From Saprospiraceae bacterium (GTDB lineage Bacteria > Bacteroidota > Bacteroidia > Chitinophagales > Saprospiraceae): DNA of 45,049 nucleotides. This document shows positions 1-45,049 of this stretch, piece after piece; position 1 is the first letter of the stretch, and each line of letters starts with the position of its first letter. The stretch covers positions 1 through 45,049 of the forward strand of contig JALWRC010000087.1 of assembly GCA_027080725.1 (NCBI GenBank), written 5' to 3'. Both the position numbers and the translations under genes were made by a program. The notes under the pieces are model-generated. The model was not told the origin of the DNA, did not search any database, and worked only from the letters and a program-made list of their open reading frames with translations.

Positions 1-72
1 TCGGAGAATAGTATTCCAATATCAAATTTAACCATCGAAGATGTGATGGATGATTTAGGCAAACTTAAATAG
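1..72 (+). CDS. UPF0175 family protein, C-terminal end (cut by window edge)
   Basis: The last 23 codons of a UPF0175-type gene are visible. They are identical to the end of the complete copy at 1939-2199 (residues ending NLTIEDVMDDLGKLK). Only the window edge hides the rest, so there is no sign that this copy is broken. Its TAG stop is the first triplet of a dispersed repeat (see 70-182). The function is as for the complete copy: a small helix-turn-helix protein of the antitoxin type. Confidence 0.8.
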   Translation, partial: SENSIPISNLTIEDVMDDLGKLK

Positions 73-182
73 TGCCTGCAAGAAAACGCTTTGAAATAAG
101 AAATGTATCTTTTGGCGATCTTTTGAATGCCATTCTAAAGATACAAGGAGAATCTAAAATAGATAAAAGGCCTGCCGGATAA
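70..182 (+). repeat. Dispersed TAGTGC-type repeat with a 36-codon ORF
   Basis: The repeat starts with TAGTGCCTGCAAGAAAAC and shares its first ~55 bases with 2197-2253 and, reverse-complemented, with 24072 leftward and 29210 leftward. A GTG at 72-74, overlapping the UPF0175 stop by one base, opens a 36-codon frame ending at 182 whose start reads xPARKRFEIRNVSFGDLL. The same peptide start is encoded at the other copies, so the frame travels with the element rather than with UPF0175. UPF0175 genes are often followed by a PIN-domain toxin; none is present here. Whether the peptide is made is unknown. Confidence 0.7.
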
Positions 183-198
183 TTAACTATTGTATATC

Positions 199-903
199 AT
201 GAATTACAGATGGCTCATAGCCTTATTCGCATTTTTACCGTTAACCCTGTTTTCTCAGGGTGTTTACCTCGAGTACCTCTACACTAATCTTCTCATTCAT
301 TCAGAAAAGCGAATCCCGGAAGAAATCCAGAATATGTATATTTTCGAATACCATTGGCTACTCGGATATGAGCACCGGTTTAAAAACGACTGGTATGCGA
401 GCATCGACTACACCAATTATTTTAACAGCCCGGGTTTTGGAGTTGTCGAAAAGAGCTATGCCAGCAATGGAATTGGTATTGGATTTTCAAGAACACATCT
501 ATTGGGCTTGGGCGTAAAACGGAGCTTTCACGACCCATGGAAAAGATGGACCCTATCGCCCGGGCTCTACCTTCGGGCCGTCTATATTCAAAGAACATCT
601 TCAGATTTCGAATGCATTCAGTTTTCTACACACGAACATGGAGATGATTTTATCGGCTGTATTGACGCGCATGCCTATCCCGGATTCAAACCGCCATTGG
701 TGGAGCTGCGACTGCCGGTAGAGTTCAGAATATGGCGGGGATGGCGGGTGTATTTTAAGCTGGGGTGGACTTTGGGCTTTAAGCGGTTTCAGGACATCAG
801 TTACCACTGGACTTATGTGGGGAGTACGGAGCATCATGATCTCACCCACTATATCAATGGCACGGGTATCACCTCCGGTCTCGGTCTAAAAGTCAATTTT
901 TAA
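199..903 (+). CDS. Predicted outer-membrane beta-barrel protein, family A, copy 1
   Basis: No named family is recognised. The 234-residue product has an N-terminal signal peptide (MNYRWLIALFAFLPLTLFSQ, cleavage likely after SQ). It then has alternating aromatic/polar strands typical of a small barrel and ends in a C-terminal phenylalanine (GLGLKVNF), as many outer-membrane proteins do. The ATG at 199 is preferred over an in-frame TTG at 190 because it begins the signal peptide directly. The last 16 residues resemble the end of the downstream family B protein (NGTGITSG motif), so A and B are themselves paralogues. Gene B follows after 18 bp, so they probably share a transcript. Compared with copy 2 (2326-3030), the differences cluster in short segments near residues 25-45, 70-85 and 130-145, the likely loops. 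Confidence 0.75.
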   Translation: MNYRWLIALFAFLPLTLFSQGVYLEYLYTNLLIHSEKRIPEEIQNMYIFEYHWLLGYEHRFKNDWYASIDYTNYFNSPGFGVVEKSYASNGIGIGFSRTHLLGLGVKRSFHDPWKRWTLSPGLYLRAVYIQRTSSDFECIQFSTHEHGDDFIGCIDAHAYPGFKPPLVELRLPVEFRIWRGWRVYFKLGWTLGFKRFQDISYHWTYVGSTEHHDLTHYINGTGITSGLGLKVNF

Positions 904-921
904 CCTTTAAGTCATCCCGTT

Positions 922-1659
922 ATGAAAAGAGTTATAATCTTCTTGGCGCTGGTACTGATATCACTATCTTCAAAAGGACAGTCCATCGCCGAAGAGTTGA
1001 CCGGATGGACGTATTATGCCCAAGGTACGCTCACAGGGGGAGGCTCTATTAAGATCAAGCCTTTTAGTGCTGTAAGCGTCAGTCTGGATCATTATCTATA
1101 TGAGCACAGGATCTACAAGCCTTGGGGATTGTATGCGTCGATAGGATATAACCCGGGAGCCTACCCCGATTTATTTTACACCATAGAGGATCTGGACAAT
1201 TTCGTTCGCTTACCCCTTTCATTCAAAATCCGCGCGTACGATGTGGGAGTATCCCGGTACGGCACTTGGTACCATGGGCGGTTTCGGTGGGGTATTGGTG
1301 CCTATCTGGTGATGAGCAAGGTATCGAGGATGTATGAAGATGTAACGGATTGCCGGTTTACCTACAAAGAGGTTTATCCTGTCCCTTTCGACTATTGTGC
1401 AATGATACAAGTCAACCCGGGGTGGAAGGTGGAGCCCATGCTCCGCGGGAGTGTAGGGATCACCCTAGCGAAGTACTTCCACATTTATGCCTTCTTCCAG
1501 GTAAAGTACGGTTTTTCTGACTATGCGACGTGGAAGTTTCACATTCGACAGGACAACGAGGTAGTCAAGACATTGGAGGTGCGAGTCAATGGCACAGGCA
1601 TCACCTCCGGCATCGGCATCAAGGCGGATTTGGTGGATCTTATGAAAAGAGTGCAGTGA
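922..1659 (+). CDS. Predicted outer-membrane beta-barrel protein, family B, copy 1
   Basis: The 245-residue product begins with a clear signal peptide (MKRVIIFLALVLISLSSKGQ). The mature part is rich in Tyr, Trp, Phe and Gly with alternating strand patterns, and contains NGTGITSGIGIKADL near the end, like family A. No catalytic motif is visible, and an envelope barrel is inferred from pattern only. It lies 18 bp after gene A. It differs from copy 2 (3049-3774) mostly around residues 24-28, 36-38 and 76-90, while the region from about residue 95 to the end is almost unchanged. The C-terminus extends four residues beyond that of copy 2 (RVQ after DLMK). Confidence 0.75.
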   Translation: MKRVIIFLALVLISLSSKGQSIAEELTGWTYYAQGTLTGGGSIKIKPFSAVSVSLDHYLYEHRIYKPWGLYASIGYNPGAYPDLFYTIEDLDNFVRLPLSFKIRAYDVGVSRYGTWYHGRFRWGIGAYLVMSKVSRMYEDVTDCRFTYKEVYPVPFDYCAMIQVNPGWKVEPMLRGSVGITLAKYFHIYAFFQVKYGFSDYATWKFHIRQDNEVVKTLEVRVNGTGITSGIGIKADLVDLMKRVQ

Positions 1660-1835
1660 GATAAACAAATTTTGGAATTTAGGGGAGTACTGGGGGTGAT
1701 GCAGTTACAAAATTCTTGTTAAAACCACTATATGTTGAGTTTTAAGAACGAAAAAATCGACTTCAACGTTTTATAATGACAAGATAGAGAACAAAGTACA
1801 ATTAGTTTCTTATTTTTGTGACAATTAACTTGATA

Positions 1836-1910
1836 TGAAACCGACATGATTAAAACAAGCATTAAACTATTCTTGTAATGATTGTTTTAATCATCAAAGG
1901 TTCCATCTGA
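1836..1910 (+). repeat. Dispersed palindromic repeat, copy 1
   Basis: This 75-bp element runs from TGAAACCGACATG to GGTTCCATCTGA. It contains 19-nt inverted arms at 1846-1864 and 1876-1894 (ATGATTAAAACAAGCATTA and its complement with one mismatch) around an 11-nt loop. A second copy lies inverted at 29574-29648, in unrelated context. It sits in the leader of the complete UPF0175 gene, just after a possible -7 box TATTTTTG at 1811-1818, so a transcript would fold here. It is a small mobile or REP-like repeat by inference. Confidence 0.75.
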
Positions 1911-1938
1911 ATTTTAAAAGGCTATAAAAAGCAAACAA

Positions 1939-2199
1939 ATGAAAACTCACACCATTTCAATTGATTTCCCTTCTGATATTCTTTTAGCATTAAATGAATC
2001 AGAAAGTGAATTAATAAAGCAAATCAAAATTTCATTAGCAATTCGTTTGTATTTAGCGGGGAAGCTCAAATTAGGTAAGGCCGCTCAAGTCTCCGGGCTG
2101 TCGAGATTTTCATTTGAAACTTATTTATCGGAGAATAGTATTCCAATATCAAATTTAACCATCGAAGATGTGATGGATGATTTAGGCAAACTTAAATAG
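1939..2199 (+). CDS. UPF0175 family antitoxin-like protein
   Basis: The 86-residue product matches the UPF0175 layout: an N-terminal strand region (MKTHTISIDFPSDIL), a helix with LAIRLYLAGKLKLGKAAQVSGLS and a recognition-like helix followed by the PISNLTIEDVMDDL end. Family members are small helix-turn-helix proteins commonly paired with a PIN-domain toxin and treated as antitoxins. Here no PIN gene follows; the stop codon TAG is the first triplet of a dispersed repeat, and barrel gene A comes next. It may be an orphan whose toxin was lost, or a regulator of the barrel genes with which it is duplicated. The latter is inference. Confidence 0.8.
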   Translation: MKTHTISIDFPSDILLALNESESELIKQIKISLAIRLYLAGKLKLGKAAQVSGLSRFSFETYLSENSIPISNLTIEDVMDDLGKLK

Positions 2200-2309
2200 T
2201 GCCTGCAAGAAAACGCTTTGAAATAAGAAATGTATCTTTTGGCGATCTTTTGAACGCCATTCTAAAGATACAAGGAGAATCTAAAATAGATAAAAGGCCT
2301 GCCGGATAA
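2197..2309 (+). repeat. Dispersed TAGTGC-type repeat with a 36-codon ORF, copy in unit 2
   Basis: It is nearly identical to 70-182. The one difference seen, in the codon for the Asn of LLNA, is silent (AAT to AAC), which is weak evidence that the frame was under constraint after duplication. A GTG at 2199-2201 overlaps the UPF0175 stop, and the frame ends at TAA 2307-2309. Confidence 0.7.
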
Positions 2310-2325
2310 TTAACTATTGTATATC

Positions 2326-3030
2326 ATGTATTACAGATGGCTCATAGCCTTATTCGCATTTTTACCGATGACCCTGTTTTCTCAGGGTATTTACCTCGAG
2401 TACCTCTACACCAGTCTTTTAAATATATCTGAAAAACCTATCCCGGAAGAAGTCCAGGGCGAGTATATTGAACAGGTTCACTGGCTACTCGGATATGAGC
2501 ACCGGCTAAAAGACGACTGGTATGTAAGTATCGACTACACCAATTATTTTAATATCCCTGTTTTTGCTGTTGTCGAAAAGAGCTATGACTGCAATGGATT
2601 TGGTATTGGATTTTCAAGAACACATCTATTGGGCTTGGGCATAAAACGGAGCTTTCACGACCAATGGAAAAGATGGACCCTATCGCCCGGGCTCTACCTC
2701 CGGGCCGTCTATATTCAAAGAACCTGGTGGGATTCCGAATGCGTACCATTAATTACACACGAACATGGAGATGATTTTATAGGCTGTATAGACACACATG
2801 CTTACCCCGGATTCAAACCCCCATTGGTGGAGGTGCGACTGCCGGTAGAGTTCAGGATATGGCGGGGATGGCGGGTGTATTTTAGGTTGGGGTGGACTTT
2901 GGGCTTTAAGCGGTTTCAGGACATCAGTTACCACTGGACTTATGTGGGGAGTACGGAGCATCATGATCTCACCCACTATATCAATGGCACGGGTATCACC
3001 TCCGGTCTCGGTCTAAAAGTCAATTTTTAA
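2326..3030 (+). CDS. Predicted outer-membrane beta-barrel protein, family A, copy 2
   Basis: The 234-residue paralogue of 199-903 has signal peptide MYYRWLIALFAFLPMTLFSQ and the same C-terminal GLGLKVNF. The start ATG at 2326 is chosen over the in-frame TTG at 2317 for the same reason as in copy 1. Strand-like blocks such as WLLGYEHR, FGIGFSRTHLLGLG and PVEFRIWRGWRVYF are conserved. The replaced stretches are short (for example HSEKRIPEEIQNMYIFEY against ISEKPIPEEVQGEYIEQV, and SSDFECIQF against WWDSECVPL). That pattern fits surface loops under diversifying selection or repeated recombination. Function unknown. Confidence 0.75.
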   Translation: MYYRWLIALFAFLPMTLFSQGIYLEYLYTSLLNISEKPIPEEVQGEYIEQVHWLLGYEHRLKDDWYVSIDYTNYFNIPVFAVVEKSYDCNGFGIGFSRTHLLGLGIKRSFHDQWKRWTLSPGLYLRAVYIQRTWWDSECVPLITHEHGDDFIGCIDTHAYPGFKPPLVEVRLPVEFRIWRGWRVYFRLGWTLGFKRFQDISYHWTYVGSTEHHDLTHYINGTGITSGLGLKVNF

Positions 3031-3048
3031 CCTTTAAGTCATCCCGTT

Positions 3049-3774
3049 ATGAAAAGAGTTATAATCTTCTTGGCGCTGGTACTGATATCACTATCTTCAA
3101 AAGGACAGTCTATTGCCGTAGAGAGAACCGGTTGGACATATTATGCCCAAGGTACGCTCACAGGGGGCTCTATTAAGATCAAGCCTTTTAGTGCTGTAAG
3201 CGTCGATTTAGATCATTATCTATACGAGCATAGGATTTACAAGCCTTGGGGATTATATGCGTCGATAGGTTATTCCCCCGGAGCTTATCCGGATTTATTT
3301 TACACTGTAGAGGAATTGGGCTATTACGTTAGTTTGCTATACTCCATCAAAATCCGAGCATACGATGTGGGAGTATCCCGGTACGGCACTTGGTACCATG
3401 GGCGGTTTCGGTGGGGTATTGGCGCCTATCTGGTGATGAGCAAGGTATCGAGGATGTATGAAGATGTAACAGATTGCCGGTTTACGTACAAAGAGGTTTA
3501 TCCTGTCCCTTTCGACTATTGTGCAATGATACAAGTCAACCCGGGGTGGAAGGTGGAGCACATGCTCCGCGGGAGTGTAGGAATCACCCTAGCGAAGTAC
3601 TTCCACATTTATGCCTTCTTTCAGGCAAAGTACGGGTTCTCTGACTATGCGGCGTGGAAGTTTCATATTCGACAGGACAAGGAGGTGGTCAAGACATTGG
3701 AGGTGCGAATCAATGGCACAGGCATCACCTCCGGCATCGGCATCAAAGCGGATTTGGTTGATCTTATGAAATGA
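3049..3774 (+). CDS. Predicted outer-membrane beta-barrel protein, family B, copy 2
   Basis: The 241-residue paralogue of 922-1659 has the identical signal peptide. Differences concentrate in two places: right after the signal peptide (AVERTGW against AEELTGW) and in the segment TVEELGYYVSLLYSIKIR against TIEDLDNFVRLPLSFKIR. The second half is almost the same. It lies 18 bp after family A copy 2 and is probably cotranscribed. A 53-codon 3' fragment of a third member survives at 5108-5266. Family not recognised; an envelope location is inferred. Confidence 0.75.
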   Translation: MKRVIIFLALVLISLSSKGQSIAVERTGWTYYAQGTLTGGSIKIKPFSAVSVDLDHYLYEHRIYKPWGLYASIGYSPGAYPDLFYTVEELGYYVSLLYSIKIRAYDVGVSRYGTWYHGRFRWGIGAYLVMSKVSRMYEDVTDCRFTYKEVYPVPFDYCAMIQVNPGWKVEHMLRGSVGITLAKYFHIYAFFQAKYGFSDYAAWKFHIRQDKEVVKTLEVRINGTGITSGIGIKADLVDLMK

Positions 3775-4330
3775 AAGGAATGCTTTAGCTGTGGTGGGGT
3801 GGGGTGTAATGCAATGTACACATCAGCGCATGGATTAAAAAGCGTTTGTATTCACAATTGAAAACATATATTGAATAGCCTTACTTTTTGGCATTGCCCC
3901 AAAAAGTAACAAAAAGGTCTAGGCGAAATAATGCGCATCATAGACTAAATTCATAAACTTTCGGTGAAGGGAACACGGCAATTCTGTCATTATCTGAACA
4001 CCTGTTCTCAATGATGTTTAGAAAATTTGTTGTACGCCACAGCTTTACGGTGTGTTAACGCCGGTTCCCGCGCTCGTATTTCGCCGGAATAGGCCATATA
4101 ATATATCTACTTTGCATAGTAAGTTTTCTTATTTTTGACTGTTTGATAAACATCTGTTCAAGAAGCCCCAAACCACTAGTCCAAATCGGAGATTTTTACA
4201 GATTAAGTGTTCTTGTAGAGAACTCGGCCCCCTCAAACTATTTGCATTCCCTGAAGTAACGTATTACACCGCTGCCTTTCTATTATTTGTGAATAATTGT
4301 TCAGATTTGTAATACACACCTGCCGGTGTG
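3775..4330. other. Non-coding stretch with hairpins
   Basis: No convincing gene is seen. At 3881-3891 and 3899-3909 a perfect 11-bp stem (TTACTTTTTGG / CCAAAAAGTAA) forms a hairpin with a 7-nt loop; it could end the barrel transcript, though no clean T-run follows. The GC-rich stretch 4030-4090, with CGCCGGTTCCCGCGCTCG, differs from its surroundings and looks like a repeat remnant. A second inverted repeat, CACACC-TGCC-GGTGTG at 4315-4330, lies directly upstream of the promoter of the MNT/HEPN operon and could be an operator. Confidence 0.5.
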
Positions 4331-4336
4331 GAGTAT

Positions 4337-4366
4337 TTGAAATTATCCGTAAAAGCAGTATCTTTG
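4337..4366 (+). promoter_or_regulatory. Promoter of the MNT/HEPN operon
   Basis: TTG at 4337-4339, a 19-bp spacer, then TATCTTTG at 4359-4366 match the Bacteroidota consensus TTG-N(17-23)-TAnnTTTG. Only four bases separate the -7 box from the ATG at 4371, so the transcript would be leaderless, or translation begins at the next in-frame ATG (4383). Confidence 0.7.
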
Positions 4367-4370
4367 AAGT

Positions 4371-4688
4371 ATGAAAACTAAAATGGAATACATAAGTCGC
4401 TTGATTCTGGATTCTGTCCATCTGATTGACCCCAAAGCAGAAGTAATTCTTTATGGATCAAGATCGAGAGGAGACGAACGGATTGATTCAGATTGGGATA
4501 TTCTAATATTAACAGACTATGCTGTAGATTTACAAATCGAAAGGAGATTCAGGAATAAACTTTATGATTTGGAATTAGAAACAGGTGAGACTTTTTCTGT
4601 TTTTGCTTATTCGAAGAAAGACTGGATGACAAAACAACGCATTACACCTTTTTATCATAATGTCACCCAAGAAGGAATTCGGCTATGA
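4371..4688 (+). CDS. MNT-type minimal nucleotidyltransferase (antitoxin)
   Basis: The 105-residue product carries the minimal nucleotidyltransferase signature GS-x10-DxD (GSRSRGDERIDSDWD, about residues 26-40). In MNT/HEPN modules this enzyme neutralises the HEPN toxin, in studied cases by adenylylating it. The gene overlaps the HEPN gene by ATGA (4685-4688), so the two are translationally coupled. The promoter's -7 box lies four bases before this ATG; an alternative start is Met5 at 4383. Length and gene order (MNT before HEPN) are usual for the family. It sits in a toxin-antitoxin cluster next to a truncated barrel gene, which suggests horizontal gain. Confidence 0.88.
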   Translation: MKTKMEYISRLILDSVHLIDPKAEVILYGSRSRGDERIDSDWDILILTDYAVDLQIERRFRNKLYDLELETGETFSVFAYSKKDWMTKQRITPFYHNVTQEGIRL

Positions 4689-5083
4689 CTATAGATGAAA
4701 GAAGAGAATATGTTACTTTCAGGATTGATTCAGCCTACAAAACATTTAATGCTGCAAAAGTTTTAGCTGAAAATGGATATTGGAACTCAGCTGTAAATCG
4801 ACTTTATTATTCTTTGTTTTACGCTGTGAATGCATTACTTGTCGCAAATGAAATTTTGACAAAATCGCACTCGGCCACTAAGAGTCAATTTTCATTGCAT
4901 TTTGTAAAGACGGGTACATTTGATAAAAAATATGGGAAATTATTATCTGAGCTATTCGACTGGAGACAAAAAGGTGACTACGATAACATTTTTGACTATA
5001 ACCAATCCTCCGTGCAGCCATTGTTTAAACCTGTAATGGAAATGATTAAGTTAATCGAAAAAGAACTAAAGAATACTCTGTAA
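4685..5083 (+). CDS. HEPN-domain protein, UPF0332-like (toxin of the MNT/HEPN pair)
   Basis: The 132-residue all-helical product shows the UPF0332-type HEPN pattern NRLYYSLFYAVNALL (about 38-52), KSHSATKSQF and a later LLSELFDWRQKGDYD (about 92-106). HEPN toxins are usually RNases that act on tRNA or mRNA. The canonical Rx4-6H motif is not evident: no His lies four to six residues after any Arg. It may therefore use other residues or be inactive. Start and coupling come from the ATGA overlap with the MNT gene. It ends 24 bp before the broken barrel fragment. Confidence 0.85.
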   Translation: MTIDERREYVTFRIDSAYKTFNAAKVLAENGYWNSAVNRLYYSLFYAVNALLVANEILTKSHSATKSQFSLHFVKTGTFDKKYGKLLSELFDWRQKGDYDNIFDYNQSSVQPLFKPVMEMIKLIEKELKNTL

Positions 5084-5107
5084 TGACAGGCGACATATAA
5101 CAAAGTC

Positions 5108-5266
5108 TTCTATCAGGCAAAGTACAGGTTCTCTGACTATGCGGCGTGGAAGTTTCACATTCGACAGGACAACGAGGTGGTCAAGACATTGGAGGTGCGA
5201 ATCAATGGCACAGGCATCACCTCCGCTATCGGCGTCAAGGCGGATTTGGTTGATCTGTCGAAATAA
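5108..5266 (+). pseudogene. 3' fragment of a third family B barrel gene
   Basis: The 52 codons FYQAKYRFSD...KADLVDLSK plus the stop match residues from about 190 to the end of the complete family B genes, still in frame, with a few changes (SAIGV for SGIGI, DLSK for DLMK). Everything upstream is replaced by the MNT/HEPN operon. The fragment shows that at least three units once existed and that the third was interrupted or deleted. Confidence 0.85.
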
Positions 5267-5454
5267 CACTTCGATATTAGCCATGCTCTGAAAACCAAGA
5301 GCGATGAACGATGTTAAAGAGATATTGAAAATGTGTATTTAGCAATTAACTAAGAATTGTTTCTAACTGTCCGAAGCATTGAGGGCACCTCACACCTCAC
5401 TTACTGGAGTTGTTGGCCGTAATTTGAGAAAGATGAATTTTGACAGATCAAATA

Positions 5455-5485
5455 TTGTACCTATAATTGTACATTATTTGGTACT
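5455..5485 (+). promoter_or_regulatory. YefM operator with three 12-bp spaced GTAC cores
   Basis: GTAC tetranucleotides occur at 5457-5460, 5469-5472 and 5481-5484, with centres exactly 12 bp apart; the middle one is a full TGTACA. The described yefM-yoeB operator in Escherichia coli consists of adjacent palindromes with TGTACA cores at a similar spacing (from memory). The site ends 14 bp before the yefM ATG. Binding by YefM or the YefM-YoeB complex is inferred. Confidence 0.7.
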
Positions 5486-5498
5486 AAATATTGTAATT

Positions 5499-5753
5499 AT
5501 GTTAACAACCACCATTTCAGACTTTCGAAAAAATATCAAAAAATATCTTGACTCAGTGACTGAAAACTTTGAGACATTGATTATCAATCGTGGCAAAGGT
5601 ACCGGGGTAGTTGTAATTTCACTCGAAGAATATAATTCGCTGACTGCAACGCAACACGAATTATCATCCAAGAAGAATGAATCCAGACTTGATTCGGCGA
5701 TTGAGAAATTCAAAAAAGCTGCATCGTTTCAAAAAGACTTAATTGAACTATGA
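5499..5753 (+). CDS. yefM: Phd/YefM family antitoxin
   Basis: The 84-residue product starts MLTTTISDFRKNIKKYLDSV, contains NRGKGTGVVVISLEEYNSL and a polar C-terminal tail, as in YefM antitoxins (N-terminal DNA-binding part, C-terminal toxin-wrapping part). The ATG at 5499 is chosen because upstream in-frame codons cross the operator cores. It overlaps yoeB by ATGA (5750-5753), so it is coupled to the toxin. Autoregulation by YefM and conditional cooperativity with YoeB are known for the family, and the operator at 5455-5485 supports it here. Confidence 0.92.
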   Translation: MLTTTISDFRKNIKKYLDSVTENFETLIINRGKGTGVVVISLEEYNSLTATQHELSSKKNESRLDSAIEKFKKAASFQKDLIEL

Positions 5754-6007
5754 AGTACATTTTTGTCGATGAATCTTGGGAAGACTACTTATATTGGCAA
5801 AAGACGAATAAAAAATACGTCAAAAGAATTAATGATTTATTAAAAGACATTTCAAGGTCTCCATTTACAGGAATTGGCAAACCGGAACCTTTAAAGTATA
5901 AGTACAAAGGCTTTTGGTCTCGTAGAATTGGTGGCGAACACCGGCTTATTTATACCGTGAGAGATGACGAAATACTGATTGCAAAATGCAGATTTCATTA
6001 TGATTAA
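5750..6007 (+). CDS. yoeB: YoeB family mRNA interferase toxin
   Basis: The 85-residue product is a full-length YoeB of the RelE/YoeB fold. All family landmarks are present: GIGKPEPLKY (catalytic Glu), WSRRIGGEHRLIY (catalytic Arg region) and the C-terminal CRFHYD (catalytic His-Tyr). YoeB cleaves mRNA in the ribosomal A site when its antitoxin is degraded. It is coupled to yefM by a 4-bp overlap. The pair is flanked by short inverted repeats, TTGTTGGCC at 5410-5418 and GGCCAACAA at 6019-6027, which may mark a moved cassette. Confidence 0.95.
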   Translation: MKYIFVDESWEDYLYWQKTNKKYVKRINDLLKDISRSPFTGIGKPEPLKYKYKGFWSRRIGGEHRLIYTVRDDEILIAKCRFHYD

Positions 6008-6028
6008 CAACAAACAAGGGCCAACAAA

Positions 6029-6065
6029 TAGTCCCTGCAAGAATACACTTAAAAATAAATTTGAA
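6029..6065 (+). repeat. Degenerate TAGTGC-type repeat end
   Basis: TAGTCCCTGCAAGAATACACTTAAAA resembles the dispersed repeat end at 70 and 2197, but the reading frame and the right part are lost. It lies just after yoeB. Confidence 0.5.
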
Positions 6066-6118
6066 TTTTAACACAGTATCTATTTACGAGAAATGGTTTG
6101 GTGTGTATCACGCGCTTC

Positions 6119-6562
6119 TCAGACGAACCAGGTAAATCTTTCTTTTGTCTTGGACTCTGCGCCTAACTTCCGATAAAAATCGATGGCTTTCGTGTTGAAA
6201 ACGGGCGTCTGCCACTGGATGGCAGGACAATTTTCGGATAACGCATGTTCTTTTATCCGATTCATAATTTTTGTCCCCCACCCTTTGCCTCTATGGTTTT
6301 CCATGAGGTAGAGACAATCTAAGTACAGGTAATAATCAGCATCCCAAGTAGAAAATTGCTTGATAAACGTAGCGTAGCCAATGAGCCGGTCGTCCTCTTC
6401 AGCGACCAAACACCTTATTTGATTGGACTTGTCAAAGAGATGCTCTACCAGCAACTGCTCCTTGTTGTCCGGATCAAAGTCGGCCATTTCATACTCGGCG
6501 TGCCACGCACACAACTGCACGATTTGGGGGATATCTTTGCGTTCCACGGGTCGAATTTGCAT
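6119..6562 (-). CDS. GNAT family N-acetyltransferase
   Basis: The 147-residue product starts MQIRPVERKDIPQIVQLC and has the acetyl-CoA binding motif A as LMENHRGKGWGTKIM (RxxGxG, about 92-106), followed by motif B near QTPVFNTKAIDFYRKLGA. It transfers an acetyl group to an unknown amine; small-molecule or peptide substrates are possible. The ATG at 6562 is preferred: a longer frame to 6640 would overlap the upstream rhodanese gene and lacks family similarity. It follows that gene after 13 bp and is probably cotranscribed with it. Confidence 0.85.
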   Translation of the reverse strand: MQIRPVERKDIPQIVQLCAWHAEYEMADFDPDNKEQLLVEHLFDKSNQIRCLVAEEDDRLIGYATFIKQFSTWDADYYLYLDCLYLMENHRGKGWGTKIMNRIKEHALSENCPAIQWQTPVFNTKAIDFYRKLGAESKTKERFTWFV

Positions 6563-6575
6563 GGGGCAAAGAATA

Positions 6576-6968
6576 TTAGCAAGCACAATCGAATGTAGAC
6601 CCTTTGGACGGCTTTGCGCCTTCCGTCTCATAACCATCAAATTTCCACCATTCGATTCCGCCGATTAATTCCTTTACCCGGAAACCCAGCCTTGCCATTT
6701 TCAAGGCTCCTTTGGTAGAGGCATTGCAGCCTATCCCATCACAATAACAGACATAGATTTTTGAAGGGTCGAGGTGTTGGGTGGTTTCTTTTGTCATCTC
6801 CCGATGGGGCAAATGAATGGCTGTTGGAATATGCTCCTTGTCAAAGGCATGCTTTTGACGGGTATCTAAAGCTACATAATTTGTGCTCCCTTCCAACGCG
6901 TGGTACAGATCCGAGGGATCCATTTCATACGCCAATTTGTTTTCATAAAATTTAATCTGTTCACTCAT
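6576..6968 (-). CDS. Rhodanese-like domain protein
   Basis: The 130-residue product is one rhodanese domain: ALDTRQKHAFDKEHIPTAIHLPHREM (substrate-side motif), then the active-site loop VCYCDGIGCNASTKGA with candidate catalytic Cys residues, then GGIEWWKFDGY near the end. Such domains carry sulfur as a persulfide. The start MSEQIKFYE at 6968 is chosen over an extension to 6995. The gene is divergent from the LysR gene at 7105 with 136 bp between them, so LysR may control it; this is inferred from layout. Confidence 0.87.
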   Translation of the reverse strand: MSEQIKFYENKLAYEMDPSDLYHALEGSTNYVALDTRQKHAFDKEHIPTAIHLPHREMTKETTQHLDPSKIYVCYCDGIGCNASTKGALKMARLGFRVKELIGGIEWWKFDGYETEGAKPSKGSTFDCAC

Positions 6969-7091
6969 AACATTAATTTGTTTGTACTGGCACAAAGAAA
7001 ATGGATATCTGGAATCCGATTCTTATCATAAGATTGAGTAAGTTTAAAGGATGCATGAAATATATTCAGGTATAGTGTTCCCCTAATATTG

Positions 7092-7099
7092 TAACTTTG
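7092..7099 (+). promoter_or_regulatory. -7 box of the LysR gene
   Basis: TAACTTTG fits TAnnTTTG and lies five bases before the ATG at 7105. No clear -33 TTG is seen at the expected distance, so this is weaker than the MNT promoter. A leaderless start is possible. Confidence 0.45.
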
Positions 7100-7104
7100 C
7101 AGAC

Positions 7105-7989
7105 ATGGAAATAAAGTATTTTAGATTGATAAAAACGATTTCGGAAGAAGGAAGCATTGCCAATTCTTCAGAAAAGTTGTTTTTAACTCAATCTGCCTTA
7201 AGCCATCAGCTTAAAGATTTAGAAGACCGGCTGGGGTTTAAGGTTTTTCACAGGACGCGAAACAAATGGAAACTGACGGACGAAGGTGCAGAGCTATACA
7301 AATTGGGCAATGAAATACTGGAGCGGATTGATAATTTTTACACCAACATCCAAGGGATACAACACGGGGCAAAAGGCCACATAAAAGTAAGTACCGAGTG
7401 CTATTCGTTTTATCATGGGTTACCCCGCTTTATCCAAAAAATGGGATTGTTATACCCTGATATTGATGTTGATTTGATCCTTGAAGCAACACACCGGCCT
7501 ATCCAAAAATTACTGTCCGATGAGATTGATATAGCCCTTGTAAGCACAAAACCCGGGAGTGATTTATTGGCGTGCTACGAGACCTTTGAAGATGAGATTT
7601 TCGCGATAATGCACAAAGAGAGCCGGCTAAATGAATTGGAATTCATGGATACGCATGCGTTCAAAGAGTCCCATTTAATTATACACTCATTCCCGTTGGA
7701 AACGGTGTCTGTTTATGAGCGCTTTTTAAAACCGTATAAGACGCTACCATCCAAGATATCAGCCATACCTCTTACGGAGGTAGCCCTTGAAATGGTCAAT
7801 GCCAATCTGGGGATCCTCTGTATGCCCAAATGGGCCTTAAATGCCTTTAAAATTTCGAAGGAATTGGTATTCAAAAAAATCGGCAAGAGCGGATTGAAAA
7901 GGAAGCACTTCCTCGTGGTTCGAAAAGCAGATAACACAAAGAGATATATTCAAGATTTTATATCCAACTTCATGGATGAATTCGGGTAA
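7105..7989 (+). CDS. LysR family transcriptional regulator
   Basis: The 294-residue product has the LysR winged helix-turn-helix (about 1-60, SIANSSEKLFLTQSALSHQLKDLEDRLG in order). It is followed by a two-lobed effector domain (about 90-294, from GHIKVSTECYSFYHGLPRF on). Its N-terminus resembles MetR-like members, but the effector is not deducible. It is divergent from the rhodanese-GNAT pair, the usual position for a LysR regulator that controls its neighbours. A terminator hairpin lies 57 bp downstream. Confidence 0.93.
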   Translation: MEIKYFRLIKTISEEGSIANSSEKLFLTQSALSHQLKDLEDRLGFKVFHRTRNKWKLTDEGAELYKLGNEILERIDNFYTNIQGIQHGAKGHIKVSTECYSFYHGLPRFIQKMGLLYPDIDVDLILEATHRPIQKLLSDEIDIALVSTKPGSDLLACYETFEDEIFAIMHKESRLNELEFMDTHAFKESHLIIHSFPLETVSVYERFLKPYKTLPSKISAIPLTEVALEMVNANLGILCMPKWALNAFKISKELVFKKIGKSGLKRKHFLVVRKADNTKRYIQDFISNFMDEFG

Positions 7990-8046
7990 GTCTATGAATG
8001 CGACTCCTGTTGAAATTCCTCTGTTGAGAAAAGAAGGTTAAAACAG

Positions 8047-8074
8047 CGGGTTGAGAAGTAATCTTCCCAACCCG
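8047..8074. terminator. Bidirectional terminator between lysR and the stress cluster
   Basis: CGGGTTGAGAAG at 8047-8058 pairs with CTTCCCAACCCG at 8063-8074 with one mismatch around a TAAT loop. T-rich sequence follows on both strands (ATGTTTTG on plus, CTGTTTTAA on minus), which fits a shared terminator between convergent genes. Confidence 0.75.
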
Positions 8075-8114
8075 ATGTTTTGAAAAATGTAGATAGCCGT
8101 CGTTAGTTGTCTTG

Positions 8115-8444
8115 CTATCGCTTTCGCTTATAGAGATAATCTTTCTTCTCTTTTTCATATTGATGTCTAAAGGCCTTTTTGAGGGCCTGAAATACAGCAT
8201 GCAATGCTTTGACAGGATCGGTATCCTCTTCGACAACAAGTAGCTTCTTACTCTTCAAATCAAGCGATGCACTTACCTTATAAGTTGCGGAAGAATGATC
8301 AAAAATCACCGTTAGTTGGACATCTTTGCCGTAATTCTTCAATCTTTCATCGTAAAAGGCTTGTTTTTCTTCACAGACGGACCAAATCTCCTTGTGAAAT
8401 ACCTCTTTGACCTCCTTGAGGTTTTTGACTGTTAAATGAACCAT
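8115..8444 (-). CDS. S30AE/HPF-like protein
   Basis: The 109-residue product resembles ribosome hibernation factors: alternating strands (VQLTVIFDHSSATYKVSASLDL, in pieces) followed by a long basic helix (DPVKALHAVFQALKKAFRHQ) and a very basic tail (YLYKRKR). It is more divergent than the second S30AE protein at 41235. It may bind ribosomes under stress, which fits its position after hdeD and the yfdX-like gene. It lies 17 bp after hdeD and is probably on the same transcript. Family assignment is moderately sure. Confidence 0.65.
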   Translation of the reverse strand: MVHLTVKNLKEVKEVFHKEIWSVCEEKQAFYDERLKNYGKDVQLTVIFDHSSATYKVSASLDLKSKKLLVVEEDTDPVKALHAVFQALKKAFRHQYEKEKKDYLYKRKR

Positions 8445-8461
8445 AGTTTATATTTTAAGTG

Positions 8462-9004
8462 TTAAGCCAATGACAATTTGCGAAGGGCAAACCCAAAATA
8501 CATCGACATAATGCCCGCAAACAGAATGGGAAGCGCTGTGAGATAAACGATACTCAACACAGCGACTACCGGATTAATCAATACAAAAAACGCAAAGACT
8601 ATCGTGAGGATTCCCACCAACAATAATGCCCACCAAAAGGATGCATGAAGCCTCTCGAGGAGAAAGGCATTGGATACCCGCAGCAAACCGACAAACAACA
8701 GCCAAAATCCGGCAAAGAGTATCAACGCCTCCATCGATAAGGCGGGTTGCATCAACAGTGCTCCGCCCAATACGGCCTCAATAACTCCAAAAACCAAATA
8801 CCACATCCAATCATGCAGTACCTTTCGGTTTTGCAATGCAAAACTCAAATTCAATAATCCTGAAATAAATATCATAAACCCGAATAACACGGATAAGCCC
8901 ACAAAAGAAGTTACCGGCCGGGACATAATGTATATCGCACTAATGCTTAATAAAATGCCCACTAATACGGGCATCCACCATTTCAAATTACTTAATGTTT
9001 TCAT
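8462..9004 (-). CDS. HdeD-like membrane protein (DUF308)
   Basis: The 180-residue product is almost entirely hydrophobic with about six transmembrane segments in three repeated hairpins (for example WWMPVLVGILLSISAIYIM, then FWLLFVGLLRVSNAF). That is the HdeD/DUF308 layout. HdeD helps acid and stress survival in enterobacteria, but its mechanism is unclear. It lies between the S30AE-like gene and the YfdX-like lipoprotein gene, and a strong terminator (9051-9095) separates it from the latter. It thus needs its own promoter or read-through. Confidence 0.88.
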   Translation of the reverse strand: MKTLSNLKWWMPVLVGILLSISAIYIMSRPVTSFVGLSVLFGFMIFISGLLNLSFALQNRKVLHDWMWYLVFGVIEAVLGGALLMQPALSMEALILFAGFWLLFVGLLRVSNAFLLERLHASFWWALLLVGILTIVFAFFVLINPVVAVLSIVYLTALPILFAGIMSMYFGFALRKLSLA

Positions 9005-9050
9005 TTTGTTTTATTTACTTGTTATTATTTTTTTCAAACTCAAAATCCAC

Positions 9051-9095
9051 AAAAAATCGAGCGAGCGATACTCCTTTTTGCATCGCACGCTCGAT
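9051..9095 (-). terminator. Terminator of the YfdX-like gene
   Basis: Arms 9056-9069 and 9082-9095 (ATCGAGCGAGCGAT and its complement with one mismatch) form a 14-bp stem with a 12-nt loop. On the minus strand the stem is followed by six T (9051-9056). It starts ten bases after the YfdX-like stop codon and fits an intrinsic terminator or attenuator inside the stress cluster. Confidence 0.85.
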
Positions 9096-9104
9096 CAAAT
9101 ACCA

Positions 9105-10067
9105 TTACTTTTTAGGGGTTTTGCCTTTATAAGGAAAGAGTCTCTCTCTAAATGACTTGATCTTATCCTTCAAGGCATCAAACTTGTCCGAACTATCTTG
9201 TTTTTTCTCAACAGAGGCTTTGAGTTCATCTATAGCAGTGGCCAAAGCAGCAAATTCTTTATCCCGTTTGCCGTAGCCCAATGCTTCCGCCAACTTCAAT
9301 TGGTAATCCGCATTGTTCAGAAGGTTTAAGACCTTTGAAACATGTTCGTGGTCCTTGGCATCCACAAGAGCCGCCTCTATGACCATTTGCTCTGCTTTGA
9401 GCACAGGAATCGGGATGGCGTTCTTCTCAATCACAATCGTATTGAGGGTGCTTATCAACAAGTTTTTGGCCTCCTCTGTCTTCCCCTCTTCCAACATTAT
9501 CACCGCAGCTTTCAGTGCTTGAGGATATGTGGCGGTTGGAATATAAAAGGTATTGACGACCATCTCGCTCTTCAAGTCCTTCAACAATTCCCTCGCCTCT
9601 TGGTAGTATCCGGCCTCCATAGCGGTTTCTGCCATTTTTACGATGCCCTTTACCGTCCCGATGTCCGCAACCAAAGCCTCATTTTCATAGGATACATCGA
9701 CCGGCAACAATGCCAAAGATGGATCTTTAGCGAGCAAGACTTCAAGTGCTCCTATAAGTTCTTTCCCTCTCTTGATTGCATTGACTGTATCACCACTTTC
9801 GATATCGCGAAGGATAGAACTGGTTTGACTAATGGTCCCCAAAGCTTCCTTTGTCATTTCTTCCTTCTGCTTTAGAATGGCCTCCGCCAACTCTGCCTGT
9901 ACTCTGGCATCAAGAGAGTCGGCATTCATCTCCAAGGTCGCTTCCTGTTTTGGGACCTCCATTTTGTCTGCCTTTGAGGCGGAATTCCCAACCTGTTTTT
10001 GGCCACAGGCCACTAAAGAAATACTCAAAAGTATTGACGCTAATCCAAATAATTTTAATTTTTTCAT
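9105..10067 (-). CDS. YfdX-like lipoprotein
   Basis: The 320-residue product has a lipoprotein signal ending LVACGQ (lipid Cys21). The mature part is helical and carries YfdX-like blocks: SILRDIESGDTVNAIKRGKE (about 105-125), IPTATYPQALKAAVIMLEEGK and then LLNNADYQLKLAEALGYG (about 250-268). YfdX in enterobacteria is a periplasmic stress protein under EvgA control, as is HdeD. Finding both genes together in a Bacteroidota context suggests a conserved acid or envelope stress function. The charged C-terminal tail (DKIKSFRERLFPYKGKTPKK) is extra. Confidence 0.8.
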   Translation of the reverse strand: MKKLKLFGLASILLSISLVACGQKQVGNSASKADKMEVPKQEATLEMNADSLDARVQAELAEAILKQKEEMTKEALGTISQTSSILRDIESGDTVNAIKRGKELIGALEVLLAKDPSLALLPVDVSYENEALVADIGTVKGIVKMAETAMEAGYYQEARELLKDLKSEMVVNTFYIPTATYPQALKAAVIMLEEGKTEEAKNLLISTLNTIVIEKNAIPIPVLKAEQMVIEAALVDAKDHEHVSKVLNLLNNADYQLKLAEALGYGKRDKEFAALATAIDELKASVEKKQDSSDKFDALKDKIKSFRERLFPYKGKTPKK

Positions 10068-10669
10068 TTTAATACAATTTTAATTTTTTAAATAATTTCA
10101 AAATCTAAAGAACAGTTATTTCTCTTTTTATCCTACACTCCACCCAACTCCTTCCCCCGTCCTTTGCGGGCAAAAGAGTAAAAGTGTCCGCACAACACAA
10201 TACGCACGCTTACCTTACCCGGGTCGGTAACGTTATCACTGTGTAATACCAATAAATGCGAAATAATAAGAATCTTCGAAAACAGCTTACGCCGAACCTC
10301 TTGGTCATGGTAAAACCAATGCCTTCCGTTCGCGCTATTCTCCAGCATTCGGCGTAAACCGAATCCTAAGTTGCGAGCCTGCCCCGAAAAGAATCCGGCA
10401 CCTAAGCCGGCCAACACTCTTTGCCAAGACCACTCGCTCTTCACCTCTGTACTATCAAATAAGGAGCCACCTACATTTAATGCGCCAAATCGTCAGTAGC
10501 AGCGAATATCATACTGTCAATCTTACAGAAATTAAGGCATTACAGAATAAAATAAGGACAAATTAGCAGACTTTGATTTGGCCCGGTATAATACTAAATT
10601 CTCCCTACTTTCCTCCTCATTTCAGGGCAGATTGGAGCGGGAGGGAAACGGTAGAAGAGGGTAAGTTGC
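10068..10669. other. Intergenic stretch without a supported gene
   Basis: Six hundred bases separate the YfdX-like gene from smpB. A 103-codon frame on the minus strand (10133-10444) has no signal, no family resemblance and a repeat-like composition (GC-rich patches with ACGTTACCGACCCGG), and I do not call it. The AT-rich part next to 10068 probably holds the yfdX promoter, but no clean TAnnTTTG is seen. Confidence 0.5.
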
Positions 10670-11149
10670 TCACCGGTATCGCTTCAACTGTCGATCCATA
10701 TCCCTGGCGATGTCCCGCTCCTTGATACTCTGGCTCTTGTCCACGGAGCGCTTTCCTTGCACCAGAGCGATATCCAATTTGGCCAAACCACGCAAATTGA
10801 TAAACAGACGGAAAGGGATGATGGTAAAGCCCTTTTCCTTCACCTTCTTTTGCAATTTTTTCAGTTCGTTTTTCTTCAGGAGCAATTTTCTATCCCTTCT
10901 GGGTTTGTGATTGTAATGGTTGCCAAATTCGTATTCGGCGATGTAGAGGTTGTGCACATACAATTCATCTCCCTTAAAGGAGCAGTAAGCGTCATTGAGA
11001 TTGGCCTTGCCTTGGCGGATGGATTTTATCTCACTCCCCTGAAGGGAGAGACCGGCCTCAAACTCCTCTACAAACTGATACAGGTAGCTCGCCTTGCGAT
11101 TCTTGATCTCAAGGATACAATCTTCACTCTTTTTCGCCTTTTTTGCCAT
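10670..11149 (-). CDS. smpB: SsrA-binding protein SmpB
   Basis: The 159-residue product is a standard SmpB: N-terminal IKNRKASYLYQFVEEFEAGLSLQGSEIKS in order, the conserved YAPA-like YNHKPRRDRKLLL segment and a basic C-terminal tail (VDKSQSIKERDIARDMDRQLKRYR in order). SmpB binds tmRNA and brings it to stalled ribosomes. The start MAKKAKKSED is typical. It follows the S9 peptidase gene after 6 bp, so both are probably on one transcript although functionally unrelated. Confidence 0.97.
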   Translation of the reverse strand: MAKKAKKSEDCILEIKNRKASYLYQFVEEFEAGLSLQGSEIKSIRQGKANLNDAYCSFKGDELYVHNLYIAEYEFGNHYNHKPRRDRKLLLKKNELKKLQKKVKEKGFTIIPFRLFINLRGLAKLDIALVQGKRSVDKSQSIKERDIARDMDRQLKRYR

Positions 11150-11155
11150 GTTCTT

Positions 11156-13336
11156 CTATAGGTTCTTATGGATAAAATCCGTCAATTTGCTAAATAGGTG
11201 TATCCGGGCGTTGTCTCCATATATCCCATGATTCCTGTTGGGGTAAAACAAGGTTTCGTAGGGTTTGTTGGCGGCGATGAGTTGTTTTGTCATCTCGGCG
11301 GTGTTTTGAAAGTGGACATTGTCATCGGCCAGACCATGTACGATGAGAAATTTACCCCTTAGCCGGTCCGCAAAATACACGGGGGAATTGTCGTGGTACC
11401 CTTCCGGATTCTCCTTTTCCGTACGCATGTAGCGCTCGGTATAAATCGAGTCGTACCACTTCCAGTTGGTTACAGGAGCGACGGCCATCGCCATTTTAAA
11501 TACATCGTTGCCCTTTAATATGGCCAGGGAAGACATATAGCCTCCATAGCTCCACCCCCAAATCCCAATTCTCTCCGCATCAATGTACGATTTCATACCA
11601 AAAAACTTTGCTGCAGCGATTTGGTCTTCCACCTCATATTTGCCGAGCTGCATATAGGTCATCTTGGTAAAGTGACTTCCACGTCCCCCCGTCCCTCTAT
11701 TGTCCACTACGGCGATCATGTACCCTTCATTGGCCAGCATCTGATACCACCAATAATTGCCAAAACTGCTGTAGCGGTTCTTGACCATTTGGATGCCGGG
11801 ACCGCCATACACATACATCAGAAGAGGGTATTGTTTGGTAGAGTCAAAATCAAAGGGATACACCAATGCTGCATTGAGCGGGGTCCCGTCCGCACCGGGC
11901 ACTTGCGTCAATCGAACGGGCGAATGCGGAAGATGCTGCACCATCCGGTTGAGGCGGCTATTGTCCTCGAGTTCCCGAACAATCTCCCCTGTTCGCGTCA
12001 TCAGCTTGTACACCGGAGGGGTATTCATATTGGAGTACGTGTAAATGTAATAATCAAAGGTCGAGGTAAAGCTCCCCTGATTGTCCCCGTTCTGCTGCTG
12101 TATCATAGCGCTTTTTCCGGTACGAATATTGACCTTTGCGACATACCTGTCCAATCCGTGTACCGCAGCAACTTGGTAATATATCTCCTCCCTTTTTTCA
12201 TCCATGCCGTACACTCGTTCGACGGGATGTACTCCCTTCGTCAATTGCCGGAGCACCTTTCCCCGCATATCCATGAGATAAATATGATTGTAGCCGTCAC
12301 GGTCACTCGTCCAAATAAAACCGCTGCCATCGCGGAGAAATCGCAGATGGTCATGGATATCGACATAATACGGACTCGTCTCCGTCAACAAATGCTTGCG
12401 CACGCCGGAGGTGCTGTATAAAAACAAATTCAATAAATTCTGGTGCCGGTTCATCTCGAAGACACACAGCTGCTTGGAGTCCGGCGTCCACTTTATCCGG
12501 GGGATATACTCATAGGTCGAATCCTTGGCGACCAAAGTCCGGTGTCGCCCTCCTTCCAAACCAAACAGGTGTACCGAGACCACGCTATTGGACTCTCCCA
12601 CCTTTGGGTATTTGAAGGTGACATACTTCGGATAGACCTGGTCATGGTATTCCATCATTGTGAATTCGGGCACCTTCGATTCGTCAAAACGAATATAGGC
12701 GATATACTTTCCATCCGGGGACCATTCGAAGGTACGCGTAATCCCAAACTCCTCTTCATAAACCCAATCCGAAGCGCCATTGATGATGGCGTTGTGCTTC
12801 CCATCATGGGTAATTTGCACCCGGCTCCCCGTTTTCAAATCCAAATAATACAGGTTATTGTCATAGACATAAGCGACCTTGGAAGCGTCCGGGCTAAGCG
12901 TGCAATACCTGATTTTCTCCCCTCCGGTCACCGGCGTTAGGATTCCTTCCTTTCGATTGTAAACATAGTAATTGGCTCGTGTCGACCTGCGGTAAATATG
13001 CTCCACACCGGTCGTCAATAACAGCTTGGATTCATCATCCGAAAAGCGGTACGCCGCAATTCTGCCCTCAAACACCGCAGTATCCAGCGCATTCCCATCC
13101 AAGAGGGTCTCTCCCTCTCCTTCCCGGACAATGTCATACTTCATAATCCGGTTGTCCTGCAGCATGGTATAATGCCTTCCGTCTTTCATCCAGCGAAAGG
13201 AGTGCAGCCGGGCCGGAGCATATTTGTATTGTACGAAGAGGTCCTCCAGGCTAATTTCTCCTTGGGCTTGGCATGAAATGGTGGACACTACGGCCAGGAA
13301 TAACAGGGCGGCAAAATATTTAAAAAACCGTTGCAT
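11156..13336 (-). CDS. S9B family dipeptidyl peptidase (DPP IV-like)
   Basis: The 726-residue product has a signal peptide (MQRFFKYFAALLFLAVVSTISCQAQ in order), an eight-bladed propeller region and a C-terminal alpha/beta hydrolase. The Ser is in GWSYGG (about 596), the Asp in HGLADDN (about 671) and the His in NRNHGIYG (about 703). The DWVYEEEF motif that anchors the peptide N-terminus in DPP IV enzymes is present (about 190). It removes dipeptides, typically Xaa-Pro, from peptide N-termini in the periplasm. It precedes smpB by 6 bp. Confidence 0.95.
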   Translation of the reverse strand: MQRFFKYFAALLFLAVVSTISCQAQGEISLEDLFVQYKYAPARLHSFRWMKDGRHYTMLQDNRIMKYDIVREGEGETLLDGNALDTAVFEGRIAAYRFSDDESKLLLTTGVEHIYRRSTRANYYVYNRKEGILTPVTGGEKIRYCTLSPDASKVAYVYDNNLYYLDLKTGSRVQITHDGKHNAIINGASDWVYEEEFGITRTFEWSPDGKYIAYIRFDESKVPEFTMMEYHDQVYPKYVTFKYPKVGESNSVVSVHLFGLEGGRHRTLVAKDSTYEYIPRIKWTPDSKQLCVFEMNRHQNLLNLFLYSTSGVRKHLLTETSPYYVDIHDHLRFLRDGSGFIWTSDRDGYNHIYLMDMRGKVLRQLTKGVHPVERVYGMDEKREEIYYQVAAVHGLDRYVAKVNIRTGKSAMIQQQNGDNQGSFTSTFDYYIYTYSNMNTPPVYKLMTRTGEIVRELEDNSRLNRMVQHLPHSPVRLTQVPGADGTPLNAALVYPFDFDSTKQYPLLMYVYGGPGIQMVKNRYSSFGNYWWYQMLANEGYMIAVVDNRGTGGRGSHFTKMTYMQLGKYEVEDQIAAAKFFGMKSYIDAERIGIWGWSYGGYMSSLAILKGNDVFKMAMAVAPVTNWKWYDSIYTERYMRTEKENPEGYHDNSPVYFADRLRGKFLIVHGLADDNVHFQNTAEMTKQLIAANKPYETLFYPNRNHGIYGDNARIHLFSKLTDFIHKNL

Positions 13337-13532
13337 ATGATTTTGTATTTGTAGGTAATGGGCAAAAATAGTGGAATTCCGGGGAATGCTTCACTTTTCA
13401 TAGCAAAAGAAAATATCTCGCTTCAAAGTAGCCTATTCATCATTGATAGGTTCCTTCTATACTTTCTCAAAATGAGAGACAAAAGTCTTCAATTGTCTCC
13501 ATATTCGAGACATTCTCTGCCTTTTTGCCAAC

Positions 13533-13540
13533 TATCTTTG
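13533..13540 (+). promoter_or_regulatory. -7 box upstream of the small secreted-protein gene
   Basis: TATCTTTG fits TAnnTTTG and lies 32 bp before the ATG at 13573. No convincing -33 element is seen at 17-23 bp. Confidence 0.45.
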
Positions 13541-13572
13541 TAGTGAATTAATCATCACAAATCTTTTTTATC

Positions 13573-13947
13573 ATGAAACGCCTAACATTACACCTCGCAT
13601 TGATACTTTCATTGATTGTTGCATTTGCCACCCCTGACTTTGCGGTCAAAAACGCCGTAAAGCAATTGCCCCCCCGGTCGTATTCCGTTGTCCATACATC
13701 CAAAGAGCGACTTGACACGGATTGCTCCTTTGCTTCGTACGTGCGAATCGATTATTCCCCCGGCAACTGCTATGGCACCTTGGTTAGAAAAAACAAAAAA
13801 ATCATGCCTGTGAGCATAGCCAATCCAAAGCTCAGCAAAGTGCCAATCAATATATACTCCGTCCGGCTTCTATCTTTCGCATTGGATAAATCTCCAAATC
13901 TAAATACGGATTTTGCTGCAAGCAAAAAGCCTATTCCTTCCCAATGA
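13573..13947 (+). pseudogene. Small secreted protein, probably truncated
   Basis: The frame opens with a good signal peptide (MKRLTLHLALILSLIVAFA) behind a TATCTTTG box, then about 45 residues without recognised family. From about 13770 on it runs antisense through the end of the DUF3307 gene, so the last 58 codons are most likely not native. The simplest reading is that the SatD-DUF3307 cassette replaced the 3' part of this gene. A genuine short secreted protein with an overlapping tail cannot be excluded. Confidence 0.5.
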
Positions 13948-14495
13948 CCTGTCACTACAAAACCAAAAACAAACAATCGCTCCAATATTCCGATATACGT
14001 TCCTGCTTTTTCGAGTGAAGGTTCTTCCGGGTCAGGTTGCGTTGAGGAGTCTCTATCATTCCACTTAGCAATGACCATCTTAACGATGATAGAAGCGACT
14101 TGAGTAACCATTAATAGAGCAACGGCACCCAATAGTATTCTCTCCCGAGAGACAAAAGCCAGTTGAACCGGATGATAATATTGTACAAAAATCAGTACTA
14201 TCAATAAATGCAGGAATTGGTCCATAAAAAAGAGAGGAGCTTTGGCTATCTTTCCTGAGAATGCAGCTTTTGCAATATCTATAAACAAGTGACTTATTAC
14301 AATAACAGAATACCCCACCCAATACCGGACATCTGCATAAAAAGCGAATAGAAACAACAAAGCATGTACCCCGATATGGTAGTACAAATATTTGGATCTC
14401 CATTTTCTCGCCTGTCTGTCTTCAATCCATTTGGTAGGCTGAAAGAGAAAATCACCGGCAAAGTGCGCTAGTATCAACCTTAAGGCTAAATCCAT
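13770..14495 (-). CDS. DUF3307 integral membrane protein
   Basis: The 241-residue product matches DUF3307: it starts MDLALRLILAHFAGDFLFQP, has several transmembrane helices and the conserved SHLFIDIAKA and FFMDQFLHLLIV segments with His and Asp inside the membrane region. The family has no established function. Its start lies inside the satD-like gene (44-bp overlap), so the two are tightly coupled. Codon use is more AT-rich than in psd and aacS next door. Membrane His/Asp residues suggest metal or ion involvement, which is inference. Confidence 0.88.
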   Translation of the reverse strand: MDLALRLILAHFAGDFLFQPTKWIEDRQARKWRSKYLYYHIGVHALLFLFAFYADVRYWVGYSVIVISHLFIDIAKAAFSGKIAKAPLFFMDQFLHLLIVLIFVQYYHPVQLAFVSRERILLGAVALLMVTQVASIIVKMVIAKWNDRDSSTQPDPEEPSLEKAGTYIGILERLFVFGFVVTGHWEGIGFLLAAKSVFRFGDLSNAKDRSRTEYILIGTLLSFGLAMLTGMIFLFFLTKVP

Positions 14496-15099
14496 GATTA
14501 AAATGTTTGGCTACGAGCTTTTGATATCTTTCTATCATCCGCATAATTTCTTCAAAACCGGCTCTTTTCAATCCTTCACTTATGGTGCTTGTAGATTTAT
14601 TTAATAGATTGGCTAATTCCTTCTGATTCAGTTCCGGATTCTCAAGTGCGACTTTAACTATTTTAGCGGTATTGGGCAACCATCTATCCATTACTAATAG
14701 CGCCAGGGAAAGGTATAGATTAACTTCTTCATCAAACTCTTTATCAGGCGATCTGACGGCTAAGGTCCTTTTCTTTAGCTCATCAAAGCATCTACCGGAG
14801 TAAGTATAAGCATTTCCGGATGACTCGGTAATCCGTTCCGAACCGGAGGCCTCTTCTCCCAAACCAATCGCCATTCTCACATCGATATTCTTTGTTTGCT
14901 TCACTACCGTCTTGATATAAATGGCCGCTTCCAGCGCTTTTTCAGGTGCCAGTTTAACCTGATAACTATCCCCTCGATAAATTTCCCATTCTTCCGGAGA
15001 GTTACCCAATTTGTTCAATGCACCTTTAAGCCTATCCATCCATTTATTATCGGGGGCCTCACCCGAATTAATGATGTCACCTGTGATTACAGCTATCAT
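14452..15099 (-). CDS. SatD family protein
   Basis: The 215-residue product matches SatD: MIAVITGDIINSG (Asp8), EIYRGDSYQVKL (Asp44), IDVRMAIGLGEE (about 72-83), GNAYTYSGRCFDEL (about 95-108), then a helix-turn-helix (NQKELANLLNKSTSTISEGL in order, about 158-177). The first part is laid out like a class III nucleotide cyclase/GGDEF fold with both metal-binding Asp positions kept; that is my inference. The start at 15099 gives the family N-terminus; an upstream extension to 15147 would not. It overlaps the DUF3307 gene by 44 bp. Three palindromic repeats lie 52-129 bp upstream and may be its operators. Confidence 0.87.
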   Translation of the reverse strand: MIAVITGDIINSGEAPDNKWMDRLKGALNKLGNSPEEWEIYRGDSYQVKLAPEKALEAAIYIKTVVKQTKNIDVRMAIGLGEEASGSERITESSGNAYTYSGRCFDELKKRTLAVRSPDKEFDEEVNLYLSLALLVMDRWLPNTAKIVKVALENPELNQKELANLLNKSTSTISEGLKRAGFEEIMRMIERYQKLVAKHFNHGFSLKVDTSALCR

Positions 15100-15150
15100 A
15101 ATAATGTAATATTTACCCAAAGATACAACCCATATATCAGACTGCAAAAT

Positions 15151-15228
15151 AATTCGGTGATTTTGCCGAATTATCCCAAATTCGGTGATTTTGCCGAATT
15201 ATCCCAAATTCGGTGATTTTGCCGAATT
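15151..15228. repeat. Three tandem 28-bp palindromic repeats upstream of satD
   Basis: Units start at 15151, 15179 and 15207. Each is AATTCGG-TGATTTTG-CCGAATT, the first two followed by the spacer ATCCCA; the three palindromes are identical. The array begins at the psd stop codon and ends 52 bp before the satD ATG (reading on the minus strand). Perfect conservation and regular spacing suggest a repeated operator, perhaps for the SatD helix-turn-helix. A terminator role for psd is less likely as no T-run follows. Confidence 0.9.
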
Positions 15229-16034
15229 TAACCGCACAAATGCTGCCCCAAAAGCACCCTTGCGACGGGTTCCAATGTGATGGTATCGAGGATTCGGTTG
15301 TCCATGAGGAGCAAGACGGTGGAGCCCAACTCGAAGTAACCGAGTTCTTCAGATTTGCGGAGGTCATAACTGACCCACTCCTCAAATCCCCTTCGCTTTT
15401 TAATCCTCGCATCCCAATCCTCGATAAAACTCAATACTGTCTTGCCGACAATCATCGCCCCGATAAATACAAAGTCAAAACGCCCGTAGGAACAGCTACC
15501 ACTCAAGACGACGCGTTCGTTTTTGCAATAGAGTTGGGAAATCTTCAAAACGCTTTTCTCATTGACGGGATAGAGCTTGCCCGGGATATAGGCGATGCGG
15601 TCTATCCTCATATCAAATGGGGCATGCACCCGGTGGTAATCGCCGGGAGACAAGTAAATCGTCGCGAAGCTACCGGTCGCAAAGGGTTCGAAGGTGGTAA
15701 TTTTTCTTTGGTCGGCCAACTTTCCTTTGCACTGGATGATCTTGGACGCCTTTAGCAAGCCCCCATTGAAGTAGTAGCCCTCCGCCGGGGATGCGATACC
15801 GGACTCAAATTGCCGGACTCCGGGCTTCCACTTCCTTGTAAAAAACTCGTTGAAGGTCTTGACCTGGCGAATGTCAAAATCAAACTGTTCCAGGTCTATC
15901 TTATATATCCGGCAATACACCCGCACTGCCATTCGAACGACGAAGCCGGGAAACCGGGTGCCGGCCAACCAGCCTATGACACGTGTCACCCGCTGCTGTC
16001 CCAATAGATTGATAATATGAACTCCTATGGCCAT
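15228..16034 (-). CDS. psd: Phosphatidylserine decarboxylase proenzyme
   Basis: The 268-residue product is the membrane-associated pyruvoyl enzyme that makes phosphatidylethanolamine. The self-cleavage motif LGST (236-239, cleavage before Ser238) and the SPGDYHRVHAPF block (129-140, including His134) are present. In most members the first motif is SPxDG, whose Asp belongs to the self-cleavage triad; here it reads SPAEG (82-86), an Asp-to-Glu change. It follows aacS after 8 bp and shares its transcript. Its stop codon abuts the palindrome array, and a new cassette (satD-DUF3307) follows. Confidence 0.94.
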   Translation of the reverse strand: MAIGVHIINLLGQQRVTRVIGWLAGTRFPGFVVRMAVRVYCRIYKIDLEQFDFDIRQVKTFNEFFTRKWKPGVRQFESGIASPAEGYYFNGGLLKASKIIQCKGKLADQRKITTFEPFATGSFATIYLSPGDYHRVHAPFDMRIDRIAYIPGKLYPVNEKSVLKISQLYCKNERVVLSGSCSYGRFDFVFIGAMIVGKTVLSFIEDWDARIKKRRGFEEWVSYDLRKSEELGYFELGSTVLLLMDNRILDTITLEPVARVLLGQHLCG

Positions 16035-16042
16035 CGATTAAT

Positions 16043-18001
16043 TTACTTGATTTTCATAGCTTCACGGACAAAAAAGTCAACGGTCTCCGGATTCTTCATA
16101 GCCCCGATATTGATGGATTTGTCCAAGGGCATACCCAGCAGGATTCGTTTGACAGGTGCTTCCATCTTCTTGCCGCTAATAGTGGTGGGGATGCCGGGGC
16201 AGGCAATAATATCATCCGGCACATGCCGTGGACTGTAAGCAGATCGAAGGGCGGCACTCACCTTCTTTTTCAGTTCATCCGTCAGGGCTGCCTCCTCTGT
16301 CATGACCACATACATAGGCATATAGTGGCGGCCACCCGGAAGTTCCAAATTGACTACCAGTGCTTCCTGGATTTCCGGGAACTTTTCCACAACATTGTAG
16401 ATTTCAGCTGTACCTATGCGCACTCCGTGTCGATTGAGCGTGGCATCGCTCCGGCCGTAGATAATGATGGAATCCCGCTCTGTGATCTCAATCCAATCGC
16501 CGTGTCGCCAGATGCCGGGAAACATCGAAAAATAACTGTCTTTGTACCGTTTCATACCTGCATCCCCCCAGAAAAATACCGGCATAGAAGGCATGGGGTG
16601 CTTAATCACCATCTCACCCACTTCCCCCCGGACAGAATTGCCCCCCACATCCCACGCATCGAGGTCACAGCCCAATGCCCGGCACTGAATCTCCCCCTCA
16701 TAAACCGGGCGCTCCGGACATCCACCCACAAACGCCGTACACACATCAGTCCCGCCGCTCATAGAGCACAACCAAACCGAATTGCTTATCTCTTCCATCA
16801 CATATTTAAATCCCTCCGGTGGAAGAGGGGCTCCGGTCGAGCCTATACTGCGCATAGGCTGCAAATTCAGGGACCTTCCCGGTGTAATCTTCCTTTTCAT
16901 ACATGCCACGATAAATGGGGCACTCGTACCAAAGTGGTGAATGGGAAGTTCGGAGGCGTATTTCCACAACACATTCAAATCCGGATAGCCCGGATTGCCC
17001 TCGTATAAGACGATGCGTGCCCCCAACAAGGGAGCAGCGTTGACAAAGTTCCACATCATCCACCCCGTAGTCGAAAACCAAAAGAAATTCTCCCCGGACC
17101 GGACATCGTTATGAAAGGCCAAATATTTCATATGCTCCAACAAAACGCCCCCGTGTCCATGTGTAATTGCCTTGGGTTTGCCTGTGGTTCCCGAAGAGTA
17201 AAGCACCCAAATCGGATGACCGAAAGGCACCCGGACAAACTGCAATTCCTCTGATGAAGCCTTCGGTAAATCATCCCAAAAAAGGTAACGCTCGTCCGGC
17301 CTCTGTATCTCTTTCTGCTCCTTCAAAAACGGAATCAACACCACCCGCTCAATGGAGGGAATAGCCCCGACAATCTTTTGGACGACTTCCATTTTATCGT
17401 ACGGCTTTCCGCTATACGTATAACCATCACCCGCCAATAAAACCTTGGGTTCGACCTGTGCCAACCGGTCGATCACGCTTTCCGCTCCAAAATCGGGAGA
17501 GCAACTCGACCAAATGGCTCCGATAGAGGAAGCCGCCAAAAAACCGATAGTCGCCTCAGGGATATTGGGCAAGAAGGCTCCCACCCGATCGCCTTTTTGT
17601 ACGCCGGCTTCCAGGAGAAACTTCCTTAATCGAGCCGTCTCCCTTCGGATTTCCTCCCAATTCAAAGTCCTTTCTCTCCCGCGTTCATCCCGCCAAAAAA
17701 TACCGGGATCTCCGGCCTTTTTGTTTCTGAAGATGTGCTCAGCATAATTCAAGTCTACCCCTTCAAACCACCGCGTACCCGGCATCTTCCCGGCCGCTAC
17801 CTCTTCATAACTTCCGCTGTAGTCGATCTCAAAATAACGCATAAGGGACTCCCAAAAACGGGAAATATCCTGTACGGACCACTCCCAGAGATCTTTGTAT
17901 TCTGCAAATTGAACATGGTAGTGCTTGGCCAACCACGCTCGATAATCATTCAGACGGCTGTGGCTTTTCATTTGCTCAGATGGAATCCAAAGTGGCTTCA
18001 T
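16043..18001 (-). CDS. aacS: Acetoacetyl-CoA synthetase
   Basis: The 652-residue acyl-adenylating enzyme has the family N-terminus (LWIPSEQMKSHSRLNDYRAWL in order) and the AMP-binding P-loop YSSGTTGKPKA (about 263-273). Also present are TTGWMMWN, the GRSDATLNRHGVRIGTAEIY region (in order, about 520-540) and the C-terminal catalytic-Lys region SGKKMEAPVKR (about 611-621). It activates acetoacetate to acetoacetyl-CoA with ATP. The length agrees with the family. It is the first gene of an operon with psd, with a candidate -7 box at 18033-18040. Confidence 0.95.
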   Translation of the reverse strand: MKPLWIPSEQMKSHSRLNDYRAWLAKHYHVQFAEYKDLWEWSVQDISRFWESLMRYFEIDYSGSYEEVAAGKMPGTRWFEGVDLNYAEHIFRNKKAGDPGIFWRDERGRERTLNWEEIRRETARLRKFLLEAGVQKGDRVGAFLPNIPEATIGFLAASSIGAIWSSCSPDFGAESVIDRLAQVEPKVLLAGDGYTYSGKPYDKMEVVQKIVGAIPSIERVVLIPFLKEQKEIQRPDERYLFWDDLPKASSEELQFVRVPFGHPIWVLYSSGTTGKPKAITHGHGGVLLEHMKYLAFHNDVRSGENFFWFSTTGWMMWNFVNAAPLLGARIVLYEGNPGYPDLNVLWKYASELPIHHFGTSAPFIVACMKRKITPGRSLNLQPMRSIGSTGAPLPPEGFKYVMEEISNSVWLCSMSGGTDVCTAFVGGCPERPVYEGEIQCRALGCDLDAWDVGGNSVRGEVGEMVIKHPMPSMPVFFWGDAGMKRYKDSYFSMFPGIWRHGDWIEITERDSIIIYGRSDATLNRHGVRIGTAEIYNVVEKFPEIQEALVVNLELPGGRHYMPMYVVMTEEAALTDELKKKVSAALRSAYSPRHVPDDIIACPGIPTTISGKKMEAPVKRILLGMPLDKSINIGAMKNPETVDFFVREAMKIK

Positions 18002-18032
18002 GAGTAGGTAAGTTTTTGTCTATCAATGGCAA

Positions 18033-18040
18033 CAAATATA
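18033..18040 (-). promoter_or_regulatory. -7 box of the aacS-psd operon
   Basis: Read on the minus strand the site is TATATTTG, a fit to TAnnTTTG, about 32 bp before the aacS ATG. No good -33 TTG is seen at the expected distance. Confidence 0.4.
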
Positions 18041-18190
18041 TCTAATCTTGTCCGCCTTGCCATTGGGGCCATAAAGGTACAAATATACCACAACTCTCTT
18101 TGGGCAAAAGCATCAGCCCCCTACAATACCGCCTTAAGTTCCTTTGTAAAATAAAGCTTTTTCCACTTGGAAATACTTTTCCAATAAACC

Positions 18191-20002
18191 CTACACCGAC
18201 ACTATAATCATCGTGGAAGTGCCTTCACCGGGTTGTGTTTGGATATTGAGTTCCGCCTTTAGGTAATTCACCCGAGAGAGGATGTTCTCTACCCCCATAC
18301 CTCTACGGATATTCTCCCGGTCGTATCCCTTGCCATCATCCTCTACCAGCACATGCAGCTCCCCTTCATCTTCTGTCAACTGAACAAGAATTTCGTTCGC
18401 TTCGGCATGCTTAATGCTATTGTGCAAGAGCTCCTGTACGATGCGATAGATGTGAATAGCCTTCGAACTGGGAATCTCGGTGTGTAGTCCATAAGCTTGA
18501 AAGATAATATCGGCGGAAGAGATATCCTGATATTTCATCACCAGATCATTAACAGCTTGCTCGAGTCCTAGATTGGCCAAGGCGCCGGGCTGTAGATTGG
18601 AGGAGATCGTACGCACCTCCGTACATGCGAGATCGAGCAGATGGTTAATGCGCAACAATTCCTTGCTGTCCTCCGACTCGGTATTGCACTGGGGCAGCGC
18701 ATCGTAATGCAACTTGATAGTGGAGAGGAGCCCACCCAGGCTATCGTGCAAGTCCTTGGCGATGCGATTGCGCTCGAGCTCCTGTCCCCTTACCATCGAC
18801 TCCATCGAACTAATCTGCTTGGCATTCTCCATTTCGATAAGTTGTTGTTGATTGATTTTTTCCTTTTGCTCGAGGATAATCTGGTTTGAACGGAGTTTGT
18901 TTTGATAGTAAAGTACCAAAAAAAACACGGCAATTACCATGGCACCCAAAGAGAACAACAACGCTTTTTGAGACACCTCGTTTAACCGCCCCTGAATCTT
19001 AGCCACCTTGCGTTCACTTTCGAGGGCGATTATTTCTTTTTGTTTTTGACGGGTCTCGTATTTGACGATCAATTTGTTAATAATCGCCTGCCGCTCTTTA
19101 TTAAGCAGACTGTCATTGAGGGCGCTGTATTGGTGTAGCATCAGGTTGGCACTGGCATAATTCTCTATCTTCTCCAGATTGGCGGCCAAAGCCTTATAGA
19201 GTTTTAGTTTCAGAAAAGCATTGTTCTGAATCTTCTCTACTTCCAACGCCTTGAGCAACACCTTCACAGCCTCATCATACTGCCCTGTCCGGCTGTATAC
19301 TTTAGACAGTGCGTAAAGGGCATTGGTATAAAATGGTGAAGCTCCGATATGCTCGCTGATGTTAATCGCCTTATCCAGGCTCTTTTTGGCCTTTTCATAC
19401 TCCTGAAGCTGCAATAGATAGAGTCCTTGGTTGATTAAAGTGTGCAGCCGGATGTTTATGTTCTTGATCTTCCTGTTGAGTGCTGCCGAAGCCAAAATAT
19501 GCCGGCGTGCGAGATCTGAATCACCGCGTTCGAGATTGATACGGGAAAGATATGCCCACGCCATTGCCAAATGCAACGTATCCTTTTCCATTTGATAATA
19601 CTTGATAGCCTCCCTCAGGTGTTCCTCCGCTTCCTTATTGTATCCGAGTTGGATATAGGCATCGGACAATTTCAACTTTGCCAGGTAGTAAGCCGAGGTA
19701 TCGCCTTTATTCTGCAGGTAATTAAGACTGCGCGTAAAATATTCCACAGCAGCGAGATAGTCATTGTCCTTGGCTTCCTCTCTGGCATGAATTAATAATC
19801 GTTTCAACATGGCTGTACTATCCATTTCCTCCTCTTCTCTAACCAAATTTTCATACCACTCAATTTCGGGAAAATCTATACTACCCTTAGGCGGAGACTC
19901 AGACTGTGCTTGTAGAGAAACGATGGAGATATTAAGTATAAGGTATAAGATCAGGAGGTATGAAATGGTAAAAAACCGGACATATCTTAAAGTGTTTTCC
20001 AT
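18191..20002 (-). CDS. TPR-containing sensor histidine kinase (NarL-partner type)
   Basis: The 603-residue product has an N-terminal signal/anchor (about 10-32) and a periplasmic TPR array (about 65-295). A coiled coil and one transmembrane helix (347-366) follow, then a HisKA_3 dimerisation helix with RIAKDLHDSLGG (phospho-His419) and an HATPase domain (HNSIKHA at 527-533, DDGKGYD at 555-561, GMGVENI at 568-574). Such kinases in Bacteroidota sense unknown envelope signals. Its regulator gene lies 19 bp upstream on the same strand, so the pair is an operon. Confidence 0.95.
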   Translation of the reverse strand: MENTLRYVRFFTISYLLILYLILNISIVSLQAQSESPPKGSIDFPEIEWYENLVREEEEMDSTAMLKRLLIHAREEAKDNDYLAAVEYFTRSLNYLQNKGDTSAYYLAKLKLSDAYIQLGYNKEAEEHLREAIKYYQMEKDTLHLAMAWAYLSRINLERGDSDLARRHILASAALNRKIKNINIRLHTLINQGLYLLQLQEYEKAKKSLDKAINISEHIGASPFYTNALYALSKVYSRTGQYDEAVKVLLKALEVEKIQNNAFLKLKLYKALAANLEKIENYASANLMLHQYSALNDSLLNKERQAIINKLIVKYETRQKQKEIIALESERKVAKIQGRLNEVSQKALLFSLGAMVIAVFFLVLYYQNKLRSNQIILEQKEKINQQQLIEMENAKQISSMESMVRGQELERNRIAKDLHDSLGGLLSTIKLHYDALPQCNTESEDSKELLRINHLLDLACTEVRTISSNLQPGALANLGLEQAVNDLVMKYQDISSADIIFQAYGLHTEIPSSKAIHIYRIVQELLHNSIKHAEANEILVQLTEDEGELHVLVEDDGKGYDRENIRRGMGVENILSRVNYLKAELNIQTQPGEGTSTMIIVSV

Positions 20003-20021
20003 AGCAATGCAGACTGTGGGA

Positions 20022-20669
20022 TTAATCCAAAAGTCCCTTTTCCAAAGTAATGCGTACCAACCCGGCAGTATTGCGAACTCCCAACTTGGACATCAGGCTT
20101 CTCCGGTGGCTTTCTACCGTCTTTAATCCGATAATGAGCTTGTCCGCTATCTCTTGATTGGTAAACTCCTTGACCACTAAATCGAGTACTTCTTTCTCTC
20201 TTCGCGAAAGTTTCGGGATGAGCATGGACCCCATTTTGCGTTGATTCTTCTTGTGGAGCATTCCATTCACGATGGTATTCATCACCGCTTCACTAAAGTA
20301 CTTTTCACCCTTGGAAACTGTCCGGATGGCTCGTATGAGCTCCTTTTTACCCGTATTTTTCAAGATATATCCCAAGGCACCGTGCTTCGTAATCTCCTTG
20401 ACATAGCTGTGTTCGTTGTACATCGAGAGGGCAAGAATCTTGACATTGGGATGCTCTTTGGTAATGCGCTTGGCGACATCGATACCCGACATGCGCGGGA
20501 GGTTGACATCCAATAAGATGACATCTATCTTCTGGTTGTACAAAATCCTGAATACCGACGGGCCATCAAAACAACTCGCCACCACACGCATGTCTGTCTC
20601 CGTCGATAATATGGAGGTTATCCCATCGACAAACATCTCATGGTCATCTGCAATTAATAATTTGATCAT
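20022..20669 (-). CDS. NarL/LuxR family response regulator
   Basis: The 215-residue product has a receiver domain (about 1-120, acidic pair at Asp8-Asp9 and phospho-acceptor Asp54 in ILLDVNLP, conserved Lys in YILKNTGK). A GerE-type helix-turn-helix follows (about 148-210, LSRREKEVLDLV, then KTVESHRRSLMSKLGV). It is the natural partner of the kinase at 18191-20002. Targets are not deducible. Confidence 0.96.
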   Translation of the reverse strand: MIKLLIADDHEMFVDGITSILSTETDMRVVASCFDGPSVFRILYNQKIDVILLDVNLPRMSGIDVAKRITKEHPNVKILALSMYNEHSYVKEITKHGALGYILKNTGKKELIRAIRTVSKGEKYFSEAVMNTIVNGMLHKKNQRKMGSMLIPKLSRREKEVLDLVVKEFTNQEIADKLIIGLKTVESHRRSLMSKLGVRNTAGLVRITLEKGLLD

Positions 20670-20856
20670 AGTGAAATATTTTGCGCATAGCTTCGGGTGT
20701 ACCGCCTTGCAACACCTTAAAACACAAAATGGGATAAGTCGCCTATGACGGGGAAAAGACTATAATTGGAATGAAAGCATTCCCCCGTAATCACTAAGCA
20801 CCACAAAGATACGTTTTTTTGAAGATTTCACCAAATGCGTATGTATTAGGTGTGTA

Positions 20857-22746
20857 TTAGTATTCATTGACCAGTTTCATATCAAATCGATGAATGAGGT
20901 TAACCAAGTCAGGATTCTCCGCTACCATTTTCTCGTATTTCTCCTTATCCGTCATAAATGGATTCTTAACGGGTTCGCCCTTGGTTGCTTGACGAACGAC
21001 GGTGATGGAAAGCGAAATGTCGTAATCGTCGTAATAGCTCCGGATTGCATCCATCAATGCCGTCTCCTGCAAGACAATATTCTTCTCCAGCTGGGAACCC
21101 AACTGTACCAGGACCGTCTTTTCTTTTATCTCAAGAACAGCCTGCTTGAGCGTTTGCTTTATAGACGGGGAAGGGCATTTTTCTGCGTATTCCATCCATA
21201 TATTCTTGACTTTTTCAAGGCCAATTCCCTTGATGCCATTTCCATTCTTCTTTCCTTCTTCCGCTATTTGCGATTCGAGATTGTCCAGGCGGGGAATCCG
21301 GGGAATCAGATCATCCAGCTTCCTCTTCTTTGAAGCAATAACCCTGGGCCGCTTCATCGCTTCATCCAGTGAATTGCCAGGGTCTTCCGGTCCCTCCTTG
21401 ACAGGAGATTCCTCCATTATTGGTGACGTCTCAGCTTTCTCCTCCACAGGCTGGGGAACTTCTTCTGTTACCGGAGGTTTATCTTCGATTTCAGAGGTTT
21501 GTCCGGCGGGGTTGGATGATTCTTCCTTTTGTTTTGGAGAAGGGTCGTGGTCTTCCTGCCTTGCAATTGTGGGTTCGGCTTCCTGCTCAACGCGCTTATC
21601 GGATATTACCGGACTTTTTTTTTCCTGTGTCTCCAGCAGCGCCCCGTTTATCCTGCGGTGGATGTAGGTCAGTTTTGCCAAAACCATTTCCAGATGAAGC
21701 CGTTTGTTGTCAGCCCGGGGGTAGTGGACATCCGCTTGGTTGAGGGCATCCAATGCGGACAACAAAAATCCGGTTGAACAGCGGCCGGATTGCTCTAACA
21801 ATCGCCCTTTGGTATGCTCAGAACCTGGTATAAAACCGACGGTGTCGGGATATTTTGCCATGAGCAAATTTCTCAGATGCTCAGACAATCCAATGAGGAC
21901 CTGATGTTCATCGAAGCCCTTATTGACAATCTCCTCCAATAATGTAATCACCGCGGGAAGGTTCTCTGTCAAAAACGCGTCCGTAAAGCGAAAGAAATGC
22001 TCAAAATCGAGAATATGAAGGCTTTGGATGACGGCCTTGTAAGTAATCTTTTTATCGGACGCGGAGGATATCCTGTCAAAGATCGACAAGGCATCCCGCA
22101 TGGCTCCATCGGCCTTTACCCCGATGAGGTAGAGCGCTTCTTCTTCAGCGGTAATTCCCTCTTGCTCACATATCTGTTGGAGCTGTTTCACAATGATATC
22201 CGGTCCGATTCTATTGAAGTCATATATCTGGCAACGCGAAAGTATAGTGGGAAGTATCTTGTGTTTTTCGGTCGTCGCCAGTATAAAAATCGCATAATCC
22301 GGCGGTTCCTCCAAGGTCTTCAAAAACGCATTGAAGGCGGTGGTGGTCAACATGTGTACCTCGTCGATAATAAACACCTTGTATTTGCCCATATAAGGGG
22401 GAACCCGCACTTTCTCGACCAGTTGATGGATGTGCTCTACCTTATTATTGGAGGCCCCGTCCATCTCAAAAACATTGAAAGAGGCGTTTTTGGCAAATGC
22501 CTGGCAAGAATCACAGGTGCCACAGGGTTCAAACTGCTCATTCGGCTGCTCACAGTTGATTACCTTGGCCAAAATCCGGGCGCAAGTGGTCTTACCCACC
22601 CCTCGGGGACCGCTAAACAAAAAAGCATGGGCCAACTGCCCCTTGCGCAAAGCGTTCTTCAAAGTAGAAGTTATTTGCTCTTGTCCGAGCACTTCTTCGA
22701 AGCGCGATGGCCGGTATTTTCTCGCCGATACAACGTAATTGCTCAC
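20857..22746 (-). CDS. dnaX: DNA polymerase III subunit gamma/tau
   Basis: The 629-residue clamp-loader ATPase has P-loop GPRGVGKT (46-53), zinc-binding Cys residues at about 65, 75, 78 and 81, and Walker B IIDEVHML (126-133). The sensor-1 motif ILATTEKHKILPTILSRCQ (in order) is also present. A long acidic, Pro-rich linker (about 385-470) precedes a tau-type C-terminal domain. No obvious slippery heptamer for a gamma form was noticed. It is a single gene with its own promoter at 22824-22856. Confidence 0.97.
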   Translation of the reverse strand: MSNYVVSARKYRPSRFEEVLGQEQITSTLKNALRKGQLAHAFLFSGPRGVGKTTCARILAKVINCEQPNEQFEPCGTCDSCQAFAKNASFNVFEMDGASNNKVEHIHQLVEKVRVPPYMGKYKVFIIDEVHMLTTTAFNAFLKTLEEPPDYAIFILATTEKHKILPTILSRCQIYDFNRIGPDIIVKQLQQICEQEGITAEEEALYLIGVKADGAMRDALSIFDRISSASDKKITYKAVIQSLHILDFEHFFRFTDAFLTENLPAVITLLEEIVNKGFDEHQVLIGLSEHLRNLLMAKYPDTVGFIPGSEHTKGRLLEQSGRCSTGFLLSALDALNQADVHYPRADNKRLHLEMVLAKLTYIHRRINGALLETQEKKSPVISDKRVEQEAEPTIARQEDHDPSPKQKEESSNPAGQTSEIEDKPPVTEEVPQPVEEKAETSPIMEESPVKEGPEDPGNSLDEAMKRPRVIASKKRKLDDLIPRIPRLDNLESQIAEEGKKNGNGIKGIGLEKVKNIWMEYAEKCPSPSIKQTLKQAVLEIKEKTVLVQLGSQLEKNIVLQETALMDAIRSYYDDYDISLSITVVRQATKGEPVKNPFMTDKEKYEKMVAENPDLVNLIHRFDMKLVNEY

Positions 22747-22823
22747 TGTGTTACTTTAGTGGATATTTTATGATGGAGTCTACTCCGAAAGGCGTCAAAG
22801 GCAATCTACCTTCAAGCCGGGTA

Positions 22824-22856
22824 CAAATATATAAATTTTTTCTATTCTTGCCTCAA
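22824..22856 (-). promoter_or_regulatory. Promoter of dnaX
   Basis: On the minus strand TTG (22856-22854), a 22-bp spacer and TATATTTG (22831-22824) match the Bacteroidota consensus. Transcription would start near 22818, leaving a leader of roughly 70 nt before the dnaX ATG. Confidence 0.65.
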
Positions 22857-23033
22857 TCTGTGTATGCATCACAAACTGCACTAACCTATGGCAAACGGCC
22901 GGGAAGAACTCCGGCGCCAAAGCTAACAAGGGAAGACTTGGGAGCAATGAATACACGCAGGGACGATTGGCGCAAACCTGGAAACTGTGCAGCTAGTGTT
23001 TCAGAAACTAAATAAATACAGTATAGAGTGTAC

Positions 23034-23119
23034 AGACGCAATGCATTGCGTCTTCTATCTTCCCCTGACTCTTCGTTGCTCAAACAGTCATTATGCTGCG
23101 GCATAACTCCCGTTTGAGC
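23034..23119. repeat. Composite palindromic repeat
   Basis: A perfect palindrome with core GACGCAATGCATTGCGTC lies at 23034-23053. It is followed by a hairpin with arms GCTCAAAC (23078-23085) and GTTTGAGC (23112-23119) and an inner pair TATGC/GCATA (23092-23096, 23101-23105). Palindromes of this GACGC-type are known to me as dispersed repeats in other bacteria. The surrounding 22747-23185 holds no supported gene besides the dnaX promoter. Confidence 0.6.
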
Positions 23120-23173
23120 GCCTCGTGCTCCACCCCCTCCCCTATCACCCTTTCTCAAATCCTCAAAATTGTT

Positions 23174-23181
23174 TAAATTTG
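23174..23181 (+). promoter_or_regulatory. -7 box of the barrel gene at 23186
   Basis: TAAATTTG lies four bases before the ATG, the same distance as in the MNT operon, so a leaderless transcript is possible. A -33 TTG is not evident. Confidence 0.4.
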
Positions 23182-23185
23182 CTCT

Positions 23186-23809
23186 ATGAAAAACTTATCC
23201 TTGCTCTTCATTGGGTTACTGTTGATTGGCGTATCTCTTACCGCCACCGGACAACGCACGCGCACCTTCCGCGGAGGACTTATCGGGGGGATAAATTTTT
23301 CACAAATCGACGGAGACGGTATTTTGGGGTACAACAAGCTCGGCCTGGTGGGGGGCGTACATCTCCGCGCCCGTTATCGAAAAAAAATGGACCTTTGCCT
23401 CGATATGTTGTACGACCAGCAAGGCAGCAGCCCCTTTACCGAATTCACCAAGTACAACTCCCCTTACCAGATAATTCTGGATTACATATCTTTCCCCGTA
23501 TATCTGAAATACAAGGATTGGCTCATCGAATACAAAAAAAGCATCTACGATTATTACCGGATTGAGTTTGATGCCGGACTCGCGTACAGCCGCGCATTCA
23601 GATTGCAGGGTCCGAGCGGTGTATCGAGGTATTACAGCAAAAATAATTTCAGCTTCCTTTTAGGTGCCCATTACAAATTCAACGCCGGCCTCGGAATCGG
23701 CTTCCGATATCAACGCGCCTTCCTTCCGGTACACACGTTTGCCGACCAGGAGATTGTAGTTTGGGTCATCCCTTACAAGATAAGCTTTTTTACGACATAC
23801 ACGTTTTAG
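23186..23809 (+). CDS. Outer-membrane beta-barrel protein (PF13568-like)
   Basis: The 207-residue product has a signal peptide (MKNLSLLFIGLLLIGVSLTA) and the typical start of Bacteroidota small barrels: GGLIGGINFSQIDGDG, then YNKLGLVGGVHLRARY (about 30-62). Later strands show DYISFPVYLKY and YKFNAGLGIGFRYQRAF, and it ends in Phe. Some members of this family act in type IX secretion or gliding (PorT-like), but no specific assignment is justified. It is a single gene, with a MITE-like element 100 bp downstream. Confidence 0.85.
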   Translation: MKNLSLLFIGLLLIGVSLTATGQRTRTFRGGLIGGINFSQIDGDGILGYNKLGLVGGVHLRARYRKKMDLCLDMLYDQQGSSPFTEFTKYNSPYQIILDYISFPVYLKYKDWLIEYKKSIYDYYRIEFDAGLAYSRAFRLQGPSGVSRYYSKNNFSFLLGAHYKFNAGLGIGFRYQRAFLPVHTFADQEIVVWVIPYKISFFTTYTF

Positions 23810-23910
23810 AGGGTGGGATTGAACCCCCACAACAGAATTTTGTTACTATTGGTGTTCATTGCGACTAAGCTGTTTGTCCGGTATGAAATGGTACCAGATA
23901 GGAATCTAAG

Positions 23911-24072
23911 TAGTGCTTACCGGAAAATATCAAATTTTATGAAATGAAAGATTTTGGATGAGCTTTTTTATTTTTCGAGACGAAATGATGCCTGGTTTCA
24001 GTGAATTGAGAAAAATAAAAAGATCGCCAAAAGATACATTTCTAATTTTGAAGTGTTTTCTTGCAAGCACTA
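23911..24072 (-). mobile_element. MITE-like element, 162 bp, with imperfect terminal inverted repeats
   Basis: The left end TAGTGCTTACCGGAAAAT and the complement of the right end, TAGTGCTTGCAAGAAAAC, align over about 45 bp, with AAATTTTATGAAATG against AAATTAGAAATG further in. On the minus strand a GTG near 24070 opens an ORF starting xLARKHFKIRNVSFGDLF that stays open for 46 codons. This peptide start also occurs at 72, 2199 and 29208. No clear target duplication is seen. The element is too short for a transposase, so it would be mobilised in trans. Confidence 0.7.
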
Positions 24073-24138
24073 AGTAACCATTGGTGTTCCACCACAGCAT
24101 TATCGCTTTGGCTCTAATAACCGCACAAAAATCAATAT

Positions 24139-25230
24139 ATGATCGACCACAACGCTTTACTTCCACTTTTGAGAAATGTCAAAGACCCCATGACGGGGCG
24201 GGATATCATCGAATCCAAAATGGTTCACGACTTAAAAGTCAATGGCAACAATGTTCATTTTACCTTGAAGCTGCCCAATCCCGACGCCCCTTACAAATCA
24301 AATCTCATCTTTGACTGTATGTCCCAGATTAAGACAAAGTTTCCGGAAGCGGAAGTGGATATCCACGTCGAAGCCTCCAAAACCAACTCGGACGTACTCA
24401 GTCCCCTTCCCCAGGTCAAAAATCTCATCGCTGTAGCCTCGGGAAAGGGCGGAGTGGGCAAGTCTACCGTAGCGGTCAACCTGGCCGTCGCACTCAAGAA
24501 TCAGGGATTCAAAGTCGGTATTATCGACGCCGACCTCTATGGGCCGAGTTTGCCGACCATGCTGGGCCTTCAGGGAGAAAGACCTCAGATTAAAGAGAGC
24601 TACGGGGTACAGACCATGATTCCCCTGGACTACAATGGGATGCCGGTGATGTCCTTGGGATTTATCATCCAACCCGAGCAGGCCGTTGTCCTCCGCGGAC
24701 CCAAATTGTCCGGCATCCTCAAACAATTTGTCAGTCAATGCCATTGGCCCGATTTGGATTATCTCCTCATCGACCTTCCTCCAGGTACCGGTGACATTCA
24801 TTTGACCCTGGTCCAAACCCTGCCGCTTACCGGGGCCGTCATGGTCACTACTCCACAGGAAGTCGCTGTCGTCGATGCCGTCAAAGCCGCCAACATGTTT
24901 CTCATAGACAACATAAAGGTGCCCGTACTCGGTATTATTGAGAACATGGCCTGGTTTACCCCGGAAGAACTTCCGGACAACAAATACTACATCTTCGGGC
25001 AAGGTGGAGCTAAAAAACTCAGCCGGCTGGTCGATGCTCCCGTATTGGGCCAAGTGCCCATCATGATGTCGGTGCGGGAAGGCGGAGACCAGGGAAACCC
25101 CGTAGCAGCCGACAGTGCCACACCGGCCGGAAAAATATGGCAGGAGCTTGCGCTTAAGCTGGATGAAGCGGTACAACATAGAAATGCTACTTTAGACCCG
25201 ACCAATATCGTAAAAATAACCACCTACTAA
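24139..25230 (+). CDS. Mrp/ApbC-type iron-sulfur carrier P-loop ATPase
   Basis: The 363-residue product has an N-terminal MIP18/DUF59 domain (about 4-80, with KDPMTGRDIIESK) and a P-loop ATPase domain with deviant Walker A SGKGGVGKST (101-110). DADLYGPSLP, then DLPPGTGD, follow. The CxxC pair that many Mrp proteins use for cluster binding is absent at the expected place (ENMAWFTPEELPDNKYYIFG in order), as I recall for Bacteroidota members. It overlaps the nfu-like gene by one base (TAATG), which supports a role in iron-sulfur cluster delivery. Confidence 0.93.
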   Translation: MIDHNALLPLLRNVKDPMTGRDIIESKMVHDLKVNGNNVHFTLKLPNPDAPYKSNLIFDCMSQIKTKFPEAEVDIHVEASKTNSDVLSPLPQVKNLIAVASGKGGVGKSTVAVNLAVALKNQGFKVGIIDADLYGPSLPTMLGLQGERPQIKESYGVQTMIPLDYNGMPVMSLGFIIQPEQAVVLRGPKLSGILKQFVSQCHWPDLDYLLIDLPPGTGDIHLTLVQTLPLTGAVMVTTPQEVAVVDAVKAANMFLIDNIKVPVLGIIENMAWFTPEELPDNKYYIFGQGGAKKLSRLVDAPVLGQVPIMMSVREGGDQGNPVAADSATPAGKIWQELALKLDEAVQHRNATLDPTNIVKITTY

Positions 25231-25472
25231 TGGCTACTCATGCTTCTCTGTTTAGACGGGTAGAGGATGCCCTCGACGAAATCCGGCCTTATCTGAGTGA
25301 AGACCTCGGAGGAGTAGAGGTGGTTTCTGTTACCCAAAACGGAGAGGTACACATAAAATGGTTGGGCAATTGTGAGCATTGTAAAATGTCTGACATGACG
25401 CTCAAAGCAGGCATCGAGCGAACCTTGCGCAAAAATATTCCGGAAGTGACCGCAGTCATTCCCGTCAACTAA
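25230..25472 (+). CDS. NifU C-terminal domain (Nfu-type) protein
   Basis: The 80-residue product is a single Nfu domain: RVEDALDEIRPYL, DLGGVEVVSV and the cluster-binding loop LGNCEHCKMSDMTLK with the CxxC pair. Nfu proteins carry and transfer iron-sulfur clusters. It is translationally coupled to the mrp gene by a one-base overlap, and pyrF follows 8 bp later. It may supply the missing Cys pair to the Mrp partner; this is inference. Confidence 0.93.
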   Translation: MATHASLFRRVEDALDEIRPYLSEDLGGVEVVSVTQNGEVHIKWLGNCEHCKMSDMTLKAGIERTLRKNIPEVTAVIPVN

Positions 25473-25480
25473 TAGAAGGC

Positions 25481-26287
25481 ATGATGAATAAAGCGCAACT
25501 CATACATAACATCCGGCAAAAAAAGAGTTTTCTCTGCGTTGGCCTCGATCCGGACATAAACCGCATTCCGATAAAAGACGGCACTCCCGCCCAACGTATC
25601 CTCGCCTTCAATAAAGCAGTCATCGATGCCACACGTCCCTATTGTGTGGCCTACAAACCCAATACGGCCTTCTATGAGATGTATGGATCCGAAGGGTGGC
25701 AGGCGTTGGAAGAGACGGTCGCATATATCGGTGATGACCATTTCATAATAGCAGACGCCAAAAGGGGAGATATCGGCAATACGTCGAAAAAATACGCAGC
25801 GGCCTTCTTTGAGTCCCTGGATGCAGACGCTGTGACCGTCGCCCCCTATATGGGAAGCGATTCGGTAATGCCGTTTTTAGGCCATACGGACAAATGGGTT
25901 GTCCTGTTGGGCCTGACTTCCAATCAAGGGAGCAATGACTTCCAAATGCAACGCCTCTCCTCCGGCAAATTCCTTTACGAAGAGGTCCTTCAAACCGCCT
26001 CCCGATGGGGTACCCCGGAGAATATGATGTTTGTCATCGGCGCGACCCATCCGGAATCCTTTGGCGATATCCGGAAAATCTTACCGGACCATTTCCTCCT
26101 GGTACCGGGCATCGGCTCCCAGGGAGGGGACTTCGAAGCCGTGTGCAAGTACGGCATGAACGCGGACGTGGGTTTACTTATCAACGTATCCCGCGGCATC
26201 TTATATCCGCCCAATGACGGGGATTGGGTGGGCGCGATACGAGGTGAAGCCAAGCGGTACCGGGACAAAATGGCACAGGTTCTTTAG
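25481..26287 (+). CDS. pyrF: Orotidine 5'-phosphate decarboxylase
   Basis: The 268-residue product is of the longer PyrF class. It starts with FLCVGLDPDINRIP (about 17-30) and has the catalytic motif ADAKRGDIGNTSKKYA (91-106, Lys94 and Asp97). Further on are GLTSNQGSNDFQ and the phosphate-binding end VPGIGSQGGD. It decarboxylates OMP to UMP in the last step of pyrimidine synthesis. It lies in a run of forward genes (mrp, nfu, pyrF) with short gaps. Confidence 0.97.
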   Translation: MMNKAQLIHNIRQKKSFLCVGLDPDINRIPIKDGTPAQRILAFNKAVIDATRPYCVAYKPNTAFYEMYGSEGWQALEETVAYIGDDHFIIADAKRGDIGNTSKKYAAAFFESLDADAVTVAPYMGSDSVMPFLGHTDKWVVLLGLTSNQGSNDFQMQRLSSGKFLYEEVLQTASRWGTPENMMFVIGATHPESFGDIRKILPDHFLLVPGIGSQGGDFEAVCKYGMNADVGLLINVSRGILYPPNDGDWVGAIRGEAKRYRDKMAQVL

Positions 26288-26308
26288 TTATCTTACACAT
26301 TATCCGGT

Positions 26309-27202
26309 ATGAAATCGTTGAGTCTCTTGCTACATATTACTTTCCGGTGGTCCCCTGTAACGGCTTGTTGTATCCTGTTTTTGGCGCTCTCCGCATGTCA
26401 GCATCAAGAAAAAGCACAAGATACGGATGCACTTATAGCCCAACTGGGACAACAACGCATATATGTCCCCGACCTGGTAAGACAGGGAATTGACCCCGGG
26501 GATTCTCTTGCAGTAGCGCAATACCTCGACACCTGGGCTTCTGACCGGTTATTGGCCGAAGAAGCAGATAAAAGCATTTCCGAAGAAGAGAGAAAAGCCA
26601 TCGACCGTATGGTCAACGATTACCGGCAAATGCTCTATCGCAATGCCTATGAAAAACAACTCGCTATTAGTAATGCCGATACCGTGGTCACCTCACAAGA
26701 TATCCAATCTTACTATAACCAAAACAAACAAAAACTATCTTTGGACCACAAAATCTTGCGATATCGCTACATCGACGTCCCCAAGGGCAAACACCCCCCC
26801 AAGAAAATACTGACCTTACTCAAAAGCCGCTATCCCAAAGACCTCGAAACACTCCGGGATTGGTGCCGGCTCAACACTGCCAATTGTATGCTCAACGATA
26901 CGCTATGGTTCCGTTGGTCGGAGGTAAAGCCCTCCCTCCCCGGCGGACTAATCCTCAACCCCTCGGATGTGGGAAAAAGTGTACGAATCGCCAAAAGGGG
27001 ACATCAACACTTCTTTTACCTCGCGGGATATAAGAACAAAGGAGCTACACCGCCACTCCGGTATGTCGAAAATTACCTCAAGAAAAGCATACTATTTGAG
27101 CGAAAAAAGGAGTTAATTGAAAACAGGAGAAAAGAATTGTACAACAAAGCCATCCAACAAGGCAAATTACGCGTACATTTGGGGCCCGAAACGGAGAAAT
27201 GA
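26309..27202 (+). CDS. Lipoprotein with SurA-like N-domain, no PPIase motif
   Basis: The 297-residue product has a lipoprotein signal ending LALSACQ (lipid Cys30). The mature part is laid out like the N-terminal chaperone region of SurA/PrsA proteins (AQYLDTWASDRLLAEEAD, then VTSQDIQSYYNQNKQKL), with a divergent remainder lacking recognisable parvulin signature residues. The neighbouring surA gene supports a role in outer-membrane protein biogenesis, perhaps as its partner. The assignment rests on pattern and context. Confidence 0.65.
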   Translation: MKSLSLLLHITFRWSPVTACCILFLALSACQHQEKAQDTDALIAQLGQQRIYVPDLVRQGIDPGDSLAVAQYLDTWASDRLLAEEADKSISEEERKAIDRMVNDYRQMLYRNAYEKQLAISNADTVVTSQDIQSYYNQNKQKLSLDHKILRYRYIDVPKGKHPPKKILTLLKSRYPKDLETLRDWCRLNTANCMLNDTLWFRWSEVKPSLPGGLILNPSDVGKSVRIAKRGHQHFFYLAGYKNKGATPPLRYVENYLKKSILFERKKELIENRRKELYNKAIQQGKLRVHLGPETEK

Positions 27203-27276
27203 GGAGTAGCATCCATTTGTTTTTCTTCTTGACCCCCAAATGGTCGACGATATTATAGCTTTAAATATTTCAATCC

Positions 27277-28620
27277 ATGCGAAGTACCTTATTTGTGTTC
27301 ATCATAAGCTGTCTCCTCTTTACAACCCTTGAGGGACAGCAACTTATCGATAAAGTGATTGCCCAGGTCGGAGGAGAATTGGTTCTGCTGTCCGATTTGC
27401 AAGAGCAACTTGCCGTCATGAAGGAGCGCGGAGAAGAGATGCCTCCGGATGCAGAATGCAAAATCCTGGAGAGTATCATCGTCCAAAAGCTCTTTGTCAA
27501 TCAAGCCAAACTCGACTCCGTAGAGGTCAAGGATGAAGAAGTAGAGCAACAACTCAATGCACGCATCGATCACATCCTCGCTTTGATGAACCAAGATGAA
27601 AAACGATTTGAAGAGTATTACGGTCAAACCGTTTCAGAGGTGAAGGAGCGCTTTCGGAACGACCTCAAGGACCAAATCATGGCCCAGCGCATGCGCTCTA
27701 TGGCCCTCGAAGATGTACATATAACACCGGCAGAGGTCGTCGATTTTTATAACTCCATACCGGAAGACAGCATCCCTTACTTTAATATGCAGGTAGAAGT
27801 CGCCGAACTGGTCAAAAAGCCTGTGGTCAATGCCGTCGAGCATGACAAGGCATTCGATCTGCTATCCGGCATCAAAAAACAAATCGAAGAGGGTGCTGAA
27901 TTTGCCGCTTTGGCTAAAAAATACTCCATGGACTTCGGCTCAGGCCGGCGGGGTGGCGATTTGGGCTGGATGAAACGGGGCGCTCTCGTCCCCGAGTTTG
28001 AAGCGGCCGCCTACAACCTCCAAAAGAATGAAATCTCTGATATTGTCGAAACCGAATTCGGCCTGCATCTCATCCAGTTGATTGACCGGAGGGGAGACCT
28101 TATCCACACCCGTCATATCTTGATCAAACCGGAGATAACAGAGGAAGATATTGCCAAAACAGAGCATCTGTTGGATTCAATCCGCCAACTGGTTCTCCAT
28201 GACTCTCTGCCATTCAATTTGGCTGTAAAAAAATACGGCGAGAAAAGCGTCCAAAGCTACTACTCCGGTGGACGCCTCGTCAATCCCAAAGACGGCACCA
28301 CGATTTTTGATGTCGGGGACCTCGACGCTGACACCTATTTTGCCATCGACAGCTTGAATCCCGGAGATATCACCCCCCCGATTCGCTTTGAAGGACCAAG
28401 GGGCGGGACACAAGTCAAAATTATCCAATTGCTCTCCAGAATTCCACCTCACACTGCCAATCTCAAGCAGGATTACGACAAAATCCTCAATATGGCCAAA
28501 CAGTTGAGACAAGGCGCCCTGCTGGAAAGCTGGATCAAGTCCAAACTCTCCCATACCTACTTTAAAGTGGATCCCCAATGGATGCAATGCGAGGAAATCA
28601 AAAGACTTACTCAAGCGTAG
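27277..28620 (+). CDS. SurA-like periplasmic peptidyl-prolyl isomerase
   Basis: The 447-residue product has a signal peptide (MRSTLFVFIISCLLFTTLEGQ in order) and a SurA N-terminal chaperone domain (IDKVIAQVGGELVLLSDL in order, about 23-145). Two parvulin domains follow: the first about 170-275 with KYSMDFGSGRRGGDLGWM (in order) and FGLHLIQL, the second about 275-390 and less typical (YYSGGRL). It helps fold outer-membrane proteins. The TAG stop (28618-28620) is the first triplet of a 71-bp inverted-repeat element, so insertion may have set or moved the C-terminus. Confidence 0.93.
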   Translation: MRSTLFVFIISCLLFTTLEGQQLIDKVIAQVGGELVLLSDLQEQLAVMKERGEEMPPDAECKILESIIVQKLFVNQAKLDSVEVKDEEVEQQLNARIDHILALMNQDEKRFEEYYGQTVSEVKERFRNDLKDQIMAQRMRSMALEDVHITPAEVVDFYNSIPEDSIPYFNMQVEVAELVKKPVVNAVEHDKAFDLLSGIKKQIEEGAEFAALAKKYSMDFGSGRRGGDLGWMKRGALVPEFEAAAYNLQKNEISDIVETEFGLHLIQLIDRRGDLIHTRHILIKPEITEEDIAKTEHLLDSIRQLVLHDSLPFNLAVKKYGEKSVQSYYSGGRLVNPKDGTTIFDVGDLDADTYFAIDSLNPGDITPPIRFEGPRGGTQVKIIQLLSRIPPHTANLKQDYDKILNMAKQLRQGALLESWIKSKLSHTYFKVDPQWMQCEEIKRLTQA

Positions 28621-28688
28621 TGCTCCAAGAACAAAATAAATATACATGGCAAGTTTATATGCGTAGTTGTTTTCTGTGTGGAGCACTA
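28618..28688. mobile_element. Miniature inverted-repeat element, 71 bp, at the surA stop codon
   Basis: It has perfect 10-bp ends: TAGTGCTCCA at 28618-28627 and TGGAGCACTA at 28679-28688. Inner similarity continues (AAGAACAAAA against the complement of TTGTTTTCTG). The left 18 bases AGTGCTCCAAGAACAAAA recur at 32674-32691. The ends resemble those of the TAGTGCTTGC family (23911-24072). It supplies the surA TAG. Confidence 0.7.
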
Positions 28689-28723
28689 TTCGTTATAGCA
28701 TAACCCACGTAGTTAAAACAAAG

Positions 28724-28743
28724 CCCACGGCTAAAACGGTGGG
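28724..28743 (-). terminator. Weak terminator of the small lipoprotein gene
   Basis: CCCAC (28724-28728) and GTGGG (28739-28743) form a short stem. On the minus strand it is followed by CTTTGTTTTAAC. The stem is short, so this is only a candidate. Confidence 0.35.
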
Positions 28744-28757
28744 ACTATCACCATCTA

Positions 28758-29132
28758 TTAACGTGTGAGATTCAACTTGCAGGTATCGCCATCCCGGACA
28801 ATCTTACCGGTTATGCTCAACTTAGTAATCACCAAACCGCCTGCTCCCCCTGTAAAATTGGGAGAAACTTCCATCTTCGAACAATCCTTTTCCTTTTTGT
28901 CCACAAGCATACTAAAAGAAAAACCATCCCATGTGACATTGAGCAATCCTACCGGACCTTCTCCGTTGATCGTGAGGTTGCTGCTGACCGACGCTGCAGA
29001 AGAGCAACTTTTGGTTCCCTCATATCGAAGGCCCTTGTATTCATCAAAACACTTGGATGAAAAATCATTTAACTCACAAGAGGAGAAAAGAATAAGAGTA
29101 ACGGCAAATAAAAACTGAAATAAATACTTCAT
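28758..29132 (-). CDS. Small lipoprotein of unknown function
   Basis: The 124-residue product begins MKYLFQFLFAVTLILFSSCE, a lipoprotein signal with lipid Cys at about residue 19. The mature part has four further Cys residues that could form disulfides (KCFDEY, KSCSS, KDCSK, DTCKL) and Ser/Thr/Gly-rich strand-like segments. No family is recognised. The ATG at 29132 is preferred over an in-frame TTG at 29141. A TAGTGC-type repeat ends about 30 bp upstream, so its promoter may lie inside or next to that repeat. Confidence 0.7.
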   Translation of the reverse strand: MKYLFQFLFAVTLILFSSCELNDFSSKCFDEYKGLRYEGTKSCSSAASVSSNLTINGEGPVGLLNVTWDGFSFSMLVDKKEKDCSKMEVSPNFTGGAGGLVITKLSITGKIVRDGDTCKLNLTR

Positions 29133-29162
29133 ATCATACAAGTTTTAAAATTGATAAAATAG

Positions 29163-29210
29163 AGTCAAAAGATACATTTCTAATTTTGAAGAGTTTTCTT
29201 GCATACACTA
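29163..29210 (-). repeat. TAGTGC-type repeat end, minus orientation
   Basis: Read on the minus strand it starts TAGTGTATGCAAGAAAAC and encodes xYARKLFKIRNVSF before diverging. It matches 70-120 and the complement of 24025-24072 closely. It lies just upstream of the small lipoprotein gene. Confidence 0.65.
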
Positions 29211-29573
29211 ATAAGACGTGGCAGAAATACTTTATAGTTGGAGGCTATTAGGGAGATGGTATCACAAATTGCACTGATTTATCACCTCCAATTGTCAATA
29301 AAGAGAATAATGACTTCTCTTCTATAGTTTATAGCCACAAATGCACGAATGGTAGCACATATTCCTGCGAACCCAAAAATCAAGTAGGAATGTAATCTAT
29401 GTAGCTATTTACACGCCATAGCGAAGTGCGGGGTTGTCAAGAACACCTAAATGTGTTTTGACGGTATTTTTGCATGAGCGGAATGGATATATCCCTGTTT
29501 ATCTGGTTTGCAAAAACAGTAACAAAACAATGCATTGGATTTCATCTGTTTGCTTATTATTGTCTTTCAATGG

Positions 29574-29648
29574 TCAGATGGAACCTTTAATGATTAAAAC
29601 AATCATTGCCTTGTGTGTTTAATAATTATTTTAATCATGTCGGTTTCA
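29574..29648 (-). repeat. Dispersed palindromic repeat, copy 2
   Basis: This is the inverted copy of 1836-1910, from TCAGATGGAACC to CGGTTTCA. Arms at 29590-29607 and 29621-29638 pair with two mismatches that can be G-U in RNA. The rest of 29211-29825 holds no supported gene and is AT-rich. Confidence 0.75.
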
Positions 29649-29825
29649 ACTGTTTACAATTTTGTGTAAAAACATATCAAAAATTTGTAATCCATTACTC
29701 ACGAAGTCTTTTATTTTTTATTCGCATTCGTGAATCTTCGATCTCATTAACTCGCATTAATTTTTTTATCACACCCTTGTGTGTGTGTTATGGTTAATAA
29801 AATCCATACTGGTTTCATTTGCATC

Positions 29826-32429
29826 TTATTTCTGAATGATAAACGCTCCAGTGTACGAAGACGCATTGCCGACCATTTCATACCAATACACCCCATTAGG
29901 CAACACATGCCCTTGAGGGTCGGCCGTTATCCAGTCAAAACTATTCGCTCCAGCTCCAAAATGTTTGCTGACAAAAGGTCTGGCAACGACCTGACCTTTT
30001 AGGTCATAAATACGCATGCTAAGGTCCGTGTCAGTAGGTAATAAAAAGTCGAATCGCATCCATGTGTGGACCGGATTAGGAGACAAATGACACTTCAACG
30101 TGGGCTCATAATGTCGTTCCGTTGTAGTCGAAGTAACGGTAGAAATGTATTGTAAGAGTCCGTTGCCATCGCTTCCGGCATAAAGACGGGGATTTCCACT
30201 AGTATTAAATACAATATCGCTTAAATAGAGGACTCCGAGGCCTTCATTCATACTCGACCAAGTGCTCCCCCCATTGGTGGTTTTGAAGATACCCCGACCA
30301 CTGTCATTGTCGTGATAAGAATCATCGGAAGTAGTGGCAAATAAGGTGTCCGGATGCAAGGGATCCATCGTTAAAGCAGTCACATTGAGGTTATAAGAGT
30401 CACCCATACCTTCTGACATGCGCATCCAGGTGGTACCGCCATCCGTGCTTTTGTAAACGCCACCGGGAAATTCTTCTTTCAAGGAGTGATCATATCCCTC
30501 AGATACTGCGGTATAAATGGTTTGGCCATCTGGGGAAGCGACGAGAATGTCCCAAACATTAAGTTGAGGCAATGCCCCATCTATTCGCTTCCAGTTGGCA
30601 CCCCCATCTGAAGATTTAAATAGTCCTCCTTGAATGGTGCGATCACTGGGAGGGGCTTCGATAAACTTGGACTCAAATCCGGCATAGAGGGTTTGGGAGT
30701 CCGAAGGATCAATGACAATTTTTCGGATTTGAAGATTGCCTTTTACCCCGAGTCCATGATTGGACGGAACCCAATGCCTACCACCGTCAATGGACTTGTA
30801 GATACCGTAATCGTAGCATGCTGCGTAAAGGGTCCTTTGAGTCATAGGGCTATTGGCATCTAAAGCGATAGACCAGATTTGGGCATTGGGAAGGCCATCG
30901 GAAAGGGATTGCCATGTATCACCATAATCGGTGCTTTTGTATAGTTCACCTTCGTTGGTCTCCCACCATCCACTTGCTGCATAAAGGGTTGCGGAGGACT
31001 GTGGATCGATGACGACATCAAAGGTATTGGCATCATATACCATCCCTTGGGTAGATTTTTTGAAACTTTGTCCTCCGTCGATGCTTTTGAAGAAGCCGAT
31101 ATCCCAGTATCCGGCATAGAGCCTTTTGGGGTCTTGCTGATCGATGGCGATGGTTTGTACGACGGTAGTCTCCATTCCATTGCTCTTCCAATACCCGTTT
31201 CCTACAGGCATGGAGTATTTTTGCTCCCAAGTAGCTCCGGCATTGGAGGATGCGATGACATGAGTCGAAGTGCCAAAATACAGTTGATCGCCATCTTGCG
31301 GGTCAATTGCGAGGCTCATAACGGTGACCCCGTGCTCGGTAATCCATCCCTGGTTCACATTTTTATCAGGTGGATCAGGACGACTCACCCATTCCCAATG
31401 AGCCCCTCCATCCACACTTTTATACACTCCGGGATCCGGCGTCCAGGGAACATTGCCTGTATAAAGAATCTCCGGATGGCGAGGGTTAATGATTATATTT
31501 GGATAATTACAGGTAAATCCACTTTCATTGCCCATCATTTGAGGTAAGCCCTCGTTCATCGCTGTCCAAAGTCCTCCGCCATTGGTGGATTTATAGATGC
31601 CACCTTCCCATTGGCTACTACCGGGTTCGGCCCAAAGGGTGACATAGAGTTCTGATGGGGTGATGGGATTAATCGCCAGACGCATTGCTTTTGAGCCGGG
31701 AAGGCCGGCATTGATGGGTAGCCAAGAAATCGCTGCATCCACACTCTTATACAATCCGGAATCGGTTGCTGCATAGAGTGTGTTGGGAGAAGAAGGGTCT
31801 ATTGCCAAATCATAAATCATGGCAGAAGTATCTATTCCATTATTCCACAATGGAGTCCATGACTCTCCGAAGTCCATACTTTTGAACACGGTACCTTTGA
31901 TACCGGAAGTATTCCAATGATAGGGATTAAAATCGTACCCTGCCTTACTTACTCCTACTCCGGCATAAACGATGTTTGTGTGTATGGGGTCGACCACCAC
32001 CGTATTGATAGGCGCGCTATAGTTAAAATCCGCTTGTTCGGGAAATCCATTTCTCTTATTGACCCAATGCGCCCCACCATCGGTCGATTTGAAGACCCCT
32101 CCCCTACCCGCTAGGTAGAGAAGGTCGGGATCCTTTGGATCATAAGTGATTTCTTGTATGAAATAGTCGGTCAATCCACTGTCCATGATACTCCAATTGC
32201 CCCCGCGATTGGTACTTTTATAAATCCCCCCAACATCACAGGCTACTAAAACGGTATGCTGAGCATCCGGCAAGACGGTAATAGCGGGAATCCACCCGCC
32301 GCCGCCCGGCCCAATGACCGACCATCTTCCTTGCCCGTTTGATACATTTAAGTGCAGTAGACAAAGGGTGAGGATTACAAACCTAATGGCTTTCAGATTA
32401 TGGGATGAAAATATCAGAAATCGCTTCAT
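29826..32429 (-). CDS. Secreted BNR-repeat (sortilin-like) protein with T9SS sorting domain
   Basis: The 867-residue product has a signal peptide (AIRFVILTLCLLHLNVSNGQ) and more than ten BNR/sortilin-type repeats of the form GGIYKSTNRGGNWS, GVFKSTDGGAHW and similar, spread over about 40-770. These build one or two beta-propellers, as in GH74-type or photosystem-assembly-like proteins. The C-terminus is a type A T9SS sorting domain (LSPNPVHTWMRFDF, later LPNGVYWYEMV and FIIQK). It would be secreted through the outer membrane and anchored to the cell surface. No catalytic residues can be assigned with confidence. It is a single gene. Confidence 0.9.
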   Translation of the reverse strand: MKRFLIFSSHNLKAIRFVILTLCLLHLNVSNGQGRWSVIGPGGGGWIPAITVLPDAQHTVLVACDVGGIYKSTNRGGNWSIMDSGLTDYFIQEITYDPKDPDLLYLAGRGGVFKSTDGGAHWVNKRNGFPEQADFNYSAPINTVVVDPIHTNIVYAGVGVSKAGYDFNPYHWNTSGIKGTVFKSMDFGESWTPLWNNGIDTSAMIYDLAIDPSSPNTLYAATDSGLYKSVDAAISWLPINAGLPGSKAMRLAINPITPSELYVTLWAEPGSSQWEGGIYKSTNGGGLWTAMNEGLPQMMGNESGFTCNYPNIIINPRHPEILYTGNVPWTPDPGVYKSVDGGAHWEWVSRPDPPDKNVNQGWITEHGVTVMSLAIDPQDGDQLYFGTSTHVIASSNAGATWEQKYSMPVGNGYWKSNGMETTVVQTIAIDQQDPKRLYAGYWDIGFFKSIDGGQSFKKSTQGMVYDANTFDVVIDPQSSATLYAASGWWETNEGELYKSTDYGDTWQSLSDGLPNAQIWSIALDANSPMTQRTLYAACYDYGIYKSIDGGRHWVPSNHGLGVKGNLQIRKIVIDPSDSQTLYAGFESKFIEAPPSDRTIQGGLFKSSDGGANWKRIDGALPQLNVWDILVASPDGQTIYTAVSEGYDHSLKEEFPGGVYKSTDGGTTWMRMSEGMGDSYNLNVTALTMDPLHPDTLFATTSDDSYHDNDSGRGIFKTTNGGSTWSSMNEGLGVLYLSDIVFNTSGNPRLYAGSDGNGLLQYISTVTSTTTERHYEPTLKCHLSPNPVHTWMRFDFLLPTDTDLSMRIYDLKGQVVARPFVSKHFGAGANSFDWITADPQGHVLPNGVYWYEMVGNASSYTGAFIIQK

Positions 32430-32774
32430 TCGTATTATTATTCAAGCAGTTATCAATTGGGACACCCGGAGCTGTCCAAGAAGGAAACAGTGCTAAAAAA
32501 AGCAAAATTAGTAAAAGATTAGTGTTCTGTTTTAAGGGTTTTCTGCAAAGTATGTATTCCAATATTTTTTAAATACAATTCAATAATACTATTCTAATCA
32601 TTATCCTGTGTATTCAACTCCTCCATAACATGGAGTATACTACAGGTTACAATTTTCTTTTTTACCTTGATCCAGTGCTCCAAGAACAAAACAACTGCAA
32701 TGCAAAATGCTCTTACGTCTACATGATGAAAATGGTTAATACCCCTATTAGGACGAGGTTGTCTCCTCTTTCTA
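32430..32774. other. Intergenic stretch with a partial repeat end
   Basis: No gene is supported. At 32674-32691 the 18 bases AGTGCTCCAAGAACAAAA are identical to the left end of the element at the surA stop, but no matching right end was found, so it is a fragment. The rest is AT-rich. Confidence 0.55.
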
Positions 32775-35453
32775 TCAGAACAATTTCCCCTGACCATTTT
32801 CATCAAACTCTATGACATCTCCCGGTTTATAGGCATTGTCACCGGGAAAGTCACCGGTGGGGGAGTCCTTCTTTGGAGGCGGTGCTGTGGATGCTTTATT
32901 ATCCTTTTGGTCCTGTGCTTTTTCCGGTCTATCGAGCAGCTTTGCGGTGAGGAGCTTGCCGTCATGGAGACGGTTGCCCAAGGCTTTCCAACCCTTGATA
33001 TCTACGATTTCGTCTGCTTTGGCGGACTTCTCTGTCTTTTGGTTGTTGCGTTTGAAGCTGTAGGTGAATAGCGCCGGATCATCTCCGGTTAGCAAGTAGG
33101 TTTTGACCCCACGTCCTTCCGGCAAGAAGTTGAATTTTTGATCCAAGGTCTTTGTCTCTATCAAAAAGCGTTTCACCAGAGTCCATCCTTTTTCCGGCTC
33201 AAAATAGACGCAGGTCACGGGCCGTTGCGGGTCAAATTTGCCGATCCACAGGAGATGGTTTACCTCGTATTTTAGAGGGAGATTGGGCTCTTTGAGTTCG
33301 TAGCTCCCATCCTTGTACAGGGAGAGTATCAGGTCCCCCGTGTCGTACGCACCGACAAAGCGTCCTCGCTCTTCCTTATTGATTCTTCCACTCACTTCAT
33401 CCATCCAAAGCTGTACCGCCCCGAGGGTAGATTTTCCCCGTTCGAGCAAGTTAACTTTGCGTACCGGATATTTGGTGACGGTATTACCTCCTGCACCCCG
33501 GCCCTTAATCTCCAAGGTACTAAAGTCAAACTCCAGAACTTTATTTCGCGCCTTGCAGGTGGGGGAGAGCAGCAAGGTGACCTTTTCGGCTTCACCATTG
33601 GGGTTGGCGCTAAAATAGAGCAGTCTGGAACGAGGTGTCCCCTTGGTGACATCGTATTCCCGCTCTCTGGTAATGGCGTCTACATGAAAGCGTTTGGCCA
33701 TGGTTTTGCCGGTCTTACCATCGACATAAAGCGCGTTGTAGGTAGTGCGTTTGTCGCCTTTTTTCCACACATCCACATGCAGGATATCCTTGCCCATAAA
33801 GACCTTTTCTCCGATACGTGCGACCGAGTATTTGCCATCTTTGCGGAATGCGATGATATCGGCGATATCCGAGCAATCGCGGACAAATTCTTCTTTCTTG
33901 AGCCCGGTACCCACGAATCCCTCCTTCCGGTTGACGTACAATTTGGCGTTTTCGGCCACCACCTGGGTGACTTGAATGGTGTCAAAAGAGGTGATTTCTG
34001 TCCGTCTCTCCCGGCCCTTGCCGTATTTTTGAAGGAGATTGTTGTAGTATGAAATGGCAAATTCCGTCAGATGCTCCAAGTCGTACAATACCTGTTGGAT
34101 ATCTTTCTCGAGTTGGAGGATGTATTCTGTTTCCTTGAAAGTGTTGTATCTGGAAATGCGTTTGATTTTTATCTCCGTTAAACGGATGATGTCTTCTTCG
34201 CTCAATGCACGGAGAAGGACCAGCCGGTGGTCTCCTTTTGTGGCCTTTTCTTCGGGTTCCCGCACGTATTTTTTCATCTCCCTCCGGATCGTCTCTAAGA
34301 CGGCTTCCCAGGTCTCGCACTCTTCGATCTCGTGATAGACCCTGTTTTCGATAAATATTTTAGCCAAGCTGGCATTCTGCCATTTTTCCCGTAGGTCCCC
34401 GAGTTTGATTTCGAGTTCTTTGCCAAGCAAATCTTTGGTCTGGAATGTATTGTACTCCAGAATCTCCTCCACCCCCATGAATTGGGGTTTTTTGTTGACA
34501 ATTACACAGGCATTGGGAGAAATGGATACTTGACAATTGGTGAAAGCATAGAGGGCATCCATAGCTATTTCCGGAGAGATTCCGGAGGCAAGTGTTACGA
34601 GAATCTCCACCTCTTTAGCGGTGTTGTCAACGACTTTTTTGATTTTTATCTTCCCCTTGTCCGAGGCTTTAATGATGGAGTCAATCAAGGAGGAAGTAGT
34701 TACACCGTAGGGAAGTTCGGTAATGGCGATGGTCGACTTGTCCCTTTTCTCCATTCGGGCGCGCACCTTAATTTTTCCTCCTCTTTTGCCGTGATTGTAC
34801 TCGCTGACATCCACAATACCACCGGTGAGGAAATCAGGATAGAGTTTGACGCGCTTTCCCTCTAATATTTTGATGGAACCCTTTATGAGTTCTATGAAAT
34901 TGTGGGGCATTATCTTGGTGGATAGCCCTACTGCGATACCTTCGACTCCCAGGGCGAGCAGGAGTGGAAATTTCATAGGAAGGGTAACGGGTTCATTTTT
35001 TCTGCCGTCGTAGGATACTTGCCATTTGGTAGTGCGCTTGTTGAACGCTGTTTCGAGGATAAATTTGTTGAGGCGCGCCTCGATATATCGCGGTGCAGCG
35101 GCGGAATCACCCGTACGGTAGTCGCCCCAATTCCCCTGTGTATCGATGATGAGTTCTTTTTGTCCGAGATGGACCAACGCATCTCGTATGGCCGCATCTC
35201 CGTGCGGGTGATATTGCATGGTTTGGCCGATGATGTTAGCGACCTTGTGGTACCTGCCGTCGTGCATCTCAAACATCGCGTGCAATAACCTGCGCTGAAC
35301 GGGTTTTAGACCGTCTTCAATAGCCGGTACCGCTCGTTCGAGTATAACATAGGAAGCGTAGTCCAGGAAATAATCCTGGTACATGTCATCCAATACTATC
35401 GTGCCTCTATGCTCTAAACTCAAAGTGTAAATTTTAGTAATACCCCTCCTCAA
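32775..35453 (-). CDS. parC: DNA topoisomerase IV subunit A
   Basis: The 892-residue (from TTG) type IIA topoisomerase A subunit has MYQDYFLDYASYVILERAVP (24-43), HPHGDAAIRDALV (82-94) and the catalytic Tyr123 in AAAPRYIEARL. A long coiled-coil/tower region follows, then a C-terminal region without a clear intact GyrA box, which fits ParC better than GyrA. It nicks and passes DNA for decatenation with the B subunit, whose gene is not in the window. The start is uncertain: TTG at 35453 or a later TTG at 35423; the first ATG (35384) would cut close to the conserved core. The last ~60 residues are low-complexity and charged. Confidence 0.9.
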   Translation of the reverse strand: MRRGITKIYTLSLEHRGTIVLDDMYQDYFLDYASYVILERAVPAIEDGLKPVQRRLLHAMFEMHDGRYHKVANIIGQTMQYHPHGDAAIRDALVHLGQKELIIDTQGNWGDYRTGDSAAAPRYIEARLNKFILETAFNKRTTKWQVSYDGRKNEPVTLPMKFPLLLALGVEGIAVGLSTKIMPHNFIELIKGSIKILEGKRVKLYPDFLTGGIVDVSEYNHGKRGGKIKVRARMEKRDKSTIAITELPYGVTTSSLIDSIIKASDKGKIKIKKVVDNTAKEVEILVTLASGISPEIAMDALYAFTNCQVSISPNACVIVNKKPQFMGVEEILEYNTFQTKDLLGKELEIKLGDLREKWQNASLAKIFIENRVYHEIEECETWEAVLETIRREMKKYVREPEEKATKGDHRLVLLRALSEEDIIRLTEIKIKRISRYNTFKETEYILQLEKDIQQVLYDLEHLTEFAISYYNNLLQKYGKGRERRTEITSFDTIQVTQVVAENAKLYVNRKEGFVGTGLKKEEFVRDCSDIADIIAFRKDGKYSVARIGEKVFMGKDILHVDVWKKGDKRTTYNALYVDGKTGKTMAKRFHVDAITREREYDVTKGTPRSRLLYFSANPNGEAEKVTLLLSPTCKARNKVLEFDFSTLEIKGRGAGGNTVTKYPVRKVNLLERGKSTLGAVQLWMDEVSGRINKEERGRFVGAYDTGDLILSLYKDGSYELKEPNLPLKYEVNHLLWIGKFDPQRPVTCVYFEPEKGWTLVKRFLIETKTLDQKFNFLPEGRGVKTYLLTGDDPALFTYSFKRNNQKTEKSAKADEIVDIKGWKALGNRLHDGKLLTAKLLDRPEKAQDQKDNKASTAPPPKKDSPTGDFPGDNAYKPGDVIEFDENGQGKLF

Positions 35454-35545
35454 TCAGAGGAGACAATAATTCTCGCATAAACCGGGGAGGCTACAAGCGA
35501 TTCGTTTAGACAAATTCATAACCTCCTAAAGTTAAAATTATCCAA

Positions 35546-36382
35546 CTAATAACCAACTTGTTTGTCGAGTTGTTCTTGCTGCGCCTGGATGGTTTCTTTG
35601 AGGACCCGGATTTGTTGGCTAATAGTCTTCATCATTATTGGACTTTGTTCAGCAACGTGCTTCGTCAAGAGTTGATTGACTTGCCATATCTGCCTAACCT
35701 CTTCAAGAGGCGTCCGATGCCCGCTATCCAACTCATCGATGGTGTGCAGTATGATACACTGTTCCTGCATGATTCGATTGACCACTTTCCGCACGAGAAT
35801 ACCTGTCTTTGTGACAATAATAAAAAGCCTGTTTCCTCCTATCCTGGATACCCATAGTTTTGGGTTAATGAGCTCTCCAATGACATAGTCTCCCTGATGC
35901 AACACCGGTTCCATATGAGGATCATTAATTTCAAAGGCCCTCTCTGTATCAATGTGTTGCCCGCCATTGGGTATCTTAATAACAGGAAGATTGGCTAGAT
36001 ACTTCGGGTCAGATAAATGTTGACAATAACTCTCCTGTGCAGAATAGGGTAATGCGTAAATAGAACCTATCCTTTGTCTCGCCGGAGGTTGTTCTGAGTT
36101 CAGATGGAACTCTGATGGACGGTTGGTCTCGGTTAGCGGCAAGTGCGTATTGAGGAAGCGGCCCCCATACCCGAGAAACAAGTAACCCGGGTTAACTTCA
36201 AATACTTCTATCGCCTTTTCGATAAGCCCCAGTGGGACGTTTCGTCGTCCTTTGATAATCTCGCTCAAACTCTGCGGGAGGTAATCCAGCGCCTTGGCAA
36301 ACTGCCGGTTGGATCGAACTTTCTTTTGGTTTTTGAGCTCTTCTAAACACTCGATAAATCGGACTGCAACCTGACTTTTCAT
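35546..36382 (-). CDS. XRE-type repressor with S24-like domain lacking the catalytic Ser
   Basis: The 278-residue product has an N-terminal helix-turn-helix (about 5-62, NRQFAKALDYLPQSLSEIIKG in order). A LexA/CI-like S24 fold follows (about 130-215) in which the usual GDSMEP reads NDPHMEP, with His156 in place of the nucleophile, then HQGDYVIGE. A C-terminal coiled coil (about 245-275) ends the protein. It resembles phage-type repressors that cannot cleave themselves. A perfect 9-3-9 palindrome lies 110 bp upstream of its start and could be its own operator. Confidence 0.82.
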   Translation of the reverse strand: MKSQVAVRFIECLEELKNQKKVRSNRQFAKALDYLPQSLSEIIKGRRNVPLGLIEKAIEVFEVNPGYLFLGYGGRFLNTHLPLTETNRPSEFHLNSEQPPARQRIGSIYALPYSAQESYCQHLSDPKYLANLPVIKIPNGGQHIDTERAFEINDPHMEPVLHQGDYVIGELINPKLWVSRIGGNRLFIIVTKTGILVRKVVNRIMQEQCIILHTIDELDSGHRTPLEEVRQIWQVNQLLTKHVAEQSPIMMKTISQQIRVLKETIQAQQEQLDKQVGY

Positions 36383-36491
36383 AAATGGGATTAGTTATGT
36401 TTGACGCCCAAAGATATGATGATTATTTATATATGAACAAATATATATGCGTTTTTTTTATAATTTATAATTTTCCTTAACAAGTATAGGC

Positions 36492-36512
36492 CTATAATAG
36501 ATGCTATTATAG
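36492..36512. promoter_or_regulatory. Palindrome upstream of the S24-like regulator
   Basis: CTATAATAG-ATG-CTATTATAG is a perfect inverted repeat with 9-bp arms. It lies between the ggt stop and the regulator start, in a strongly AT-rich region. An operator for the regulator is a reasonable guess. Confidence 0.5.
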
Positions 36513-36597
36513 ATTATAATATTCTTATATTCATAATTTAGCGGCAATATCAAGTAAGGTTCCTTACTTTGGGCGAGTGGAGAAATAGTATTTTCCT

Positions 36598-38097
36598 TTA
36601 GAAGACCTTGCCGACACCGTGTCGCCTGAAGTCACCGACAGCTTCTTGTATGGCATGCTTACGGCGGACGGCGTGTACCCCACCGAAGAAAAGAGAGTGA
36701 TTGTCCCAGCGGTGGATGTCGTAGCCTTTCCATTTCGATTTGTGTTCGAGCCAGGAAAGTCCGGGTTCTATCTGGATAACCTGGTGTTCGACGTGGACTC
36801 TCGGAGCAGAGATGGACTCTTCGAGGGTGTTTCCATGTGCGAGTTGTTCGACGACTTGTGCTATCATATAGGGAATTCTACTCGCTCCACCGCTGCCGAG
36901 AACGACCCGTCCCACGTCGCTCGAGCGGAGTAGGGTCGGGCACATCATGGACATGAGGCGGACGTTTTCCCGCCAGGTATGGGGTCCATTGGGCACCAGG
37001 GAGGGTTCGCCGAGCATATTGTTTAGATGGACATCGGTATCAGGTATAAAATATCCACTGCCTTCACCGATGGTGAAAGTCAGGCCTATGGCATTGCCCT
37101 CGCCATCCATAATACTTATGTGGGAGGTTCCCTGAGGAGATATAGGTCCATGAAGGATATCTTCTGCGGTGGGGTTGACGGCTTTGAGCGCAGACGAGAT
37201 ACGTTCGGGATGTTTGAAAAGTTGATCGCAGTGTATGCCGGCATCAACCTTGTGGTCGAAGGAGAGGATCTTATTGTCTTTGGGGTGGATATGCGCCAGA
37301 TAAATATTCATCAAAGCACCGCCCAGACTCGGATAACCGGTGGTAAAGACCTCCATGCCACCAAAGGGAAACCGCAGTGGGTCAGAGATGTTAACCCGGT
37401 AGTTTTCGAAGTCTTCCATGCTAAGGTAGCCCCCTCTTTGTTGCATATCCCGGACGACGGTACGGGCGATTTCTCCTTTGTAGAAAAAATCCCGTCCCTC
37501 TTTGGATAAGTTGTATAAAAAGTCTGCCAAATGGGATATTTGGATGGTATCTCCTTCCCGTTTGACTCTGCCTTCTTGGTAAAATATCTCCTCTCCGCGC
37601 TTCGAAGTCTTGAATATCTCCTTGAGCAAACTCAGATCAATGGCTTGGAAAGCATCTACGACGACCCCTTTTTTGGCGTACTCGATGGCTTGTTCTGCCA
37701 AGGTGGGCATTGGCATGGAGCCGTATTGGGTGTGCAATGCAAAAATGCCGGCGACACTTCCGGGGACGGCGATGGATCCCATTCCTACATAATACACTTC
37801 CTGTGTCTCCCCGAAATCGACGGTGATCGGGAGATATTCGGGATGTTCGATCCGGGATTTGGTTTGAGGTGTCTGGCAGAAGAAATCATACATCCTGACG
37901 TCTTTGCCCTTGGGTCCTACCAGGGCAAAGGCCCCTCCTCCGGCAGATGCCATGCAGGGCTCGGTGACAAAAGCGGCCATGTAGGCTGCAATCGCCGCAT
38001 CTACGGCATTGCCCCCGTCCAACAGGATGTTTTCGGCTACTTCGAGGGTCTTTTGGTGCCCCGCGGCGATGGCATATCGTTGATTTTGTTTTGGCAT
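36598..38097 (-). CDS. Gamma-glutamyltransferase family protein
   Basis: The product (499 residues from ATG) is an Ntn hydrolase of the gamma-glutamyltranspeptidase family. It starts YAIAAGHQKTLEVAENILLDGGNAVDAA (in order), has the autoprocessing site PQGTSH with nucleophile Thr324, and the GSGGASRIPY block that forms the oxyanion/substrate site. No signal peptide is seen, so it is probably cytoplasmic and may be a gamma-glutamyl hydrolase or acyltransferase other than classical glutathione degradation. A GTG start at 38142 would add 15 residues; the ATG at 38097 with AAAGG upstream is preferred. Confidence 0.9.
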   Translation of the reverse strand: MPKQNQRYAIAAGHQKTLEVAENILLDGGNAVDAAIAAYMAAFVTEPCMASAGGGAFALVGPKGKDVRMYDFFCQTPQTKSRIEHPEYLPITVDFGETQEVYYVGMGSIAVPGSVAGIFALHTQYGSMPMPTLAEQAIEYAKKGVVVDAFQAIDLSLLKEIFKTSKRGEEIFYQEGRVKREGDTIQISHLADFLYNLSKEGRDFFYKGEIARTVVRDMQQRGGYLSMEDFENYRVNISDPLRFPFGGMEVFTTGYPSLGGALMNIYLAHIHPKDNKILSFDHKVDAGIHCDQLFKHPERISSALKAVNPTAEDILHGPISPQGTSHISIMDGEGNAIGLTFTIGEGSGYFIPDTDVHLNNMLGEPSLVPNGPHTWRENVRLMSMMCPTLLRSSDVGRVVLGSGGASRIPYMIAQVVEQLAHGNTLEESISAPRVHVEHQVIQIEPGLSWLEHKSKWKGYDIHRWDNHSLFFGGVHAVRRKHAIQEAVGDFRRHGVGKVF

Positions 38098-38320
38098 GTA
38101 TGTTGAGTAACCTTTTGCGGTGAGATAATCCTGCAGCTGCACAGTTGCATTGTTTTCAGAGCGTCAGAACCCTCCATTTATTGCCAAAAGCAACTTTATC
38201 AAAAGATGTTTATTTTTCCGTAACAAGGAGTTAACTCCGAGCTCAAAAACAATCCACCTTATATTATGGCAAAAACAAAAGCTTCCGAGACAGGCCCAAA
38301 GTTACAAAGGATTCTGCAAT

Positions 38321-38388
38321 TAGAATCCGGCTCGGGGGTCTTGCGGTTATTTTGAAATTCTTTCTGTAGAATCCGGCTCGGGGATCTT
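38321..38388 (+). repeat. Two 22-bp direct repeats in a non-coding stretch
   Basis: TAGAATCCGGCTCGGGGRTCTT occurs at 38321-38342 and 38367-38388, period 46 bp. The stretch 38143-38614 between ggt and the DUF4403 gene holds no supported gene. The repeats may be remnants of a dispersed element. Confidence 0.6.
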
Positions 38389-38614
38389 CCTCCTTCGTCG
38401 TCAGCTTCCCGGTCCGGGTTCGAACAGGAAGAAGGGGGAGGGGAGATGTGCCGGGGAATTTGTCACGAATAGAAAATTGGAGAAATACAAAACCATGCAG
38501 TTTGTGATACACACTTAATGGGGGGGAGGCAATGTCTTAGCTCGATAATGGTGTAAATAAATTACAATTGTATTGAAACGGAAGTTTTTTGTATGTGGAC
38601 AAATTTAGCCCCCC

Positions 38615-39976
38615 CTATTCCACCCATACCCGGATGCCGTGGAGGGAGGTGGTGCCGGTCAGGGTGAACCGGATGTCCATAAACAGGGCGTCCTGCTCTA
38701 CCTGAAGAGGGTCGATGCCGTAATCTTCTATCCGGATGCTGCTGCCGGGGAGCTGGTTGTTGAGTTGGGTTTCGAAGTCTTGGATGGCGTCGTGGAGGTA
38801 TTGGTTGATGGAAGATTGGATGGCTGAGGAGATGCTTTTTTTGATTTTTCGTTTGAAGAGGAAATACAGCCATTTGGTGCCGAGGTGATGCATTTGGAGG
38901 TCGACTTCCTCCTCTGCCAGGCGGATCTCTTTGTGGTGGGCATTCCATTTGGGTTTTGCCAAGTAGAGGAGCGACCCGCTCCGGTCCCCGGAAAAATACA
39001 CTCTGGCTCCGATTTTATTGTCGCGGGTGAGGATGGAGACCCGGTCGATGGTCATATTTTTGCCTTTGAGGTCGAAACTGCGTTCATCCACCGGGGTGCT
39101 TCGCACCCAATCATCCGCCAACAGCTGAATGTCCTCTTTTGACAGCGTCAGCGCAATGGCATTGGTCAGTGGGATGTCGCCGGCATCGCCCCTTACCCAA
39201 TTAAACCGGGGAAGCGTAGAGTCCGGTATTTCGCCGGCACCTTCCCCTCGCTGTATTACGGCATCGAAGGACAACTGCAAGGCAGTTTTGATATGGCTTT
39301 CATCGGTGGCGAAGTGCTTCAGGTGGATGGCCAATGGGAAGAGTTTCAGATGGAGCTGCTGCTGGGAATCCAGGGCGATGGGTTGGGTAATGCGTTGTTG
39401 GAGGGCGGATATTTGGCTGTGGAGGACGTCCATTTTACTCAATGTGTCATCCATCCGGGTCAACCATTGCGCCTGATTCTTGTCGATATATCCGGAGGCC
39501 CATTGTCCCACATTGAGGTGAAACCCCAGCAGGTTTATCTTGGGCTCCTTCGTCCACCGGTAATCCTCCAATGACGTGATGGTGCGCAGGTGCCAGGAGG
39601 AATCCATGTTGACTTTGGAGCGCAGGTGTACGACCAACCCGCCTTCTGCCGTAGCACTCAGGAATCCCATTTTTTTGGCGGCGAGCATGTCCATCGGCAG
39701 GTGGATATCCACCACGTCCCCGTCCAATTCCACTTCTACGAAACTGCCCTTTTTGACACGGATACTGACCGGCAGGCCATCCCTTTCCGTCCCTTCGAAG
39801 AGGGTATCCGGCAGGAGTGTGTAAATATAATCCCGGACGTCTTGCCTCAGGATAGATACCGGGAGATAAATACTACTGTGCTCTTTCATTTTTTGGTATG
39901 AAATGGTGGACATTTGGCGCCTTCTTCCACAAGCGAAGAGCAGCAGAAGAGTGAGGGTATAAAATATATATTTCAT
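38615..39976 (-). CDS. DUF4403 family lipoprotein
   Basis: The 453-residue product has a lipoprotein signal (MKYIFYTLTLLLLFACG, lipid Cys16) and the DUF4403 pattern. Two related halves can be seen, each with SSIYLPVSIL-like and long amphipathic strands and a GDxxDI-type turn, and the end part carries helix KIKKSISSAIQSSINQYL. Such proteins look like lipid-binding (TULIP-type) elongated barrels; the function is not established. It is a single gene with no obvious partner. Confidence 0.85.
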   Translation of the reverse strand: MKYIFYTLTLLLLFACGRRRQMSTISYQKMKEHSSIYLPVSILRQDVRDYIYTLLPDTLFEGTERDGLPVSIRVKKGSFVEVELDGDVVDIHLPMDMLAAKKMGFLSATAEGGLVVHLRSKVNMDSSWHLRTITSLEDYRWTKEPKINLLGFHLNVGQWASGYIDKNQAQWLTRMDDTLSKMDVLHSQISALQQRITQPIALDSQQQLHLKLFPLAIHLKHFATDESHIKTALQLSFDAVIQRGEGAGEIPDSTLPRFNWVRGDAGDIPLTNAIALTLSKEDIQLLADDWVRSTPVDERSFDLKGKNMTIDRVSILTRDNKIGARVYFSGDRSGSLLYLAKPKWNAHHKEIRLAEEEVDLQMHHLGTKWLYFLFKRKIKKSISSAIQSSINQYLHDAIQDFETQLNNQLPGSSIRIEDYGIDPLQVEQDALFMDIRFTLTGTTSLHGIRVWVE

Positions 39977-40301
39977 GCGCCGATACGGTTATAATGAGGA
40001 CAAAAATAAATAAAATATATCGCATGGGGCCCATGGTCTGGCAACACGAGTGTATGGCCAACGGAACTAAAATGAGCCAATGCATTGTTCTGTCTCTATT
40101 TTTGCATGAACCACTTTTAAAGCATTTAAACTATTAGCCCTGCACTTCGCTGTCGCTTGTACGGGGCTACAATGATGGCATCCCTACGGGATTATTACAG
40201 GTATTCAAATCAGAAAAGTGCATTTTGCAATACACGCCCCCATAATACATATTAAACATTTTTATTATATTTACGTTCGATATACAAAATGTGATGCGAT
40301 T
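39977..40301. other. Intergenic stretch with hairpins
   Basis: No gene is supported. TAGCCC at 40134 and GGGCTA at about 40160 can pair, and ATCCCTACGGGAT near 40181-40193 is a short palindrome. They look like a non-coding repeat remnant. An AT-rich zone before 40302 probably holds the promoter of the recombinase gene. Confidence 0.45.
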
Positions 40302-41195
40302 ATGGATAGGGACTTGATGTCATTCTTACAATATCTCAAAGGCGAGAAGCGGTATTCTACTCACACAATTGCAGCCTATAAAACGGACATTTCACAGTGT
40401 TTACAGTTCTTAAAAACATCATTTGAAATCGAAGAACCGTCAGCGGTCCGCCATCAATTTCTGCGTTCCTGGATGGTAGAGCTATTGGAAATCGGAATTG
40501 GGGCCCGCTCTATCAATCGCAAAATATCCGCTTTACGCGCATTTTTCAATTATCTCAAAAAACAAGGCAGGGTCTCCAACAATCCCACATCTAAAATCAT
40601 CGCACCAAAAGTACCCAAACGACTCCCGCAATACCTACAGGAAAAAGAAATCGATGCCTTGTTGGATGCGGAGGCATTCGAGCCGGATTTCTCCGGTCAG
40701 AGGGACCGGATGCTTTTGTTACTATTGTATCACACCGGATTGCGCCGGGCGGAGCTTATCCACTTAGACACCCGGGATATTGACCGGCAAAGGATGAACA
40801 TTCGGGTTTTGGGGAAAGGCGGCAAGGAGCGTCTTATTCCATTCGGTCCCAACTTATTGCGAGAGATAGATGCCTACCTTGCACTCCGGTATCAAACATT
40901 TCATACCAACAGCGGACCCCTATGCCTGACTAATGAAGGCAACAAAATGACCCCCAAAATAGTTTATAGTATAGTGAAAAAGCATTTGCAAAGAGTATCA
41001 ACGATTTCAATGAAGAGTCCGCACGCGTTAAGGCACAGTTTTGCAACACATCTTTCCAATAATGGGGCAGAGCTAAACGCCATCAAAGAACTCTTGGGTC
41101 ATGCCAATCTTGCTGCCACACAAGTATATACGCACAATACCATCGAAAAACTTAAAGAAATTTACCGGCTGGCACATCCCAAAGGGGAAATCTGA
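40302..41195 (+). CDS. Tyrosine recombinase, XerC/XerD type
   Basis: The 297-residue product has the SAM-like core-binding domain (about 1-90) and the catalytic domain with all active residues: Arg148 (TGLRRAE), Lys172 (GKGGKER), His241 and Arg244 (HALRHSF), His267 (LGHANL) and Tyr276 (VYTH). Length and spacing fit XerC/XerD, which resolve chromosome dimers at dif. The ATG at 40302 is chosen over an in-frame extension to 40218, which lacks family similarity. An HPF gene follows after 39 bp, an arrangement I know from other Bacteroidota. Confidence 0.95.
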   Translation: MDRDLMSFLQYLKGEKRYSTHTIAAYKTDISQCLQFLKTSFEIEEPSAVRHQFLRSWMVELLEIGIGARSINRKISALRAFFNYLKKQGRVSNNPTSKIIAPKVPKRLPQYLQEKEIDALLDAEAFEPDFSGQRDRMLLLLLYHTGLRRAELIHLDTRDIDRQRMNIRVLGKGGKERLIPFGPNLLREIDAYLALRYQTFHTNSGPLCLTNEGNKMTPKIVYSIVKKHLQRVSTISMKSPHALRHSFATHLSNNGAELNAIKELLGHANLAATQVYTHNTIEKLKEIYRLAHPKGEI

Positions 41196-41234
41196 GCCGG
41201 CATATTCCTATTTCATAACCAAAAATCCATACAT

Positions 41235-41534
41235 ATGAATGTTCAAATCAGAACAGTAGATGTTTCCCTCAAAAACGGTACTAAAGACTTTATGGCCAAG
41301 AAAATCGGGAAACTGGAGCAGTATTTCGACCGCATTTTAGATGTCGTCGCTTGGGCAAAAGAAGAGCCAAATGGAGGCAAAGACGAGAAGAAAGTGGACA
41401 TCAAAGTGCTCGTACCCGGCAACATGATTGTCGCCTCGGGTGCCGCAGACACTTTCGAGTCAGCTGTGGAAAAATCTGTAAAAATTGCATCGCGCAACCT
41501 CAAACGCTATAAAGAAAAAATGCGTTCAAGATAG
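41235..41534 (+). CDS. Ribosome hibernation-promoting factor, short form
   Basis: The 99-residue product is a single S30AE domain: MNVQIRTVDVSLKNGTKDFM, KIGKLEQYFDRILDV, VDIKVLVPGNMIVAS, then the C-terminal helix FESAVEKSVKIASRNLKRYKEK (in order). It binds the decoding centre and silences ribosomes in stationary phase. It is the second S30AE-like protein in the window and the more canonical one. A strong terminator follows 22 bp after the stop codon. Confidence 0.93.
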   Translation: MNVQIRTVDVSLKNGTKDFMAKKIGKLEQYFDRILDVVAWAKEEPNGGKDEKKVDIKVLVPGNMIVASGAADTFESAVEKSVKIASRNLKRYKEKMRSR

Positions 41535-41555
41535 CTTTCCTCTTTTGGAAAACAC

Positions 41556-41592
41556 AAAAAGCCACTTCGCAACTTCACGGAGTGGCTTTTTT
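41556..41592. terminator. Terminator after the HPF gene
   Basis: GCCACTTCG (41561-41569) pairs with CGGAGTGGC (41578-41586) with one wobble. It is flanked by an A-run (41556-41560) and a T-run (41587-41592), a classic intrinsic terminator usable in both directions. Confidence 0.92.
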
Positions 41593-41689
41593 AGTGAAGG
41601 CTCATTAGATTTCTCTTACCCAATTACATTAAAATTAAGTTCGCGGTGGTTTTATATTACGTATTTCTACAATATATTGATAAATATTC

Positions 41690-41697
41690 TAATTTTG
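41690..41697 (+). promoter_or_regulatory. -7 box of the exbB operon
   Basis: TAATTTTG fits TAnnTTTG and lies 63 bp before the ATG at 41761. A -33 TTG at the right distance is not clear. Confidence 0.45.
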
Positions 41698-41760
41698 CAC
41701 CATCCGAATACTCAGGTTTAGACCTGCGTCGTTATTACCGAAACTATAAATATCGCTTAT

Positions 41761-42450
41761 ATGAATTATTGGATGTTGTTTTTATTTCAAAGCAAGGGAG
41801 GAGCTGTCGAAGAAGAGGGAAAACAAACCTTGCTGGGTCTCATCACTCAGGGTGGACCATTGGGTGTCGCAATCGTGGCAATTTTGTTGGTTTTATCGGT
41901 CATAGCTGTCTTTATCTTTATCGAGCGTTATCTCACCATCAAAAAAGCTGGAAAGATAGACAAAACCTTTATGAATAACATTAGAGCAAGCATCATGTCC
42001 GGCAACATAGAGGGAGCAAAAGCCTTGTGCCGCAATACCAATTCTCCTATCGCAAGAATGGTCGAAAAGGGGCTCATGCGTATCGGCAAACCGCTCAGGG
42101 ATATCGAGACATCTATCGAGAACGTTGGCAATCTCGAGCTTTTCAAGCTCGAAAAGAACCTTCCCACTTTGGCCAATATCTCAGGAGCAGCTCCGATGAT
42201 CGGATTCTTTGGGACGGTTACCGGGATGATCCTCGCCTTCTATAAGATGGCCACCGAGGCCAACGTGACCCCGGACCTGCTCGCAGGAGGAATCTATCAA
42301 GCCCTTATTACTACTGCTTTCGGACTAGCAATTGGTATCTTTGCCTTTGTGGGATACAACTATCTGGTCGCTGCAGTGGACAAGGTGGTATTCGAGATGG
42401 AACGCCATACGGTAGAATTTATGGACCTCCTCCAAGAACCTACCCACTAA
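41761..42450 (+). CDS. MotA/TolQ/ExbB proton channel family protein
   Basis: The 229-residue product has three transmembrane helices: about 35-60 (GVAIVAILLVLSVIAVFIFIE in order), about 125-150 and about 170-195. The family core is ANISGAAPMIGFFGTVTGMI (in order), then LITTAFGLAIGIFAFVGYNY. With the two ExbD proteins it forms the proton-driven motor that powers TonB-dependent transport or Tol. The gene heads the exbB-exbD-exbD operon, and the second gene starts 11 bp later. Confidence 0.95.
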   Translation: MNYWMLFLFQSKGGAVEEEGKQTLLGLITQGGPLGVAIVAILLVLSVIAVFIFIERYLTIKKAGKIDKTFMNNIRASIMSGNIEGAKALCRNTNSPIARMVEKGLMRIGKPLRDIETSIENVGNLELFKLEKNLPTLANISGAAPMIGFFGTVTGMILAFYKMATEANVTPDLLAGGIYQALITTAFGLAIGIFAFVGYNYLVAAVDKVVFEMERHTVEFMDLLQEPTH

Positions 42451-42461
42451 ACACCGCTAGT

Positions 42462-42869
42462 ATGGCCATAAAAAAGAGAAATAAAGTCAATGCAGAATTT
42501 AGTATGTCGTCTCTGACGGACATCATATTTCTGTTGTTGATATTTTTTATGCTGACCTCCTCGATGGTACAAATCAATTTGGATTTGCCGGAATCGGACT
42601 CCAAGGCGCTCAATGAAGGCACTATCGTCCTGATGTTGACGCAAGAGGGGCAATACCGTCTCAACGGCAAGCCCATCAAATACTCCAAGCTGTCCCGCGC
42701 CATCCGCAACGAGATCGCCATACAGCTCAAAAAAGGAAAAAAGAAAAAGGATATCGGCGTGGCCATCGCCGCTGAGAAAATGTCCCCGTGGAGAAAAATC
42801 AACCCATTGCTCAATATGATCAGCAAGATGGGGGTAAAAGCTATCCTCGCCACAAAACCAAAAAATTAG
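42462..42869 (+). CDS. ExbD/TolR family protein 1
   Basis: The 135-residue product has a short cytoplasmic N-terminus, one transmembrane helix SLTDIIFLLLIFFML with the proton-binding Asp20, and a periplasmic domain (about 45-135). The insert KKGKKKKDIG is unusually Lys-rich. It is cotranscribed with exbB and a second exbD, as is common in Bacteroidota. Confidence 0.95.
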   Translation: MAIKKRNKVNAEFSMSSLTDIIFLLLIFFMLTSSMVQINLDLPESDSKALNEGTIVLMLTQEGQYRLNGKPIKYSKLSRAIRNEIAIQLKKGKKKKDIGVAIAAEKMSPWRKINPLLNMISKMGVKAILATKPKN

Positions 42870-42872
42870 GCC

Positions 42873-43274
42873 ATGTCTCTCAAGAAAGAATCCAAAATTA
42901 CTGCAGAATTCAATATGTCCTCACTTACGGACATCATTTTCCTGTTGCTGATATTTTTTATGCTGACTTCATCTATGGTGACCCCCAATGCCCTCAACCT
43001 CAAATTGCCCGGCAAATCTTCCGTTTCGGTATTGACCTCCAAGCCTATGGAGATTATCATAAAATCCAATGGCCAATACTATGTCAAAGGACGGCGTGTC
43101 TCCATCAGTGCTCTCAACCGCTTTTTGCGAAATATTGCGAGAGATAAGAGGGTAAAAAATAAAAATATTATTATCACTCCGCATCCCAATACCCCATTGA
43201 AATACGTAGCTGCACTAATGGATATCGCCCTAAAATACCGCATCAGCGCCATCTTAGCCACCCCCCCAAAATAG
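42873..43274 (+). CDS. ExbD/TolR family protein 2
   Basis: The 133-residue paralogue of the previous gene starts 3 bp after it. It has the same N-terminus pattern (AEFNMSSLTDIIFLLLIFFM in order, Asp20) and a different periplasmic domain with LKLPGKSSVSVL. Two ExbD types probably assemble in one motor complex or define two complexes. folC begins 6 bp after the stop codon. Confidence 0.95.
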   Translation: MSLKKESKITAEFNMSSLTDIIFLLLIFFMLTSSMVTPNALNLKLPGKSSVSVLTSKPMEIIIKSNGQYYVKGRRVSISALNRFLRNIARDKRVKNKNIIITPHPNTPLKYVAALMDIALKYRISAILATPPK

Positions 43275-43280
43275 CAGCTT

Positions 43281-44846
43281 TTGCCCGAGTTCCCCAGGCC
43301 CTTTACGACATTTGAAATTGCTATGGAATTTCTCTATAGTCAGCTCCCGATGTATCGCCGTTCCGGCGATAAAGCCATCAAAAAGGACCTCAACAACATC
43401 CGGCATCTCTGTCATTTTCTGAATGCTCCTCATCTCAAATATCCCGTTATCCACGTAGCAGGCACCAATGGTAAAGGGACGGTCTCACACATCCTTGCCG
43501 CCATACTCCAGGCCAATGGTTTGCGCACCGGCCTGTATACCTCGCCGCACTATACAGATTATAGGGAGCGCATCCGCATAGATGGCCAAATGATCAGCGA
43601 GGAACAGGTCGTCCGTTTTGTCAACAAAATCACTTCTGAAATCGAGGCGATTCGCCCCTCCTTTTTTGAGCTCTCCGTAGCCATGGCCTTTGACCATTTT
43701 GCCAACGAAAAAGTCGATATTGCCGTCATTGAGACCGGGCTCGGTGGACGGCTGGACTCTACCAATATCGTCTCTCCCCTACTGTCAGTCATCACCAATA
43801 TCGGGATAGATCACCAAGCCATGCTCGGCGACACCCTTCCCCTGATCGCAGCAGAAAAAGCGGGCATAATAAAGCCCGGGGTGCCGGTCGTCATCGGAGA
43901 GCGGCATCCCTCGACGGATAGGGTATGGACAGAGAAGGCCGGTGAAAGAAAATCGCCTTTGACCTTTGCTCAAGACATTGTTCGGTTAAAGCAGTATGAA
44001 ATCGCACCATCCGGGTTAGTATTCAGCCTCGAAGCATCTCCGTCCCTCCCTACCGGTATCCTTTCCACAGACCTGCACGGCCCTTTTCAAGAAGCTAATT
44101 TGACCACCGCCCTGGCAGCGTTCGAAATCTTATTTAGGCAATCTGACCTCACCCTGGATGCCGCAAAAAGCATAGAAGCACTACAACGGGTTCATCAAAT
44201 GACCGGTTACAAAGGGCGTTGGGAAATCGCCCCCGGCCCTCCGCTTATCATCGCGGACAGCGGTCACAACATCCATAGCCTGCCCGCTAATATCGCTTAC
44301 CTCCAGAAAATGCCCCATCGTCGATTGCATATCGTTTTGGGCATGGTCCGGGACAAGTCACATGACCCCATACTAGAGACCTTTCCCAAGGACGCCATTT
44401 ACTACTTTGCCCGGCCCAATGTGCCCCGCGGAATGGAAGCGACCGCCCTCCAACACAAAGCCCATCACTTTGGACTCAGAGGATACGCTTACTCCAATGT
44501 AAGAGCAGCATTGGAGGATGCCATAAAAAAGTCCACTCAGGATGATATTATTTTCGTCGGAGGAAGTACCTTTGTCGTAGCTGATTACTTACAAATATCA
44601 AACAATATGAAATTGCCGAAAATTGTCCAAAAATACCCCTATGTGCTCACTTTAGAACCCAAGCCCTATGCCTGGTGCACTTGTGGCTTGTCGGATAAAG
44701 ATCCGTTTTGCGATGGTTCGCACAAGGAAGTGGAGGGATTCAAATCCCTTCGTTTTGAGATCGAAGAGACTAAAAAAGTCGCCCTTTGTGGGTGCAAACA
44801 CACGAAGACCCCCCCCTATTGCGATGGAAGTCACAAGGCTTTATAA
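43281..44846 (+). CDS. folC: FolC (folylpolyglutamate/dihydrofolate synthase) fused to a twin-CDGSH domain
   Basis: The 521-residue frame has a complete FolC part (1 to about 437): P-loop HVAGTNGKGTVSH (58-70), LYTSPHYTDYRERI, then IETGLGGRLDSTN and the end FVGGSTFVVADYL. It runs without a stop into a 79-residue domain (from Met443, ATG at 44607) with two CDGSH iron-sulfur motifs: Cys466, Cys468, Cys477, His481 and Cys503, Cys505, Cys514, His518. Such domains are normally separate proteins beginning at this very Met (MKLPKIVQKYPYVL). It could be a real fusion, a lost stop codon, or a fused frame with internal re-initiation. The TTG at 43281 or the ATG at 43323 is the start. It adds glutamate to folates; the role of the cluster domain is unknown. 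Confidence 0.9.
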   Translation: MPEFPRPFTTFEIAMEFLYSQLPMYRRSGDKAIKKDLNNIRHLCHFLNAPHLKYPVIHVAGTNGKGTVSHILAAILQANGLRTGLYTSPHYTDYRERIRIDGQMISEEQVVRFVNKITSEIEAIRPSFFELSVAMAFDHFANEKVDIAVIETGLGGRLDSTNIVSPLLSVITNIGIDHQAMLGDTLPLIAAEKAGIIKPGVPVVIGERHPSTDRVWTEKAGERKSPLTFAQDIVRLKQYEIAPSGLVFSLEASPSLPTGILSTDLHGPFQEANLTTALAAFEILFRQSDLTLDAAKSIEALQRVHQMTGYKGRWEIAPGPPLIIADSGHNIHSLPANIAYLQKMPHRRLHIVLGMVRDKSHDPILETFPKDAIYYFARPNVPRGMEATALQHKAHHFGLRGYAYSNVRAALEDAIKKSTQDDIIFVGGSTFVVADYLQISNNMKLPKIVQKYPYVLTLEPKPYAWCTCGLSDKDPFCDGSHKEVEGFKSLRFEIEETKKVALCGCKHTKTPPYCDGSHKAL

Positions 44847-44933
44847 CTGGAGTGTGTTTCGGAAAAGATATGGCTTTTGTTTAAGCTCGTCTCCTTCGTA
44901 ATAACTAACTTAGATTATAGAAAATAAATTAAG

Positions 44934-45049
44934 TAGTGTCTGCCAGAAAACCTATAAAAAGTTATAAATCAGCAATATATAGCTACAAATTATTTTGAAT
45001 CTAATAGAGATTTATTTGGTCAAAATAGATAAAGTGCTTACCTTTAAGG
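44934..45049 (+). repeat. TAGTGC-type repeat end at the window edge
   Basis: TAGTGTCTGCCAGAAAACC resembles the ends at 70, 2197 and the complement of 24072. A frame from the GTG reads xSARKPIKSYKS before a stop. Near the edge (about 44991-45000) AAAGTGCTTACC looks like another element end in the same orientation. A longer insertion element may begin here and continue outside the window. Confidence 0.5.

What the first reader, a model, noticed from the sequence alone, without database searches (positions are those of the whole stretch)
43281..44846. In-frame fusion of FolC with a twin-CDGSH iron-sulfur domain
A complete folate synthase is joined to a complete CDGSH protein by a five- to six-residue linker. 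The CDGSH part keeps its own Met start and all eight ligands. I know of no such fusion. It could link folate polyglutamylation to redox or iron status, or be a recent stop-codon loss.
Basis: partly seen in the sequence, partly recalled or inferred. Interest (0 to 1): 0.7.

Follow-up and report, generated by a model that had tools for sequence, protein, structure and literature searches.

The report
Folate enzyme fused to iron-sulfur protein
A folate-making enzyme and a small iron-sulfur protein, made from separate genes in the related bacteria examined that have both, are joined into one protein in both sequenced species of one bacterial genus; the fusion is real and inherited, but what it does for the cell is not shown.

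Summary
Confirmed. Window 43281-44846 (+) encodes one 521-aa protein: a complete FolC (TIGR01499, 348 bits, cut-off 163, profile 1-399 of 400) followed about three residues later by a complete tandem-CDGSH domain with all eight 3Cys-1His ligands. It is not an assembly error: the only other genome held for the genus (G001, 62% identical) has the same in-frame fusion with a linker two codons longer. In each of the two genomes it is the only match found to either part. Genus g101 (G108) has the same gene order unfused: folC with its own stop, a gap of about 200 nt, then a stand-alone tandem-CDGSH gene; the FolC tree groups it with the fused pair (98/97, long branch). So the fusion probably arose once, from tandem genes. 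No other FolC-CDGSH fusion was seen among listed matches of family, order and class samples (lists partly cut). Most likely both modules keep their own jobs, tethered and co-produced; redox or iron control of FolC is possible but unsupported. A new architecture made of two known families.

The parts
43281..44597 (+). FolC module (dihydrofolate / folylpolyglutamate synthase), residues 1-439, TTG start
   Evidence: TIGR01499 to residue 439; FolC fold
44598..44606 (+). linker, about 3 codons (residues 440-442); 5 to 6 by a wider reading; two codons longer in G001, in frame
44607..44846 (+). tandem CDGSH iron-sulfur module (type 6 CISD-like), Met443 to stop
   Evidence: 3tbn, E 2.4e-17
44676..44723 (+). 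first CDGSH motif, ligands C466 C468 C477 H481
44787..44834 (+). second CDGSH motif, ligands C503 C505 C514 H518
41761..42450 (+). exbB, first gene of the tight cluster that ends in the fusion gene
42462..42869 (+). exbD copy 1
42873..43274 (+). exbD copy 2, stop 6 nt before the fusion start

Best explanation
A genuine, vertically inherited translational fusion. In the common ancestor of this genus and g101 a tandem-CDGSH gene lay just behind folC, at the end of an exbB-exbD-exbD-folC cluster. In the ancestor of this genus the folC stop and the gap were lost and the two frames joined at the natural C-terminus of FolC (the before and after states are seen by comparison; the mutational step is inferred). 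The protein is probably made as one chain of about 57 kDa. The FolC half would do its normal ATP-driven glutamate ligation; the CDGSH half would carry two [2Fe-2S] clusters and do its usual electron-transfer or cluster-handling job (inferred from family knowledge). The main effect of the join would be one-to-one production and tethering, not gating of one half by the other (inferred).
For: One open frame with both modules complete. Same fusion in G001 at 62% identity, linker differing by two whole codons, all eight ligands kept although one motif reads CNGSH. One match only for the whole protein and for its CDGSH part in each genome, so the only FolC found is fused. Third-position differences 0.63 (FolC part) and 0.61 (CDGSH part) against NG86 dN of 0.36 and 0.14: both halves constrained in protein sequence. 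Unfused tandem state with the same exbB-exbD-exbD-folC-CDGSH order in G108. FolC tree: G108 + fused pair 98/97, fused pair 97/87. CDGSH tree: fused pair 100/98, with G108 84/81. A one-residue insertion between the motifs is shared by the two fused rows and absent from the 6 other rows aligned.
Against: No expression data. Internal initiation at Met443 could also give a free CDGSH protein; both species keep that Met. Independence of the two halves was not tested: from residue 451 on the model's pLDDT block means are 30-53, the alignment given to it holding no CDGSH relatives. Only two genomes carry the fusion. In the FolC tree G108 is flagged as a long branch whose place is unsure, and in the CDGSH tree its grouping with the pair is below the starred level.
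Confidence: 0.62

Rival explanations
1. The CDGSH clusters act as a redox or iron sensor that turns the attached FolC up or down, tying folate polyglutamylation to Fe-S status.
For: Short linker and fusion kept in both species. A folate/Fe-S connection exists elsewhere: YgfZ/COG0354 binds folate and supports Fe-S enzymes in E. coli (PMC3223725, passages). The cluster also holds exbB-exbD genes, often used for iron uptake (recalled).
Against: TIGR03317 (YgfZ) found in 0 of 3 genomes tested. In the 5 genomes of g29 and g113 with the next closest CDGSH proteins, folC and CDGSH lie on different contigs. No usable model of an interface.
Confidence: 0.15
2. The fused chain is made, but a free CDGSH protein is also made by internal initiation at Met443 and does the CDGSH work. 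Not exclusive of the best explanation.
For: Met kept at this place in both fused species, with A/T-rich sequence before it.
Against: The frame across the junction is open in both species despite strong divergence and a two-codon length change. The single TAnnTTTG promoter-like match (consensus recalled) near the junction in each species encodes conserved FolC residues; in G001 it does have a TTG at the expected spacing, so this is not decisive.
Confidence: 0.2
3. Neutral accident: stop loss without benefit, tolerated because the join is at free ends. Overlaps with the best explanation.
For: One genus only among the matches listed in the samples. The join is at the natural end of FolC.
Against: Present in both species in spite of high divergence. 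Neutral origin and later dependence cannot be told apart here.
Confidence: 0.3
4. Sequencing or assembly error that removed a stop.
For: None found.
Against: Same fusion, with different DNA, in another species' assembly.
Confidence: 0.01

Closest known systems
Type 6 CISD (tandem CDGSH; PDB 3tbn, which I take from recall to be MmCISD of Magnetospirillum; human CISD3, 6avj)
   Same: Two CDGSH motifs about 20 residues apart, all eight ligands; E 2.4e-17 to 3tbn and 8.6e-17 to 6avj
   Different: Here it is the C-terminal part of a 521-aa protein, not a stand-alone ~80-aa protein
Type 5 CISD (tandem CDGSH + glutamate synthase FMN-binding domain)
   Same: A tandem CDGSH module fused to a larger enzyme (PMC3174974, passages); such proteins also occur in the same bacterial family, e.g. 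L060
   Different: Partner is FolC, not glutamate synthase; CDGSH is C-terminal here and N-terminal there
FolC, bifunctional dihydrofolate/folylpolyglutamate synthase (TIGR01499; PDB 1o5z, 1w78, 1fgs)
   Same: Complete profile, P-loop, fold
   Different: Carries an extra C-terminal iron-sulfur module
Fatty acid hydroxylase-CDGSH fusion (L064)
   Same: C-terminal tandem CDGSH on another enzyme in the same bacterial family
   Different: Unrelated partner enzyme

Membership tests
FolC (TIGR01499) | score above curated cut-off over the whole profile | tested here: met
   348.3 bits against 162.65, profile 1-399 of 400
FolC (TIGR01499) | P-loop and other invariant residues | tested here: met
   GTNGKGT present; 37 columns are invariant over the window protein and 37 GTDB relatives, chosen from 62 extracted from 80 loci. 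Which of these are catalytic is recalled
FolC (TIGR01499) | Mur-ligase-type FolC fold | tested here: met
   Residues 1-440: 43 of 44 ten-residue blocks have mean pLDDT 81 or more, block 21-30 has 55; best PDB match 1o5z, E 1.6e-34, TM 0.85 by target
FolC (TIGR01499) | ligase activity (DHFS and/or FPGS) | not testable with these tools
   needs enzyme assay or complementation
Type 6 CISD | two CDGSH motifs about 20 residues apart | tested here: met
   21 residues lie between H481 and C503; definition from PMC3174974 passages
Type 6 CISD | eight 3Cys-1His ligands | tested here: met
   C466 C468 C477 H481, C503 C505 C514 H518, identical in G001
Type 6 CISD | no further domain (types are set partly by domain composition) | tested here: not met
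   fused behind FolC
Type 6 CISD | monomer with pseudo-dyad, two [2Fe-2S] clusters | not testable with these tools
   CDGSH half of the model is low confidence; clusters need spectroscopy
Type 5 CISD | C-terminal glutamate synthase domain | tested here: not met
   no Glu_synthase match at E 0.001

The most novel reading that the evidence does not exclude
The fusion is a redox- or iron-gated folate ligase: the CDGSH clusters report Fe-S status to the attached FolC, so that folate retention and one-carbon metabolism follow iron supply; this would be a direct covalent link between Fe-S state and folate polyglutamylation.
Probability: 0.12. Interest if true: 0.72.

Novelty: new variant of a known kind. 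Interest (0 to 1): 0.4.

Why it matters
What tandem CDGSH proteins do in bacteria is largely unsettled (recalled), and fusions to named enzymes are among the few clues to their partners. The passages read here name glutamate synthase (PMC3174974, PMC5859297), DUF1271 (PMC3174974) and Fer4_19 (PMC5859297) as partners; FolC would be a further one. G108, with the unfused tandem genes, gives a natural before-and-after pair, so any effect of the tether on folate ligation can be tested with two natural sequences.

Tried and rejected
Assembly error: rejected by the G001 copy.

Other FolC fusions hinted at by long open frames (G403, G014, G091, G601, G492, G024, G710, G394): in 8 of 8 fetched, FolC sits in a frame of its own, 433-480 aa, ending at a stop; where the sums fit, the long figures are FolC plus the next gene read through that stop.

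Other long CDGSH frames (504-546 aa, five listed): 4 of 5 fetched (G156, G281, G130, G126) read as CDGSH-glutamate synthase, one of them checked by Pfam; G160 was not fetched. Of the many frames of 279-396 aa only L064 was looked at (fatty acid hydroxylase-CDGSH); the rest are too short for a whole FolC plus CDGSH unless cut by a contig end, and were not identified.

L073 in the genome-contig scan seemed to match residues 15-514; it is FolC plus a chance piece. Phage records: 26 matched, of the 10 listed none reaches past residue 458.

YgfZ as a bridge: 0 of 3 genomes; 7 of 14 control genomes positive, none of the seven a Bacteroidota, so a divergent homologue could be missed.

A promoter of its own for the CDGSH gene in the G108 gap: three TAnnTTTG matches (consensus recalled), but of 6 loci (5 different genes) with stand-alone CDGSH only 1 had a match within 250 nt upstream; not used as evidence.

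Structure of the whole fusion: FolC half good, CDGSH half unusable.

Full report
OBSERVATION. The frame 43281-44846 (+) is open for 521 codons from a TTG. Pfam finds both Mur-ligase domains of FolC and two zf-CDGSH stretches. NCBIfam's folC model matches residues 37-439 over profile positions 1-399 of 400, 348 bits against a cut-off of 163, so FolC is complete. The CDGSH part from Met443 aligns end to end with stand-alone tandem-CDGSH proteins and matches solved chains 3tbn and 6avj. All eight ligands are present. The window is one whole contig and ends 203 bases after the stop, so what follows is unknown. The TTG start fits: it lies 6 nt after the exbD stop, where G001 has an ATG start 7 nt after its exbD stop; the next in-frame ATG (43323) would cut off sequence that aligns with relatives.

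IS IT REAL. Two genomes are held for the genus and both carry the fusion (2 of 2). G001 has a 525-aa frame, 62% identical, without stops. The DNA at the junction differs and the linker is two whole codons longer. Over aligned codons third positions differ at 0.63 (FolC part, 422 codons) and 0.61 (CDGSH part, 79 codons); NG86 returned no dS for either; dN is 0.36 and 0.14. That fits saturated synonymous sites and constrained proteins, but the first is an inference. Protein identity between the two species is 94% for ExbB, 92% and 91% for the two ExbD, 84% for CDGSH and 59% for FolC. Same-genus FolC pairs elsewhere were 67%, 68% and 93%, so FolC here is at the divergent end; without a matching measure of neighbours in those genera I draw nothing from it. 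In each of the two genomes there was one match only with the whole protein (E up to 0.001) and one with the CDGSH part (E up to 1e-6). If folate synthesis is needed, the fused FolC must work.

ORIGIN. Genus g101 (G108) has a tyrosine recombinase, an HPF-like gene (my naming), exbB, exbD, exbD, folC and then, 199-202 nt after the folC stop depending on the start chosen, a stand-alone tandem-CDGSH gene on the same strand, the same order as the window. Its ExbB and ExbD are 73-87% identical to the window's. The FolC tree of 41 rows joins G108 to the fused pair with 98/97 and the fused pair with 97/87, but G108 is flagged as a long branch. The CDGSH tree of 18 rows agrees: 84/81 for G108 plus pair, below the starred level, and 100/98 for the pair. 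In the five genomes of g29 and g113 whose CDGSH proteins are next closest (65-67% identical), CDGSH and folC lie on different contigs of draft assemblies. ExbD matches lie about 1 kb before folC in 10 of 41 other FolC loci (flanks of 1.5 kb at most). In the two of these read further (L158, L159) one gene stands between, which by eye looks like TonB; Pfam gave no match at 1e-5 for the one scanned. L158 has room for one exbD only. So CDGSH probably moved in behind folC in the ancestor of g1 and g101, and the two genes then joined in g1. The join is at the natural FolC end: relatives stop soon after the GGSTFVVAEVL-like end.

HOW FAR IT REACHES. One search covered 398 family genomes with the CDGSH part: 154 of 398 matched at 1e-6; of the matches listed (the list is cut) only G000 and G001 are FolC fusions, and the five other frames over 500 aa read as CDGSH-glutamate synthase where fetched (4 of 5). 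One search covered 396 order genomes with the whole protein: 376 of 396 matched at 1e-40, and of the matches listed (cut) none but G000 reaches past residue 479 of 521. One search covered 395 class genomes: 49 of 395 passed 1e-122, and none but G000 reaches past residue 465. The samples overlap, and fusions with a divergent FolC or a long linker could be missed. Separate FolC and CDGSH matches within 1 kb on one contig were seen only in G108 among the rows listed (100 genomes, list cut; 14 genomes).

MECHANISM. Shown: one frame, both modules intact, the same in two species, single copy in each. Inferred: one chain, normal FolC catalysis, two [2Fe-2S] clusters in the CDGSH half, tethering and equal production as the main effect. 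The model of the FolC half is confident to residue 440 apart from residues 21-30 and matches FolC structures; the CDGSH half is not, so an interface can be neither shown nor excluded. Regulation by redox or iron remains a guess. A known folate/Fe-S link, YgfZ (PMC3223725, passages), was not found in G000, G001 or G108 (0 of 3).

COMPARISON. CDGSH proteins have been sorted into seven types; type 6 is the tandem form, type 5 the tandem form plus glutamate synthase, type 7 is joined to DUF1271 (PMC3174974, passages). A second study names Fer4_19 and glutamate synthase partners (PMC5859297, passages; the term folylpoly does not occur in its main text). Paper searches: CDGSH and folylpolyglutamate, 1 paper, a salmon transcriptome study by its title; CDGSH and dihydrofolate, 27 papers, 15 listed, 13 of them on ferroptosis by title; CDGSH and Bacteroidetes, 5 papers; FolC and fusion terms, 58 papers, 15 listed; CDGSH and domain-architecture terms, 20 of 4,111 listed. 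No title or abstract start listed reports such a fusion. This covers open-licence papers only, and domain databases could not be searched for architectures. The finding is therefore, as far as seen, a new architecture made of two known families and confined to one genus.

VERDICT. Moderate interest.

Noticed in passing
window 1-1650 and 2128-3774: Tandem duplication, 91.8% identical DNA; each copy holds two related proteins of 237-245 aa without Pfam match at 1e-5 (25-28% identical to each other), with a partial third copy at 5107-5264.
   Followed up: partly
window 15151-15228: Perfect 28-bp tandem repeat, 2.8 copies, between the listed ORFs 14452-15147 and 15228-16034; each unit holds the inverted repeat AATTCGG...CCGAATT.
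   Followed up: no
window 43274-43281; L158 and L159: Two relatives read carry a gene that looks by eye like TonB between exbD and folC; it is absent from this place in the fused genus and in G108.
   Followed up: partly
L064 and L060-L063: In the same bacterial family tandem CDGSH is also fused to a fatty acid hydroxylase (C-terminal) and to glutamate synthase (N-terminal), so CDGSH joins enzymes repeatedly.
   Followed up: partly
L068:14048-14095: In G001 the first motif reads CNGSH instead of CDGSH, with all four ligands kept.
   Followed up: no
family sample: CDGSH matches are patchy: 154 of 398 family genomes at 1e-6.
   Followed up: no
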